Both the position numbers and the translations under genes were made by a program. The notes beneath the pieces were generated by a model. It had not been told where the DNA came from and made no database searches. It saw nothing but the letters and a program-made list of their open reading frames with translations. 64,000 nt of DNA, from assembly GCA_018417955.1 (NCBI GenBank), contig JACTVC010000018.1, positions 992,001 through 1,056,000 on the forward strand, written 5' to 3'. The first letter of the stretch is position 1. Each line of letters starts with the position of its first letter. Below, one piece after another: positions 1 through 64,000 of the stretch. This DNA comes from Laccaria trichodermophora. Its lineage: Eukaryota; Basidiomycota; Agaricomycetes; Agaricales; Hydnangiaceae.

Positions 1-659
1 TGCAGAATCGTGAGCACCAGGAACATGACCGTGCTGATCACATGAAGGGTTTTTCCGGTGTGCGCGGTGCTAGAGCTCGAGCTTTGCGACATGGATGTAC
101 CCGCGCTCCCAAGTGCGACAGCGAGGACCAAAGCTAATCTGAAGATTCTGCGATTGCGTGTGAGGGCGATGATTGGGTTTTTAGGTGGTGGGCTGTCGTT
201 GAGTAGTTCACTACGTCGCCCAGGTCAGCTTCGTTGGAGGAGAGGGGAGAACTGAAGATACCCACCGATCGAGCACGAGTGTGTATGCAGAGTAGAGTAA
301 ACCGAAGAATCCAACACCGAATAGGATCTCATCGCCGATCAATAGACCCAGATTTTCTCCTGCTGATGAGGCGCTAGCTAGCACTGAACGAATGACGAAT
401 GCAGTGATTCGAACTTGAAAGCAGTGGTTCGTCAACAACACGTACATGGGCGATATGTCAGAGAAAAAAAAGACTTAATAGCACAGAAAAGCGAAAGTAC
501 AATATGCACATAGGTCGGGTGCTTGAACGATTGCAGTACGAACCAATGGAATAGGGGAACGTAAAGGGTAGCGAATATGACTGCTGCTGCAAGAGAGTTG
601 AAGCCGATGGCATGGGCGTAGTTGACTTGGAGTCCCGATGGAATCGAAGACGTAGACAT
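1..659 (-). CDS. Multi-pass membrane protein (DUF7702-like family), partial
   Basis: Minus-strand gene beginning at ATG 659 and running off the left edge. Exon 1 gives a first hydrophobic segment after an NYAHAIGFNSLAAA stretch and ends near the LFCAI residues. A later exon (about 413-266) gives AGENLGLL and GFFGLLYSAYTLVLDR. A clear 55 bp intron occupies 265-211 (donor GTGGGT, acceptor TAG), and the next exon continues with ELLNDSPPPKNP, then two more hydrophobic stretches up to the edge. This order matches a common agaricomycete family of seven-helix-type membrane proteins of unknown function. The junction between the first two coding blocks (about 482-414) is odd: the only good acceptor (CAAG, 414-415) does not join in frame with the GT at the expected donor, so there is either an unusual splice or a frameshift. 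Family assignment is from memory of the pattern. Confidence 0.7.
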
Positions 660-2270
660 CGTCGTCTTGGTTGAGAGGCGGGTTGATTGGGTTCTTGTTC
701 GTTGACAACCTCCTGTTCAAGCCCTCTTTATTGACTTTCGGATGTTCGGTTATTGTGGCGGTGTGATGCGCGGTTTAAGGAAAGCACCTATGATCTATAA
801 TTAGCCTGCTTGACGGCTGCTCGCTTTACTGCAAATCGCAGCTTCTCCCGCAGCAATCATTGCCTGCGAAGCATATTTGGACCAGCCATTTGGGGCGCTG
901 CAGAGCAGAGAACGGACATGGGGCGTGGGCGACATTGTCTTGTTAAGCTTCGTTTCTTCGGCAGAGTATCGGATACAAGGTTGCAATTCGCGTCGGTCGG
1001 AGGCAGGAGCCACTGCAGAATGGCATATACGTTCAAGTTATGTATAGATATCCTGATCACGGCTCAGCGGTGGGGAGGGAGCTTGTTGCTCAAAGAGGGA
1101 TTGAATTTTGCTTAGCCTTCGAATTCTCGAGACGCGATTCAAACTTTCAAGCAGTGTTACAAAGTAAAGCTCACATGAAATGGTGATCGAACGTTCTGCT
1201 GCCACCTGCGTGCGATGTACAGTATGCGTTCTTCAACGTACTAGTAAAAGTTCACGGATTGTCCGGGATAGTAACCTGCACACGGGTGAATCTGAAGACC
1301 GAGGTCGGTGAAGCATCTGCAAGCGACGAGACTGCGTCCACAGTTGAAGTGATCCTTATCCCCTAGTGTGGAGTTGGCGTTTCGTCCGCGAATGGTGGAT
1401 CCAATCGATGTAAATTTTTGGAGGCCCACCTGACTTGCACAAAACAATGGACTTTCAAAACGAGCAGAGCGACGGACTATGGACAACGGACGGATACATG
1501 GGTAATATGTACACGTAGAATGCGGTATGAGGTGGTGCGTATGTATATGCGTGGATGGTGAAAATGCGAGGGACTATATGCAAGAGAAGGCGACACGTCA
1601 CACTAATCGCGGACGAGCCTTGGGGGATGCGTATGGATACAAAAAAAGGGGGACGAACTCGAGCTTAAAGCCCAAGTTTCCTATAAAGAGCGGATAAGAA
1701 AATTGAAGTTGACAAGCAACGATAGCAGAGATTCGTTAAGGGCATCAAGCGTGCGTGGTCAATTCATGATCGTGAGGGGGCGTCAAGCGTAAGGATCATG
1801 ATGAAGGTAAAGCGTCAAGCGTGGATTTTTTGTGTGTGGTTCGAGAGAGTAGCGGGTGTGCGAGTGAGTGGGTGTAACGTGCTGCACGAGTCGGGGGGCG
1901 TTGTGGAGGTAAGATGTAGAAAAGCCCACTGTAGAGGAACCTATCAAAGAAACCATCAACTCGCGCTTCGACCAAGGCCTATCAAAGAGAATACGCACTA
2001 GAAGGGGAGGCGGGGAGTAACCCCTCGACCTACGTCAAGTTCCTCCAACTATTGAGAAACCCGACATCAGTCGTCGTGAAAGTGACAATGGTCGTCCACA
2101 TCCACCATCTGTCCAACATGGAGTGTTACACGCCTGGATGCGGAGGAAAGCGGGTAGGTGGGGGTGAAGAAGATTTGAGGAGGTTGGGGTAAGTCGACCT
2201 AGGCGGAGCGGAGGAGAACGGATAGGAAATGAGAGGATGATAAAGGGCATCACGAAGAACCACGAAACCC
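660..2270. other. Stretch without a recognisable gene
   Basis: No open frame here looks coding. Short frames on both strands have no family pattern and no splice logic. The part next to 659 probably holds the promoter of the membrane protein gene; the part next to 2271 is the 3' flank of the proline-rich protein gene. Confidence 0.5.
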
Positions 2271-3524
2271 TCAAACCAAATCAACATCCATCCCCTCATC
2301 CTCAACCATCATAGCCATCAACACATCCTCAAGCACCGACCCGTTACTTTCTTCCTCCCATTTACCCTCCTCCTCCCTTACGTCGTCTGCGTGCGAACAG
2401 ACGCTGCGCAAAGGCGACCCCCGTCCCCTCGCCAACCCCAACCCCATCCCAGGCTCGACCCGAGCGAGTATAGAACGATAGCGCTGCCTCTGCTTTCCCG
2501 AGTTTCGTAAGAAGAGGATGGCTGTTAGGTGGGAGGGAGGTGGGAGGGGTGGGGCTGCTTGTCTCCGTGGAGAGGGTGGGCTGGGAGGAGAACTTGATGG
2601 GTGATGTGTTGGGGAAGAAGAAGGACGGGGAGGTGACGTTGACATGGTGCGTGGTGGTAGATCCGATGGGAAGTGGACCCTTGGAGACGAAGGAGGGACG
2701 GAGGGAGTAGCAGACTCAACCTCCACGTCCATCCTATCATCCTCATCCACATCCTTCAAAAACGGATCCACCTCCTCCCCGCTCTCCTCCTTTCCTTTTT
2801 CCAGCTCGAAAACCACACCACGGGGATCAACCCCATTCTTCAACAAAAAACACCGAAGCTTCAAGGAAAGCTTTATATCCTGTTCTTCCAATATGGCGTG
2901 GTGGACCGCTGTTTCTAGCTCTTCTTCGATTTCGGAATCGAGGTCTGAGTCGTCTGAGTCGTCGAACCGAGCTCGAGGGGATGAGGAGGAGGAGCCGGGA
3001 GTGGGGGATGTACATCTCGCACGACGCTTACCAGCGTGTCTCTTCATCCCAAGCGCGAAAATTGTGTGATAGATACACGCGTTGAGCTTAATTTCAGTGG
3101 TGGGTGCTCGTCGGGGTGGAGGCGTAGTGGTGGTAGGCTTCAAGATCGACTTGGAAACTCCAGTGGTACGAGCGCGTTTCCGCGGTGGTGGTGTTGGCGT
3201 AGTTGGCGGACTGACGCTGGAAGAAGGCGAGGTGATTCGTGATGCTGAGCGTTTACGGCGAATCGAGGACGTCACGGACGTTGATATCCGAGGTCGAGGT
3301 CTCACGGGAGATGGTGACGAGCGTAATAGCGCATGAGCACCACCACCTCCCCCAGAAGAAGGAAACGGAACGACGTTCGCTTGAACGTGAGGCAGATCGA
3401 CTGCCATACGATGTTTCCCAGCATGAGCAGAGACACTGGCGAGAGAGAGGGTGCACGTCGGCAGCGACTTGCGCTGGATCGATGGTGATCGGGGGACGTT
3501 GGTCGTATCGAGCAGGCCAGTCAT
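2271..3524 (-). CDS. Proline/serine-rich protein with SILK- and RVxF-type PP1 docking motifs (copy 1)
   Basis: Intronless frame of about 417 residues. I start it at ATG 3524 (MTGLLDTTNVP) because copy 2 shares homology from there. It is largely disordered: Pro/Ser-rich tracts, a basic patch (RKRARTT), an acidic stretch (DDSDDSDLDSEIEEELE), and a short better-folded core around EIKLNACIYHTIFALGMKR. Two short linear motifs fit protein phosphatase 1 binding: KSILKPT, a SILK motif, near residue 130, and PRVHFPS, an RVxF motif, about 150 residues later. The order SILK then RVxF is the one known from PP1 regulators. Function is inferred from motifs only. It is one of three copies here; copy 2 (11537-12163) and copy 3 (from 63455) are broken, so this is the only full one. 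Confidence 0.6.
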   Translation of the reverse strand: MTGLLDTTNVPRSPSIQRKSLPTCTLSLASVSAHAGKHRMAVDLPHVQANVVPFPSSGGGGGAHALLRSSPSPVRPRPRISTSVTSSIRRKRSASRITSPSSSVSPPTTPTPPPRKRARTTGVSKSILKPTTTTPPPRRAPTTEIKLNACIYHTIFALGMKRHAGKRRARCTSPTPGSSSSSPRARFDDSDDSDLDSEIEEELETAVHHAILEEQDIKLSLKLRCFLLKNGVDPRGVVFELEKGKEESGEEVDPFLKDVDEDDRMDVEVESATPSVPPSSPRVHFPSDLPPRTMSTSPPRPSSSPTHHPSSSPPSPPSPRRQAAPPLPPPSHLTAILFLRNSGKQRQRYRSILARVEPGMGLGLARGRGSPLRSVCSHADDVREEEGKWEEESNGSVLEDVLMAMMVEDEGMDVDLV

Positions 3525-4071
3525 CACGGAAGGGGAGAAGGGGGAACCAAAGGACTAAAATAACAACGCCCGGCTTTTATAAGAGATCAGATCAACCCCA
3601 TCAGGTACGCGTTCGCGTTTGTCACGTGTCCCCCATATCTCTCAGCTTCGTTCATGTTCCGTCGCGCCTCGAGGCTTCAGAAACGTCAGCTGGGCTTTAC
3701 GCCACTGGGGCGGATTGAGCTGGTGCAGGTAGACTTTGGGAACGTGCTGCTTGCGAGTGAGCCTCGAGGACAATGCAAGGGCCGAATTGGCGACCCTTGT
3801 TTGAAGTTTCAATTTCGCGCCCTTGACGACACCATTTTCTCGAATCTCTTGTCATTTTGTCAATTTCTTGTCATTTTGTCAATTTCTTGTCCTACGCGTC
3901 TGTGTTGGGTAGGGGTGGAGTACAATGGGTGCTGGATATCAAACAATGCATAACGAGGTGCGTTGATAATCACGCCAGACTTTTATTGACGTTACCTCAC
4001 ATCCGTCTCGCCAGCTCAATATGATTCTCATTCACGTTCAAATAGGCTCCCGAACGTCCCATCTGTAACCA
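3525..4071. repeat. Spacer shared by the duplicated gene-array blocks (copy 1)
   Basis: The spacer between the proline-rich gene and array A. Segments of it recur in the same order at 12200-12246, 16943-17172, 17850-17962, 18975-19030 and 20740-20814. This copy is uninterrupted and serves as the empty-site reference for the insertions in copy 2. It includes a local duplication of a TTGTCATTTTGTCAATT phrase near 3850-3890. Confidence 0.75.
3574..3581 (-). promoter_or_regulatory. TATA-box-like element upstream of the proline-rich gene
   Basis: The minus strand reads CTTATAAAAGCC around 3572-3583, about 50-55 bp before ATG 3524. The same element is kept at 12221-12235 upstream of copy 2, in otherwise diverging flanks, which supports a core promoter role. 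Confidence 0.5.
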
Positions 4072-4165
4072 TCTCCGCTCGTACACCGGCAAGTACATGT
4101 CCACAAATATCTGCGACATTATGATATCGGACACACAGAAACTGGGTTCGACTCCCAGGCGGAGA
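4072..4165 (+). tRNA. tRNA-like unit A1, anticodon-loop insert
   Basis: Acceptor TCTCCGC pairs fully with GCGGAGA. The D stem is GTAC/GTAC and the anticodon stem TGTCC/GGACA, with about 26 nt between the stem halves. The T arm is CTGGG-TTCGACT-CCCAG. Its acceptor and anticodon stem differ from the main type by paired changes. Amino-acid identity is not assigned. Confidence 0.6.
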
Positions 4166-4323
4166 TGTAGTCACATTGTCTCTCTCTGTTTTTCTCTTCG
4201 TCAGTTACAGCAACTCATCGTCGGTTTAAATGTGCACACCAGTACCCCCAACCGATTGGCAATCACAAAACACCCACCCACCCACCTCCCATTTAGCTCC
4301 GCAAAAACCCTCTCACAACCAAC

Positions 4324-4422
4324 CCTCCGTTCGTATACCGGAAGTACGTGTGCCTGCTATTGCCCATAATTGAGAGCAGGACAGTACGTGCACAAAGACT
4401 GGGTTCGATTCCCAGATGGAGA
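4324..4422 (+). tRNA. tRNA-like unit A2, anticodon-loop insert
   Basis: Acceptor CCTCCGT/ATGGAGA (one G-U pair, and C-A at the first pair), anticodon stem TGTGC/GCACA, standard T arm. The loop between the anticodon stem halves is about 36 nt, which implies an intron of about 29 nt. Confidence 0.6.
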
Positions 4423-4561
4423 TGTAGGGTGGTCAGCGTATTCAACCCATTTTTGCATCTCGCGTCACAGCTCCCTCGATTCGTACCTGCAATTTGCAAT
4501 TACAAAACACGCACGCACGCACCTCCCATTCAAATTCCGCGTAAACCCTCCCACATCCAAC

Positions 4562-4656
4562 CCTCCGTTCGTATACCGGCGGTACGTGTGCTGCTATTTC
4601 CGGGCAGGTTCGTTGAATGGTACGCGCAAAGACTGGGTTCGATTCCCAGACAGAGG
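4562..4656 (+). tRNA. tRNA-like unit A3
   Basis: Anticodon stem TGTGC/GCGCA with one G-U pair, good T arm. The 3' acceptor strand ACAGAGG is weakened by mismatches. Confidence 0.5.
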
Positions 4657-4792
4657 TGTTAAAGCTCGAACCAATTTTTACATCGTGCATCTTGGACCGA
4701 GTCACAGCTCCTTTGATTTGTCTGCAATTGGCAATTACACAACAACCCACCCACCTCCCATTCAACTTTCGCGTGAACCTTCTACATCTAAC

Positions 4793-4888
4793 TCTCCGTT
4801 CGTATAACGGCAGTACGTGTGCCTACTATGCCCACGGAATCAGGGTTACTAGTACGCACAAAGACTGGGTTCGATTCCCAGACGGAGC
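4793..4888 (+). tRNA. tRNA-like unit A4
   Basis: Acceptor TCTCCGT/ACGGAGC, anticodon stem TGTGC/GCACA, perfect T arm. A T6 run follows about 20 bp downstream. Confidence 0.6.
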
Positions 4889-5050
4889 GGATGCGTCGTT
4901 GAAATGATTTTTTACATCGCGCCGTCGTTATCGCTTCTTTTCCTCGTTGTCACTGCTTGCTGGTGAACAGTGCGCTGTCATTTGGCAGTCACAAATCACG
5001 CACCCATCCACCTCCCATTCAACTTCCGCGTAAGCCCTTCTACATCCAAT

Positions 5051-5144
5051 CCTCCATTTGTATACTGGCAGTACGTGTGCCTACTATTTCCGCTGATAGC
5101 AGGGTACGCGCGCGCAAAGACTGGGTTCGATTCCCAGACGGAGA
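5051..5144 (+). tRNA. tRNA-like unit A5
   Basis: Acceptor CCTCCAT/ACGGAGA, anticodon stem TGTGC/GCGCA, perfect T arm. A T5 run lies about 25 bp downstream. Confidence 0.55.
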
Positions 5145-5290
5145 AGAGGCCATTGACATATTTGATACATTTTTACATCCCGCATCCAAGTCACAACCCC
5201 CTCGATTTGTATCTACAGTGGGCGATCAAAAAACACCCGCCTACCCACCCACCTCCCATTCAAGACCGCGTAAGCCCTTCTACATCCAAT

Positions 5291-5388
5291 CCTCCGTTCG
5301 TATACCGGCAGTACATGCGCCTACTATGTATTGCCTCCTCCATTAAGGCTGGTACGCGCGAAGACTGGGTTCGATTCCCAGACGGGGA
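5291..5388 (+). tRNA. tRNA-like unit A6
   Basis: Anticodon stem TGCGC/GCGCG: position 29 T to C is matched by A to G at 41, a compensated change relative to TGTGC/GCACA. The 3' acceptor strand is ACGGGGA. Its insert and 3' half are repeated at 59195-59256. Confidence 0.55.
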
Positions 5389-5529
5389 GATCGCAAGCTC
5401 TGACCATTTTTGCCTCGCGCGTCATAGCTCCCTCGATTGCTCGATTGTACCTGCTGCTTCTGGCAATCACAAAACACCCATCCACCTCCCACCTCCCATT
5501 CAAGTTCCGTGTAAGCCCTTACACAACGC

Positions 5530-5630
5530 CCTCCGTCCGTATACCGGCAGTAGGTGTGCTATTATTTCTACACGGGTTCGAGCAATATATGGTACGCGCA
5601 AAGACGGGGGGTTCGACTGCCCGGCGGAGA
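5530..5630 (+). tRNA. tRNA-like unit A7, altered T arm
   Basis: Anticodon stem TGTGC/GCGCA. The T stem is CGGG/CCCG with an extra G before the loop, and the acceptor 3' strand is GCGGAGA. It is partly degenerate and corresponds to C8. Confidence 0.45.
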
Positions 5631-5830
5631 CAAGACAGAGACTAGTGGTAACAGTTTTTTCATCTTTGTCTTGTCATTACTTACGCTTGCTTCTTCATAT
5701 TCACAACGTAGTCTGTTGCATCTGGAACGGGTGAATATGTCCCGTAAAATGCAAACATCCCATCGAAGGCATATCGATCATCACCTACAGAGGTATGATT
5801 CAAATCTTCGTTCAACTCCCCACATCTAAC

Positions 5831-5923
5831 CCTCCGTTCGTGTACCGGCAGTACGTGGCCTACTATATCGGTTCGGATTAGCATGCACAAAGACTGCCAG
5901 TGGGTTCGACTCCTAGACGGAGA
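5831..5923 (+). tRNA. tRNA-like unit A8, degenerate
   Basis: Normal acceptor CCTCCGT/ACGGAGA, but a 4-nt insertion before the T arm and a weakened T stem. It corresponds in position to C9. Confidence 0.4.
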
Positions 5924-6217
5924 ATGGTGCTCTCGATCTTCGAATTTTTTCTTTGTCACTTCTTTTCCTCGTCGTTTCTCGGTAACAACTAAACCCATCT
6001 ACTTACTCCTGTACGTTTACTTTCAAACATTTAGTACTAACTTTTGGGGGTATGTTGAACGAGTGAGTACGCTTCGCATATAAGAAACCTACCGGAGCTT
6101 ATAAACTCCCCTCACTATATCCTGCCCGAGCTAACTATCTTTCCAGGATCATCTCTAGACCCAACAATCTTCATTTACTCGACCTCACAAAAATCCTCCT
6201 ACATCCTGCCCTCTAGA

Positions 6218-6312
6218 TCTCCGTTCGTATACCGGCAGTATGCGTGCCATCATTAAGTGGTGGAGGAAGTGTCTAGTATACACAGAGACTGGGTTCGACT
6301 CCCAGACGGAGA
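6218..6312 (+). tRNA. tRNA-like unit A9
   Basis: Acceptor TCTCCGT/ACGGAGA pairs at all seven positions; perfect T arm with loop TTCGACT. A T7 run follows about 20 bp downstream. It corresponds to C10. Confidence 0.55.
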
Positions 6313-6589
6313 GTATAAGCCAGTGGTCAGTTTTTTTGCTATTGTGATTGGTATGTATATTTGCGTTTTAGAATTAATTGAAATGACAACAAAACTGACT
6401 TTCATGATCATCATGCAGACCTGAAAACCACCTATCCAACCCCAAAAAAATTCCTCCCACCTCAATCCCTCTACAAAATTTACGATTGTTCGCGCAAAAG
6501 CTCGGTTCGATTGCCAGACAGATAGTAAAATGATCCAAGTGGTTTTTTTTCTCCACCTTGATGAAAATATCAATTTTTTGGAAAGGCAC

Positions 6590-7150
6590 CCTGCTCGGAT
6601 GCAGTGAAAGAAGGATCAAGGTGAAAGTTGTTGGATTAGCGGTCGCTTATCTCACTTCATCATTTGCCGGAACAGTTCTTTACAACATTCTGATAAGAGG
6701 GAATGGTTACAAGCGTACATGCCTCCTGTACCGGATATAAATGAGCAAAGTAATAAAAAGAACGGCACGCATTGCCACTCACCAGCTGTCCCCCTCACGC
6801 GATCGTGAACACATATCTCGAGTCGGGATGCCTGCAATCCTCACAATGATCGACATATTACTCTCGTTCTCCCTCCACGCAATAATCCTCTGGTGCACGC
6901 TTCCCCTTCATGATCTTCGCACCATCCCCCTTTGTAGAAGTGCCCAGCACAATGGTGGGAAGCAGAGACACATTGGCGCACCCAAATTGCAATCCTGGTA
7001 ATTGTGTTGCTCGGTATATGCGCTCGGGTGAAATGAGGTAAGGTCATGAAATTGGAGCCCAAGACAGACAGATATGCGGTACACCTTCGAGCATTAAGGG
7101 CAAGAGAGAGAGAAAAAGCTTGGAACAAGCAAAAAAAGAAATGGCACATA
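6590..7150. repeat. Segmental duplicate paired with 9815-10470
   Basis: Long collinear similarity with 9815-10470: both start near GATGCAGTGAAAGAAGGAT, share an 'AACATTCTGATAA/AACGTTCTGACAA' phrase, and share a hydrophobic-coding stretch (ILLSFSLHAIILW on the plus strand). No intact gene was found in either copy; the frame is broken soon after. Probably a duplicated fragment of a membrane protein gene or its promoter. Confidence 0.55.
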
Positions 7151-7634
7151 GCTGAAGGGGGACGGAGACGGACAAGAGATGGATGTCTATCAGACGTTTA
7201 GCAAACATTTAGTTGACACGAGCATAGTTAGGCCTCAAGAATAAATAGGGAATCTTTTTTGACGTCAGAGGCTTGGTCTGTGTTGCCTGAGTTGTCGAAA
7301 GGTGTCTCGACGCTTGTAGAAGGGGATGGGACTCGGAATGTACTACTGTATACAATGTCAGAAAACCGTAATGCTGGCATGTCTATCGGTGGACAGGGAT
7401 GATTTAAAAGGTAGATTGCCAGGCATTGCGCAGACTAGTACTGAGATCTGAGAGACGAAAGCAAGAACGACGCATGTGGTGGGCAACAGGTGGTCTGTGC
7501 GCATCATGCGAATACGCCGTGAGAATCCTCAGCTGGACTCGAATTTGAGCACTCACTTACACAGTGGGATCTCATGCGCATTGACTGGCAGAACGCGTAA
7601 GTATGTTTAAACAATGCCTCAAATTTAAACCCAG

Positions 7635-8660
7635 TTGAAATGGGCCTCCCAGAGCATGGAAATCCAATGGTCCCTTCACGTCAGAGAGATTTATTCTCGT
7701 GGAATCCCTCGGCCACCAATCACGCCCTATGATGTTCTTTTCCTTGTAACAACAATCGGTTTTGGTGTCGCAAAAGCTGTGACAGCTTCCGGTGGTGCAA
7801 CTATCGCGCCCACCACCCTGGAATGGGTTGGTAGTGTCATCGTCTTCCTCTTGCAAGTTCTCCTCTCACAACCCAACTATAAGCATCTGGCGTATGTAGG
7901 TTTTACGTGGTAGGATGGTACAAGTCTCATGAACCAAAAGCCAAATGGCTGGAATGGTTCTTCAGTCATAACACTTTGCCCACCATCTACGCAAGCCAAC
8001 ATTTTCGGGGACTGGATATACACCGCTCGTCACGGGAACTAGGATTTTTGTTACTATTTCTGTTATATGTTTCAGCGTGTCGAAGGTGATTGTCACCTTT
8101 CGCGGGCTCCCCACGCCAGCCAATACTCTCGACTGGGTCTTCGAAATTGTATTTTCGTCTTTGTGATTATCCTTCCCTTCCCTTCAAGTGGAGTGGAAAG
8201 TGCTCATATTTCAGTAGAATCTATTGTTTGAAAATGTACCAAGGTGAAGCCACTCATGCTTGGCCATCCATCTTTCAAACCGAATATCACTATCACCTAC
8301 CTCTATACAGGTTTGTGACGTGGCAAGCATCCACTATTTGTCCCACCCAATTTATGGGAACGACCCTTCTTGGAGTGACACTCATGTTATCCATAGGATT
8401 CCTTCTAACCTGTTGTCTGATGATCACTGTTGGGTACTCCCTTGTCCTTGTTCTGAATCATGTCCCTGAAAAGCCACCCATGAAGCTAGCTTTGCCTCAT
8501 TTTTTTGCCATTTTTTCGATTATATCCATCTCATCAGCTATAAAATCCTGTATGGCTGTGTGACAGGAATTTGTTTATCTGTTTGGCCACTCATATTGTC
8601 AGGTATGTCTGCTTTGCCGATGAGTTTCGCTTGCGTAACGAAATCTCAATAGCAGTCACA
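7635..8660 (+). pseudogene. Broken multi-pass membrane protein gene
   Basis: Pieces of one membrane protein can be read in order but not in one frame. The first is YDVLFLVTTIGFGVAKAVTA followed by APTTLEWVGSVIVFLL. Next come KWLEWFFSHN, IFGDWIYTARHGN (shifted frame), FRGLPTPANTLDWVFEIV, and a shifted VIILPFPSS-type segment, with stops after that. The residue pattern resembles basidiomycete membrane proteins of unknown function. Several frame changes cannot be explained by introns of normal size, so I call it a pseudogene. Parent family not named. Confidence 0.5.
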
Positions 8661-8873
8661 GCTTGGGATTCCGGATAAACCTCATCATGTATAAGTCATT
8701 GCATGTTCTTAAGCGTGAAAGCTGGCGTCCGACTCCCAGGCAGAGAGTAAGTAGAATGGGAGCCTTGTTGATTTTTCTCCATAAGCCCGCTGTAATAAAC
8801 CAGAAAGCACTGACAAGCACCTCTTCTATTCCTTTGTTACGGTTGAAATCCTAACAAAAACTACCCCCATAAC

Positions 8874-8964
8874 CTCTCTGTTGGTGTATTGAGTGTAAGT
8901 ACACACGCATTCAATCACAAAAGCATTGAAACGCGAGAGCCCGGTTCGATTCCGAAGCAGAGAG
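8874..8964 (+). tRNA. Divergent tRNA-like unit D2
   Basis: Acceptor CTCTCTG pairs fully with CAGAGAG. A B box GGTTCGATTCC is present and a loop insert separates the anticodon stem halves. The T stem is imperfect. This is an old relative of the array units, isolated from the arrays. Confidence 0.4.
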
Positions 8965-9087
8965 ATAATTGGTACGAAGTCCCGTGTTTTTATCGATAGA
9001 GGTTTTACATCAAACCCGTCCAAGGTAAGGCCATCACGTATTTCCCGAGCCAGGTTCAACACCTGCCATACACCTCAATATCCAACG

Positions 9088-9180
9088 TTTTTGTTGGCAT
9101 ATTGGTCGGTACGCGCACCTGTCATCTGGAATACTTGATGTTCTTTCGTGCGAAAGCTGGGTTCGATTCCCAGACAGGGG
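9088..9180 (+). pseudogene. Decayed tRNA-like unit D3
   Basis: The 3' half is good (CTGGG-TTCGATT-CCCAG), and GGTACGCGCACC marks the D and anticodon arm start, but the acceptor strands no longer pair. Confidence 0.35.
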
Positions 9181-9413
9181 CTATCCACGGAAAAAAAACA
9201 ATGGACATGATTTTTTTTGGTGCTTTCTAATTTCTCAAGCTATATTGTGAAGAAAAATCTGAGCGAATGGCCCTCGTCAGTTCTACAGTGATTCTAATGG
9301 AATGCGCCCTATCACACCTGGACTCGATGCAAACTACACACCTTAATAACCTCAGGAGACGCCAACGTTGACCTACGAATACAAAAGTTGTGAATCTTGG
9401 AAGACTTTTGAGT

Positions 9414-9509
9414 TCTTTGTCTGGGGATTGAGCCCAGTTTTCGCGCATGAGATGCGGATTCATAAACTTCCATGACAGGCGCGTGTATTGACCAATATAC
9501 GAACAATGA
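9414..9509 (-). pseudogene. Inverted tRNA-like unit
   Basis: Minus-strand unit with TTGTTCGTATATTGG at the D arm, CGCG-type anticodon stem remnants and a T arm CTGGG-CTCAATC-CCCAG followed by ACAAAGA. The acceptor pairs only partly. It is the clearest unit on the strand opposite to the arrays. Confidence 0.4.
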
Positions 9510-9814
9510 TGGAGTTTTATCCAGTCCACGCGTGAAAGTTGGGTTTGACCCCCAAAGAGAGGTTTCAACTTGAACGTTAACCAAGCAAAGGCTGCCAGCA
9601 TTTTTACGGAAGAGAGATCTTGAGGGTGGTTGATGGCTGATGATTAGTTCGATGACAATCCTCAAATGCAAAAGAAAATCATAGAGATGACTCTTTTTGT
9701 TACTGCTGTCTCTTCAAAAGAGTTGCTGCGAAGCCGAAACATAACGCAGATGCTTCCATTCGACTCTCTACATAGGAACCAAATTATATGCTCGAAAGAT
9801 AAGGCATACTAGTT

Positions 9815-10470
9815 GGATGCAGTGAAAGAAGGATTGAGCCAAAAGTTGCAAGGATGTATTCTTGATGTGGCTCTGTAGATTTGTGTAAGCCCCATCTGTT
9901 ATATATAGAGTCGGCCTCGGTCCCACTGCTTACCCCAGCCAGATTCAATAAGCGGTCGCGTATCTTCCTTGATCATTCCCCAAATCGCAGTCCTTTACAA
10001 CGTTCTGACAACAGGGAATGGGTAAAGCCTCCTGTACTGTATATAAATGAGCAAAGTTACAGATATTGAACGGAACAAATCCCCACTCACCAGTTGTCAA
10101 GCTAAATCCCCCTCACGCGATCGCGAACTCATATCTCGACCCGGGATGCCCCCAATACTCACAAGCATCGACATATTACTTTCGTTCTCCCTCCACGCAA
10201 TAATCCTCTGGCGCATACACTTGCATGCTTCCTTCACGATCTACGCAATCACGATTCTATTGCTCTTCGTAGACGTGCCCAGAACCGCTGTGGGAAGCAG
10301 ACATGCATTGACGTGCCCGATTTGCGTTCCTGGAGATTGTGTGGCTTAGTATATGCGCTCGGGTGAGGTGGGGCGAGGTCGTAAAATTGGAGGTGAAGAG
10401 AGACGGATAGGTGGTACACCTTCCAGCAATACGGTCCATGAGAAAGAACAAGCAGAAAAAGAAACAAAGT
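9815..10470. repeat. Segmental duplicate paired with 6590-7150
   Basis: Second copy of the segment described at 6590-7150, with the same order of phrases and the same short hydrophobic-coding stretch (near 10170-10210). The copies differ by many substitutions, so the duplication is not recent. Confidence 0.55.
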
Positions 10471-11536
10471 GCACGCGGGGAAGGGGGGAGGGGGGGAAAA
10501 AGAAGAGAAATGGAAGGGAGACGAATGGTAAGCTCACCTCCACTGTGACTCTATTGGACGTTTCGTTGACACGAGGAAAGTTCGGCCTCGACCTCATCGC
10601 CGTCCATCCGGGACTCCGACTGGTTCCTCGTTGAGCCAGATTTAATTACCAATAGAGAAAGCTGGTTCCAGCTCTCTTATAACGTTGAACATTAAATTTT
10701 TGGTCTGAGTCGTTGAAGGATGTAATCACATTTGAGGGAGGGGGAATGTCTTATGCGGCATAATGCATAAAACATTGATAATGGCGCACCTACCGTCAAA
10801 CGGGGAGAGTGTCACGATGGGTTGAAGCAGAAGGCATACTGCCATGCGATGCATCTTGCGCACAGGTTAGAAAGTGCATACGACGTGAGCAAAAAGCAAT
10901 GGGTGGTCTGTGCGCATTGACCAAGTTGCGTCACGTGGCCCTCTCTTCTAGCGCTTATTGCAAAGTATTTACAACCCTCTCCAGTCGTATATCAGGCAGT
11001 ACATGCGTTTAATTCAGCAGTTATATGCAATGTAGGTATACATACTATATGCAGCCGCGCACGCTTGATTTTTTTTTTCATGCCCAACGATTGTCTGCGG
11101 TCGTCGTAGAACTCGGCACAACACAAGATTCATTGAGCGCAAGACCGACGGCTCTATCTGCGTGCAAATTGGGAGTGCACCTTCAAGTTACGTGTGACAC
11201 AGCTTGGAATATGCATCAATATTTTGATTTGACTCCCAGACAAAGATATTAATGCTCGTAATGCGGAGTGGTTCTTCTCTCCCTCTTTTAATCCCTTTGT
11301 TATACATCAGACGTAAACTCGCAGTCATGAGATCCACGCGTTGATCCACCTCTCATGTACGCGCTTCAACTCCGAGACAAACCGTTCAGCCTGATACTTA
11401 GGGCAGGGGGGTGGCGTGCGGGGGGGAAAGTTGGGTGGCCCCTCACGCATTCGAGTCCTCGAACTTGGATCCTGCGCCAGAACGAAGGATGGTCAGAATT
11501 ACTTCCAGCCAGTACAGACAAAAAAAACGTCTTTCG
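10471..11536. other. Decayed stretch with split tRNA-like halves
   Basis: No gene seen. A 5' half of a tRNA-like unit lies near 10979-11023 (CCAGTCGTATATCAGGCAG) and a 3' half near 11215-11250 (GACTCCCAGACAAAGA). The part 11350-11480 resembles 62770-62880, the left flank of the third copy of the proline-rich gene. Confidence 0.4.
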
Positions 11537-12163
11537 TCAATTCCAATCATCATAGCTCTTCTTCGATTTCGGAATCGAGGTCTGAGTCGTCGAATCGAGG
11601 GGACAAGGGAGATGAGGAGAGCCTGGGGTGGGGGATGTACATCTCGCGCGGTGCTTCCCAGCATGCCTCTTCATCCCAAGCGTGAAGATCGTATGATAGA
11701 TGCACGTGTTGAGCTTGATTTCAGCGGTGGGTGCTCGACGGGGTGGAGGCGTAGACGCAATGGTGGTGAGTTTCAAGATCGACTTGGAAACCGTGGTGGT
11801 CCGAGCGCGTTTTCGTGGTGGTGTTGGCGTAGTTGGCGGACTGACGCTGGAAGAAGGTGAGGTGATTCGTGATGCTGAGCGTTTACGGCGGATCGAAGGG
11901 GACATCACGGACGTCGATATCCTAGGTCGAGGCCTCACGGGAGACGGTGACGAGCGTAATAGCGCATGAGCACCCCCACCTGCACCAGGAGAAGAAGGAA
12001 ACAGAACAATGTTTGCTTGAACGTGAGGCAGATCAACCGCCATACGATGTTTGCCGGTATAAGCAGAGACACTGGCAACAGAGAGCGTGCACGTCGGCAG
12101 CGACTTGCGCTGGATCGAGGTTGATCGGGGGACGTTGGTCGTATTGAGCAGCAAGCCAGTCAT
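11537..12163 (-). pseudogene. Truncated copy 2 of the proline-rich SILK protein gene
   Basis: Homologous to 2271-3524 from its ATG (12163) through the KSILK motif and the HTIFTLGMKR core. After CTSPTPGS the frame shifts by an indel, so the acidic segment is read out of frame and ends at 11537. Nucleotide homology continues to about 11550, and the downstream half, including the RVxF motif, is missing. The TATA-like element upstream is kept. A truncated product of about 208 residues could still be made. Confidence 0.65.
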
Positions 12164-12246
12164 CACGGGGGACAAGGGAGGAAGGGGAAGGGGAACCAAA
12201 GGACTAAAATAACAACGCCCGGCTTTTATAAGAGATCAAATCAACC

Positions 12247-15200
12247 TAGCGTTGCGTATAAAACTCCGCCCAGGTATAAAATGATGTAAATTACTAGGGC
12301 GATTTTTGGGAAGGGTAAATAAGGTAAATTATGGTGTAAATTACAAATTTTTCGCCAGGTCACATGTAGGATCCTACACCCAATCGTTTAGCTCGAAGAC
12401 GCCGCCATCTTCACCATCCACTTCGTCCTTTGCGATGGCTGCCCTCTCAGGGACCTTGGACTTCTTCACCTGTCGAACGGGGCCGTCTGCGAGGATCTCA
12501 GCGAGCTCATCCGAGCATAAATCAATCTCGTCGTCCTCATCAACAGGCAGCACGGCACTTGACGAAGGCAGGGCGGAACCTTTCGGTTTCAAATCAACGT
12601 CATCCTCGTCCTCCGACTCATCGTAGTTCGCCGCTCCTCCTGCCTCCTCTCGGCCCTCGTCGTTATCGATGGGACGAAGCATCCGCTCAATGTTGAAGAA
12701 CTTGATAGTTGGGTTGGGGTGGGCGCTTTTCCGGAGCTATGGATGACAGGAATGAGGGAGCTCAATGTCAAAGAAAAGGTGCGCACCTTTGGTTTCTTTT
12801 GGACGTAATAGAAGGCTCTGACCTGAGTCAGTGCCATCACCACGCCGACCTTCTGGCGATTCCGCTGTGCCGTGTTAATCATGGTGACAGCGGACATCGT
12901 GCGTTCGTCAGCCATTGAGTGTGGAAGAGCCCCGAAGAGCTTTATGGCAATGGCCTATGAGGTGTGGATGAGCTATGTGTGGGTGTGAATACTTACTGAC
13001 AGGGACGCACCGCCAGGATCCCTCCATGCTCTGTCCCTTCGAACGCCATCCACCACTGAAGCGGAGTCTGGCCGGCTGTAAGTGGGGTAGTAAACGGATA
13101 CGCCCCTTGTGCATAGGCAATGAACTGTGCCTGGTAAGCCTTCCCAAACGCTCTCGGCTTCTCCTTCCATTCGGCTAAAAAGGGATTGCAGCCGTGGCTC
13201 ATCTCAGCGACGAGCAACGTATGGAGGTATCGGCCAACCTCCAAGAAGGTTTTTGGGTTGCGGATGCCAGGTGGCACCTTGGGCGGCACTTTGGCAGGGA
13301 GGGTGATGTTGAATGTGAGAGGGTTGGGGTTCTTTAGAATGGACGACCGCACGTAGTCTGTAAGGATACATCACAATGTAGTTTTATTGGAAACAAATGA
13401 TTACATACTTGGGTTGAGATAGAAGGCAGAGAGATGGACATTTGAGGGCCCATAGACGAAGAACTCACGCCATCTGGACACCATTATCCCCCGAATCTGA
13501 CCACAAACCTCATCTGGCAGGCATGCGGTCTCAAGCGTTTGTTTCATCTTCGCCACGACGGCAAGCCAATATAGGTAGACATCAGCAGGGTTGGTCGAGC
13601 TCGCTTCAAGACATTCAATGGCGCGTGCAATACCTTCGCCGACTGCAACAAACTGCGTGAGATGGATCTGGAATTGGAGGGTGGCTTGGGTGTTTTCAAG
13701 GAAGACATCATTGTACTTCTAGCGGGGGAGTCAATTATCTTGTTTCAAAAAGGGATAAGTGGAAAGCGGCTTACGGGGATCTCAATCCTTCCTGATGTGG
13801 CTAGTTGGCGAATGGCACTGAGGCATCTCAGGAGTGAGACTGCCGACCAGACGAGTGTGGCGAATCGGGTCTTCCCAATACTCTCAAGACCAGGCCCAAG
13901 TTTGAGTTCCTCGCGCGATGCCCTCAGTAATTCCTTGGCGGCATTGGAATGCTTAAAGTACTTGATGGTTCTGCGAATGGTCTTGATTGTCTGGTCGCAG
14001 CATGTTAGAACACATCAAATCTCCACAATAATATTCTACCCTACCGAATTGAAGTATTCTATTGAAGCAATGTCTTTGCAAGTATTGTTGAGGTGGTGCT
14101 CAGGGTCAGGGAGGTTCAGGACATGACGAAGAGTTGTGCAGATGATCTCTCGGGCGACCCGAGTATTCCCCGTGTTATCTGATGAAACTGACCCAATGCG
14201 CTCCTTCCCAATCTCGGCTATTGTCTAAGGGAGCCCATGGTGAGAAGGATAATCGTCGGAATTATAGGAATGGGTAATGACTCACTCGCAATACGAGCGC
14301 TGCAATCCATGCACCTGTGTGTGACTCCCGAGTGCCATCCTGACCTTCAAGGAGCATCACATCTCGCGCAACAGTTGTAGTGTGTACAGTGTAGAAGGAC
14401 TCGCCGCTCCTCAATGCCCCGCCATCAAAAGAGATGCTAATGTGCCGTTGAGTCTTTAGGTGCTGAATTTGAAGCTGACGGACACGTTCTTGCTCTGACA
14501 TGATATGATCGTCCATAAGGCGAGTGCGTGATGCCGGGTTATAGCTTGGTAAACATACTCTAAGCATATCTTTCCAAACATCGAGATCGGCGACGGCGGG
14601 AGGAATCCGGGCAATGCAGAAGAGCTTGACAATTGCAAGGTCCAAAGCACGATGAGTTTTCTGCCGACCCTGTGGGCCAAAGAAACCATCAGCCCGTGGT
14701 AGCAGCTGAGCATTCGAAGCCGTTAGGGGAAGGGGGGAACAGGGTAAGGAGGTGAAGGATGACTCCGAGCTTGCGATAGACTGTAATGAAGATGTAGCCA
14801 TGAGTTTTCCAGCTCCTAGCGCATTATCGGCAGCGACCAATGCCCCAGGAGATTTGCTCGCGCTTGCTGAAGATGCGAGGTGACGCTGCTCCTCTGTCAA
14901 CTTCAAGCATCGCTTTGCATGCGCAAATACACGCGAAGTCGTCCGTGGTGCCCACCGCTTTGGACAACCAGCGCCGGCACATCGATATTTGCGTGCAGTG
15001 CCCCGCGGGGTGTGCACTTCAACAGTCAATGTGTCCAGAACACTATGACGGGGCCGCCCTACAATCCTAACCTCTTCATCCGTTTCAACATCGTCTGCTT
15101 CTACCTCCACCTCGGTTACAGCTTCTTCGGCCTCAACATCTTCATGCTTCTAGTAAAATAGGGTTAGCGTGAATCACAAAATGTAGGAAATTTTCTTACT

Positions 15201-16942
15201 CGTTTCTTGCCCTCACTGCTCTTCAAGTTGTCAGCCTTTTGGGCTTCTGGTATCTGGAAGATCGGAGCGATAATGGGTTTTGCCTTGACTTTGCGCTTCT
15301 TTGCCTGAGGCTTCTTGGGTGAGACAGAAAGTCGTTTCAGTGCCTTTGACAAATCAAGGACCTTCGCATTGGGGGGTGGAGTGACTAATGGCCGTTGCCG
15401 CATTGCAGGTGGGGGTGGGAACGTCAAAGGGAGGGCGCGGTCAGTCGGTAAATTCTAATGGGGTGGCCATTGAATGGAGGCAAAGAATAGATAGAAAATG
15501 AAAGACTCACGATTGCGTTACACCGCTCGACGATTTTCCTCAATGTTGTCATTCGAGCCAGATCCCCGAAAACAGGAGAGGATGTGTTTTTGACCAATGG
15601 ATATTGTTTGAGGAAGTGATGAGCCAAGCCATTGAAGCTGTATATGCCACAGCTCCATGTATCAATGCTGAAGCTCTGCTCAGGGCATGGCAGAACTCCA
15701 TTGTCAAGCTGGTCAAGTGGGAGCGACGCAACGTGCTTGGAAAGGAACCATCGTAATGCAGAAACAATCCGAGAATTGATGGGCAGCTGGGCAGGATCCC
15801 CATATAACAAATCTTGCAGGGAGACGTCAATGGCAATTGCAACCCAGTGGTTGTCATTTATGTGGAAGATGCCAGCCAGTTCGCTATTTTCGGATAGCCC
15901 TGCGCCAAAACGGTGCAAAAAGGTGGTTCCTTTTGGATCGTAGATTTTCTCACCTGTCAGATCTGCATCATAGACTTCGAGAATCTTTCTTGATAATACA
16001 GTATCTACAAAATGAATGTTACGACTGGGGAGAGTCAATTTGACCTCTGCCTCGAGGAGATAAATCATCAAATCAACCTCCTCGTCTGAAAGCCATTCAC
16101 GCGAGAGAAAATTGAGAAGCGTCGACTTGGTGAACTGGGTTCTGTCTGTGGAAAGTGCTGGAAGGTTGCCTGACCAAAACACAGTGGCCAGGGACTCGCA
16201 GGTGGCACGGACTTGGTCCTGGAATAGATTCAGGTCATCCCTCTGGAGCCAGTGAAGCGCTCGCTCCCATGAAACACGGGCTGGGTAAACTATGAGGTGG
16301 AGGTCGCTCCAGAAATGGAGACACCAAAGGGGCAAGTTTTGGGAAACGCCAGGAAGGGTGAGAGAATCTGCGCCATCAAGCCAGCACTGCTTCGTTTGGT
16401 CAAGAAGTTTGGCAACAAGGCCTTTGGGCGGGACAATAACCTGTTTAAGAATTTTGATGTCATTGATCGGCTGCAATGGGCTAAAAAAAGAAAATGCTGA
16501 GGGGATAGTGGAATAGGCGTCCTGGCCAGAGGAAATTGGTGGCAGCTCCATGTTGACCAAATCAAGAACAGACATCCGGGGACTAGGGAGAAGGATTTCC
16601 GCATGAATTGTGGGTACTTTCAATTGCTCACGGACGTGGCCCTTGACATGCACAGGAAGGTCATTGAACTGGTGATCCTGTTGTCGCCACGAGGAAGCAT
16701 CAGGGTTGTCCATTTACGTTTTCGGTACAAGCATCAAATTGTAGGTCTGTCCCAATGATCAGGTCTGCGAAAACAAGGTTTAAAAACTGTGCAGGACCCG
16801 CGAAATTCTGTACTTGCACCAGGAATTATTTACATATTTTACATGCCCTATATCTGGCTTGGTAAAAAATTAGTAAGTTACTGTAAATTACATATGTAAA
16901 TTACATTTTGTAAAAATACCCCCACTTTTACACGCAACCCTA
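12247..16942 (-). mobile_element. hAT-type DNA transposon with Ulp1-transposase gene, apparently complete
   Basis: The ends read TAGCGTTGCGTATAAAA (left) and, on the opposite strand, TAGGGTTGCGTGTAAAA (right), imperfect terminal inverted repeats. The flanks carry an 8-bp target duplication AATCAACC (12239-12246 and 16943-16950). The uninterrupted spacer at about 3590-3600 has the sequence once. Length is 4696 bp. The element contains one spliced gene on the minus strand with hAT transposase domains, in agreement with the 8-bp duplication typical of hAT elements. Confidence 0.88.
12374..16713 (-). CDS. Ulp1/C48-type protease fused to BED-finger hAT transposase
   Basis: Nine exons join in frame: 16713-15511, 15454-15200, 15149-14286, 14224-14045, 13990-13775, 13718-13409, 13357-13011, 12954-12787 and 12700-12374, giving about 1289 residues. 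Exon 1 is a Ulp1-like cysteine protease: His289 (NDNHWVAIAID), Asp306 (LYGDP) and Cys355 (DTWSCGIYSFN), with Gln346 or nearby for the oxyanion hole. Exon 2 is a basic linker (KKRKVKAK). Exon 3 has a BED-like finger (CAGAGC...HAKRC) and a DUF659-like domain with SISFDGGAL. Exons 4-8 carry SSDNTGNTRVA and the hAT dimerisation region (PLQWWMAF, PHSMADERTMS, RNRQKVGVV). The tail is acidic. The transposase part should cut and rejoin the element ends. The protease part may act on SUMO or a similar conjugate; that is inference. No stop or frameshift was found. Confidence 0.8.
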
Positions 16943-17172
16943 AATCAACCCCATCAGGTACGCGTTCGCGTTTGTCACGTGTCCCCCATATCTCTCTGCT
17001 TCGTTCATGTTCCGTCGCGCCTCGAGGCTTTAGAAACGTCAGCTGCGGTACGCCACGCGAATTGAGCTAGTACAGGCCAGGTAGGCTTTGGAACGTGCTG
17101 CTAGCGAGTGAGCCTCGAGGACAATGCAAGGGCCGAATTGGCGACCCTTGTTTCAATTTCGAGCCCTTGACG
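16943..17172. repeat. Copy 2 of the block spacer, between two insertions
   Basis: Matches 3593-3820 of the copy 1 spacer. It is bounded by the right target duplication of the hAT element and the left one of the 677 bp element. Confidence 0.7.
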
Positions 17173-17849
17173 CAAGGGGGTGCCGGCCCGGGAATCCCGT
17201 ACCGGGACCTGGTTAGTTAGTCCAGCCACAGGCTGTGAAAAAAAAAAAAGGACACCTTGGGCAGAGGGCCTTCGATCATTAAGTTGAGTACTTTGCAGCA
17301 TAATATAGTAACTACAGAATGTGCCGGGAGGAATACAGCTCCAATAGAGGCCATCAAGCACTGTGATATAAGACATTCATTAATTCCTGCTATATTTGGG
17401 CATTTTTTTGACATTACTTGAATTACTGTTGACCAACAATATCCTAAAATCTACAGTATGTATCACACCATTGAGATGGAGCCAGCTGTTCTTGATGCGG
17501 AGGGCTTCGCAATCTGTCCAGATTGTGGTAACCGTGTATCCTCATCAAATTCTCATATGCGAACAAGGTGTGCGAGAAACACTGGGTAAGTACATTGTAT
17601 TATGAGAACTGAGTGATTTTCCAACTCACGTTATATGCCTAGTTCCATCTAAAAGTGTGGAACATGTGCAAGCACCCCGGAATTGTGCCTGCACGACTCG
17701 TGCAAGACGCGGGGAGAGCGCTCACAAATGATGTCATATTACTATATATAGACACGTTCCTGATTACGTTAGTTAGTTAGTCCACCTCAAGGTCGCCTTG
17801 AAAAAAAAATCGACCCCGGGTCTTTTTTTTCAATGCCGGCACCCCCTTG
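17173..17849 (+). mobile_element. 677 bp hAT-type derivative carrying a small zinc-finger frame
   Basis: Terminal inverted repeats CAAGGGGGTGCCGGC. An 8-bp target duplication CCTTGACG lies at 17165-17172 and 17850-17857; copy 1 has the site once near 3818-3826. Subterminal GTTAGTTAGTCCA occurs near both ends. The TIRs differ from those of the 12247-16942 element, so another transposase must have moved it. It is too short for a full transposase but keeps a zinc-finger exon (see 17458-17731). Confidence 0.85.
17458..17731 (+). CDS. 71-residue zinc-finger protein inside the 677 bp element
   Basis: ATG 17458 opens a frame with CPDCGNRVSSSNSHMRTRC, a C2HC-type finger. A GT-AG intron (17585-17642, GTAAGT to CCTAG) joins in frame to a short basic, cysteine-containing tail that ends at TGA 17731. 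I read it as the first exons of a lost transposase, with the finger (DNA binding) kept after an internal deletion. If made, it could bind element ends and interfere with the autonomous relative; that is inference. It might equally be an untranslated relic. Confidence 0.4.
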
Positions 17850-17962
17850 CCTTGACGACACCATTTTCTCGAATCTCTTGTCATTTCGTCAGGTTCTTGT
17901 CCTACAGGACCATGTTGGATAGAGGTGGAGGACAATGGGTGCTGGATATTGCACAATGGTGC

Positions 17963-18974
17963 TGTTGGAATAGTACAATCCAGCATTTGCCAGTACATTC
18001 TTGGTACATTCTCGCACTTAATTAATTAGTAATATCGGACTATTAACTTAGTAATCCTGAGTATGTAGATAACACTAGAACATGGTAGATACATAGTAAT
18101 TAGGTATATAAGTGTTGGAATTCCAAGCGCATCACGTTCGTGGAAACAATGATGCGTTGCTCCGTAGTTATTCCTCCATCATTCCGTTGATCATTTTGTG
18201 CTGCATGTGATGATATTTATTTCAAATTAGACTACGTATTTAGGTAGCTAATTACAATACAAAGACCTCGCGCGTTTGCGAGGGTCCCTTTTCAACCCGA
18301 GTGCTCACGACGACCTGAGCATTTCAACAATAAGGACTGAAGAATCTCGTACATAATAGTAGTTAGTGTTTGAAAGTCCGGTTCGGTCCGGTTTTTTGAT
18401 GCCCAGGGGCATGGACCGTAACCGTAACCGGTCTGCCTTTTCCCCAGAAGTCAAAAGACCAGACCGGACCGCAAAAAGACCGCAGACCGCGGTTTTTTGC
18501 GGTCTATAGACCGGTTTCGGTCTGCATCGGTTTTAACCGGTTTATGACCGGTCTTTAGGCCAATATTTTAAAATTATGAATCGGTAAATTTATTAACATC
18601 TCTATTAGCTTCAAAACGAGCCCAAGAACGTTAAATTCCGTTAGGAATTGGTGCTTCTATAAAATAAGTCTGGTACATCTATTATTCCCAAAAGTAATTT
18701 ACATTTTAATCCATATCTCTCTTGTTTTTTGACCAAATCGTACGTTCTTGGGTGCGTTTTAAAGGGTATTTAAGGGGCTACAAAAGACCGGTCCAAACTG
18801 GTTAAGACCGGTTCATGTTAACCGGTTTTTTTGCGGTCTTTACATCTCAAAAATAAAAAGACCGAACCGCAGGTCCGGTCTTTTGCGGTCTTGGTCCGGT
18901 CTGGTTACGGTCTTTTTCCAGTCACGAGACCGGACTTCCAAACACTAATAGTAGTTCATCCTCTATTTCCAACA
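17963..18974. mobile_element. Solo LTR of a retrotransposon, interrupted by a MITE
   Basis: Starts TGTTGGAATAG and ends CTATTTCCAACA, giving the TG...CA ends of an LTR, flanked by a 5-bp duplication GGTGC (17958-17962 and 18975-18979). Without the inner 584 bp insertion and one target copy the LTR is about 420 bp. No internal coding region or second LTR is present. The ends resemble Copia-type LTRs; class not certain. Confidence 0.75.
18364..18947. mobile_element. 584 bp MITE built of AGACCGGT-like repeats, nested in the solo LTR
   Basis: Inverted ends TAGTGTTTGAAAGTCCGGT and TAGTGTTTGGAAGTCCGGT; 8-bp target duplication ATAGTAGT at 18356-18363 and 18948-18955. The interior is dense with GACCGGTC-like and CCGGTTTT words in both orientations. 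No coding frame. The 8-bp duplication suggests hAT-type mobilisation. Confidence 0.85.
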
Positions 18975-19289
18975 GGTGCATTGAGTATCACACCAGACTT
19001 TTGACATTACCTCACATCTGTCTAGTCTCTCCTAGACAGCTTCGATATGATGTGAAGTTGTACCTTAGTTCACGATCATATGAAGTCTGTTGTTTGTCGC
19101 GCCCCAAAAACCGCGTCAGGAAATGTTTATGTAATCTTCGGACTCTGAAATCGCGGTCCGACCCCCGTCGCGTCGATATTGGTTTGCTCCCTTCATGCCC
19201 TGACGCGTTTTGAATACATTCTTCCCTTTATGCATCCTGAACACTGACTTTTTGTCTTTTTGAATTACTTCCAAAGCATTATGAACACG

Positions 19290-19860
19290 AAAGTATGGCC
19301 AAACCCCGCTGGCAGGACCCTCTAGGGCTAGTACAAACCATCAACTCACTATTGTCAAAAAGGTCATACCACTGTGGACGAGCGGGCTGCATACGGTTCA
19401 GCTCAACCTCGCTTCAGCTATCCTTGATGGACAAGATATTCTCTGCTGCACTGCAACTGGAGATGGGAAGTGGGCAGCCTTTTCTATTCCATGTCTCGTG
19501 CTTCAAGTCAGAGTACAACCAACACCCCGAGTCATATCCCGCCAATCTACCCACCCGTTCAAGGCCAATTGGTGTCGTCATCACACCAACAAAGAGACTA
19601 GCCAGCAATATCATTTGTTTCCCTTCTTTGTACATGTTCTCTCGTTAACAACGTTCTAGGTGAACGAAATTTCGCAACTCAATATATCTGCATTCTTTAC
19701 TGCCATGAATCTCTCAGCAACGCGCGAAAGGTTGGAGTTCATTTGGCACGAGAGATCTTGGAATCCGTTAGGTGGCAGGTCATATGTGTGGTTCCGGAGA
19801 ATCTGTGCGACAAGGAATGGAGAGAGATCACTGAGAGCCGGTAAGCGAGGTCGAGATATT
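19290..19860 (+). pseudogene. RecQ-like DNA helicase fragment
   Basis: One frame gives VIPLWTSGLHTVQLNLASAI, DGQDILCCTATGDGK (a Walker A region; the typical serine after GK is changed to Trp) and IPCLVL. A shifted frame gives RPIGVVITPTKRLASNI. A further one gives a CHESLSNARKVGVHLAREIL stretch and WQVICVVPENLCDKEWREI. This order matches helicase motifs I, Ia and the start of II in the agaricomycete RecQ-like family. The frameshifts, the lost Walker residue and the missing C-terminal two thirds make it a relic. Confidence 0.6.
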
Positions 19861-19889
19861 CGACTCCGTTAAAATACTTACAATCAGAT

Positions 19890-20430
19890 GTGGCCGTTGC
19901 TTCTTTACCACCACAACGCCATTCTTGCGAGAGGCAGCCATGCATTCCGTGAGATGCCAAGCAACAGGTGCACGGCTTTTGTATTTCTCCACGAACGCAG
20001 CAATACTAAACTTTCAACCCAAGGCTTCCCAGGTAACGAGATTGACAGTATTCATTAGATGCCGTCCGTTTGTCGAAGCTCGGAGATGAACATCGTCATC
20101 CTTAGCCGCAAGTTCGTAGATCTCACAAAGAACATGATTAGCGACGAGATTCAATAAAGAAGGACGCGCGTAAAAGATGTCAACAGGAGAGACTGATGGT
20201 GAGAATAGAGCATGACATTCTGAAGCATGTGGTAAGCTCGGCGAAGGCGCACTTCGCGCTGTGCTTGTGCTTATCAACAAGAGTTATGATGTCCGAAATT
20301 TTGACCTTGTTCCACCCTTGTAGAAACCGAGCAACAGACTTCGCGTCCTCTTGGATCAGGCTGTCCAGGGACGTGGCTCAAGTTGTAGAACAGAACCTTC
20401 AGAAGCTCACCAACAGAGTCAAAGCCGGAG
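19890..20430 (-). pseudogene. Fragment of an agaricomycete gene of unknown function
   Basis: Minus-strand pieces: LDSLIQEDAKSVARFLQGWN, then a shifted LFSPSVSPVDIFYARPSLLN, HLRASTNGRHLMNTVNLVTW, an in-frame TGA, KFSIAAFVEKYKSRAPVAWH and NGVVVVKKQRPHLI. I recognise the pattern from multi-copy mushroom genome proteins without a known function. Frame changes and the stop show decay. It points towards the helicase fragment, so the two genes converge. Confidence 0.5.
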
Positions 20431-20814
20431 TCCCTGAGCGGTTGCTCCATCCGATCAAATTTCGATGTGAGCTTTTGCGCTTCGTCTTGTGGACTTTGTA
20501 TCAGTTGTGGTTATCTTGTAAGTTCGGACATTTCTGAAGTTGTTTTCCATAATAATTGATGTTCCGAATAAAAAAGATTTGAAATTGGATAGGAAGGGAG
20601 GACGGTAGTGCTGTAAACACGTAAATAGCTAAGAGGGAGCGCGCAGTTGTTGACGTGTTGTTGACGCGCAAGGGTTTCAAAGTCCGAAGATTACATAAAC
20701 ATTTCCTGACGCGGTTTTTGGGGCGCGAAGAAAACAGGACTAACATCTGTCTCGCCAACTGAATACGATTCTCGTTCACGTTCAATAGGCTACCAAACCT
20801 CCCATCTATAACCA

Positions 20815-20904
20815 TCTCCGCTCGTACATCGGTAAGTACATGTGCACAAGTCTCCAATCATTATCTCAGACACACAGAAACTGGGTTCGACTCCCAGGCG
20901 GAGA
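20815..20904 (+). tRNA. tRNA-like unit B1
   Basis: Acceptor TCTCCGC/GCGGAGA fully paired, as in A1. Anticodon stem at least TGTG/CACA; T arm CTGGG-TTCGACT-CCCAG. Confidence 0.55.
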
Positions 20905-21051
20905 TTTACAGCAGTGACTCTCTTTGTTTTTCTCGTCGTCAATTACAGCAACTCATCGTCGTTTCAGTTATGCGTACCAACTAATAGGTAAGCACAAAAC
21001 ACCTCCCCTTCAACCCCCGCATAAACCCACCCACATCTAACCCTCCGTTCG

Positions 21052-21140
21052 TATACCGGCAGTACGTGTGCCCGCTATCGCCGACAGCTGATAGTGGCAG
21101 AGTACGCGCACAAAGACTGGGTTCGACCCCTAGACGGAGA
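21052..21140 (+). tRNA. tRNA-like unit B2
   Basis: Acceptor CCTCCGT/ACGGAGA, anticodon stem TGTGC/GCACA. The T stem is slightly damaged on its 3' side (CCTAG). Confidence 0.5.
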
Positions 21141-21277
21141 GGATGCAAAGGGCATAATAAAACCATTTTACATCGCGCATCCCAGCTCCCTCGATTCGTA
21201 CCTGCAATTGACGATCACAAAACACCCGCCTACCCACTGCATCCCATTCAAGAATGCGTAAACCTTACACATCCAAC

Positions 21278-21369
21278 CCTCCGTTCGTATACCGGCAGTA
21301 CATGTGCTACTATTGCAGACGTTCGTTAAATGGTACGCGCAAAGACTGGGTTCGATTCCCAGATGGAGA
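21278..21369 (+). tRNA. tRNA-like unit B3
   Basis: Acceptor CCTCCGT/ATGGAGA, anticodon stem TGTGC/GCGCA, perfect T arm. The insert (TACTATTGCAGACGTTCGTT) is nearly the same as in C3. Confidence 0.55.
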
Positions 21370-21497
21370 CATTGGAGAGGATTGCATACTAATGCGGCCA
21401 ATTTTTACATCGCGCGTCATAGCTCCTTCGATTTGTCTGCAATTGGCAATTACACCCACCTCCCATTCAACTTCCGCGTAAACCTTCTACATCTAAC

Positions 21498-21586
21498 TTT
21501 CCGTTCGTATACCGGCAGTACCTGTGCTGCTATTGTAGATGGTCCAAGTACACGCACAAAGACTGGGTTCGATTCCCAGACGGAGA
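21498..21586 (+). tRNA. tRNA-like unit B4
   Basis: Anticodon stem TGTGC/GCACA with 26 nt between the halves, perfect T arm, 3' strand ACGGAGA. A T5 run lies about 25 bp downstream. Confidence 0.55.
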
Positions 21587-21719
21587 TGTTGAGACGTTGA
21601 ATCAATATTTTTACAATCGTGGGTCACAACTCTCTCGCTTCGTACCTGCAATTGACGATCACAAAACACCTGCCTACCCACCTCCCATTCAACTCGGCAT
21701 AAACCCTCCCATATCCAAC

Positions 21720-21808
21720 TCTCCATTCGTATACCGGCAGTACGTGTGCTTCTATTAAAGATGGTTCAAGTACACGCACAAAGACTGGGTTCGATTACCA
21801 GACGGAGA
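21720..21808 (+). tRNA. tRNA-like unit B5
   Basis: A near copy of B4, with acceptor TCTCCAT/ACGGAGA and a single change in the T stem (CGATTACCAG). A T5 run lies about 25 bp downstream. Confidence 0.5.
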
Positions 21809-21944
21809 TGTTGAGACGTTGAATCAATATTTTTACAATCGTGCGTCACAGCTCCCTCGCTTCGTACCTGCAATTGACGATCACAAAAAACCCGCCTACC
21901 ACCCACCTCCCATTCAGGACTGCGTAAACCCTTACACAAACAAC

Positions 21945-21977
21945 CCTCCGTTCGTATACCGGCAGTACGTGTGCCTA
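21945..21977 (+). pseudogene. 5' half of a tRNA-like unit (B6)
   Basis: CCTCCGTTCG and the D arm are intact, but the unit ends at GTGTGCCTAC in the anticodon loop, where unrelated repeated sequence begins. Confidence 0.55.
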
Positions 21978-22099
21978 CATCGGGAAATTGGGGTTCAACA
22001 GGCAAGTGACTACTAAACCTTACAAAAGCTTTCAAAATGTAAAATGTCAAAAAAATTTAAAAGCCTTGCAGATCCCTTTTTCAACCAATGTAAATGGTG
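21978..22099. other. Array B end junction
   Basis: The first 34 bp (GGGAAATTGGGGTTCAACAG and flanks) match 39825-39858. The remainder is AT-rich without a gene. Confidence 0.4.
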
Positions 22100-22770
22100 G
22101 TGAAGTTGTGACTTTTCCCCATGTACAAAATAAAAATTTTCCATTGCAAAACATATGCTGAGTTTTGACAACGATGAAAAAAAAAAGATCGGGTGAGATG
22201 GGCAGACCCAGAAAAATGATTGGTTCTTAGACAAGCCTCCAAGAAGTCGCCAAGAGACCTGCAGCATCAAACAAGAAATGTAGTGATGTACTTTGTGAGT
22301 TTCATAAGCACCACACAGACTTTTTGATAGGACCAGGAATTGAATTTAGACATTGCAAGTCACATGTAAAATTGTGGTGTCACTGCGACTTTCCACCATG
22401 TATGAAATAATTTTTTCTGTTGCCAAACATGCACTGAGTTTTGACAATGATGAAAAGAAAAAGATTGCATGAGATGGTCAGACCCAGAAGAACAATTGGT
22501 TCTTAGACAAGCCTCCAGGAAGTCGCTAAGAGACCTGCAGCATCATGGTGATGTACGTTGTGAGTTTCACAAGCACCACACAGACTTTTTGATAGGACCA
22601 GAAATTGAATTTAGACATTGCAAGTCACATGTAAAATTGTGTTGTCGCTGTGACTTTTCACCATGTACAAAATAATTTTTTCTGTTGCAAAACATGTGCT
22701 GAGTTTTGACAACGATAAAAAGAAAAAGATCGCGTGAGACGGTCAGAAGAACGATTGGGTCTTAGACAAG
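22100..22770 (+). repeat. Tandem repeat, ~265-280 bp unit, about 2.5 copies
   Basis: The phrase CCATGTACAAAATAA recurs near 22119, 22397 and 22661. Each is followed by TGAGTTTTGACAACGATG, then GGTTCTTAGACAAGCCTCC, and in the first two units by AGAGACCTGCAGCATC and CACACAGACTTTTTGATAGG. Point differences are few. No coding frame persists through the units. Confidence 0.75.
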
Positions 22771-23408
22771 TTTAAGCCAATGTAATGGGGAAAATTATGA
22801 CGGCGAAGGTCAGAACTTGCAGGAAATAAACTGTGCGATAATTCCCTCAAAGTATGCTGCAAGATAGAAGCCGTACAATGAATGCGGCTACCAACGGGTC
22901 AGCCATATCGATGGAAAATTTCACGCCGATGTAACAAGTAAAATTATGATGGCGAAGGACAGACTCACAATGATTGCTGGAGATTGTAGTTGTCAGTTGT
23001 AGTTGTCAGAAGGAAAGCAAAACTGACCAGGATTCCCATCATTATAACAAAGGACAGATATTCAGGAATTGGACGGTGTGAGAGTACCCTGCAAGTATTC
23101 AACGAGACAAAAGCCATGCCAGTTAAAACATCAAACGGTAGAGTTTGTGGTTAAAAAAAGCAGAGCCACAGAGGCAAAGATTGCCAGGGAATATAAGGAA
23201 TAGAATCTTGACAACAAAGAGACAGGCAGGAGTCCTGAGAGCACCCTCTCTTTACAAACAGCAGTGTCAAGTATTATAATGATTGTCCAAGAATGGGAAA
23301 GAGCACCATGGCTAGAATGTATTTTGAAAATTAAACAAATTCGAGCAATTCACTGGTGCTTGCAGGATGGTATTTTTTATTCATTTTTATCCAAAAAATA
23401 GGTAGGTA
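22771..23408. other. Stretch without a recognisable gene
   Basis: AT-rich. A phrase AAAATTATGACGGCGAAGG (near 22790) recurs imperfectly near 22943, suggesting an old duplication. Nothing else seen. Confidence 0.4.
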
Positions 23409-24870
23409 CTACACATTTAGGTTTTGATCTCCCAGAGCACTCTTTTCAACTGCCCTTTTGGCTTTGATCTTGGCCAGAGCACTATTCTTGGACACAGGGC
23501 GTGAAGATGCAGCATAATTTGGAAAGATCTGGCTGCATACAATTATAAGCCGTCAATATAGTCAAGAATGCGATGATAAAACTGACCGGTTCCACCAGGA
23601 AATTAGGTCTCCTACTTCAGTGCGTTCGTCGGGATCTTCTAAAAGGTCGAGAATGCTGTTATAGAATAGCTCGGAATCTGTCACCTTATCTGAACGGGTG
23701 AAGACGGGCGACGATGACAGAGCAAATCTAGCCTGTGAAAAGTTAGTAAGGCCAGCAGCTTTCATGTGTGGCGCACCTGGGTTGCAACATAAGCGACAGA
23801 AGCAGGGGTTACACTGGTCATTCCATGAAGACGGGCATTACCAGAACGTGTCGCCTTTGCTTCTTTTTCAACCGAGCTAGGGGAAGTGAATATATGCTTG
23901 AAAGACTATCACCGTGACGTTTGCCCATTTGATTAGAAAGGAAAGAGGTAATCTTGCTTGCCTTTACAAGGATATCGCTTCGCAGTAAACCCCACCATGG
24001 TTGATCCTCATCATACTTGTAACCAGACCAAAGGAAGATCGGCCACTGATCGCCACGAACTGTAAATTCCCCCGTCCGAAGCTTTTGTTTGATTCTGAGA
24101 AAAATGGAAACATCTGTAACCTGATCTGCTAAAGAAAGTTGACTTACTCAACATCGGACCAGTCTACGCCTGCGGGACAGAGGAGCACGCCGGTTTTTTC
24201 ATGATGGTAACCCCTGTCCACTTTCATATTCCGGGCAATAGGCGGAATCAGTGCCTCTCCAGGGGGTGTGAGCCAATCGATAATTGCTGACTTCAAACTC
24301 TTCGTGTCGTCGGACCGCGCGCTAGAAGCACCCTTTTGCAACTGAGGCGGTGAACCAAAGTAAGAAGTGGCAAGGAACCGAACGTGACGGTAGTATAAGG
24401 AGGTCTCACCATGCCTGCCATCGAATTGACTTCCTCGTCGGAACACGTCATCAGACGTTCCTCAAAACCAGGAACAGCCCTAAGCAAAGCGAGAAAGACG
24501 TCATGTTCTCTCTGCTCCCTAAGATGTTGATTGAAAAAACATGCCGGAAGATCACAAAATGCCAGATACTAACTGTAATGTGAATACTTCATCGGGGTTT
24601 TCTGAAAGTCGGAGCATGCGGCCGATACCCTGTTCGATTAAGGCATGCACATTGCACAATGCATGTATGGTTCTCCCGAAGTGTCTCCCATGATGAACGA
24701 GAGGATCGGTAGTGCGACTGCAGGGGGACAGTCAACGTAAACTGCATGTTAAGGCAAAGATAAGCAACTAACGGCTTTTTTCGGGGACCCTGCTGCAACG
24801 CATCCACCGTTTGTGATGGTCGTTTATCACACGATTGTTCAGCTGGTCGCTGATTTTCCTGAGAAACCAT
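23409..24870 (-). CDS. DUF6698 family protein
   Basis: Minus-strand gene from ATG 24870 to TAG 23409, with several short introns whose inner edges I could only partly fix. The order of segments matches the agaricomycete DUF6698 family. It starts with DPLVHHGRHFGRTIHALCNV and IGRMLRLSENPDEVFTLQ. Then come AVPGFEERLMTCSDEEVNSM, SARSDDTKSLKSAIIDWLTP, IARNMKVDRGYHHEKTGVLL and CPAGVDWSDVE. It ends with RFALSSSPVFTRSDKVTDSE, DEVGDL-type acidic residues, and WWNR joined by an intron to QIFPNYAASSRPVSKNSALA. The last intron runs from GTCAGT to ATGCAG. No stop was found in the segments read. The molecular role is unknown; the family is multi-copy in mushroom genomes and often lies in repeat-rich areas, as here. 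Confidence 0.7.
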
Positions 24871-26215
24871 TATTTCAAGCGAAGTCGTTTTGCAGTTGGG
24901 GTGGCAGGTCGGAGCTGGTCAAGAGAACAACTTGGAAGTTCGGTCCATTATGTATATATTCTGGAATGACGCTATGTGTGGTTGTTGTTGCAGACAACAT
25001 CCCATCAATCAAGGGGACGAAGCAGTGCAAGAATCATGTTTCGTGACTTGATCAGCGCCACGTTTGGCAAGACCATCAAGATCACCGTTAGTTTAAGCCC
25101 AATGATGCGTAGGCTTGGTGGTGTTTAACAACAGAGGCGAAGTGGGACGAAAGGTAGCCAAAATGTGTCTAGTTTATCGGAGTGTCTTCGTCGTCACCAG
25201 TTTGTGCATATTTTAGCTATCCGTCGTCTGCACGGGTGTCGCAGGTAACTCATCTGCATTTCTGATTCTAGCAGAGTTGCGACCTTCCCAAAAGGTATGC
25301 TCTACCCCAGAAGGCTCCCTGGAGGGTGGTATGAGTTATGAAGTGGGCGAGGTTGACGGATCGAGCGAGGTTTTTAATTGATGGATCAAGCCAACAATCA
25401 TTCGTGTTGATCGATGTTGATTTCGCAAGCGAGCTTGATGCGCTTGTAACACAACCACTGATTAGGGGACATAAGTATGCAAATCTAATGGTACTTAGTA
25501 TTGAATACGTACGCTGGGTCTGACGTCAATGAATCATGATCCGATCAACCTGATCATCAACTTGTCACTACTGATAGACTGTCATCAAATTCGTTTGCCT
25601 GAAGTTCGGCGGCGTGGGTTTACTAGATGGTCAAGGCCGAATTTCTGAGCTGATTGTCAGTATGTTATAAAATAGAGCCTGGCCGTAGTGGAAATTTATT
25701 GAAGTTCAACTTGATCATATCCAGAATCGTCCAGTAATCATCCGTCATCGTTATGTCAAGCTCCTCTTCGGGCTCAGAGTCTCCGCTGACAGCCTCGACG
25801 CGTCCGATACTTCCGTCTCCTTCCACCTTCCCGAAGCTCTGTTGCATAATCCCAACACAGGACACACAACTTATCGATTCTCCTGGGTCGCCGAAAGCCC
25901 TACATCTTCCCCCTCGCGTATTGAGGCGGTATTATGCGCCAGACAACTGTTATCTCTTGATCCCCCTGTCGCCTGAGTCGCCCACCACAGGCAAAAGCTT
26001 GAAAACACTCGAATCTGCAAGTCAGTCAGGCCAGTTATGGCCCACTGGTGCAACTCCATCGAATGTTCCGGTTTGCACTCAAAATAACCTGGCAGCGGAG
26101 AAACACGTTCATCTTGCCAGACGGACCAAAGTAGCTTTTGCTCCCGTTCCTGGTGTGCTTTTTTGTCTTTGCGTGACATTTTGGTAACTGCTGATGATTT
26201 AATTTTTTTAATGCA
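24871..26215. other. Stretch without a convincing gene
   Basis: An open frame at 25753-26185 (plus; MSSSSSGSESPLTAST) is Ser/Pro-rich, but its end does not splice in frame to the coding exon at 26216, so I do not call it. Nothing else recognisable. Confidence 0.35.
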
Positions 26216-26864
26216 GTTCCCATTATTGAACCCTTCCAAATTTTCGTTTCTCCAACTTTGATGGAAAGGCCTGGCTCACATAAAGGTAAGCGAGCATCCC
26301 CAAGTGTAACCGATCCCTCCTGACTTGAACATCCTCATTACAGATGATGGCAGACCAATGATGACTATGCCGGACCTCCGCTACGCGGCTCGCTTTGAAG
26401 CTGAAAATAATGATTTTAGGGATGTTTTTTCAAATTTTCGGAAGCGACCTGAAGCGGACATTGTGCAACTGAATGCTTTGGACTCCAAATTAGCAACTGG
26501 GCTGAAACCCAAGGAGTTTTGGGCACTGTTTTCCAAATGTGTTCGGTGTAATCTCTTCGTTACGTCCAGGAGTATGGAGCATCATAAAGCTAACCAATGC
26601 CAAAATGATGGTGGGTTAATATTTCATGCGAGCACAAGTCTGAAAAACTAACAATAGCAGGGTTTTTATCATTGTACCATGATGTTGGAGCTATCACAAA
26701 CGAGTGGTTCCTTCCGCTGTTGGACAGTACATGGCATGATCCCCAGGTTACCCACATTGCAGGGGTACCCCCAGCTGTTTTTGAAAAGCTTTTTGCAGTT
26801 TGTTGCCGCTGTAATTCTCATATGACAGTGAGGGTGTCACGACATCACCGATGCAATACTGCTT
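26216..26864 (+). CDS. Fragment of a Cys/His-rich protein of unknown function
   Basis: Plus-strand exons joined by normal introns. The first (from 26216, after a TTTAATGCAG acceptor) reads PIIEPFQIFVSPTLMERPGS. The second (from about 26341) reads DGRPMMTMPDLRYAARFEAE, DIVQLNALDSKL and CVRCNLFVTSRSMEHHKANQ-C. The third (from about 26662) reads DVGAITNEWFLPLLDS and CCRCNSHMTVRVSRHHRC before TGA. Each Cys-x2-Cys...His-His/Cys group could hold one metal ion. I have seen this layout in agaricomycete proteins without known function. The 5' end was not found, so it is a 5'-truncated gene or one whose first exon I missed. Confidence 0.45.
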
Positions 26865-27027
26865 GATAAAGAATTCTAAAGTAGTGGCTTGTTATCAAGT
26901 TATCGACAAATGATATGCACTGCACACAATACTCACCCGTTGATAACGTACGCAAAAGTAGCATCGTCTTTTGGTATTTGTCTCCTATCCTCTCGAAGTG
27001 GCCTAGAAAATATCACAGAACGGTCTG
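26865..27027. other. Flank of the left inverted arm
   Basis: No feature recognised. The inverted similarity with 36330 onward begins at about 27028. Confidence 0.35.
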
Positions 27028-27054
27028 CAACTTCAAACAGGCCTAGAAACTTTG

Positions 27055-27815
27055 TTAGTACCATTGTCCGTTATCAATTTCTGACTCACCACGATCTGAC
27101 ATCGTATCGTCGGGTCCTAAAGGTATGTGTAGAGAATTTTCAAATGCTAACTTCTTTGTCAAAGCACCCTGGGAGGTATCATCTATATAAACGTAGATTG
27201 TCTGCAGGAGATGTCTGTTGACAACCAGCAGGTGTTCTTTCACGGTGTACAGAGGTGGGAACTGGGCGTCGCGATGAGGGATGAACTGCAAACGTCCTGC
27301 AATTTCGCCGTCCTTGACTACGAATTCACCTGGAGGCATAGTCATGCAATGTGGGCGGTTGGGTGGTTAACGTAGACGCATTCTTCAATTGCGGGGTGTC
27401 TCAGACACCTTTCCTTTTTAGGTTTTTGTATGGGTACGATCGTAAAACTTGCAAAAATACTACGTCATATGGTTTGACGTGACTTTGACTGGGGTCCAAA
27501 GTAAAGGAGAAGGGAATCGACGGAGTTGTGTCAAATGCACATTCTATATACCTGAGTGCTAGATTGTAAACAAACTCCAAACGATTGGGACTCGGATAAC
27601 CCGCGCCTGTTGACAATGACGTGTCTGAACGGAGGATCAATGCTATCGTGCCGAGAAACATCGGTGACAAGAGAGGTGAGGGGATCATCAACCAACGCAA
27701 GGTCCAGTGAATCGGTTGAAATGAGAACAATCAACCAGGTCAGGTCAATTGCGACAGAAAATCTGCCGGCAGCCTTCTTCAGCTTGTCTTGCAACATAGT
27801 TACAGCGAAGTTCAA
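27055..27815 (-). pseudogene. Arm-encoded protein of unknown function, left copy, frame-broken
   Basis: Minus-strand pieces: LNFAVTMLQDKLKKAAGRFS and VAIDLTWLIVLISTDSLDLA, a frame change, then SPNRLEFVYNLALRYIECAF, HVKPYDVVFLQVLRSYPY, and after a gap MTMPPGEFVVKDGEIAGRLQ to SDRGESEIDNGQWY. The last block is kept almost unchanged in the right arm, which suggests it was coding when the arms were copied. No known domain was recognised. Confidence 0.45.
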
Positions 27816-28059
27816 GAGTTGATGAGCCTAGGGCAAGCGCGTTGTTGTGAATTCACAGAACTTCAAAGAAGGTCCTCCAGCGCACCTGTGCTATCCTTTC
27901 CGATATAACGAAATGTGTTGTGAAGCCGAGTGTAAATGTTCAATGGATTGTTGGGTAGCCCAGTTTTTCAGACTTTTTTCTCTGATTTAGTCAGTCAAAG
28001 ATTTGACTATATTTTGCGAACCGACTCACCGTGTTGTAAAAAATGTGCCGGAGGTAAGG

Positions 28060-28162
28060 CGACGCATAGTCGAACCTCCCAGATTGACCGACGCGAAGTC
28101 TAAGTCAAGAGATGAACGACCGACGCGAAGTCCAAGTCGTGAGGTAAATGACGCAAAGTCTA
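28060..28162 (-). repeat. GACTTCGCGTC motif cluster 1
   Basis: Four imperfect copies of GACGCGAAGTC (GACTTCGCGTC on the minus strand) at about 30-35 bp spacing, with variants GACGCATAGTC and GACGCAAAGTC. The same cluster layout recurs in the other arms. Confidence 0.7.
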
Positions 28163-28556
28163 CTCCGCCGTAGGATAAGATCGACTCATCCGGGCCTGTT
28201 TTGCACTTCAAATGCGTCACTCACGCAACAACCAGGTCAGGTCAATTGCGACAGAAAATCTGCCGGCAGCGTCCTTCAGGGTGTGTTGCAACATAATTAC
28301 AGCGAAGTTCAAGAGTTGATGAGCCTAGGGCAAGCGCGTTGTTGTGAATTTACAGAACTCCAAAGAAGGTCCTCCAGCGCACCTGTGTTTTCCTTTCCGA
28401 TATGACGAAATGTGTTGTGAAGCCGAGCGTGAATTTTCAAAGGATTTGGTGGGTAGCCCAGTTTTTCTCTGATCTGAATCCAGTAGCTAGTCAAAGATTT
28501 GACCATATTTTGCGAACCGACTCACCGCGTTGTAAAAAATGTGCCGGAGGTAAGGC

Positions 28557-28660
28557 GACGCATAGTCGAACCTCCCAGATTGACCGACGCGAAGTCTAAG
28601 TCAAGAACTTTGAACGACCGACGCGAAGTCCAAGTCGTGAGGCAAACGACGCGAAGTCCA
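28557..28660 (-). repeat. GACTTCGCGTC motif cluster 2
   Basis: Second cluster, in the duplicated part of the left arm, again four copies at about 30-38 bp spacing in the same orientation as cluster 1. Confidence 0.7.
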
Positions 28661-29293
28661 TTTCGCCGTAGAATAAGATCAACTCACCCAGGCCCATTTG
28701 CACTTCACATACGTTACTCACGCAATCCGCGATTCTCTCCGGAATCCTTCCGAGTCGTTAGTTGGTAGAATGACATTCGGGGATCGTTTCCTGATGAATT
28801 CTGCACGTTGGACTCGGAACTGCTGCCAGTGGTCGGGGACGTAACAGGCCTGGTGTCCATCAACGACGACAAGGCGATGTGCGGACAGACAGCAGAAATT
28901 GCATGGGTGTCGTGGAGGATCGGAGTATCTCGGACTGGAGTCAAAACACTGTCACGTGACTACCTCATAAAATCTATAAATAGGGACATTGAACGAGTTC
29001 GATGACTCCTCGGTATTGCGCAATAAAATTAGTAGTAGAAGCTTTGTCCCGGTATAATTAAAGGGTTTTGTTCTTGATGAAGTCGATGTAGGTTCTGGTT
29101 TTGAAGGCAATTGAGTCCGAGTCCAGTACAGTGAATTTCGTATCACGCATTTATTGTCCGACTTATAGATTATGCATTCTGACTTGGATATCCTAGTACT
29201 CCTTCGATGACTTGTTATGACTTGGTCTTCATCTACCAAGTCGCCCGTATCGGCCATGCCACTGTGGAACAAAAATGACTATGTGCATATACT

Positions 29294-32200
29294 TCAAACC
29301 GCTTGCCTGCGCTTCTTTGAACGAGATGTAGAAACCTCCGAGCCTGGTAAAGTTGTCAGTGGGTCATTCTGGCACACGCTTAGTAATACTTACAAGCCCT
29401 CTTGCAGGATGCGACCGGCCTCATATCTTCGTCCGAAACGTCCAGCATTGGCAAAAACTCGACCGGTGGGTTCTTGAGGTTGCGGAAAAAAGATATGTCT
29501 TCGCCTGACAAACCTGAATACTCAACTGACACCAAAGGACAGTCAGTCAGGACTGGTCGCAGCACAAGAGGAGTAAACACGCTCACATTGGTAAGAGAAT
29601 TTGAGGGGAGAACGGAGAGCCTTGACTGTGTACGTGTCTGTACGGGGCCAAGCAAAGTTATCTGCTTCCAGCTGCAGGACAGAAGCCCTGAACTCCTGAG
29701 GAAACGCTTCGTAAAAAAGTTTTATTTGCTCCTGAAACTTCACCACAGTGCAATCCTTTGCCCCACCGATGCCTTCCTCCACCGAGATCATCTTGAGTCT
29801 CACAAGACACTGCACTTGTCGGCCTAGATATTTCCACCACAAATCGCAGGGATCCATTGGGTTTTCATCGCTGTCCAGGAATTCGAATTGAGAAAAGACA
29901 TGCATTAACATTTGCCGACTCGCTTTTCTTGCGGCGATGCACTCTAACCGACGATGAGCAGACATTCCAGGGTAAGCAGGAAGAGGAGAATCGGTATAGT
30001 CTTGAGATGTGGTAACCTCATACGTGGTTTGATCAACCACATTCATCAACTCCATCAAAGCGCAAAGTGATAGAAGGTCTAAGAATCCTTCCCAGGTCCC
30101 AGGATCAGGAACATGAGCCGCTTGACAAGCTAGAAATGCCCCTTAGATTTGTTTACACATACGGGAATATTAATGAAATCATACTTTCTGTGTTCTGCTT
30201 CAGAACAATATTCGAGTGCCAGAAAAACGCTAATCGCTGAAGAAGGACACGGGATGCGGTATGCGTGGTATTGGTGATATGTCCCCCCGATGTGAATGCG
30301 CGAAACAAAGCAACAACGGTCTCTCTGATGGAACCGCTTGAGTAGAAATGTCCCCCCCTGCAAATGGCATGGCTCGTCGTCACAACCCAATGTGGAGTAT
30401 TGGGAGGCATGTATCTGCAAAGAATAAGTCACCTAAATCTTAATCAGGAACTACTGGTTACTCACAATCGTGTTCCTGGAAGTAGATGGATGGCTTCGAC
30501 AGCGAAGATATCCTCGTTCGTGCCTTCCATATCATAGTTCTCAACAGAGAAGGCTTTTGTTTCAGAAAAAGCATCTACATTCTTCAGAGGGCGAGCTACA
30601 AACCAAAGCTTCCCTCCAGTCAGAGGTTCCACAAATGTGCCAAACCCATCCGAATCAATGTGCCAGTGGTGCATCGCACCTGTGTTTCCAGCCAAACCCC
30701 AGCGAACATCTCGAGTCGGGAATAGAGAACAAGAACTGTTACACCAAGCGGTGTTTTCCATTGCAACCCAAGCCGTTAGATCGCTTGAGATGCCATCACG
30801 GCTCGTATCAGCTGCGCTGAGGGGAAAGTTGAGGGCATTCAATATGTGCCCCTCCCCCGTGGGGTGGCACGAACTCTCCAGTAGTTGCCTCAGCGTGCCG
30901 ATTTTCATTCTCGTTGCAAAATTTCCATGGTTGGGTGGGATTGATTGGTCTGAAGAGAAATTTTTCAATGATACAGGGTAAGTTGAGGGGAATAAATGGT
31001 GATACCCTGGACGTCAACAGGTACATCAAGACCTGCAAGTTGACAGAGGCCCTTCTCGTTAAAAAGAAGACCGGGCAATGGCAACTCAGTCACGACGATG
31101 ATTTTTCTTTTGCGCATCAGATCTTGTTTTTCTTTGTCTCCCATTCTTAAGAAATTAGCATGGCTTTTGATACAAAAGATGGATTTCTCCGGGTTTGCAA
31201 GGTGGAGGGGTAGAAGCGGATGTGCGGAGTGCATGAGTAACGGTGATACTCCTGAAGAAGTGGGTTCATATGACTTCATAACCAGGTTCCAAAGTTTATT
31301 GAAAATATCCAAATCTTTTTTGCGCTGTTCAAACCGTCATATGATGTCCAGAGATGAGCATGTAATAGGACACAAACGTGGAAAGAGGGTCGGTAATCCC
31401 ATGAGCGGTTGTCTGCGTATGGGCTGAATAGTGGATATCTCTTCTCGCTTTCGTATCTCTGACGATATTGATAGTCAGCCTGCGGTCAACCTGAGACAAA
31501 TACATAACACCTGCCTTTACTGACTCATTAAGCTGCAAGTTGGGCGAAGGTGGACGTGCCTCAACAAGCGGTCACTGATTGATTACAAAGGAACGCCAAT
31601 CGACATACCTGCATTCTTTCCATCTCAGCTTCGTCAATGGGCCAATCATGGGTGGACCCAATTCCTTTGACAAAGGTGGCTGTCTTTCGTTTTTTGGGTT
31701 TAACAGACGCTCGAGTCGATAAAGTTTGTGAAGTGGTAGGCTGGACAGACCCTGCCGATAAAGTTCGTGTAGTAGTAAGTTCAACAGACCCCGCTGATAA
31801 CGTCGGTTTAGTAATATCTTCTTCATCAGACAGCTCAGACAGCTCGGACAAGTCAAAGGCTCCATCTTGGTGGTCTGTGTTTTGCACGTTGTGGTAGTTT
31901 TGAAAAGCGCCAACTATGTCGGATTCTTTGCCTCCGACGTGTCCATCGGCAGTCCTGACTGAACCGGATTCTATGCTTCCGAGTTGCACACCGCTGGTCA
32001 GATTGTCTAAATGTGTGTCTTCAGGGGTTTGAGAATCACCGAGCTTGGAAGCCTTGGCTACATTAGATTCTGCGTCTCCAAAGTGTCTACCACTGTCGAG
32101 ATTGTCTATAGGCCTGATTTCATTGGTTTGAGGACCACTCATCGCGGAAGCCCCGATTGCACTAGGTGTTGCATCTCCAAGATGGCCATCACAGGAAAGA

Positions 32201-33930
32201 CTGGCGATGGGGGTGCCCTCGTGGGATGGCGAACCATTGATGACGGCAAGTGTGACCATATTACCGTGACTTTGGGCATCATTGAGAGAAGTTATCCCCG
32301 TTAGAGAGGGCGTTGTGGCAGAAGCTTCAAGGGATGTGTAAATGATATCCAAACAAAGCGTTTGGACACTTGCCTAAAATCGAAGTTGGATTCAAGGTAG
32401 GGTCCAAAATTGGCGATTCTTGTGTTGTAATCTTCAATGGCCAAAGATTTGGTATCTCTAAAATATCAATATCGTCAAGCGTTTCAAGATATTTCATCTC
32501 AATTTTCTGTTCTAACAAAGCGAAAAGTAAATTTATATGGCAGGATTTGAATTGAATTACTTACTTGCTTCAAACCAGCGGCGGTCATGTTCTGGAAGGT
32601 CATCTAACTGATCCCATGGAACCAGCGTAAGGAAAGTGGTCAGCACCCCATGACCTGTTTCTTGTCCCTGTGCTACACAGAAAATAGCGTCCCAGAGAAG
32701 TTTTTCTATGCTCCGCAAAAGAAGAGGTTGCATATTTCCCAACGCTTTCCACATCTGCTTTCATCAGTTCCCTAAGCTCATCGATTCAGATCATTTCTCT
32801 GCCAAACTCACCAAAAAAATCGAGAATCGTTCGTAGTCGCGACCACATAACTGAACTCCTGTTAAAAGTCCTATGGGAGAGACAAAAGCAGCCAAGTGAA
32901 TCGGTAGGTTGAGGCGATGGGGAGGTTTTATCATTTTCTCTAACTCTGTCAGCGATGGTCCTGCTCTAGAGGGGGTGCAATGAGTCACATGTGTAGGATG
33001 AAAAATGACGGGCGGTATGCACTTTGCTTCCCGCAGAAATTCAAACACGTCCTTCTTGTTGTTCGAGTCCGACCATAATCCCTGAAAAGGTGAGATAGAA
33101 AAAAAGAATGCAACTGAATTGTCAGCTACCTTCCACATTGCTCTTATTAGTAACGCAGCCGCTTCTATATTTGTGATCGACGCCAATGCCTTCCCATGCT
33201 TCAACTTGCCAGAGATAGATTTGAAAAGGCGAGTATCAATATCCCCCTCTGAAGTTTCAGGAACGCCTTGCGCTGCTAGGGCTGCCATGTTGTCTCGAAA
33301 ATTCTTCAGAGTTAGAGTCCAATCCTCCATTTTTTCCCAACCCTAATAAAGAGTAGTCAGGGATCACGCATGTCCCAGCGATAACGGAGAGAGCGACCAA
33401 CCAGACCTGGCCCACATCCTAAAACCTCGCGCCGGTTACACCGCAAAATGTCGTATGTTTTCACTCCCTTCTCCTGGATGATCATAAGCTCTAAAACCCT
33501 GTATACCAAGAAGGTTTGCACGAGGTGCAGCTTTGCGGGGGGATAGCAAGGTTTTGTGATTGGGTCCGTCGTAACCTTTCGTTTTGGCACCTGTATCTCA
33601 CCGAGTCGAATGACCCTCCGAAAGGATGTCATATTGTCCGAATTCCTCCGGGTTGCAACATCAGACTGAATTCGTGCTATACTTGAGAGAAAATCCTGGA
33701 AATGACGTGAATATATAATGATCTCATGGTCATACATGCAATAACACAAATACCCTATTTGGATTGTCCGGTTGCAGGGACTGTTCGAGATCCAATGAGC
33801 AAACGATGTCTGGTACTTGCCACGGGCAGGAAGCCCAGAGTGCCGAGTTCCTTCGGAAAGGCGAGATGGCCGTGACTTCTTGAACTAATGACTGCGAAGA
33901 AGACCTATCAAAAAGTCAGGAGGAAAGGGA
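29294..33930 (-). CDS. JmjC-domain protein (2-oxoglutarate/iron dioxygenase-like)
   Basis: Minus-strand multi-exon gene; the 5' end is approximate. An N-terminal exon reads ALWASCPWQVPDIVCSLDLE, then splices to DFLSSIARIQSDVATRR and, by a phase-0 join, GPGLGWEKMEDWTLTLKNFR. A long central region (about 31561-32352) is low complexity, with repeated TLSAGSV and a basic KPKKRKTATF. The catalytic part follows: GAMHHWHIDSDGFGTFVEPL with the HxD iron motif, GGKLWFVARP with a Lys that could bind 2-oxoglutarate, and MPPNTPHWVV with the distal His, so the triad is present. The C-terminal end RSKKRRQAV before TGA 29294 looks like a nuclear localisation signal. I expect hydroxylation or demethylation of a chromatin or other protein substrate; the substrate is unknown. 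The gene lies between inverted arms. Confidence 0.65.
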
Positions 33931-34098
33931 ACACTTTATGCTGAAAAGACTGACGAATTTGAATTCATGACTCGTTACTGGTGGAAGAAGCCTGAAGGCA
34001 ACAGTACTGGGAACGTGATTATTATACGTTGATCAACAGCCGTCCATGCCAAATTCTAATGAGGGAATAACGAAACAAGATGGAGAGTGATTGAAACA

Positions 34099-34710
34099 TG
34101 CGTAGTCAAACCTCCCAAATTGACTGACGCGAAGTCCAAGTCAAGACTCGATGGATGAGCACCGTGTTGTCGAAAATGTGCCAGAGGTAAGGTGACGCAT
34201 AGTCGAACCTCCCAGATTGACCGACGCGAAGTCTAAGTCAAGAGATGAACGACCGACGCGAAGTCAAAGTCGTGAGGCAGATGACGCAAAGTTGTAGCAT
34301 GAGATCAACGCACCTTTTTTTCCTTCAGATGAGCCTGCTGGTGAGTGCCGTAATTTATACCGCAACTAGGAGACGAAGGGAATTGTTAAGATCTGAAGGG
34401 AGTACTGGTTTAAACGTGATCTTGACAGCCTTTAGTACTACTTGATCCAAGTCAGCAACAGCAACTTCATATAGTAAAACATCAATCATATCAGTTGTTT
34501 TGATTTGTAACCCTGGGAATAGATCCCAACAATGGCCCATGGCAGTGATTGAAACTTGCACGGGGTAGTACTAGAAGAACCTCCCACTGGCAGATTGACC
34601 GACGCGAAGTCTAAGCCAAGACTCTGAGATGAAAGACCGACGCAAAGTCCAAGTCAAGAAATGTACAACCGACGCGAAGTCAAGTTGTGGCAAATGACGC
34701 GAAGTCTATT
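34099..34710 (-). repeat. GACTTCGCGTC motif clusters 3 and 4
   Basis: Two clusters (34099-34290 and 34575-34705) in the same orientation as those of the left arm, that is opposite to the cluster of the right arm at 35207. About four copies each. They flank the 5' side of the JmjC gene. Confidence 0.6.
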
Positions 34711-35206
34711 TTGCCGTCGAGTATTAAGACAAACGCACCGTGTTACGAGCAACTAGGAGGGGGTAGATACTCTATGAAACAACCTCGAAGTTCCTCGAGG
34801 TCAGACTCGGACTCTGGGACTCGGACGACGCGGTGCTAAGCTCACTTGCGGATCGGAAACTTGTGTTGAAGGTGTGTGACCGTACGTGACTGTCTTTGGT
34901 CATATTGATCAGCAACGTCCATGCCAATCAACAAATAAAGAAACATCCGTCGGTTTAATCTGTAGTCGTGTATGGCCATCAGCACATCCAACATCGCCCT
35001 GTTATTCGACACCACGCCCGTTACCCGTCCCTGACCACCGACAGCAATTCCGAGTCCGACTTGCTAACGATCCCTCAAGGTCAGGAAGTTACTGAGTGTC
35101 ATTATCAACTGACGATGAAGGATTTCAGACAGAATCGCGGATTGCGTGAGTGACGCATTTGAAGTGCAAAACGGGCCCGGATGAGTCGATCTTATCCTAC
35201 GGCGGA

Positions 35207-35312
35207 GTAGACTTTGCGTCATTTACCTCACGACTTGGACTTCGCGTCGGTCGTTCATCTCTTGACTTAGACTTCGTGTCGGTCAATCTGGGAGGTTCGA
35301 CTATGCGTCGCC
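35207..35312 (+). repeat. GACTTCGCGTC motif cluster 5
   Basis: Copies GACTTTGCGTC, GACTTCGCGTC, GACTTCGTGTC and GACTATGCGTC at about 30-37 bp spacing, directly after a TTGCGTGAGTGACGC phrase that could be a splice donor. So in the arm gene the cluster would sit in an intron. Confidence 0.65.
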
Positions 35313-36015
35313 TTACCTCCGGCACATTTTTTACAACACGGTGAGTCGGTTCGCAAAATATAGTCAAATCTTTGGCTGGCTAAATCAGAGAAAAAAGTCT
35401 GAAAAACTGGGCTACCCATCAAATTCATTGACCATGCACGCTTGGCTTTACAACACATTTCGTCATATCGGAAAGGAAAGCACAGGTGCGCTGGAGGACC
35501 TCCTTTGAAGTTGTGTAGACCTACAACATTGCCCTAGGTTCATTAACTCTTTAACATCGCTTTAATTCTGTTGCACCACAAGCTGAAGGAAGCTGCTGGT
35601 AGATTTAAGTCACAGGGGCAATCGACCAGGGCTTTCAATTGTTCTCATTTCAACCGATTCACGATGTTTCTCAGCACGATAGCCGGCTGACCATCGATCC
35701 TCTGTTGAGACACATCCTTCTGTCGACAGACGTCGGTTACTCGAGTTTGTTTACATTTAGCACCCAAGTACATAAAATGTGCATTCCTTGCAGATGTCAC
35801 GTCAAACCAATGACGTAGCGTTTTTCCAAGTTTTACGGTCGTACCGTAAAACTTGTATGGAAAAACCTAGAAAAGGAAAAGTGTCTGAGATACCCCATGT
35901 CCACGTCTCCGCCTTGCCACTCCCCATTACAACCTCCCATCCAGAACAACGTTGCAATTGCAGAACGAAATACAAAATGCCTCTACGTTACCCACCCGAC
36001 CGCACACAATGCATG

Positions 36016-36306
36016 GCGATGACGCCGCCAGAGAAATTCGTAGTCAAGGACGGCGAAATAGCAGGACGTTTGCAGTTTAACCCTCATCGCGACGCCCAGT
36101 TCCCATATCTGTACACCGTGAAAGAACACCCGCTGGTTGTCAACAGACATCTCCTGCAGACAATCTACGTTTATATAGATGATACCTCCCAGGATGCTTT
36201 GACAAAGAAGTTAGCATTTGAAAATTCTCTACACGTACCTTTAGGACCCGACGATACGATGTCAGATCGTGGTGAGTCAGAAATTGATAACGGACAATGG
36301 TACTAA
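36016..36306 (+). CDS. Arm-encoded protein of unknown function, right copy
   Basis: About 96 residues from an ATG near 36016 (KFVVKDGEIAGRLQFNPHRD to GESEIDNGQWY). Very similar to the left copy at 27055-27345, with mostly conservative differences and no stop. The upstream exons of the arm gene (35540-35880) are broken in this copy. It is either the last exon of a gene or a relic under recent duplication. Confidence 0.4.
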   Translation, partial: AMTPPEKFVVKDGEIAGRLQFNPHRDAQFPYLYTVKEHPLVVNRHLLQTIYVYIDDTSQDALTKKLAFENSLHVPLGPDDTMSDRGESEIDNGQWY

Positions 36307-36336
36307 CAAAGTTTCTAGGCCTGTTTGAAGTTAACG

Positions 36337-37003
36337 TCTTCGATTTACATCGATTTACAGCTACGACTGTAAAGCCTCCCGAATATCACTCACACTGGGA
36401 GAACCAGGACGGACTCAGACCTCCCACGCATATTTGTGTAATGAACTACCAAATTTAGGAAATCAGAAGGTCAGCCCTGTTTCAGCAACGGAATTTGGTC
36501 GCTGCGACTGATCCACTTTAGGTGCTAGCCTTCACTCAATCACCTCAGATCGCGGCTGACGACTTGTCCATAGATAAAGGGACCGGTTCCGTTCAATCGG
36601 CACTCTCATGCACGTTTTTGATACTACTTCGATCAATGCTGCAATGCCAACTTAGGATGCCGCGTCACACTAAAGCCATTTGCCTCTCAAGATTTAGCAC
36701 CCCAGATCTACTACATATTTATTGTTGCGTTGAACGTCGCTCCAGTCTCTTGTGCTTCTAGCAGTTAACACGGCGAAGTTGTCATTCAAGCTTTTCAGGG
36801 CGGTATTAATGTCCAATAAGCTTAGCAGGCGCCTGACTGACTCCGATAGTCACTGGCAGAAGATTGGATCGCGCTCTTCGAGGCATTCAAGGGGCGGTAT
36901 CCACCCAACTTCTTTCATTACCGCTTTGCCTTGAGTGATGAAATCATGATAAAAAGCAAGTCCTCGCAGTTTCCAACTCACAACAAAGCCCTAACATTGA
37001 GCT
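36337..37003. other. Stretch without a recognisable gene
   Basis: No convincing frame or repeat. It probably contains the promoter of the gene starting at 37004. Confidence 0.4.
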
Positions 37004-38712
37004 ATGTCTGACTCGGGCCAGGAACAAGTTAACACCTTCAATCGGTGTGTGCCGGATGACTTACCATCCAGCGAATTAGTTCTCAGTGAGGAGCAAATTC
37101 AGAGGTGGAAAGAGCACATGGTAAGTTATATATATATCGTATATACCATGCCAAGTGAGCTGATTGATTGTCGGCAGATAATGAAGCAGGAGAATATGTT
37201 TGGCGACCCATGTGTAAGTAGAACTTTGGCTGCCCATCCTATCTTTTCTGAACTGACTGTATTCGATCAGATGGGGTACAAGGGGCTCAGTATTGGGTCC
37301 ACTGCCGTCTTCGAACGAGAGCTCCCAGCATTGCTCCCTTCCAACGACTCTAAATATTCAGGGTTGAGGGCAATGTACAACGATGTCCGTGACCGCCGTA
37401 ACGCTTACAACAAAGCCACGCGCGAAGTCTGCATCCTCCTCTGGGGTTGTTCGCAAGCAGCAGAAGTCTCGCTGCTTCTCAGGGGAATTTTTCCCGTAAG
37501 CCCAACCACGGTTCTGAAAGCTGGGTGGAAAATCCTCCTCAGCTCATGTTGGCGGGCACAACTGGTTACGAAAGCCTTCTCCGCGATATCTTCATCAGAA
37601 TTTTGTCCCGTCGTTCTAGCAAGCGGGTCCCTAGCAAACCCAGAACGTGAGGACGACGAGCTCCGGCAGCATTTAAACACGATCCTCCAATTTCCGGTGA
37701 GTTTGTTTCATTTTGTGCCTTGAAATTTCTTTTTGAAAATTCACTGGCTAGCTCATCGAGCGCCTCGAAGCCTTGGTCCGACGGCTGCGGCACCACTTTA
37801 TGCATTCCGTTGACAATGCCAAGGCATTTAAGGCTCTAAAAAGAGACGACTTCGGTCTCTCTCGGGTGAAGTTACTGAAGGATCTTCAAGATGCTGGCGC
37901 GGGCAACCACGAGCCTCAGTACGATTTTTATTCGGGAAGAAGCTGCCAATATTTTGGCTCGAACATCGTCAAACACGGCGTGGTTATAATGCTACAATCC
38001 TATGACCAGGTGGACATCGAGGAAGCTATGTCCCTGTATAACGATCAACTCTTACCAATCACCTGTCTGGTGATTCCGTCGATAATGGTATTCTATTAAC
38101 CAAATGCTTTCAACGTATCGCTCAAACTTTTTTTTGCAGATGGAATCGGAGCTCCAGTTCCAGCTGGGTAAACATGACAATGGATATCGCTCTGTGCCGA
38201 AAGGGGCTGAAAACGGTCTTCTCTCGGGAGAGCACGAGGCGTTCGCCGCCAGAATCAATCAGCTCTGTGATGTCAGAATGAATGCAATGTCGGACACCCT
38301 CTATTTCTCCATCCAGGTTCGCGTGTTATTTCCCCTGCGAGTTGAAGTTCTGGGAGCTTTCAAACACAAAATACCGCTCCTTTCGTTTGTTAAGCCCATG
38401 CTCTGCTTACCCGAGTTGGAGGGTTCAAGTGAGGGTCAATCCAACCTGGGGTCGGAGGCTGGATCTAGCGTGGGTGCAGAGGGTGGATCCAGCGTGGCTG
38501 CAGTGTGTGGATCCAGTGTCGGTGGATCCAGCGTGGGTGGAGAGGGTGGATCCAGTGTCCGTGGATCCAGCGTGGGTGGATCCAGCCTCGGGTCGGAGCC
38601 TAATGCACCATTTGTTGAATCGGACTCGTCAGACAGCAGCGGGCCCTTTGTTGAAGAACAGAGCAGTCCCATCGACTCCTCCGGGGGAGCAAGTCGTTTC
38701 CGACCCCACTAA
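37004..38712 (+). CDS. Hypothetical protein, ~495 residues, with C-terminal GSSVGG repeats
   Basis: Five exons join in frame: 37004-37120, 37178-37213, 37271-37696, 37752-38087 and 38140-38712. All introns are 52-58 bp GT-AG, phase 0. The N-terminal two thirds are mixed alpha-rich sequence without a domain I recognise (MYNDVRDRRNAYNKATREVC; LIERLEALVRRLRHHFMHSV). The last 100 residues are low complexity, with repeated GSSVGG/GSSVGAEGG and an acidic serine end (ESDSSDSSGPFVEEQSS). The repeat corresponds to a DNA minisatellite of GGTGGATCCAGCGTG-type units. In exon 3 a second frame is also open, so an extra intron there cannot be excluded. No function proposed. Confidence 0.5.
38436..38605 (+). 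repeat. Minisatellite in coding sequence
   Basis: About ten imperfect copies of a 15-24 bp unit around GGATCCAGCGTGGGT (each with a BamHI site), encoding the GSSVGG repeats of the 37004-38712 gene. Length variation keeps the frame. Confidence 0.75.
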
Positions 38713-38764
38713 GTAGTTGATTCTGCCTATCTACTCTATATGATTATCAGTTACCTGCTCGACC

Positions 38765-38900
38765 CTCTCCTCCGAGGTGAAATCAAGCTATGACAGTTTT
38801 TGGTTGGTTGCCAGCCCAAGGTAACGTGTTACTAGAGTTTCAGCTTCCGCCATTCCAGTATATCCAGGATATATCTGCGTGGCGAAGTCAGTCCATTGAT
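38765..38900. repeat. Dispersed repeat shared with 59030-59140
   Basis: Both places carry GGTGAAATCAAGCTA, then GTTTTTGGT, TTGCC-GCCCAAGGTAA, GTGTTAC and GAGTTTCAGCTT, CGCCATTCCAGTATAT and GCGTGGCGAAGTCAG in the same order. A second piece (ACTCCACCTGGAAAAACC-like) appears near 39470 and 59150. Class not known. Confidence 0.6.
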
Positions 38901-39990
38901 TAATATGGATCCGCGAGTCCTGCGGGGGATAGGCTCGCTTCGCACAACTAGTTTGTTGCACTCAAGTTTTTTAGACCTTTGAATAACATGACTGTGACGA
39001 CAGTTCCCACTGCTGTGGCCTGGGTCGAGGTGGCCAATTTCCAAAGTCGCGTTAACGAGGATTACAGAGTCCCGCCTTTGTAAATGAATGCTAGAGGGGG
39101 AAACAACAAAAAAAAACATGTAATAAGACATCCAAGATGTGTAAATGACTATGATGCAAATGTTTAAACAGTCTAGCCCTTCTTATGCCGTTTCAAAGAT
39201 CGTTGAAAATGCCACCTAAGTTTGAGGGTTGATTTAACATACAATATATAAGACAAAGTGCATTTTTTTGTGATATGTGTGTAAAGGTATACTTCATGAG
39301 CATACTTGCGAAGTTTCATCTGAATTGTTCCAGAAATGCATGAGATATCCATGAAACACACTTTTTCCCCGCGAAAAGTTTCGACCTTTGCGAATGGAAA
39401 ATTTGTACTTGCTTGTCCGGACTTTCAGCGCTTTCAAGTTAGTGAAGGAATGCTCGCTTCGCTCGCAACAAACTCCACCTGGAAAACCCTACGAGCCCCC
39501 GGGCCCAAACTCCCGATCTGGGTCCGTTTGAGAGTTGGGGACTGTCACCCACTGGGCCTGCACTTCTTTCTCAATTTTTGTTGTGACAAGGTCTTTTGTA
39601 CATTGTACTACTTAAACGGTGAAGGAACCTGCGATATACTACCATGGTTGAACTTCGGACGTCACCGTGACGAAAGTGCTACTAAGGATACTGATGTAGT
39701 GGATTCACTACTAGGACTCCTGATGAGTCATTATCTTTTGTGATTGTGGGCCTGTTTCAGGGCCAGACCGTGACTTACTGATAGGCCGATTGTCGACAAT
39801 AAGTTCTTGCCAACACCTTCATCGGGAAATTGGGGTTCAACAGGCAAGTGACTACGTGACCCCAAGTCCACCAGCAACAACTTGAACCTCACCTCCTTCC
39901 CACTCAGCATTGACCGTGAACGAAACCCGTTTCTCTTTACTCTGTCTTTCTCATCTGACATCATTCACGACTCATTGACTCCGGCCTCCA
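38901..39990. other. Repeat-rich stretch without a clear gene
   Basis: 39825-39858 repeats the sequence at the end of array B (about 21977-22012). A frame at 39336-39743 has no family pattern. No other feature recognised. Confidence 0.35.
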
Positions 39991-39996
39991 ACTTAA

Positions 39997-41179
39997 ATGA
40001 CCTGCAGACTAGTTCAGCGCTCTCAACCAACTTCAAGTTCTTCCCGGAGAAAAAATTCCAAACCAAATTTCTCCAATGAAGCACCTTTTCGATCTACTTT
40101 GCCTGATCTACTGGAGGGCTTTTCTTTGGACTCATCACTGGTAAGTAGAGCTTCCCAGAGATTGCATTTGTGTGCTCAGCACTTTTTCAAGAGCCTCCCA
40201 CCGCCTCTCTCCTTAGGCACATGTTCAGACTCTTCATCTACGATCTCAGATTCTGCAGTGACGTATAGAATACCGCCCCCTCCACCCCAAAGAGAAGGGA
40301 CACATCAATCGCTTTTTCGGTCTCCTCTGCCTGACTTATTTCAGGACTTCCATATGAGCTCATTGGATTCCCCAATATCACACTGCCTTTATGCTCAGCC
40401 CTTTTTCAAGCCCCCACCACCACATCCCTTCTCAGACATTGACTCCAACTCTTCTACAATCTCAGAGACATCTACAGTGCTGCCCACTTCATTTTCAGAG
40501 ACATCTACAGTGCTGCCCACTTCATTTTTTACACGGATAGAGGGCCCATTGCCATGTGTGGCATTGCCAGAAAAGGTAAAAGCGGACCCCCCGTTAGCCT
40601 GGGACCCACAAATTGATATTATGTTAGAGCAACAGGTATTTCAGCCATCTTTAGCATCATATAGACACTCAGAATGTGTAGGAAAACAGCCGTTGTTCAG
40701 CGGGTGGTGGAGAAACCACAGTCACCGATCCCTATTGCCCTTGTGCGTTGGAATTGGAAGATATGTATTGTCAAGCCATCGACATTCGCGACTCACTGTT
40801 GCTTGATGCCGCCTCAATACAGGTTGAGCTGGCAATGCACCTGAAGAAATTTCATATACTATTTCAGGAGCTATCCCAGCTCCGCATTTCGATTGATAAG
40901 GCGAGCCAAGCAGCATGGCTCATCAAATCACACAGTGATGCAAGGAAGCACCCAATCAACTTTTTTCTGCTAGAATTTGCTCGCCCCGATCACCCTCGAG
41001 CATCTCAGCTTCTTTCCCGCTGTGAACTTCAGGACCGTTTGAAGAAGAGTAGGATGTTCATGGAGAGGACCGCAGAAGCGCGACAAGCGGTTCAACGGTA
41101 TATTGAGGATCCTTTTTCACTAGTTGAGGGGCGACTTCGGTTTCGTTGTCCATCATGCACGCAGAGACACATCCTTTGA
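39997..41179 (+). CDS. Hypothetical protein with Pro-rich N-terminus and helical C-terminus
   Basis: Two open blocks on the plus strand. 39997-40620 codes for a Ser/Pro-rich region with duplicated phrases (FRSTLPDLLEGF / FRSPLPDLFQDF; AQHFFKSLPPP / AQPFFKPPPPH; STVLPTSFSET). 40700-41179 codes for DPYCPCALELEDMYCQAIDI and a helical region (MHLKKFHILFQELSQLRISI) ending RCPSCTQRHIL. The junction near 40635-40690 is in the expected place for an intron, but I could not find a normal-length GT-AG pair that keeps the frame. The order suggests one gene. No domain recognised. Confidence 0.4.
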
Positions 41180-41706
41180 CGTTTGATGACATGATTTGGG
41201 TAGTAACATGCTTCTGGAAATCTATGCAACACTGTACTATCAAGTCAATGAATTTTAATCGAAATAGAGTTTTTTTACGAACAAGAGTACATACGGTAAC
41301 GGACAAGAGTTTAGAACTTCAAGTTGGTGTTGACTCTGACTCACTGTGGGCTGGGACTCGTCGTCCGACGGATGGACTTCGAGTCATGTGCCGACAAGTT
41401 GGGTGGCGTGCCACTGCCAGTGGCCGCGTTGGAGTCCGACTCAAAGTCCCGTGACTGTGACTCGGATTTTCACTCGTTCAACCGATCCTCCACGTTCCAG
41501 CAGTGGCAGCAGTGGCAGCAGTGCCTGGTCCAACTCTCACCTACGTCCGTCTCTTGCTCACGCCCGTCTCCCGCTCGTTCGCCCATCTTCTGCCACGCTC
41601 CTTATATAGCCTCGGTGCGTGTTGACACTCACCTCCATTCTTTTCACTAACCCTATTGGCAGTCATCCGTCAGTACGTGTTTCTTCTCCCATCCCCACAC
41701 GAAATT

Positions 41707-41822
41707 CGACTTCGCGTCGTTTCGTCCCATTCAACGACTTTGACTTCGCGTCGGTCGTTGCATCTTCCTTCGTGAGCTTGACTATGCGTCACTCACGCCC
41801 AGATTTGACTTCGCGTCGTCTG
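41707..41822 (+). repeat. GACTTCGCGTC motif cluster 6
   Basis: Four copies (GACTTCGCGTC three times, GACTATGCGTC once), interleaved with a GGTCGTT and CACTCACGCCCAG context. Very similar to cluster 7, so the two are a local duplication. Confidence 0.65.
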
Positions 41823-42107
41823 GGGCTTCTTGTACTGTCGATTGGAAGCTGACCACGCCCAGGTGAACATGTGCGTATATGGTTACTCCTTGAGGGTAAC
41901 GTTGGACTTACCTTGCAGTTGATAGACCTCAAGGACGCTCAGGCTCTCGTGCATTCCTCCCAACAGTTCCATTGGGATTGAAGGTTTGCAACGCATGTCG
42001 ATGTTTCCAACGGTGAACTCATGTTGGGCATTTGCAGCGTACACTCGGAAACCCTTGAACGGCGTATGTAGCTGTCTGTATCTCTATTTTACGAAATTTG
42101 ACTTTGC

Positions 42108-42215
42108 GTCGTTTTGTTCAGTTCACGACTTTGACTTTGCGTCGGTCCCTCTCTCAAAACTCGTGCGTGACGTTGACTTTGCGTCCCTCACACTGGATTT
42201 GACTTCTCGTCGTCT
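42108..42215 (+). repeat. GACTTCGCGTC motif cluster 7
   Basis: Four copies (GACTTTGCGTC variants and a CTTCTCGTCGTC end), same order and spacing as cluster 6, about 390 bp away. Confidence 0.65.
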
Positions 42216-42487
42216 GGGTTATCTTAGGATTCACGCCTAGGGTGCGTTTATGCGAATAATGCCGGGGCGTTGAATTGAACTGATCATGTAACAGAGCCCT
42301 GACTTCGGGATACTCGACACATTCAACCAATCAACCCTGCAAATTGAGAGCTTACTATGTACGTAGAGATAAAACAACCGAGACATTGAACTGACTCTGA
42401 CTGTACGTAGATTCTGCAACGATCACTTAAATCTTGTATGTAGAGAATGAGATTTCACTGTATTCAACTTAAGAACTCGTAGAAAGC

Positions 42488-44652
42488 ATGCAAAACTGTC
42501 CCATAACACCTGAGATATTGGACAAGGACCCGCTCCTCCTCATTCGTAATCGAGGCAAACCACATGAACGTACGTATCTGTTCTCACCTTCTGGTGCAGT
42601 ACACTAAATCCGCCACAGCAATACAGTGGTGCGATGGACGGGTGGGAGCCGTTCTTCGAGGCGGATATTTCTTCGTCACCAGCCCAAACATGGACGTGGT
42701 ATATGAGCCGCCCCTTGGCAAAAATCGAGCAATGTTCCTTCGACGCGACTTCCGTTACGCAGATGATGACCCGCTTCTCTGGCCCCAGCCATACGTCAGC
42801 TCAGCCTGTCACCATGGCGCAATCCTGCGCAGGCCAGAACATGATGACCGAAGGGACATCTTGTGGTGGAATCCTGACCAGACAGATCTGTTAGTCAATT
42901 CTTCTGACCTAGTCCTGGGGATCGGGAAAATTCCTCATGACCGTTTGGTCCAATTCCGACAATTAGTAGGGGAGCTCCAGGACCGTGTTCAGGAATACAA
43001 ATTAGACGAATCTCATCCAACGAAGAATTTGGAAATAATGACACTATCAAACTGGTTAAGTCAGGGGCTCTCTCGTCTTGAACAACTACCAATGGATTTC
43101 ACACAACTCAAATTCTGTGTGGCTGAAGTCCAACGAGCTTTTTTAGAATTGACAGCTGGACTCGACTATCTTTATATCTACAAACCCCGAATGGACGGGA
43201 TTCTACCGCCCGCCACTGAAACTGCGCGGACCATTGGTGTATTCACCATGGATTCAACTATTCTGCAGGAGTTTACGAAGGCTGGGCTCCCTGTCTGGTT
43301 CATGCGCCCCGCTCATACCTTGCCAGGTGTTCGTGTCGATTCAATCGTCGAAACAAGGAAGCCAAATGAATTTCTCGAACTTCGTGAGGCCGAAACGAAG
43401 TTTGATACTGTTTTTTGCGGTTCAGCCGATGATCCAAAAAAACGCAGGGCAATAGCGCTTCACTCACGCCAGTTTTTTTCATACTACAACCCCTTCACCC
43501 TATATGTCGTGACACCAAGGGAACGCGGGCCTGGAGTACAAATGAGAACTCAGGGAAATCGCCAGGCGGCACTTCCTACAAACGCTATGGAAGGGCGTCA
43601 GGGGAATAATCACGCTATGGAAGGTCATCAGGGGAATAGCTCAAGCCGCTCCAAAGCAAGTCATGTTGGGAAACCGAGAGCTGGTGCACCATGTCAGTTT
43701 TTCATTTAACGATGTCTATGCTACTGACATATCTTCTGCAGACTACCGTTCTGCAAAAGGCGGGGGTCATAACAAATTTCTCGAGATGTCCAGTCCACTG
43801 CTTCCACCTGCGATTGGTGTTTGGAGTGACGCTCTTGCCGCCGTTGACACAAATCCGGAGAACATGATCAATCAGGCATCCAGTCCAACCGATCGCGGAT
43901 ATGTATTTCCTGATCCAGGATTATTCATTGGCTGCGCGAGTGAAGAGAAAACGACACAATACCTTCATCAATGGTTGCGCCTCAGAACCGCTTTCATCTA
44001 CCGCCTCAGTACACCATCGTCTTCCGCTCAGCCACTGGGGGGTCAAGTGTGGCGTGACCTCCTAAACTTCTCCGACGCTAAGCAGTCCTCTGGCTCCAAG
44101 TCCACCAAGTCTTCTCGCTGTACAGAAACACTGAAGGAGCTACTCGGCGATTGCTTGCATCAAACTGGTGTCGAGCTGGCCCCAACTGCTACAGTCACCC
44201 CAACGTTTTGGAGAGAGTCTGAACTCACGCCGGGTGTTCCGATTCAACATCGTATTGTTCAGGAGATTCTCTATGAACTGTCTAGCCTCAACTTTCGCTA
44301 TGAACTCTTAGCATTGCACTCCCGTGCCCAAAGAGTTGACGCCGCTGACCAAGATGCTGTCGTTGCTTGTTTTCCGGAGCGGTCGATGTTGGTAGTGGAG
44401 CTGGCATGCGGAAACATAGGGGTTGCTGCAGATAAGCTGGAGGACCGTCTCCCATACCTCCTTTTCATGAAGAGGCTAATGTCGACATGGGCGGGCCCCA
44501 TCCCGGAGGCCATCAAGTCTCAAGACGAATTCGGAGATTGTTTTCCAGTGGCCGCAATTGAGGAGTTGGAGCGCCAAGTGGCCCGTTTCTATACCCAATC
44601 GTTTTTCAATTATTTTGGTCGTGCAGCCATTATTCCTCGTCGACTTACTTAG
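42488..44652 (+). CDS. Hypothetical protein, ~688 residues, just upstream of the Plavaka transposase
   Basis: Three exons: 42488-42569, 42619-43692 and 43742-44652. The first intron (GTACGT...CCACAG) and second (GTCAGT...TCTGCAG) both keep the frame. Recognisable phrases are GKPHEPIQWCDGRVGAVL, GAVLRGGYFFVTSPN, a central TARTIGVFTMDSTILQEFTK followed by AGLPVWFMRPAHTLPGV, and a C-terminal half with AIGVWSDALAAVDTNPEN, ELELR-like helices and FYTQSFFNYFGRAAIIPRR. I know this layout from multi-copy agaricomycete proteins of unknown function. It lies 990 bp upstream of, and in the same direction as, the transposase gene, so it may be cargo of the same element, but element ends were not found. Confidence 0.55.
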
Positions 44653-45641
44653 CGCATTTTGAAAATTTTCAAATCATACTGCATTTGTAGCTTCTTCAAT
44701 CTATTCTTTTTTGGCATTCGCCGGTGGAAGTGGCTCGACGAAGACAATGCCACAGGGATGTGATCAACTTATATTGTTTGCCTTGACCGCTGGTTCAACA
44801 AGTTTCCCTCTGACCTTGACCAACTGTGACCTCGTCTTTGATATGCCGCAGAACGCCCAACGTGTGACATGTTCTCGGAAGGCTAAGATTCCTGACATAC
44901 CTCTTCCCGAAACCCGCACAAAACCTGGTACCAGAAAACGCGAGGCAAAGGTTCAAATTTTCATCATGTAGCCGACACTTTTCACTCATTTGAAGTTCCA
45001 GGATGTCGTGAAACCTCGTGCCAGTAAACGCAAAGCCATCATGGAATATGCTGAGGTACGGGCAATTCTAATTTTTCAAACGCTTGCTCATTCAACTTGC
45101 ATATCTTTGGCACGGCGCTGGACCCCAGGGCATACATTCCGCAGGCCGCTCCTGCCGCGGTTTGTTATTTGAGTTCAAGGTTGCAATCCCTATGGCCGCT
45201 CCGAGTCCTGCCAAATTTGGAGATCTCAGCCGAGATAAGTTCTGCTTAAGATCAGCACAGGGTAGGAGCGTGCTCGTCTCGTTATACCACTGCAGGATAT
45301 GCGAAGCGCTTCCCTACAGGGTTGTTAAATTTCCTGGGCCTGTACCGTGACCAAGTTTTACCTGCCATCTGCAAACCTGTGCGCTTATTCCGTTAGACTG
45401 CCATCAAATCACAGACGCCATTCCGGATCAGCAGAAGTTTTCAACATCAACATCAGCCGCCCAAAAATGGGCTGTGCCACCGTGACTATGGGTATGAAAC
45501 GTGATCATATTATGATGATAATTTCAATTGATTGCGGAGTCCGGGTACCCAGCCAGTGCCAGCTGGTGAAGAACAGGCTTTCAAAAGACGCAGCCACGTC
45601 GCTGCTTCCATTGCTTCCCCAACTTCATCTACCAGCCCACA
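44653..45641. other. Stretch between two transposon-type genes
   Basis: Several short frames (for example 44711-44971) without a family pattern. It may contain a broken small gene, as a KPRASKRKAIMEYAE-type frame near 45010-45055 ends at a good donor, but I cannot extend it. Confidence 0.35.
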
Positions 45642-48600
45642 ATGGATGCAGAAGATCCACTCTATCCTGATATAACGGCCTTCAGTCAAACTTGTGGGGG
45701 TTGCGGCCGATCTTTTGCGCAACTCAATGCCTTCACCAACCATTCATCTAGCTGTGGGAGAAAGAAGAGGCTATTTTCTTCTACCCTCGCATCAGCGCAG
45801 GAAGCATACAGAAAACAAAAGCAGCGCCGCCTTGAAGAACGCCAGAAGCTGCCATTCGCACCTGATGTTCAAGACAAACAGTCGCAGGTAATTGCTTCGT
45901 CACAAAATTCGCTCTTGGATGATGTCTAACGGTTCCTACCTCTACTTTTCGTTGATAGGACCTGAATACGCCGCCTGTCAGCATTCCAGCAATACTTACG
46001 AACCAGGATTCGATGGACGTCGAGCCTATCCCCGATGATTCTCGCTCTCTTGCCGAACGCAGAGTTCGCCGCAATATTTGTTTACCTGTGCGCTTTCGCG
46101 ATGAGCAACCTCAAGCGCAAGCTGCGCTTCCACCTCCAGAAATGGTACTTCCAGAAGTTGTTCATTCTGAGCCTGTGGAACCTATAAGTAGTACCACAAT
46201 GAAAATCCGAAAACTCCTTACATCTCCCCGCAATGTATTTGGACTGTTCCGGCAGTACAGGGCAGAAGGATTCCCCACACACGACCCCGAGGTGGAGCAG
46301 CAGCACGCCGCTCTCTCCGAAGTTGCATCCGATCATAAAGAAATACCGGTGGGAGGTGCTATCTTCGGCCCCTATCCAAACAAATCCGCATTTCTTCTTG
46401 GCGAATGGTACTGGAACGACGGGATGCAGAAAACAAAGGCAGGTTTTAAACGGCTAATCGATATCATTTGCAGGCGGGATTTTAGGCCAGAAGATATCCA
46501 AGGTGTTCCATGGGATGCTTTGAACGAGCAGCTGGGGGGATCAGAGACAGCTGGCGATGTGGAGGACACGTGGTACGATGAACCTGATGCTGGCTGGACC
46601 GCAACACCGATCTCTTTACCCATCCCAATCCACCGCCTAACAAAGAGCCCAGGTGTTCAAGAATATCATTTCCCCCCATTCCATCATCGCAGCATCATAT
46701 CAATTCTTAAGGAGAAGATGAACAACACTGATGAGTTCCAACATTTCCATCTTGAACCCTATGAACTGCGGTGGCAAAAGGGGGACGCTGCTTCGGTTAG
46801 GGTTCAAGGAGAACTTTATACTTCTCCAGCATTCCTGGAGGCACACGAAGAAATACAGGCTTTACCCAGAGCACCCGGATGCACCCTCCAGCGGGTTGTT
46901 GTCGGTCTCATGTATTCGTCGGACACCACCCACCTCACGTCATTCGGCTCTGCATATCTCTGGGCGCTTTATGTATATTTTGGGAACGAATCGAAGTATA
47001 GAAGATGCAAACCCAGCTGTAATCTCTGCCACCATGTTGCTTATTTCCAGAAGGTAAGGCACATTTGTTTTGGTGGTAAGGCCATGGCAATTGACTGGGC
47101 TGAAGTTGCCACCCGAATTCAAAGATTTCGCTGGGCAACATTTTGGTATGAAAGGAGCAAGCAAGCCATTCATGGCGCATTGCCAGCGCGAGTTTCTGCA
47201 TGCACAGTGGAAAATCTTGCTAGATGACGAGTTCATGGATGCATATGAGAATGGTATTGTCATCATGTGCTGCGATGGGATTGCCCGACGTTTCTACCTT
47301 AGGATATTCTCCTATGCTGCCGATTACCCCGAGAAGTGTGTACATTGCTGCTTTTGATGACTTGTTGCGAGGCTGATCATATAGGGTTCTACTAACGACC
47401 ATTCGTAACATGGGTGGTCGCCCATGTCCTCGCTGCCTTATTCCTAAGGGTCTTATTCATCAAATAGGTACTGAATGCGACAAAGTGCAGCGAAAACTTT
47501 CTGTGCGCACCAACGACAAGGTATACCAAGAAAAAATACGCGAAGCCCAAGCGCTGATCTACGAAAACAATTGGGCGGTTGAGAGCGCTCCAGTGCAGCG
47601 CATTCTCAAGCCGCATTCACTCGTACCAACTCTAGTAAGTCTGTGGCACAGCGAACCAACTTTGTATCTAAGCTAAGGCTTGCCACAGAATGCATTTTCA
47701 CGCTTCTCGCACTTGCTCTTCAATTTCTTTGAAATATTTCACATCGATTTTATGCATGAGGTCGAGTTAGGAGTTTGGCGGGCCCTTTTTCTCCATCTTC
47801 TTCGGATCTTGGATACTATTGCTGGAGCAACTGATATTCTCGATTTTCGGTCAGTACACTCCTCCATTTCAAGTTAGGCCATCTGAAGAGATGTGATAGC
47901 TTCCGCGCGACGCCGACATTTGGCCGCGATTCTATTCGTCGTTTTTCAAGCAATATTTCTGAATTGAAGAAGCTTGGTGCAAGGGACTACGAAAACCTCC
48001 TACAAGTAAGCCACCGGATGAACCGGAAACATTTCGAAATATTCACATAGTGTTTGTAGTGCTCCATCCCAGTTTTTGATGGTCTTCTTCCAGAGCCACA
48101 CAATTCCCTCCTTTTGGACCTTCTGTTCATTTTCGCACATTGGCATGGTCTTGCTAAACTCCGCCAGCACACAGACCTTACCTTGGGAATTTTAGAATCC
48201 ACCACTTCTGCACTCGGGCAAGCTCTCCGCGATTTCCAAGAAAAGCTGTGTCCGGCCTTTGATACCAAAGAACTAAAGCGGGAAGCTGCAGCAAGGCAGC
48301 GTCAACAAGCCAAGAAGGCTTCAGCGCCTGTGAACAAATCTGCACTGGCTGGAGCGGCAACCAGTAATGACACCGATATAAACACTGCGACCGTAGAACC
48401 ACATACAACGCAGGGTGCCCTCTCTTTGACTGATAGCGCGGATGGCAGCACGACCGGTCGAAAAGCAACACAGGCAAAACTACCCCTCGGGAGGCGCAAG
48501 AAAACCCTCAATCTGAACACATACAAAGCGCATGCGCTCGGAGACTATGTTGAAACGATTCGGAGATACGGAACGACAGATTCTTATTCGACTGAGCCAG

Positions 48601-50043
48601 TAAGTTGACCATTGTCATTTTGGACCATGTCTTGCTAAGGCCTGGCATGGTGCAGTCAGAGCTTGAGCATCGAAACCCAAAATCTCGGTACAAGCGCACG
48701 AGTCGCAAGAAATTCATCAAGCAACTGACTGAGATTGAGCGGAGGCAAGCTCGACTCCGCCGCATTCGGCAGAAATTAAACGCCAGGGAGGTGAGTGGCC
48801 CAAGAAGTGATGCAGCTGACAGTCGCCCTGGGTCTTCGAGCTGTCGATACCACATCGGAAGGACCCAAAACAATCCAGTGAACATTGGCTTATTCCTCTC
48901 AGAAAATCGCTTTGACCCTGCTGTTCAGGTAACCCTGGCTCTAAATTTGTATACTTCTTACTGATCACACAACCTGCGCAGGGTTTCATGACAAAATTGA
49001 ACACCCACCTCCTACCTAGAGTTCAAGAAAGATTAGAAGAGTTGCGGAATCTTCAAGGCGAAACAAGTGCCTCAAAGTCCCTTGGCCTCTATGAGCATAC
49101 AAAGCAGCTGGCTTTGAACTCCATCATCATCAAAGATAACCGCATGTACCTTCACAAACTTGCCCGGTTTTATAACACCACCTATGATGTGCGACGATCC
49201 GAAGATGTCATCAACCCAGGGACATCCCACCGCGACGTCATGTTACTTTCTGATACGCTAGCCGGGAATGATTTCCCGACACATCCATTTCTATATGCAC
49301 GAGTATTGGGAATATACCACGTCAATGTCGTCTATTCTGGACCTGGTATGCTCAACTATGAAGCGATGAGGTTTGATTTCCTTTGGGTTCGATGGTTCCA
49401 GGTTTGCACCAACGCGGCAACTGCTGGATGGGAAGCCTCTCGCCTGGATCGGGTGTCATTTCCTCCGGTGGCCGAAATAGATGCGTTTGGCTTTATAAAC
49501 CCTGAGCACGTTCTTCGAAGTTGCTATCTAAGCCCCGTGTTCTCTGAGGGCAAACGTCATCCGGATGGACGTGGCCTTTCCAAGATAGCAAAAGATGGTC
49601 AGGAATGGAAAGATTACTATGTCAATAGGTCAGCGAACAACACCTGCTTTCTAGATATGGCATCATTTAATCGTTCTGGCAGGTTTGCCGACCGCGACAT
49701 GATCATGCGATATCACTGGGGCATTGGAATTGGGCATATGTATGTGCATGGCCATATATCTGTAGCTCAGACCCCCTCCGAACCGATCACAAATTCAGCA
49801 CAAGTGGCTCCAAATCAAGACAATAGAGAAAACCGGAATGAAATGGGTGGTTACGGAGGATATGAAGGTAGTCACGATGGTTCAGATTCGGATGAATCAG
49901 AACTTGGCATGGATGATCGCGAAGATCCTAACTTGGATGCTAGTTCAGAATCTGGCTCTGACAAGGATGGAGCCCCTTATGACGACCAGTCTCAAGACGA
50001 TGACGAAGAGTTTCTAGAATTAAATGACATGTACTATTCCTAA
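45642..50043 (+). CDS. Plavaka-type transposase, apparently intact
   Basis: Ten exons join in frame: 45642-45887, 45959-47053, 47106-47335, 47385-47634, 47689-47849, 47900-48005, 48060-48599, 48656-48928, 48982-49628 and 49683-50043, for about 1302 residues. A finger at the start reads CGGCGRSFAQLNAFTNH. It is followed by VFGLFRQYRAEGFPTHDPEV, KSAFLLGEWYWNDG, SPAFLEAHEEIQALPRAPGC, YLWALYVYFGNESKYRRCKP, EFLHAQWKILLDDEFMDAYE, MGGRPCPRCLIPK, DFMHEVELGVWRALFLHLLR, PTFGRDSIRRFSSN, RRYGTTDSYSTEPSELEHRN, TTYDVRRSEDVINPGTSHRD and HPFLYARVLGIYHVNVVYSG. This is the order known for Plavaka, a CACTA-related superfamily of mushroom DNA transposons. The C-terminus is acidic. No stop or frameshift. The flanks were searched by eye, but I could not fix terminal repeats. 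Confidence 0.85.
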
Positions 50044-50595
50044 TGGCGAGTTAACACAGTTTATAACCTTCTCCCAATCCTCCCTGCCGGGATCTTAAAA
50101 AGAGTCTATGTACTATTCGTTCAGAGTCAAAAAATTGAACTTTGAGATTTGAAATAACAGTGTTCGCCTGCCATGGCTCCCTCAGGGGCAGCGGTACTCA
50201 ATGTTGCGTCGACTCGGACTCTCTCTGTGATCATATTGCCAAAAAAAGTTATAAAAAGCCTCATAACGGTGGGTCACACTCATTGGGGAGCTTGCTCCCC
50301 TTTGTACTGCTAACCGACTCCAAAATGTAGATGATGACCTAATCTACAAGTAGTTGGCCGTGTTTACACATTGCACAGCATGGACACCCCGTGCGAACTT
50401 ACTGATATGTGCGTGAAGTACATTTTATGGTCAAATACTGCTATAAGATCTTATAAGATCTATCAGCAATTTTTGTATATATAAAGACTCAATACACTAG
50501 GATATATCAAGGTCCCCATCTAGTCTGCAAGGTACTTGCATACAAATTCGTTCTTCAAAAAATGCTGTGCTTGTGACCGTGACACGCGTGACAGT
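50044..50595. other. 3' flank of the transposase gene
   Basis: Contains a palindrome GGGGAGCTTGCTCCCC (about 50285-50300) and CAGTGTTCGCCTGCCATGG (50158), which could be an element end, but no partner was found upstream of 42488. Confidence 0.35.
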
Positions 50596-51740
50596 GGACC
50601 AGGTGATGTTGATTAGCCACCGTCCTGCCAATCAACAAATAAAGAAACATCTGTTGGTTTCAATATGTTGGTTTTATGTAGGCGGCGGTGATTGAAACGA
50701 CTGCCGGCACTTGTTCAAGTTTTTGGGCATTTCCTCCCACCAGTGGCCTCTTGAAGCTGAAGCCTCCGAGTCCGAGTCGGAGATTATGTTGCTCCGCCTC
50801 GCTCCCGTCCACCGTGACCTTCTGCTTCTAATAACACACTGTTACTACCGCCGCCACCTGCTCTTCAGTCTCGATCTCACCAGCACCACATACAACATGG
50901 CCCTTGTCATCGTCAATGGACTCGGACACTGTAATCGCATCTGTTTGGTATGTACTACGTCTCTGACCAGCAATTCCAACGTGCAGGAACCAATCCCTCA
51001 AAGGTCAAGAAATATTCTGAGCGTCATTCTATCATTGCAGCGATGAACCGGGATTCCGGAGAGAATCGCGGATTGCGTGAGTAACGCATGCAAAGCCACG
51101 CAAACGGGGGTGAGTTGATCTTTTTCCGATATCATGGCAAAGTAGACTTCGCGTCATTTGCCTCACAACTTGGACTTCGCGTCGGTTGTTCATTTCTTGA
51201 CTTAGACTTCGCGTCGGTCAACCTGGGAGGTTCGACTATGCGTCGCCTTACCTCCGGCACATTTTTTACGACATGGTCAGTCAGTTCGCAAAATATAGTC
51301 AAATCTTTGACTGGCTACTCAACTCAGATCAGAGAAAAAGTCTGAAAAACTGGGCTACCCGCCGAATCCGTTGAACATTACACTCGGCTTCACAACACAT
51401 CTTATCATATCGGAAAAGAAAACACAGGTGCGCTGGAGGACCTTCTTTGGAGTTCTGTGAATTCACAACAACACGCTTGCCCTGGGCCCATCAACTCTTG
51501 AACTTCGCTGTAACTATGTTGCAACACAAGCTGAAGGAGGCCGTCGGCAGATTTTCTGTCGCAATTGACCTGACCTAGTTGATTGTTCTCATTCCAACCC
51601 ATTCACTGGACCTTGCGTTAGCTGACCATTGATCCTCTGTTCAGACATTTTGTCGACAGGTGCGGGTTATTCGATTCCCAATCGTTTGGAGTTTCTTTAC
51701 AATTTACCACTCAAGTATATACAATGTGCATTTGATCGAT
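50596..51740 (+). repeat. Third copy of the arm repeat
   Basis: Collinear with the right arm in pieces: GCCAATCAACAAATAAAGAA (50620; also near 34921), ATCGCGGATTGCGTGAG (near 51066), the motif cluster at 51143-51245, then AAACTGGGCTACCCG to GTCGCAATTGACCTGACCTA. It ends where the arm gene's ATACAATGTGCATTTGA phrase stops matching, near 51740. It stands alone, with no inverted partner within the window to the right. Confidence 0.65.
51143..51245 (+). repeat. GACTTCGCGTC motif cluster 8
   Basis: Copies GACTTCGCGTC (three) and GACTATGCGTC (one) at about 30-37 bp spacing, same layout as cluster 5. Confidence 0.65.
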
Positions 51741-52256
51741 GCAAAGAAAGATGTAAGGACTCTCCGATATGAATCTGTCAAAGATAATATAACCGTGTTT
51801 TTGAAGCCGTATATGAAGGCTGCTTTAGAGCAGCGGGAAACTATAGAATCTTGCGTGGCAGTTCGTGCTTTCATTCATCGAAGTTGTGTTTTCGCTCCTC
51901 TTACGCATCTTTTCAGACGAAACCCATAATAGCATTGCCGTCACCAGTTTCAATATGAATACACCAAATGGCCCATATCGTCAGTAGCATGGCGCATTTT
52001 TCGACGGCGCCACACATTCAGTTATCGTCTTCTGAGCCCAAGCACGTTCGTCTTCGATCTCACCACCCTCTGGTTGTGCAGCCGTAAAGTGCGTTCTGAC
52101 AGCACAACCAACGCCAAGAAACTACTGCACCATCCAAGTCAAGAGGTCGGTTCGTGGTGCCGATAACAATGACGCTGTCATCTCGAGAGGATTCAAGACC
52201 GTTCATTTACTGCATGAAAACGATGATGACGCCTGTATGAGCGATGGCACCACCAC
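51741..52256. other. Stretch without a convincing gene
   Basis: No recognisable coding frame. A phrase around ATGGCGCATTTTTCGACGG (near 51990) recurs as ATGGCGCTTTCGACGG near 56685, so a small repeat is present on both sides of the polymerase pseudogene. Confidence 0.35.
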
Positions 52257-52660
52257 TTACAGACAAACGTGCGCCGGGCAAGGACGAATCAAGCGGACGT
52301 ACTTGGCAAGGATACTTGTCAAAGTCAAGCCTGCGAGAACTTCAGGCTTCCTCTCCGCCAATCTCTTCTTCAGAGCCTCAATCTTCCCCCCATATCGCTC
52401 AATAAAAACTTCGGTATCTACGACTCCTTCTGAAGCTTTATTGTATAGAAAGAGGATGAGAACAAAGGACGATGCGCAAGAAAAGAAGACAAACCTGGAC
52501 ATCCAAAGCAAGGTGCTTGTGCTCTCAGCAATGGCATTGACATCATGGTCGATGGTGCAATCGGTGTGACGCACAATGCGTTCTTGCCATTCTTTGACCA
52601 CACCCTCAAAATTGATTACTTGCTTACTCTTCTCTTCATCAACCAAGGTGTTCAGAGCGC
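52257..52660 (-). CDS. Fragment of a gene of unknown function, divergent from the polymerase gene
   Basis: Minus-strand frame with ALNTLVDEEKSKQVINFEGV, VKEWQERIVRHTDCTIDHDV and, after a probable 60 bp intron, ASEGVVDTEVFIERYGGKIE and LAERKPEVLAGLTLTSILAK. It reads like a soluble helical protein. Neither a start nor a proper end was found, and the frame to the left is closed. Its 5' side abuts the polymerase pseudogene start. I do not recognise the family. Confidence 0.35.
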
Positions 52661-52669
52661 GGATTGATA

Positions 52670-55060
52670 ATGTCTTCTCCCAAAAAGCCTACCTGGATGG
52701 GCAAGGCGAAAGCTACAGAACGAGATTTCAATGATCTCAATCCAATCATCACCTATTGCCACCTCTTTGCGCAAAATCTTGGCGTAAGAGACCCATTACT
52801 CGTTATAGCGCTCTGCGACAGCGACGCGTTTTATGCCGCATGCGAGATGGTGCAGCTTGAGGTCGACAAAGAGACTCCACTTGTCGTTCTCTAGTGAGAG
52901 GCTCTAATTGCAGTAAATTATGCAGCACGGAAGTTCGGAATATCAAGGATGGACAAGCTAAAGGACGCGCTAGAGCGGTGTCCTCATTTGAAGGTCGTCC
53001 ATGTCGCGACATACAAGGAGGGCGAGAAGGAACCAGAATATTGGGATAATGTTGATACGAATACACATAAGGTTCATAACATTATGCCTTGCATGACAGT
53101 ACATTCAATTTAATAGCTCGAAAGGTGTCATTGGACTATTACCGAAGAGAAAGCGTGAAAATCTCTAAATTGTTCAAGGAGGTGTTGGTTAAATGCGAAG
53201 TCGGTGAGGAACTTTGTTTGACATCGATCTTCACCTCCTTTTCAAATACTGCAGCGTAGAAAAAACATCCATTGACGAGGCTTTCTTTGATTTCTCCAAA
53301 CCCGTGCGGGAGATTTTACTCCAACGATATCCATACCTGGCCACGGTTCCGCCAAACGCTCCTGACGGTGTTGATACCCCCCTTCCACCCCCACCGCCTA
53401 TCCGTTGGGACGACCTTGGGCAGGTCATTCCTATCAATCCGCCCCTTCCAAGTGAACAGGTCGAAGGAGAAAACAAGGGTCAAGAGAAGGACATAGATCA
53501 GGAGAAGGACAAGATTCAGGCGGATGTGTCCTCGTCCTGGAAAGATAAGGAATCGATACCGACATGGTATGACGTAGCCCTTTCAAATGCAGTGGAACTT
53601 ATGAGAAATGCGAGAGTGCAAGTTTTGCAGAAACTGGGATATAGCACCTCTCCAGTAAGTTCTATTTTTGCCCTTTTTTCGTATGTTCCAGCTTTGAGCC
53701 ATATTACAGGGCATCGCGAGAAACAAATTCTTGGCGAAAGTTTGTTTGTTTACGGGGATTGGCTTTCCAATGCTCACTCTTTCGTAGCTCACCGCGTCGT
53801 ACAAGAAGCCCAACAGCCAGGCAGGTATCGTTACCTGTTGTGTTGTGCAAAAATCTTATCGTCTCTTCCCGATTTAGAGTATTTTGCGGAATGCAGCGAT
53901 ACCGAATTATTTGAAACCGATCGCTTTCCGAAAGGTGCGTCAGCGGCCTGTCACTGAAGTGATGATATTTGAGCCTATATGAAGATTCGCTTTCTTGGCG
54001 GCAAACTCAGAAAGCCTTCGCCCAAGAATATGATGCTTCCACCGTTAGTGATCTTTTGTAAGTCTGCAGCACTCGACTTGGATGTTCACCGACTTCTCTT
54101 TGTTTAGGTCAATTGATTTGGGTGCGTTTTATTCCGCACTGGAGCTTCCGGAACACTGAGCACTATTAGACGACATGCAAACTAAGTTTGGCGAGGATTC
54201 AATTTGGGTATACAAGGTCCTTCGGTGCGTCGCAGAGATGCCGAGCCTGCCTATCGTTAACCCGGTGCTATAGTGGTATTGACAGAGCAGAAGTTAAGGA
54301 TAAAGGATCTGTTCTCAATAAGAGCATGCTTGCGTCAAAAAATCTTCCTAAACCGATCAAGAACGCTTCTGAGGGACACCACTTTTCTCTCTGCTGAATT
54401 GGCTCTGTGGCTCAACGATGCTCGAAAAGAATCTCCAAATTTGTGGCCCAAGACTATTGTACTTCATGCGCGTAAAGGTGAACCATAGCGAAATTTGTGA
54501 GACATAATAATGACCTCATTGCGTTCAAAGGGTATGAGGCTGGTCGTTTCAAGCAAGCGCCATTCCCTTTCACGCGTGAAATCACTGTAGACTATATTGC
54601 GACTCTTGGCGACAAGCTTTGGAAAGAACTTGTTGGCAACAATGTGTCTATGAATGTATCCAGTGTACAGCTGGCATTCACTGGAATAGATATCACTGAG
54701 GTGGGTCAACAGAGCATCGAGGGTTTCCTACAGAGCAGTCGAGTGAATAAGCGGTCAAGGGAAGATGGCATCAATTCTGACTAGCATTTTCAATCTGACG
54801 ACACAAGGGCTCCCGACGATCAATCAAACATACGTCCTTCATACACATGTCCACGATGTAGCAAGACATATCACCTCCCCGACGCTACGTCAGGTGTAGA
54901 CTCGGATGTGGCTCTCAAAGCACTTAGGATGGAGCATGAAGACTTTCATTTCGCCCAAGTTTTGACGAGAGAGTCTGACCAGGTTCCTATTGTCGTTGGT
55001 TCACCCAGGCCTCCAAACAAAAACAAGAAACAGCGAAAGGAACCAGTGGGAATCGGGCAT
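52670..55060 (+). pseudogene. DNA polymerase eta gene (Y-family, Rad30-like) with in-frame stops
   Basis: Exons can be followed through the whole protein with normal introns. The first holds the N-terminal catalytic motif DSDAFYAACEM. Then come NYAARKFGISRMDKLKDALE, VEKTSIDEAFFDFSKPVRE (second catalytic motif), GIARNKFLAK joined to LTASYKKPNSQA, a helix-hairpin region (IRFLGGKLRKAFAQEYD) and the little-finger domain (RGIDRAEVKDKGSVLNKSML; SAELALWLNDARKE). Last is a UBZ-type finger (YTCPRCSKTYHL...EHEDFHFAQ). This is a translesion polymerase that copies past UV damage. Two adjacent codons after PLVVL are TAG TGA (about 52893-52898), where the family has Gln-Trp, and a third stop TAG follows NSD (54782-54784), before the UBZ. 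All three fit C-to-T or G-to-A changes. The rest shows no frameshift, so loss looks recent. Confidence 0.75.
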
Positions 55061-56408
55061 ATTTATGGCGAAGATGGATTTGCCTGTGGTATAAGAGATG
55101 TCTATCCCAAACACCAGTTTTTATTTCACCTGCTTCCCGTATGTCTCTGTTGACTTTCCGGTATTTACCAGCTAATAATATTCTAGATCTTTGTTGCTTC
55201 GTTTTTGTCAGCTCTCCTATATTCTCTGATTTTTCTCGTCCTCCGAGGAACTCTTACCCTCGACCCGAGCGAGCGTCGGACTAGTGCTGAGGGCGAAAAC
55301 TATCATCGTTTTGTTGCTCGCGTCGCACGAAGCATGATATGGTCTGTTATCCTGTCTGAAATTATTGCACTTCGTTGACTGTCTTCAGTCTTCAGTTACA
55401 GCATATGTTGTCTTCTTTGTGCCGTACTCCGTGTCGAGGTTGCTCGAAATTTCAGGCTTTGCCGTTCCATCACAGGCCATTGTCGTTGCTAGCATATGTT
55501 GGTTTTGCTTGGGTGAGTCTGATCTGCCAACGACACGTTACTTGAAGTTCACCGTGACGACAGGCATTGCGGCTGTGGCTCTTCTCTACAGTACATTTCG
55601 TGTGTTGGGTCCCGCTTTCAGTGCACGCTCCGGTGCGTCGACTCGGAAAGACTTGGAAACTGTTGGTTCTTTTGTATCACCAGGATTTAACAAAGAGTGT
55701 TTCACTTGGGATTAGGGATCGGCTTTAGAGGAAAAGATAAATGAGTACTGCTCTTTTGCACGCCTCTCTCGATCATCCACAGCGGACTCAATCCAGAATC
55801 TTCTCCCCGTGCTTCCCGAACGCAACACAAGCACTCAAAGCTTTTACAGCTATCCCAACACTCCTTTCAGGAGTCCTATTACCCATGTGTTACAACATCG
55901 CCCCGTGGTTGCCAGCTCTGAAAAAGCCACGCCGAAGTCTCCGACGAGTAGGGATTTGACAAATCGTGTCCGCCAAGAATCATTGGGACTTCCCTTGCCT
56001 CCTCGCCCCACTCGTTCACCGGTATCATCGGAACTTACCATGACCGAGCGGGGCCTGTTCAATATAGACCCTTCAATGTTCCGCCAGCTCATCACGCAGA
56101 CTCCCCTTGTCACCCACTTCCACGGCTCCCAGCAGGCAAAACCAATCTCTTGGCCATCCCGGGAGCGGCACGCATCACGTTTGTTGGATTCTTCCCCAAT
56201 ATCCTCAAATTCTCCGTCTCAAGATGTGTACGGGAAGCCCATACTTAATGCCATGGCTCTGTCGCCCCCTGCTCTACCGAACCGCTCTGTACCAGGGCAG
56301 CTCACGTTGAGAGCTAGCCGAAGCTTTCAAGTCACATGCCCACCGATGCTTCAGACAATGCCCAACGTTTCACCTGCGTCTGTCCCCTGTTTCTCTCTCA
56401 GTGGATAG
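55061..56408 (+). pseudogene. C-terminal half of a 7TM (GPCR-like) gene, joined to the polymerase end
   Basis: In frame with the polymerase tail, the sequence changes near 55060 to GEDGFACGIRDVYPKHQFLF, typical of the extracellular loop before helix 5 in fungal cAMP-receptor-like proteins. An intron (GTATGT...TTCTAG) joins it to IFVASFLSALLYSLIFLVLR (hel. 5). YHRFVARVARSMIW and VTAYVVFFVPYSVSRLLEIS (hel. 6) follow, then a last hydrophobic segment (GIAAVALLYSTFRVLGPAFS). A long Ser/Pro-rich tail to 56408 is interrupted by an in-frame TAG at 55713. Helices 1-4 are missing. The receptor half seems to have replaced the normal 3' end of the polymerase gene by rearrangement. Confidence 0.6.
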
Positions 56409-57029
56409 CTTCATGTATATTAACCCTCGTATGCCGCCGAATCCACCCAGGGCCCATCAGCCATAGCATTGAATGTGCACCGAAAACGAAAATTTTCTGA
56501 TACTTTACCAGCCAAATTTAACGCGTCGATTCGCATTTACTCCTGGCTTTCTATTAATTTATTTTTGTTCAGCTCAGGATACGTACAACGTGTTGCATGT
56601 AGGATTAGCACCTTTCGTTCATGATCATGTCCTGGAGTCGACGGTATCGTGTTGAAGGCGGCTATCAGAAAAACACGAGGAGCATGGCGCTTTCGACGGC
56701 GTCCAGTGCTTGGATGGTGATGTGCTAACGTTTTGCGGATGAAGATAGGTCGTTTTTGGAGCTTGGAGAATTGTGGAGATGCGGGGAAGCGGGGATATGT
56801 TGAAAGAACAGTTCAGCGTGAATTCGCGAACTTTGTCGTGTTCCGTGGTGTCACAACGAATAGGCTTTGGCGTCCTCAGGCTAACATTACCGATACACCT
56901 TCCCCACCAGACATTGGCAGTGCGACAGTGTCACGCTCACGCCTCTTCCGATTACTCATCTAGAATGGATTTCGAAGGCGACTTCGCGACAACTGAAAGA
57001 GAAAACACAGCGGAAGTGGTCGGGCGGAT
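56409..57029. other. Stretch without a convincing gene
   Basis: No family pattern. It holds the small repeat phrase shared with about 51990, and probably the promoter of the next gene. Confidence 0.35.
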
Positions 57030-58408
57030 GGACGAAGGTGAGAAGACATGGACTTCATGCGTGCATACTCATACATGTAAAGGTCCCCACACCATCAATG
57101 TATCGTCAACTGAGATGGAAACGAATCCGCAGGCTGCTTTGGGAGGAGGTGGGGTTGATGGGACGCGTTTTCATGGTGAAACTGGGGAATGGGATAGTGG
57201 TAAGTGTTGCCAATTACACCAAACCTACGCGTATTTTTGAACAGATGGGTTGCGGCTCCAGAGATCCCATCCAAACGCGGGTCATTACTGGCAACAAACA
57301 CGAATAACGAGTCAAGCCCAACTACAACCACTATACATGCACTCTGGTACTCCTCCCCTGCAACTGTTGACCCAGAGACCGGCGCCTCCCCCTCCTTCAA
57401 CTCATCAACAAACGGTCCCTTCTGCAATGACTCTTCAGCGAAGTCATTATATGAAGCCGCCCGTCTGTTCTCTATACAGGTATACCAAACTATTTTGCTG
57501 TTGAGGTTTCCCACTATGTATTTCCGGAGGGTTGTGGGGTCCAATGGGCACCAAGCAACAGCAGGGGATTCAGGCATGACAGCAAATGGAAAATACATTT
57601 GGGAGGAATTTATAGATTCATTGGTCAGGGAATGGAAGATGTCGACCAGCATCTCGGGTGTATTGACTTCGTGCGTTTTTTCTGATCTTCCCTTTTCAGA
57701 TTCAGAGCTACAAATAATAAAAAATGTGTAGGGTCACATTAGCAATATTGCGAATACCCGAAGCGGCCAACGACCCGTTTACGAAAACTGCTGCGCTGCT
57801 TTCATTGATATGCGCATTGATGAGCATATTGTATGGGGGCATATATATTATGAAGTTTGGGACTTTGAGGAGTATATATCGATCTTTGAGGTGGGCTGAG
57901 GTGCGTTTTTGTGTTCAAGAATGTTTTTTTATTTATTTAAAATTTTGACTGACTTGACTGGTGGTAGGAAGTAAATACTGCTACATGGTGGAACGTTTGG
58001 GTGCTACTGGCGATGCCGGTGGTGTCGACATCTTGGTATACTTTTAATTTTGTATCCTTGCTCGTTCTCACCTTTTTTCCCTTCTTTCTTTTTTATCTCC
58101 TGTTTTTGTTATTTTTATCCCCAAGGTCAATGCTACTCTTATTAGCATCCATCATCTCATACATCTGGTTCAATGGATCAGGGACTGAACCTTCCTCCCC
58201 TGCACAACCAAGTGCAACAGTGGCTTTGGGTCCACGGTTGGCTCTCACAGGGCTCCTGGTGGTTGGGATGATTTATTTGGTGATGATAATGAAAACATTG
58301 ATGAGGTACAGCAAGGAACAGGGTGAGATGAGGGTGGATGCAGAGATGAGTTTGGGTGCTGTTCCTGTGCAGAGTGGGGAGCTGGAGGATAGGGGCAGGG
58401 AGACATAG
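57030..58408 (+). CDS. Multi-pass membrane protein of unknown function
   Basis: Plus-strand gene; the start is approximate. A soluble N-terminal part reads VAAPEIPSKRGSLLATNTNN and FNSSTNGPFCNDSSAKSLYE, then KYIWEEFIDSLVREWKMSTS, followed by an intron. The C-terminal part has TKTAALLSLICALMSILYGG, MKFGTLRSIYRSLRWAE, WWNVWVLLAMPVV and LALTGLLVVGMIYLVMIMKT, at least four hydrophobic segments, and a short charged tail to TAG 58408. The layout is that of a basidiomycete membrane protein family of unknown function. Inner intron edges around 57650-57750, 57900-57965 and 58035-58130 look normal. The junction near 57190 could not be fixed. Confidence 0.55.
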
Positions 58409-58717
58409 AGATGGGTACATGCAAGCAAATTTCTTGAGGCAAATGAATATCTACATTTTGGACATCAGCAGTACACCTACCTATCTTTCTTTGTTCAACT
58501 GTATTGAGATGAAATCCTGCATTTACTGTAAGAGCAGTCATCCAAAAAATGTATGGTGTGCCAGTGGAGTTCCAGAAAGTCCTATTATTTGTGCTATGCT
58601 TGTGAAAGAGTTGGAGATGTTAGTGATAGATAGTATAAAACAGGGCCCAGACTTGTACACTTGATGGCAACACCAAAGACCAAATCCTAAAACACTTGCA
58701 AGTCATGCTAAAGAGTT

Positions 58718-59045
58718 CCTACCCTTGCAGCAGCTTGCAATGGATTTACTGACAAATTACTGTTGAACACAAGTACTTCATTTGATGGGTATGATGCCCA
58801 ACTATGGCAACAGTATGGCAAGACAAAACCATAAAGTACAAGAGGGGAGGATGGTGAAATTTAGCTAAAATAGATTTCCACCCTTGCAGCAGCTTGTAAC
58901 AGATTTACCAACAAATTACCATGAAACACAAGTAATGCATTTGATGGGTATGATGCCCAACTATTACACAAAATGGCAACAGTATGGCAAGATAAAGCCA
59001 AAAAGTGCAAGAGCGGGGGGCTGGTGAAATCAAGCTAAAATAGTT
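58718..59045 (+). repeat. Tandem duplication, ~165 bp unit, two copies
   Basis: Both copies start CCCTTGCAGCAGCTTG, contain ATTTGATGGGTATGATGCCC and GGCAACAGTATGGCAAGA, and end near AGCTAAAATAG. The second is followed directly by the dispersed repeat also seen at 38765-38900. Confidence 0.75.
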
Positions 59046-59194
59046 TTTGGTAGGTTGCCTGCCCAAGGTAATGTGTTACCAGAGTTTCAGCTTTCGCCAT
59101 TCCAGTATATACAGCTGTCTGCGTGGCGAAGTCAGCTGATTGATTACAAACTCCACCTGGAAAAACCTAAGAGCCCCCAAACCCCCGATGTACT
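59046..59194. repeat. Dispersed repeat, second copy
   Basis: Partner of 38765-38900 and 39470-39510. It ends where the 3' half of a tRNA-like unit begins. Confidence 0.55.
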
Positions 59195-59256
59195 ATGTAT
59201 TGCCTCTTCCATTAAGGCTGGTATGTGCGAAGACTGGGTTCGATTCCCCGGAGAAT
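59195..59256 (+). pseudogene. 3' half of a tRNA-like unit (C0)
   Basis: Begins in the anticodon loop (TACTATGTATTGCCTC) and continues through the B box GGGTTCGATTCCCC. It is nearly the same as the 3' half of A6, but the acceptor strand is damaged. Confidence 0.55.
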
Positions 59257-59411
59257 GTAGGATGCCATGTGTCGCTTGTTTTCTTCATTGTCACTTGCTA
59301 ATGAAGTAATTCTTCAGTGCTTGCAAGCTGCGCAAACGATTGGCAATCACAAAACAACCTGCCTACCCACCCACCTCCCATTCAAGACCGCATAACCCTT
59401 ACACAACAAAC

Positions 59412-59510
59412 CCTCCGTTCGTATACTGGCAGTATGTGTGCCTGCTTTGCAGATATGTTGGCAAACGGAAATTACACGCACAAAGACTGGGTTCGATTCC
59501 CAGACAAAGA
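59412..59510 (+). tRNA. tRNA-like unit C1
   Basis: Anticodon stem TGTGC/GCACA and T arm intact; 3' acceptor strand ACAAAGA is mismatched at two positions. A T5 run lies about 25 bp downstream. Confidence 0.5.
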
Positions 59511-59574
59511 GGATGGTGTGCGAACTCGACCAGTTTTTACAACGCACGTCACAGCTCCCTCGATTTGTCTGCAA

Positions 59575-60529
59575 CATCAGCAAGTTAACAGTTTACTTTC
59601 TGGCTTTTAGCTGCTTTTTAGCTTGCGACCAGCTGAAAAGTGTAAAAGCTGGAAAGCTAATCTACCGAAAATATGACATCCTAGCAGATCTCGAGAAACA
59701 CTCAGATTACAAGAAAAATAAAAAACTAATCTACCTCAAACCCCCTCCACCCCTATCTTGCCTTCAGATTCTCAGCAACAAACGGCATGAGCTGTCAAGT
59801 AATTGAGTGGGACACACTATGAGAGGGAAGGAGCACTCTGTACCGGCAGTCCATGGATGGAACAGGTCATGCTACAGTGTTGAGGAGTGGTGTCTTCTTT
59901 GGCCGCAAACAGCGTCTGAGGATAGCTGCTGTGTTGCAGAAATTGGCAAAGTGGGGGTGATGGGAAGAAGGGAGAGACGACGTGGCGACTGATGGCAACA
60001 CCACGTGAGTTGAATATTTGATCAATACAGCCAAACACGTCCACGTCACATCCTATCTTCAACTCTCATCTACCAGCCTTCCCCTCTACCCCGCTCGGTC
60101 TACTGCATGTACTATGCAGGTGCGCTGTGCTGCTGCATCTACTGAAATCATAGTGTGCAGTTACATTGTGTTTTGGACCCTTGTTGACGATGGATTGCAG
60201 CAGTCTGGTGTGGCAATCTGGTGTGTTCTTGAATATTCTTCTTATAAATTTCCCTCTGACAGATTCTTGATGCATCTCTCTGAGCTAGGTAGATTTCCGC
60301 AATGTTGGGTAGACTACATAGTCAAGTAAATTTGCACTTTAGTTGCTAGTTTTACCTCGATTGCTCTTTTTTTTGACTTTTTTCTGCTTTTTCAACTTTT
60401 TTGTTTGCTGGCCAATAGCCGCTTTTTGCAAAATTTGGCCTGGCTTTTTAACTTGCGGCTTTTCCGCCTTTTCCGCCTTGTAGCCACTTGTACAAGTCAA
60501 AAAAAGTAAAGTGTGAAAGTCCCGATGAA
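59575..60529. mobile_element. 955 bp insertion inside a tRNA-like unit leader
   Basis: The leader phrase GATTTGTCTGCAA|TTGGCGATCAC is split here. The ends are loosely inverted (CATCAGCAAGTTAACAG against CATCGGGACTTTCACAC), with a possible 2-bp AA at both sides. No transposase frame. The interior has GCTTTTTAGCTGC and CGGCTTTTCCGCC runs near the two ends. Class unknown. Confidence 0.4.
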
Positions 60530-60598
60530 TTGGCGATCACAAAACCCGCCTACCACCCACCTCTCATTCAAGACTGCGTAAACCCTTACACAAACAAC

Positions 60599-60696
60599 CC
60601 TCCGTTCGTATACTGGCAGTACGTGTGCCTACTATGCATGACCGATAGAAATAGCAAGTACGCGCACAAAGACTGGGTTCGATTCCCAGACGGAGA
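60599..60696 (+). tRNA. tRNA-like unit C2
   Basis: Acceptor CCTCCGT/ACGGAGA, anticodon stem TGTGC/GCACA, perfect T arm; T5 run about 25 bp downstream. Confidence 0.6.
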
Positions 60697-60833
60697 AGAG
60701 ACGGTCAACATTATCAACCCATTTTTACATCTCGCATCACAGCTCCCTCGCTTCGTACCTGCAATTGACGATCACAAAACCCGCCTACCCACTGCACCCC
60801 ATTCAAGACCGCGTAACCCCTGACACATCCAAC

Positions 60834-60925
60834 CCTCCGTTCGTATACCGGCAGTACATGTGCTACTATTGCAGACGTTCGTTGAATGGTTCGCGCAAAG
60901 ACTGGGTTCGATTCCCAGATGGAGA
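60834..60925 (+). tRNA. tRNA-like unit C3
   Basis: Near copy of B3 (same insert), acceptor CCTCCGT/ATGGAGA, perfect T arm; T5 run downstream. Confidence 0.55.
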
Positions 60926-61040
60926 GGATTGCGCACCAATGGGGCCAATTTTTACATCGCGCGTTATAGCTCCTTCGATTTTTACCTGCGATTGGCACCC
61001 ACCTCCCACTCAAGCTTCGCGTAAACCTTCTACATCTAAC

Positions 61041-61132
61041 TCTCCGTTCGTATACCGGCAGTACATGTGCTACTATTTCAAGACGTTCGTTGAGCGATAC
61101 GCGCAAAGACTGGGTTCGATTCCCAAACGTTG
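61041..61132 (+). tRNA. tRNA-like unit C4, damaged 3' end
   Basis: D arm and B box intact, anticodon stem TGTGC/GCGCA. After CGATTCCC the acceptor strand reads AAACGTTGA and no longer pairs with TCTCCGT. Confidence 0.4.
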
Positions 61133-61265
61133 ACTGAGCTTGACCAATCAATATTTTTACAATCGTGCGTCACAGCTCCCTTGCTTCGTACCTGCAATTG
61201 ACGATCACAAAAAACCCGGCCACCCACCTCCCATTCAGGTTCCGCGTGAACCTTCTACATCTAAC

Positions 61266-61363
61266 TCTCCCTTCGTATACCGGCAGTACGTGTGCTGCTA
61301 TTGTAAATGGTTCGTAAATGGAAAGTACACGCACAAAGACTGGGTTCGATTCCCAGACGGAGA
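61266..61363 (+). tRNA. tRNA-like unit C5
   Basis: Acceptor TCTCCCT/ACGGAGA (one mismatch), anticodon stem TGTGC/GCACA, perfect T arm. Confidence 0.55.
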
Positions 61364-61492
61364 TGTTGAAACGTTGAAGCTTGACCAATCAATATTTTCG
61401 TCACAGCTCCCTCGATCATTTGTCTGCAATTGGCAATTATTACACCCACCCACCTCCCATTCAAGTTCCGCATAACCCCTTACACATCCAAC

Positions 61493-61587
61493 TCTCCGTT
61501 CGTATAACGGCAGTACATGTGCTGCTATTTCCAGGAAGGCTCATTAAATGGTACGCGCAAAGACTGGGTTCGATTCCCAGACGAAGA
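61493..61587 (+). tRNA. tRNA-like unit C6
   Basis: Acceptor TCTCCGT/ACGAAGA, anticodon stem TGTGC/GCGCA, perfect T arm; T5 run about 25 bp downstream. Confidence 0.55.
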
Positions 61588-61744
61588 GGATGGTGTACCA
61601 ACTCGACCAGTTTTTACAACGCGCGTCACAGTTCCCTCGTATTTGTACCTGCAATTGACGATCACAAAAAACCCACCTACTATACCCATCCATGATCCAC
61701 CTTCCATTCAACGCCTCATCCTCATAAACCCTCCTACATCCAAC

Positions 61745-61846
61745 CCTCCGTTCGTATACCGGCAGTACATGTGCCTACTGTTTACAAATGTGTAAGCACG
61801 TCAGAGGAAGTACGCACAAAGACTGGGTTCGATTCGCAGACGGAGA
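61745..61846 (+). tRNA. tRNA-like unit C7
   Basis: Acceptor CCTCCGT/ACGGAGA, anticodon stem TGTGC/GCACA; one change in the T stem (CGATTCGCAG). T5 run about 25 bp downstream. Confidence 0.5.
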
Positions 61847-61993
61847 GGAAGCGATTGACATATTCAAGACATTTTTACATCGCGCGTCCCAGCTCCTTCG
61901 ATTGTACTTCCAGCTCCCCAACCTGCGTGCGTGCGTGATTTGTGATTGCCAATACCTCCCATTCAAGTTTCATGTAAGCCTTCCCATATCCAA

Positions 61994-62099
61994 CACTCCA
62001 TTCGTTTGGCATTCGTATACCGGCAGTACGTGTGTCTACTATTATTGGTCATGGCACCGATGGTCTGCTCAAAGACGGGGTTCGACTCTCCGATGGAGA
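61994..62099 (+). tRNA. tRNA-like unit C8, altered arms
   Basis: A short CATTCGT duplication disrupts the 5' acceptor. The T arm is CGGGG-TTCGACT-CTCCG, a paired T-A to G-C replacement relative to CTGGG/CCCAG. Corresponds to A7. Confidence 0.4.
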
Positions 62100-62269
62100 G
62101 TAAGTGATAACTGGTTTTTCCTCATGCTTCTTCATACTCACAAGATAGTTTGTTGCATCTGGAATGGGTGAATATGTCCCGTAAAATACAAACATCCCAC
62201 CAAAGCTCATTGATTATCACCTAGTACATAGGTATGATCCAATCCTTTGCTCAACTCCCCACATCTAAC

Positions 62270-62369
62270 CCTCCGTTCGTATATTGGCAGTACGTGTGCC
62301 TACTAGTATATCAGGTGTCGGAAATCCTTCTCACATGCAGAAAGATCGGGTTCGACTCCCAGACGGAGA
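62270..62369 (+). tRNA. tRNA-like unit C9
   Basis: Acceptor CCTCCGT/ACGGAGA; T stem TCGGG/CCCAG with one mismatch. Corresponds to A8. Confidence 0.45.
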
Positions 62370-62514
62370 ATACATTAGTTTCCACTTCTTTTCCTTGTCG
62401 TGTCTCAGTAACAACGTGAACCCATCTACTTACTCCTGTACGTTTACTTTTGAAAATTCCACAGGTAACCTCACAAAAATCCTCCTACATCCTGCCCTTG
62501 TCCTGCCCTCTAGA

Positions 62515-62612
62515 TCTCCGTTCGTATACCGGCAGTACGCGTGCTATCATCACTGGTGGAGGAAGTGACTACTTAGTATGCACAGAGACTGGGTTCGACT
62601 CCCAGACGGAGA
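62515..62612 (+). tRNA. tRNA-like unit C10
   Basis: Acceptor TCTCCGT/ACGGAGA fully paired, T arm CTGGG-TTCGACT-CCCAG, T8 run about 20 bp downstream. Corresponds to A9. Confidence 0.55.
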
Positions 62613-62770
62613 GTATGATCATCAAGGGTCAATTTTTTTTTGATTGGTGTGTATATTTGATTTTTGACTTAGACCTGAAAACTACCTATCCAACCCCAAA
62701 AAAATTCCTCCCACCTACAAAAATTATGATTGGTCGTGCAAAAGCTCGGTTCGATTGTCAGACGGATAGT

Positions 62771-63454
62771 GCGTTCTCATGCACGGGCTTCAATTCCGAG
62801 ACAAAGGGTTCACTTACACTGGGGGGGGGAAGAGTTAGGTAGTACTCCTTTACGCATCTGAGCTCCTCGAGCTTGGATCAGCCAATACGGTTTTTTAAAA
62901 GGAGGATTTTTATTGGTGTCTCGCTAACAGCTCGTCGATTCCGATCATTAGTCCGATGACGAGTTACGCTCAACACTTGAGAAAAAAGTACCAGTATTCA
63001 ATCTCTTTGTTAGTACATCGATGAGTACACGCACCTCCCCATCGACCACGCAAAGCACTAAGAAACGCTATTCGTCAACACATGCCTCTAACCGATTCGG
63101 CGCTCATCGTTGATCCATACCTCAAAGTCCACAATGACAGCTTCCTCAACATCCGCACTCGCAACGTCGACCTGTTGTGGTTATGATGATCAGCATCATA
63201 TGAGTTTTACAACGTGCACATTATGTGACAACGTCCACCCTGCCGTCACCCGCCCGATTGTCATTCTCCTTGATCATGGCCATCGTCGAAGATCAAGCTC
63301 CAAGCCTTCGCTTACATCCCCGCCTTCGTGAGCGGTCGATTCGGAGGCGGAGGAGATTGAATGTCAAGGTGTGAACGTTGTCTCGTCGGAAGAGTCTGCG
63401 TGAAGTGCGTTACGTTATCTTCGTTCATGGAGACCAGTGGATCCTCATCCACCG
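62771..63454. other. Left flank of copy 3 block
   Basis: Similar to 11350-11480 near its start (TTCAATTCCGAGACAAA, CGAGCTTGGATC). No convincing gene in the rest. Confidence 0.35.
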
Positions 63455-64000
63455 CTATGCAGGGCAATCCATCTTCTGCAAGGTCGGCACTTCATCGGCA
63501 ATATCCTGTCGTCGAGCTGTGGAGTCAGGTTGAACTGGGAGGAGAGGTTGATGGGCGATGTGTTGGAGATGACGAAGGGTGGGGAGGTGATGTTGACATG
63601 GTGGGAGCGTGTTTGGGTTGGTAGGTCGGATGGGAAGAGTACGCTTGGAGGCGGCGGAGCGTTCCGAAGAGGCACTTGTGTACGAGGAACAGAGTACCAG
63701 ACTCGACCTCCACATCCATCCTATCATCCATGTCCTTCACCTCCTCATCCTCATCCTTCAAAAACGGATCCATATCTTCCTCCGGGTGCAGGCATAGTAG
63801 TGGGCTTCAAGATCGACTTGGACACCGTCGTCGGACGAGGGCGTTTCCGTGGTGGTGGTGTTTGCCTGCTAGTTGGCGGACTAACACTAGAGGAAGGCGA
63901 GGTGATTTGTGATGCTTATTGTTTACGGCGAGTCAAGGGGGACGACAATATCCTAGGTATAGGCCTCATGAGGAGGGTTGGTGACAAGCGTAATAGCGCA
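63455..64000 (-). pseudogene. Decayed copy 3 of the proline-rich SILK protein gene, partial
   Basis: Minus-strand homology to 2271-3524. From the right edge it runs through SPSSSVSPPT and KSILKPTT, then an internal deletion removes the conserved core. It resumes with MDPFLKDEDEEVKDMDDRMD and MSTSPPHPSSSPTHRP. Stops and frame changes occur before the SILK motif, and the RVxF arginine is a serine here (SVLF). The 5' part lies beyond the window edge. Confidence 0.6.

Follow-up and report, generated by a model that had tools for sequence, protein, structure and literature searches.

The three tandem arrays of tRNA-like units described here are likely to be non-decoding paralogues, duplicated in tandem and as blocks, of a nuclear tRNA-Asp(GTC) gene with an intron and are, by sequence, competent for Pol III transcription. 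They lie in the window, by which we mean the whole 64,000-nucleotide stretch of Laccaria trichodermophora DNA that was analysed (C10:992001-1056000; assembly of 59 Mb in 77 contigs). The preliminary description had left their identity open between real tRNAs, a SINE and small RNAs. This choice is now narrowed: the units descend from tRNA-Asp(GTC), decoding is unlikely, and a SINE is disfavoured by flanks that are not shared. Paralogues of the type found in the window ('window type') are probably decaying.

In the scenario that we propose, a nuclear tRNA-Asp(GTC) gene was duplicated in tandem and as blocks. The A and B boxes provide every unit with an internal Pol III promoter and an oligo-T run with a terminator, and because the units carry both, transcription is to be expected. 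The predicted product is a tRNA-like RNA of roughly 115-130 nt. The acceptor, D and T arms are largely kept, while the former anticodon loop contains a diverged ~30-nt insert and lacks a consistent anticodon. No working tRNA would be made, and the family would mostly drift, with constraint strongest on the promoter boxes.

Units, arrays and Pol III signals

Searching the window with the family covariance model R1 (cmsearch) returned 36 matches at E<=10, of which 27 score above 40 bits: nine in array A, three near 9 kb, five in array B and ten in array C (Table 1). Since R1 was built partly from the window units themselves, these scores are not independent. The 24 units above 40 bits in arrays A, B and C agree with the earlier count of ~24, and all are on the + strand. 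Neighbouring + strand units are spaced at a median of 239 bp (range 207-489 bp among spacings <500 bp); the ~95 bp previously given as the repeat unit holds for the gene-like part, and the repeat period is ~239 bp. The acceptor, D arm, anticodon stem and T arm are as originally described. The insert does sit at the nuclear tRNA intron site, while its size, put at 19-30 nt, needs correction, loop plus insert together measuring 26-39 nt in the 22 array units parsed. The array extents also stand only in part, as the stretches 6480-6525 and 62700-62770 hold the B-box half of a unit only. As side observations, a Plavaka transposase domain fits an Agaricomycete, and a protein search with the C48 ORF gave 14 matches that were unnamed or 'hypothetical'.

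Table 1. Arrays, single units and the duplicated leader in the window
Feature	Position	Strand	Description
Leader duplicated together with array A	3618-4071	+	Matches array E right of the window (blastn)
Array A	4072-6313	+	Nine tRNA-Asp-derived units: 4072, 4324, 4562, 4793, 5051, 5291, 5530, 5831, 6218; R1 42-84 bits each
Array A, degenerate end unit	6420-6525	+	Reduced to the B-box half, whose B box (6504) has 1 mismatch
Two further family units	8875-8964 and 9088-9181	+	R1 45 and 70 bits; the second keeps a GTC anticodon loop (CTGTCA)
Family unit with GTC loop, discriminator A	9413-9509	-	R1 78.6 bits
Array B	20815-21809	+	Five units: 20815, 21042, 21278, 21498, 21720; R1 69-79 bits
Array B, truncated sixth unit	21945-22044	+	5' half matches, 3' half lost; R1 17.3 bits, sequence
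Array C, 3' unit remnant at left end	59205-59255	+	R1 17 bits
Array C	59412-62613	+	Ten units: 59412, 60599, 60834, 61041, 61266, 61493, 61745, 62006, 62270, 62515; R1 49-85 bits
Array C, degenerate end unit	62700-62770	+	Corresponds to 6420-6525; reduced to the B-box half, whose B box (62748) has 2 mismatches

All 24 array units have a B box with 0 or 1 mismatch, the D arm is A-box-like, and a run of at least four T residues follows within 40 nt in 24/24. These elements (A box, B box, T-run terminator) are the features of a putative type 2 Pol III gene, and the initial reading of intron-bearing tRNA-like units in tandem with Pol III signals is upheld. Over the wider family, at least five T residues occur within 40 nt downstream in 96 of the 132 R1 matches and upstream in 6 of the 132.

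General tRNA tools see little of this. ARAGORN found three units in the window, with contradictory identities. An Rfam search of the window gave no tRNA match at the gathering score and listed no RF00005 match even at E<=10; low scores under a general model, which the preliminary description had named as speaking against its reading, were thus found. The same search (E<=10) returned a tRNA-Sec match of 23.2 bits at 9115-9181.

The family extends well beyond the window. A T-arm plus acceptor motif has 120 matches in the genome within 3 mismatches, compared with 0 for the reversed pattern; unlike the R1 scores, which come from a model built partly from window units, this count is independent support. 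Among the 100 motif matches listed, clusters lie on C10, C1, C15, C16, C21, C67 and C76, with singles elsewhere. R1 itself has 132 matches at E<=0.01 in 221 kb comprising the window and selected loci; since these loci were picked around motif matches, 132 is not a genome count, and the genome-wide counts given here rest on motif patterns. By contrast with this spread, all 27 copies of the window-type D-arm motif (within 3 mismatches) are on the + strand of C10 at 996-1058 kb, and by this motif the window type forms a local group. Scanning prokaryote genomes and viral contigs for exact motifs yielded no match, as expected for a fungus.

Descent from tRNA-Asp(GTC) and probable loss of decoding

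Dispersed relatives of the array units read TCTCTGT TAGTATATCGGTTAGTAC A CGCGC CTGTCA - insert - C GCGCG AAAG CTGGGTTCGACTCCCAG ACAGAGA G. With tRNA positions numbered as assigned in this analysis, their sequence is that of a class I tRNA with a 7-bp acceptor, anticodon GTC, U33, G73 and an insert at the usual intron site. YTGTCA stands at the anticodon position in 33 of the 132 R1 matches; conservation of TGTCA within the core set counts as no evidence, that set having been chosen by TGTCA. G73 accompanies YTGTCA in 23/33 units, compared with 41/99 of the others (Fisher P 0.008, relatedness ignored). That G73 persists in these 41 units weighs against the reading that we prefer. Among R1 matches with the exact D arm GTTAGTATATCGGTTAGTAC, YTGTCA and a discriminator G occur together in 11/11, and genome-wide this D arm is found at 13 places, each with a YTGTCA match.

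Six GTC units, three on C1 and one each on C15, C20 and C21, have identical exons and different introns. When 30 GTC units were compared between 13 loci, the median identity of the inserts was 0.53 (0.45 when shuffled), that of the upstream flanks 0.48 (0.473 shuffled) and that of the downstream flanks 0.485 (0.473 shuffled). Identical exons, differing inserts and flanks at shuffle level are what is expected of a working tRNA gene set. Across 13 sources, the Rfam tRNA cut-off is reached by three family units (49.0, 45.6 and 40.9 bits), their other units falling below it.

We found no other nuclear tRNA-Asp candidate in two pattern searches, one for intron-bearing and one for intronless genes, both of which would miss a gene whose intron is longer or whose B box is imperfect. 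The pattern of YTGTCA with a B box 18-48 nt after it has 52 matches in the genome (5 for the reversed control), of which 37 are assigned to the family by eye and 15 lie elsewhere; the intronless pattern has three, none an evident tRNA-Asp, and ARAGORN reads one of them as tRNA-Gly. In a general tRNA search that scored 63 of its 2749 candidates, tRNA-Asp matches adjoin tRNA-Glu(ttc) on C52, C67 and C70, and these we take for putative mitochondrial genes. A study of Helenus elements places tRNA-Asp among those primer tRNAs of fungal Helenus for which the genes carry an intron downstream of the anticodon (PMC10886601). As we show here by sequence comparison, the arrays descend from a nuclear, intron-bearing tRNA-Asp(GTC).

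In a tree of exons (64 columns; 72 of its 109 inner branches open), the window-type exons form one set of 31 rows among GTC-bearing relatives (SH-aLRT 95). Their loops read CTACTAT or CTGCTAT or, one base shorter, TACTATT or TGCTATT, with further variants, and because of this one-base difference in length the anticodon frame is not fixed. YTGTCA is kept in 4 of the 43 R1 matches of the window and the locus immediately to its right (L044), and none of the four lies in an array. The discriminator is G10 T7 A4 C3 in the array units (n=24, R1 matches) and G11 T8 A6 C3 in the window type including array E (n=28). Measured against the features of a nuclear tRNA-Asp, the window type has therefore lost GTC with U33 and does not conserve G73; since loop length is variable as well, decoding is unlikely. 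In intron mode, ARAGORN assigns ten different anticodons, none of them GTC, to 13 array units, and Asp(gtc) to 17 of the 132 family matches. Exons that group with Asp-type units together with scattered anticodon calls are the pattern of a tRNA pseudogene or tRNA-derived repeat. The position of the insert fits an intron between 37 and 38; in 23 core units, base 32 pairs in more than 65% with none of the intron-end positions -2 to -7, which is where an A-I pair of a tRNA intron was sought.

Constraint on the fold and alternative explanations

Over an alignment of 56 family units, 94.8% of stem cells are paired, compared with 90.9% in shuffles, and the stems of the cloverleaf are in place (acceptor 93.9%, anticodon stem 91.6%, T stem 97.1%). 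Double changes occur in 11 of 21 pairs, 0 of 500 shuffles are as high on any of five measures, and sliding the structure along the alignment gives at most 61.4% pairing. Pairing over the family thus exceeds shuffles, and the absence of covariation that had been named earlier as a reason for doubt was not found. These values could indicate a functional non-coding RNA family that uses the tRNA scaffold for stability and Pol III transcription and puts the former anticodon arm, now often an extended hairpin, to a new role, which we consider unlikely. Much of the covariation may, however, be a legacy of the functional tRNA-Asp genes from which each subfamily descends.

Inside the window type only the acceptor and T stem exceed shuffles, in counts that shared ancestry inflates: 129/138 acceptor pairs compared with 120.4 in shuffles (0/2000 reach the observed value) and 108/115 T-stem pairs compared with 104.8 (23/2000). 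The anticodon stem (107/115 compared with 106.0; 474/2000) and D stem (88/92 compared with 88.0) are at shuffle level. Of 30 changed stem cells 18 keep a pair, five by double change. The fold is kept somewhat better than under pure drift, as a selected RNA would lead one to expect. Of six window units folded by minimum energy (z from -0.84 to -3.19), three take the full cloverleaf form (4793, 60599 and 62515).

Folding is also slightly better for window-type inserts (mean z -0.64, n=27) than for inserts of GTC units (+0.20, n=25; P 0.001), the other units lying at -0.32 (n=27). Bases at the start of the loop pair with those at its end in 21/27 window-type, 15/25 GTC and 18/27 other units; by such pairing the former anticodon would be buried, with a small difference between unit types. 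Identity in the upstream -40 bin, 0.88-0.92 in the three classes of closer pairs and 0.65 in the class of the most distant ones, likewise speaks for a functional RNA. Against it, inserts and trailers diverge freely, and units 5530, 5831, 62006 and 21945 are broken or weak. A more specific proposal would see here a Pol III RNA family peculiar to this lineage and built on a captured tRNA-Asp scaffold, with the former intron turned into an extended, diversified hairpin arm on a constant tRNA-like body, its folding selected and the arrays transcribed; other tRNA-like clusters of the genome may be parallel. This proposal strikes us as doubtful and somewhat less credible still.

Under the reading that we prefer, decaying paralogues, constraint would be clearest on the promoter boxes, because the A box/D arm and T arm differ least between units. 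In 78 near pairs of 20 units, differences amount to 0.06 in the A box/D arm, 0.08 in the T arm, 0.10 in the anticodon stem and 0.13 in the acceptor and, with gaps left out, to 0.17 in spacers, 0.21 in the insert and 0.23 in the trailer. The other 112 pairs give 0.11, 0.11, 0.17 and 0.15 for the same four parts and, again with gaps left out, 0.26-0.29 for spacers, 0.26 for the insert and 0.29 for the trailer. When gaps are included, identity in 15 close pairs is 0.75 in the insert, 0.64 in the trailer, 0.79 in the upstream and 0.86 in the downstream spacer. Hypermutation of the inserts was considered and set aside, as the excess narrows in the 78 near pairs and vanishes in the 112 others once gaps are dropped. 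We make no claim of transcription-linked mutation, on which Thornlow reportedly worked in 2018, because of this loss of the excess and because the pairs for the insert/spacer comparison had been selected for similar spacers.

Arrays A, B and C and a further array E, which lies just right of the window (L044, C10:1056-1058 kb), align with one another over 1-2 kb at 66-80% identity. Between A and E, blastn aligns 3618-5552 with L044 1208-3149 (72% over 2054 columns), including a leader of ~450 bp without units. In the exon tree 4072, 20815 and L044:1624, all of them first units, form one group (support 96), and the last units 6218 and 62515 form another (support 89). We show here that, judging by these alignments and groupings, entire arrays were duplicated as blocks, either later than the duplication of single units or in parallel with it.

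Such block copying with the leader speaks against a tRNA-derived SINE or a Helenus-type TRIM (tRNA-like sequence inside LTRs) fixed in tandem. Fungi do carry Helenus, Agaricus and Coprinopsis among them, and one Helenus of animals (LTR-11_DR) is reported to form tandem arrays (PMC10886601). As in the window, a tRNA-like Pol III promoter is found in fungal repeats and anticodon and isotype often disagree; the published element also has LTRs, a primer-binding site, a polypurine tract and, in fungi, 5-bp duplications (PMC10886601). Unlike Helenus copies, the dispersed copies compared here have no common flanks: flank identity of the 30 GTC units at 13 loci is at shuffle level, with no common body or tail beyond the tRNA part. 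This argues against a SINE and against retroposition of any longer element, and we regard the explanation as improbable.

It is more improbable again that the units are working tRNAs with altered decoding (e.g. serine-type ACT or GCT, or CTA suppressor, anticodons). Splicing at the usual site would give many units ACT or GCT, and ARAGORN names one unit tRNA-Pyl(cta). However, the one-base differences in loop length shift the anticodon frame, the discriminator is not conserved, and a serine tRNA is reported to require a long variable arm (PMC8450103).

Cassette-like guide RNAs, with constant arms as scaffold and a variable ~30-nt insert that pairs with a target or the equally variable trailer, are scarcely credible: striking single complementarities between insert and trailer exist (11 bases and, by eye, 13 bases in an L039 unit that has no D arm and is outside the 87 units tested), but over those 87 units such pairing is rejected as a rule, being at chance (mean -7.17 compared with -7.20 kcal/mol, 5000 permutations, z 0.1).

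Known systems and implications

The arrays are of a kind that is already known, since tRNA-derived repeats in Serpula lacrymans and tandem tRNA arrays in Arabidopsis have been published; what sets this case apart is the origin from tRNA-Asp, the divergence of the inserts and the presence of several subfamilies. S. lacrymans is an Agaricomycete. Its fungal tRNA-derived repeats, in which anticodon and isotype are in conflict, were judged to be repetitive elements (PMC8450103), and they resemble the window units in that a multicellular fungus carries tRNA-like genes whose anticodon disagrees with the isotype that they resemble (PMC8450103). The Serpula copies score as tRNA-Thr with a UGA anticodon and are identical, with 50-bp flanks that are mostly identical, according to the same publication, the tRNAscan-SE 2.0 paper (PMC8450103). 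In contrast, the window units are tRNA-Asp-derived and diverged, with differing inserts, and have common flanks only inside array groups.

The Arabidopsis SYY cluster (tRNA-Ser/Tyr) is similar in its tandem genes, intron variants, growth by tandem duplication and some pseudogenes (PMC12308677). SYY genes serve the decoding of serine and tyrosine, and tRNA production from them is reported for root tips (PMC12308677), whereas the window type has no consistent anticodon. A published account of large clusters and fast turnover of tRNA loci likewise describes something resembling the window arrays; it names animals, plants and algae, and the words fungi, Coprinus and Laccaria do not occur in its main text. 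Among the papers listed by title and start of abstract, in a library covering a minority of the subscription literature, none describes tRNA-Asp-derived arrays in a fungus.

These results answer the question of identity for an odd feature to which a general tRNA model is blind. They show how promoter motifs, terminator and most of the fold can persist in a tRNA gene after its decoding role is lost, and they imply that tRNA counts in such fungi can mislead. Most likely, the arrays are drifting by-products of tRNA gene duplication. Since its genome contains both the apparent parent genes and several subfamilies derived from them, L. trichodermophora offers a good test bed for asking whether tRNA-like arrays with Pol III competence give rise to new small RNAs or are mere by-products.

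Candidate B boxes across the genome

We scanned the whole genome for two versions of the B box, the internal Pol III promoter motif in the T arm. The first, GGGTTCRANTCCC, gave 564 exact matches against 8 for the reversed pattern, and GGTTCRANTCC gave 966 against 284. Taken with their reversed controls, both scans put the genome's predicted B boxes at several hundred, and the matches listed include dense clusters on two contigs (see the table). In the general tRNA search, matches on contig C52 recur ~93.1 kb apart (e.g. at 24135 and 117243), a pattern that looks as if a circular genome, probably organellar, had been assembled more than once round.

Other tandem tRNA-like groups

A further tandem tRNA-like group, L072, lies on the minus strand with a spacing of ~280 bp and T-runs; one of its copies, at 37.4 bits, reaches the Rfam tRNA cut-off. 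Judged by eye, its loop resembles that of an insert-bearing Ala(TGC) gene. L071 and L062 are likewise tandem groups of tRNA-like sequences, and both carry B boxes and T-runs. By eye their sequences appear unlike the Asp-derived family, and ARAGORN found a tRNA in neither locus.

Features of the window and of other loci (C, contig)
Feature	Location	Remarks
Tandem repeat	window 22107-22747	265 bp, 2.4 copies; just past array B's truncated last unit
Tandem repeat	window 27732-28725	497-bp unit x2, 89% matches
Unit-free stretch	window 59512-60598	~1.1 kb
ORFs matching Plavaka transposase (PF18759) and Ulp1-type C48 peptidase (PF02902)	window 46013-47227 and 15424-16713	
Dense B-box clusters, among the matches listed	C1 862-871, 2005-2012, 3470-3472 and 4854-4860 kb; C7 254-277 kb	
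L072	C1:3471101-3471850	
L071	C1:862501-863600	
L062	C10:833901-835100	
L055	C16:443001-450000	

Sequence within and between the arrays, and the GTC units

The ~239-bp unit spacing is interrupted in array C by a stretch without units, which separates the first two whole units of that array. Between the window arrays are remnants of transposons, with the ORFs that match Plavaka transposase and C48 peptidase. Elsewhere in the genome, locus L055 holds four GTC units in tandem, with similar exons and with A or T, not G, as the discriminator; these units possibly represent an early stage of the decay proposed for the window arrays.
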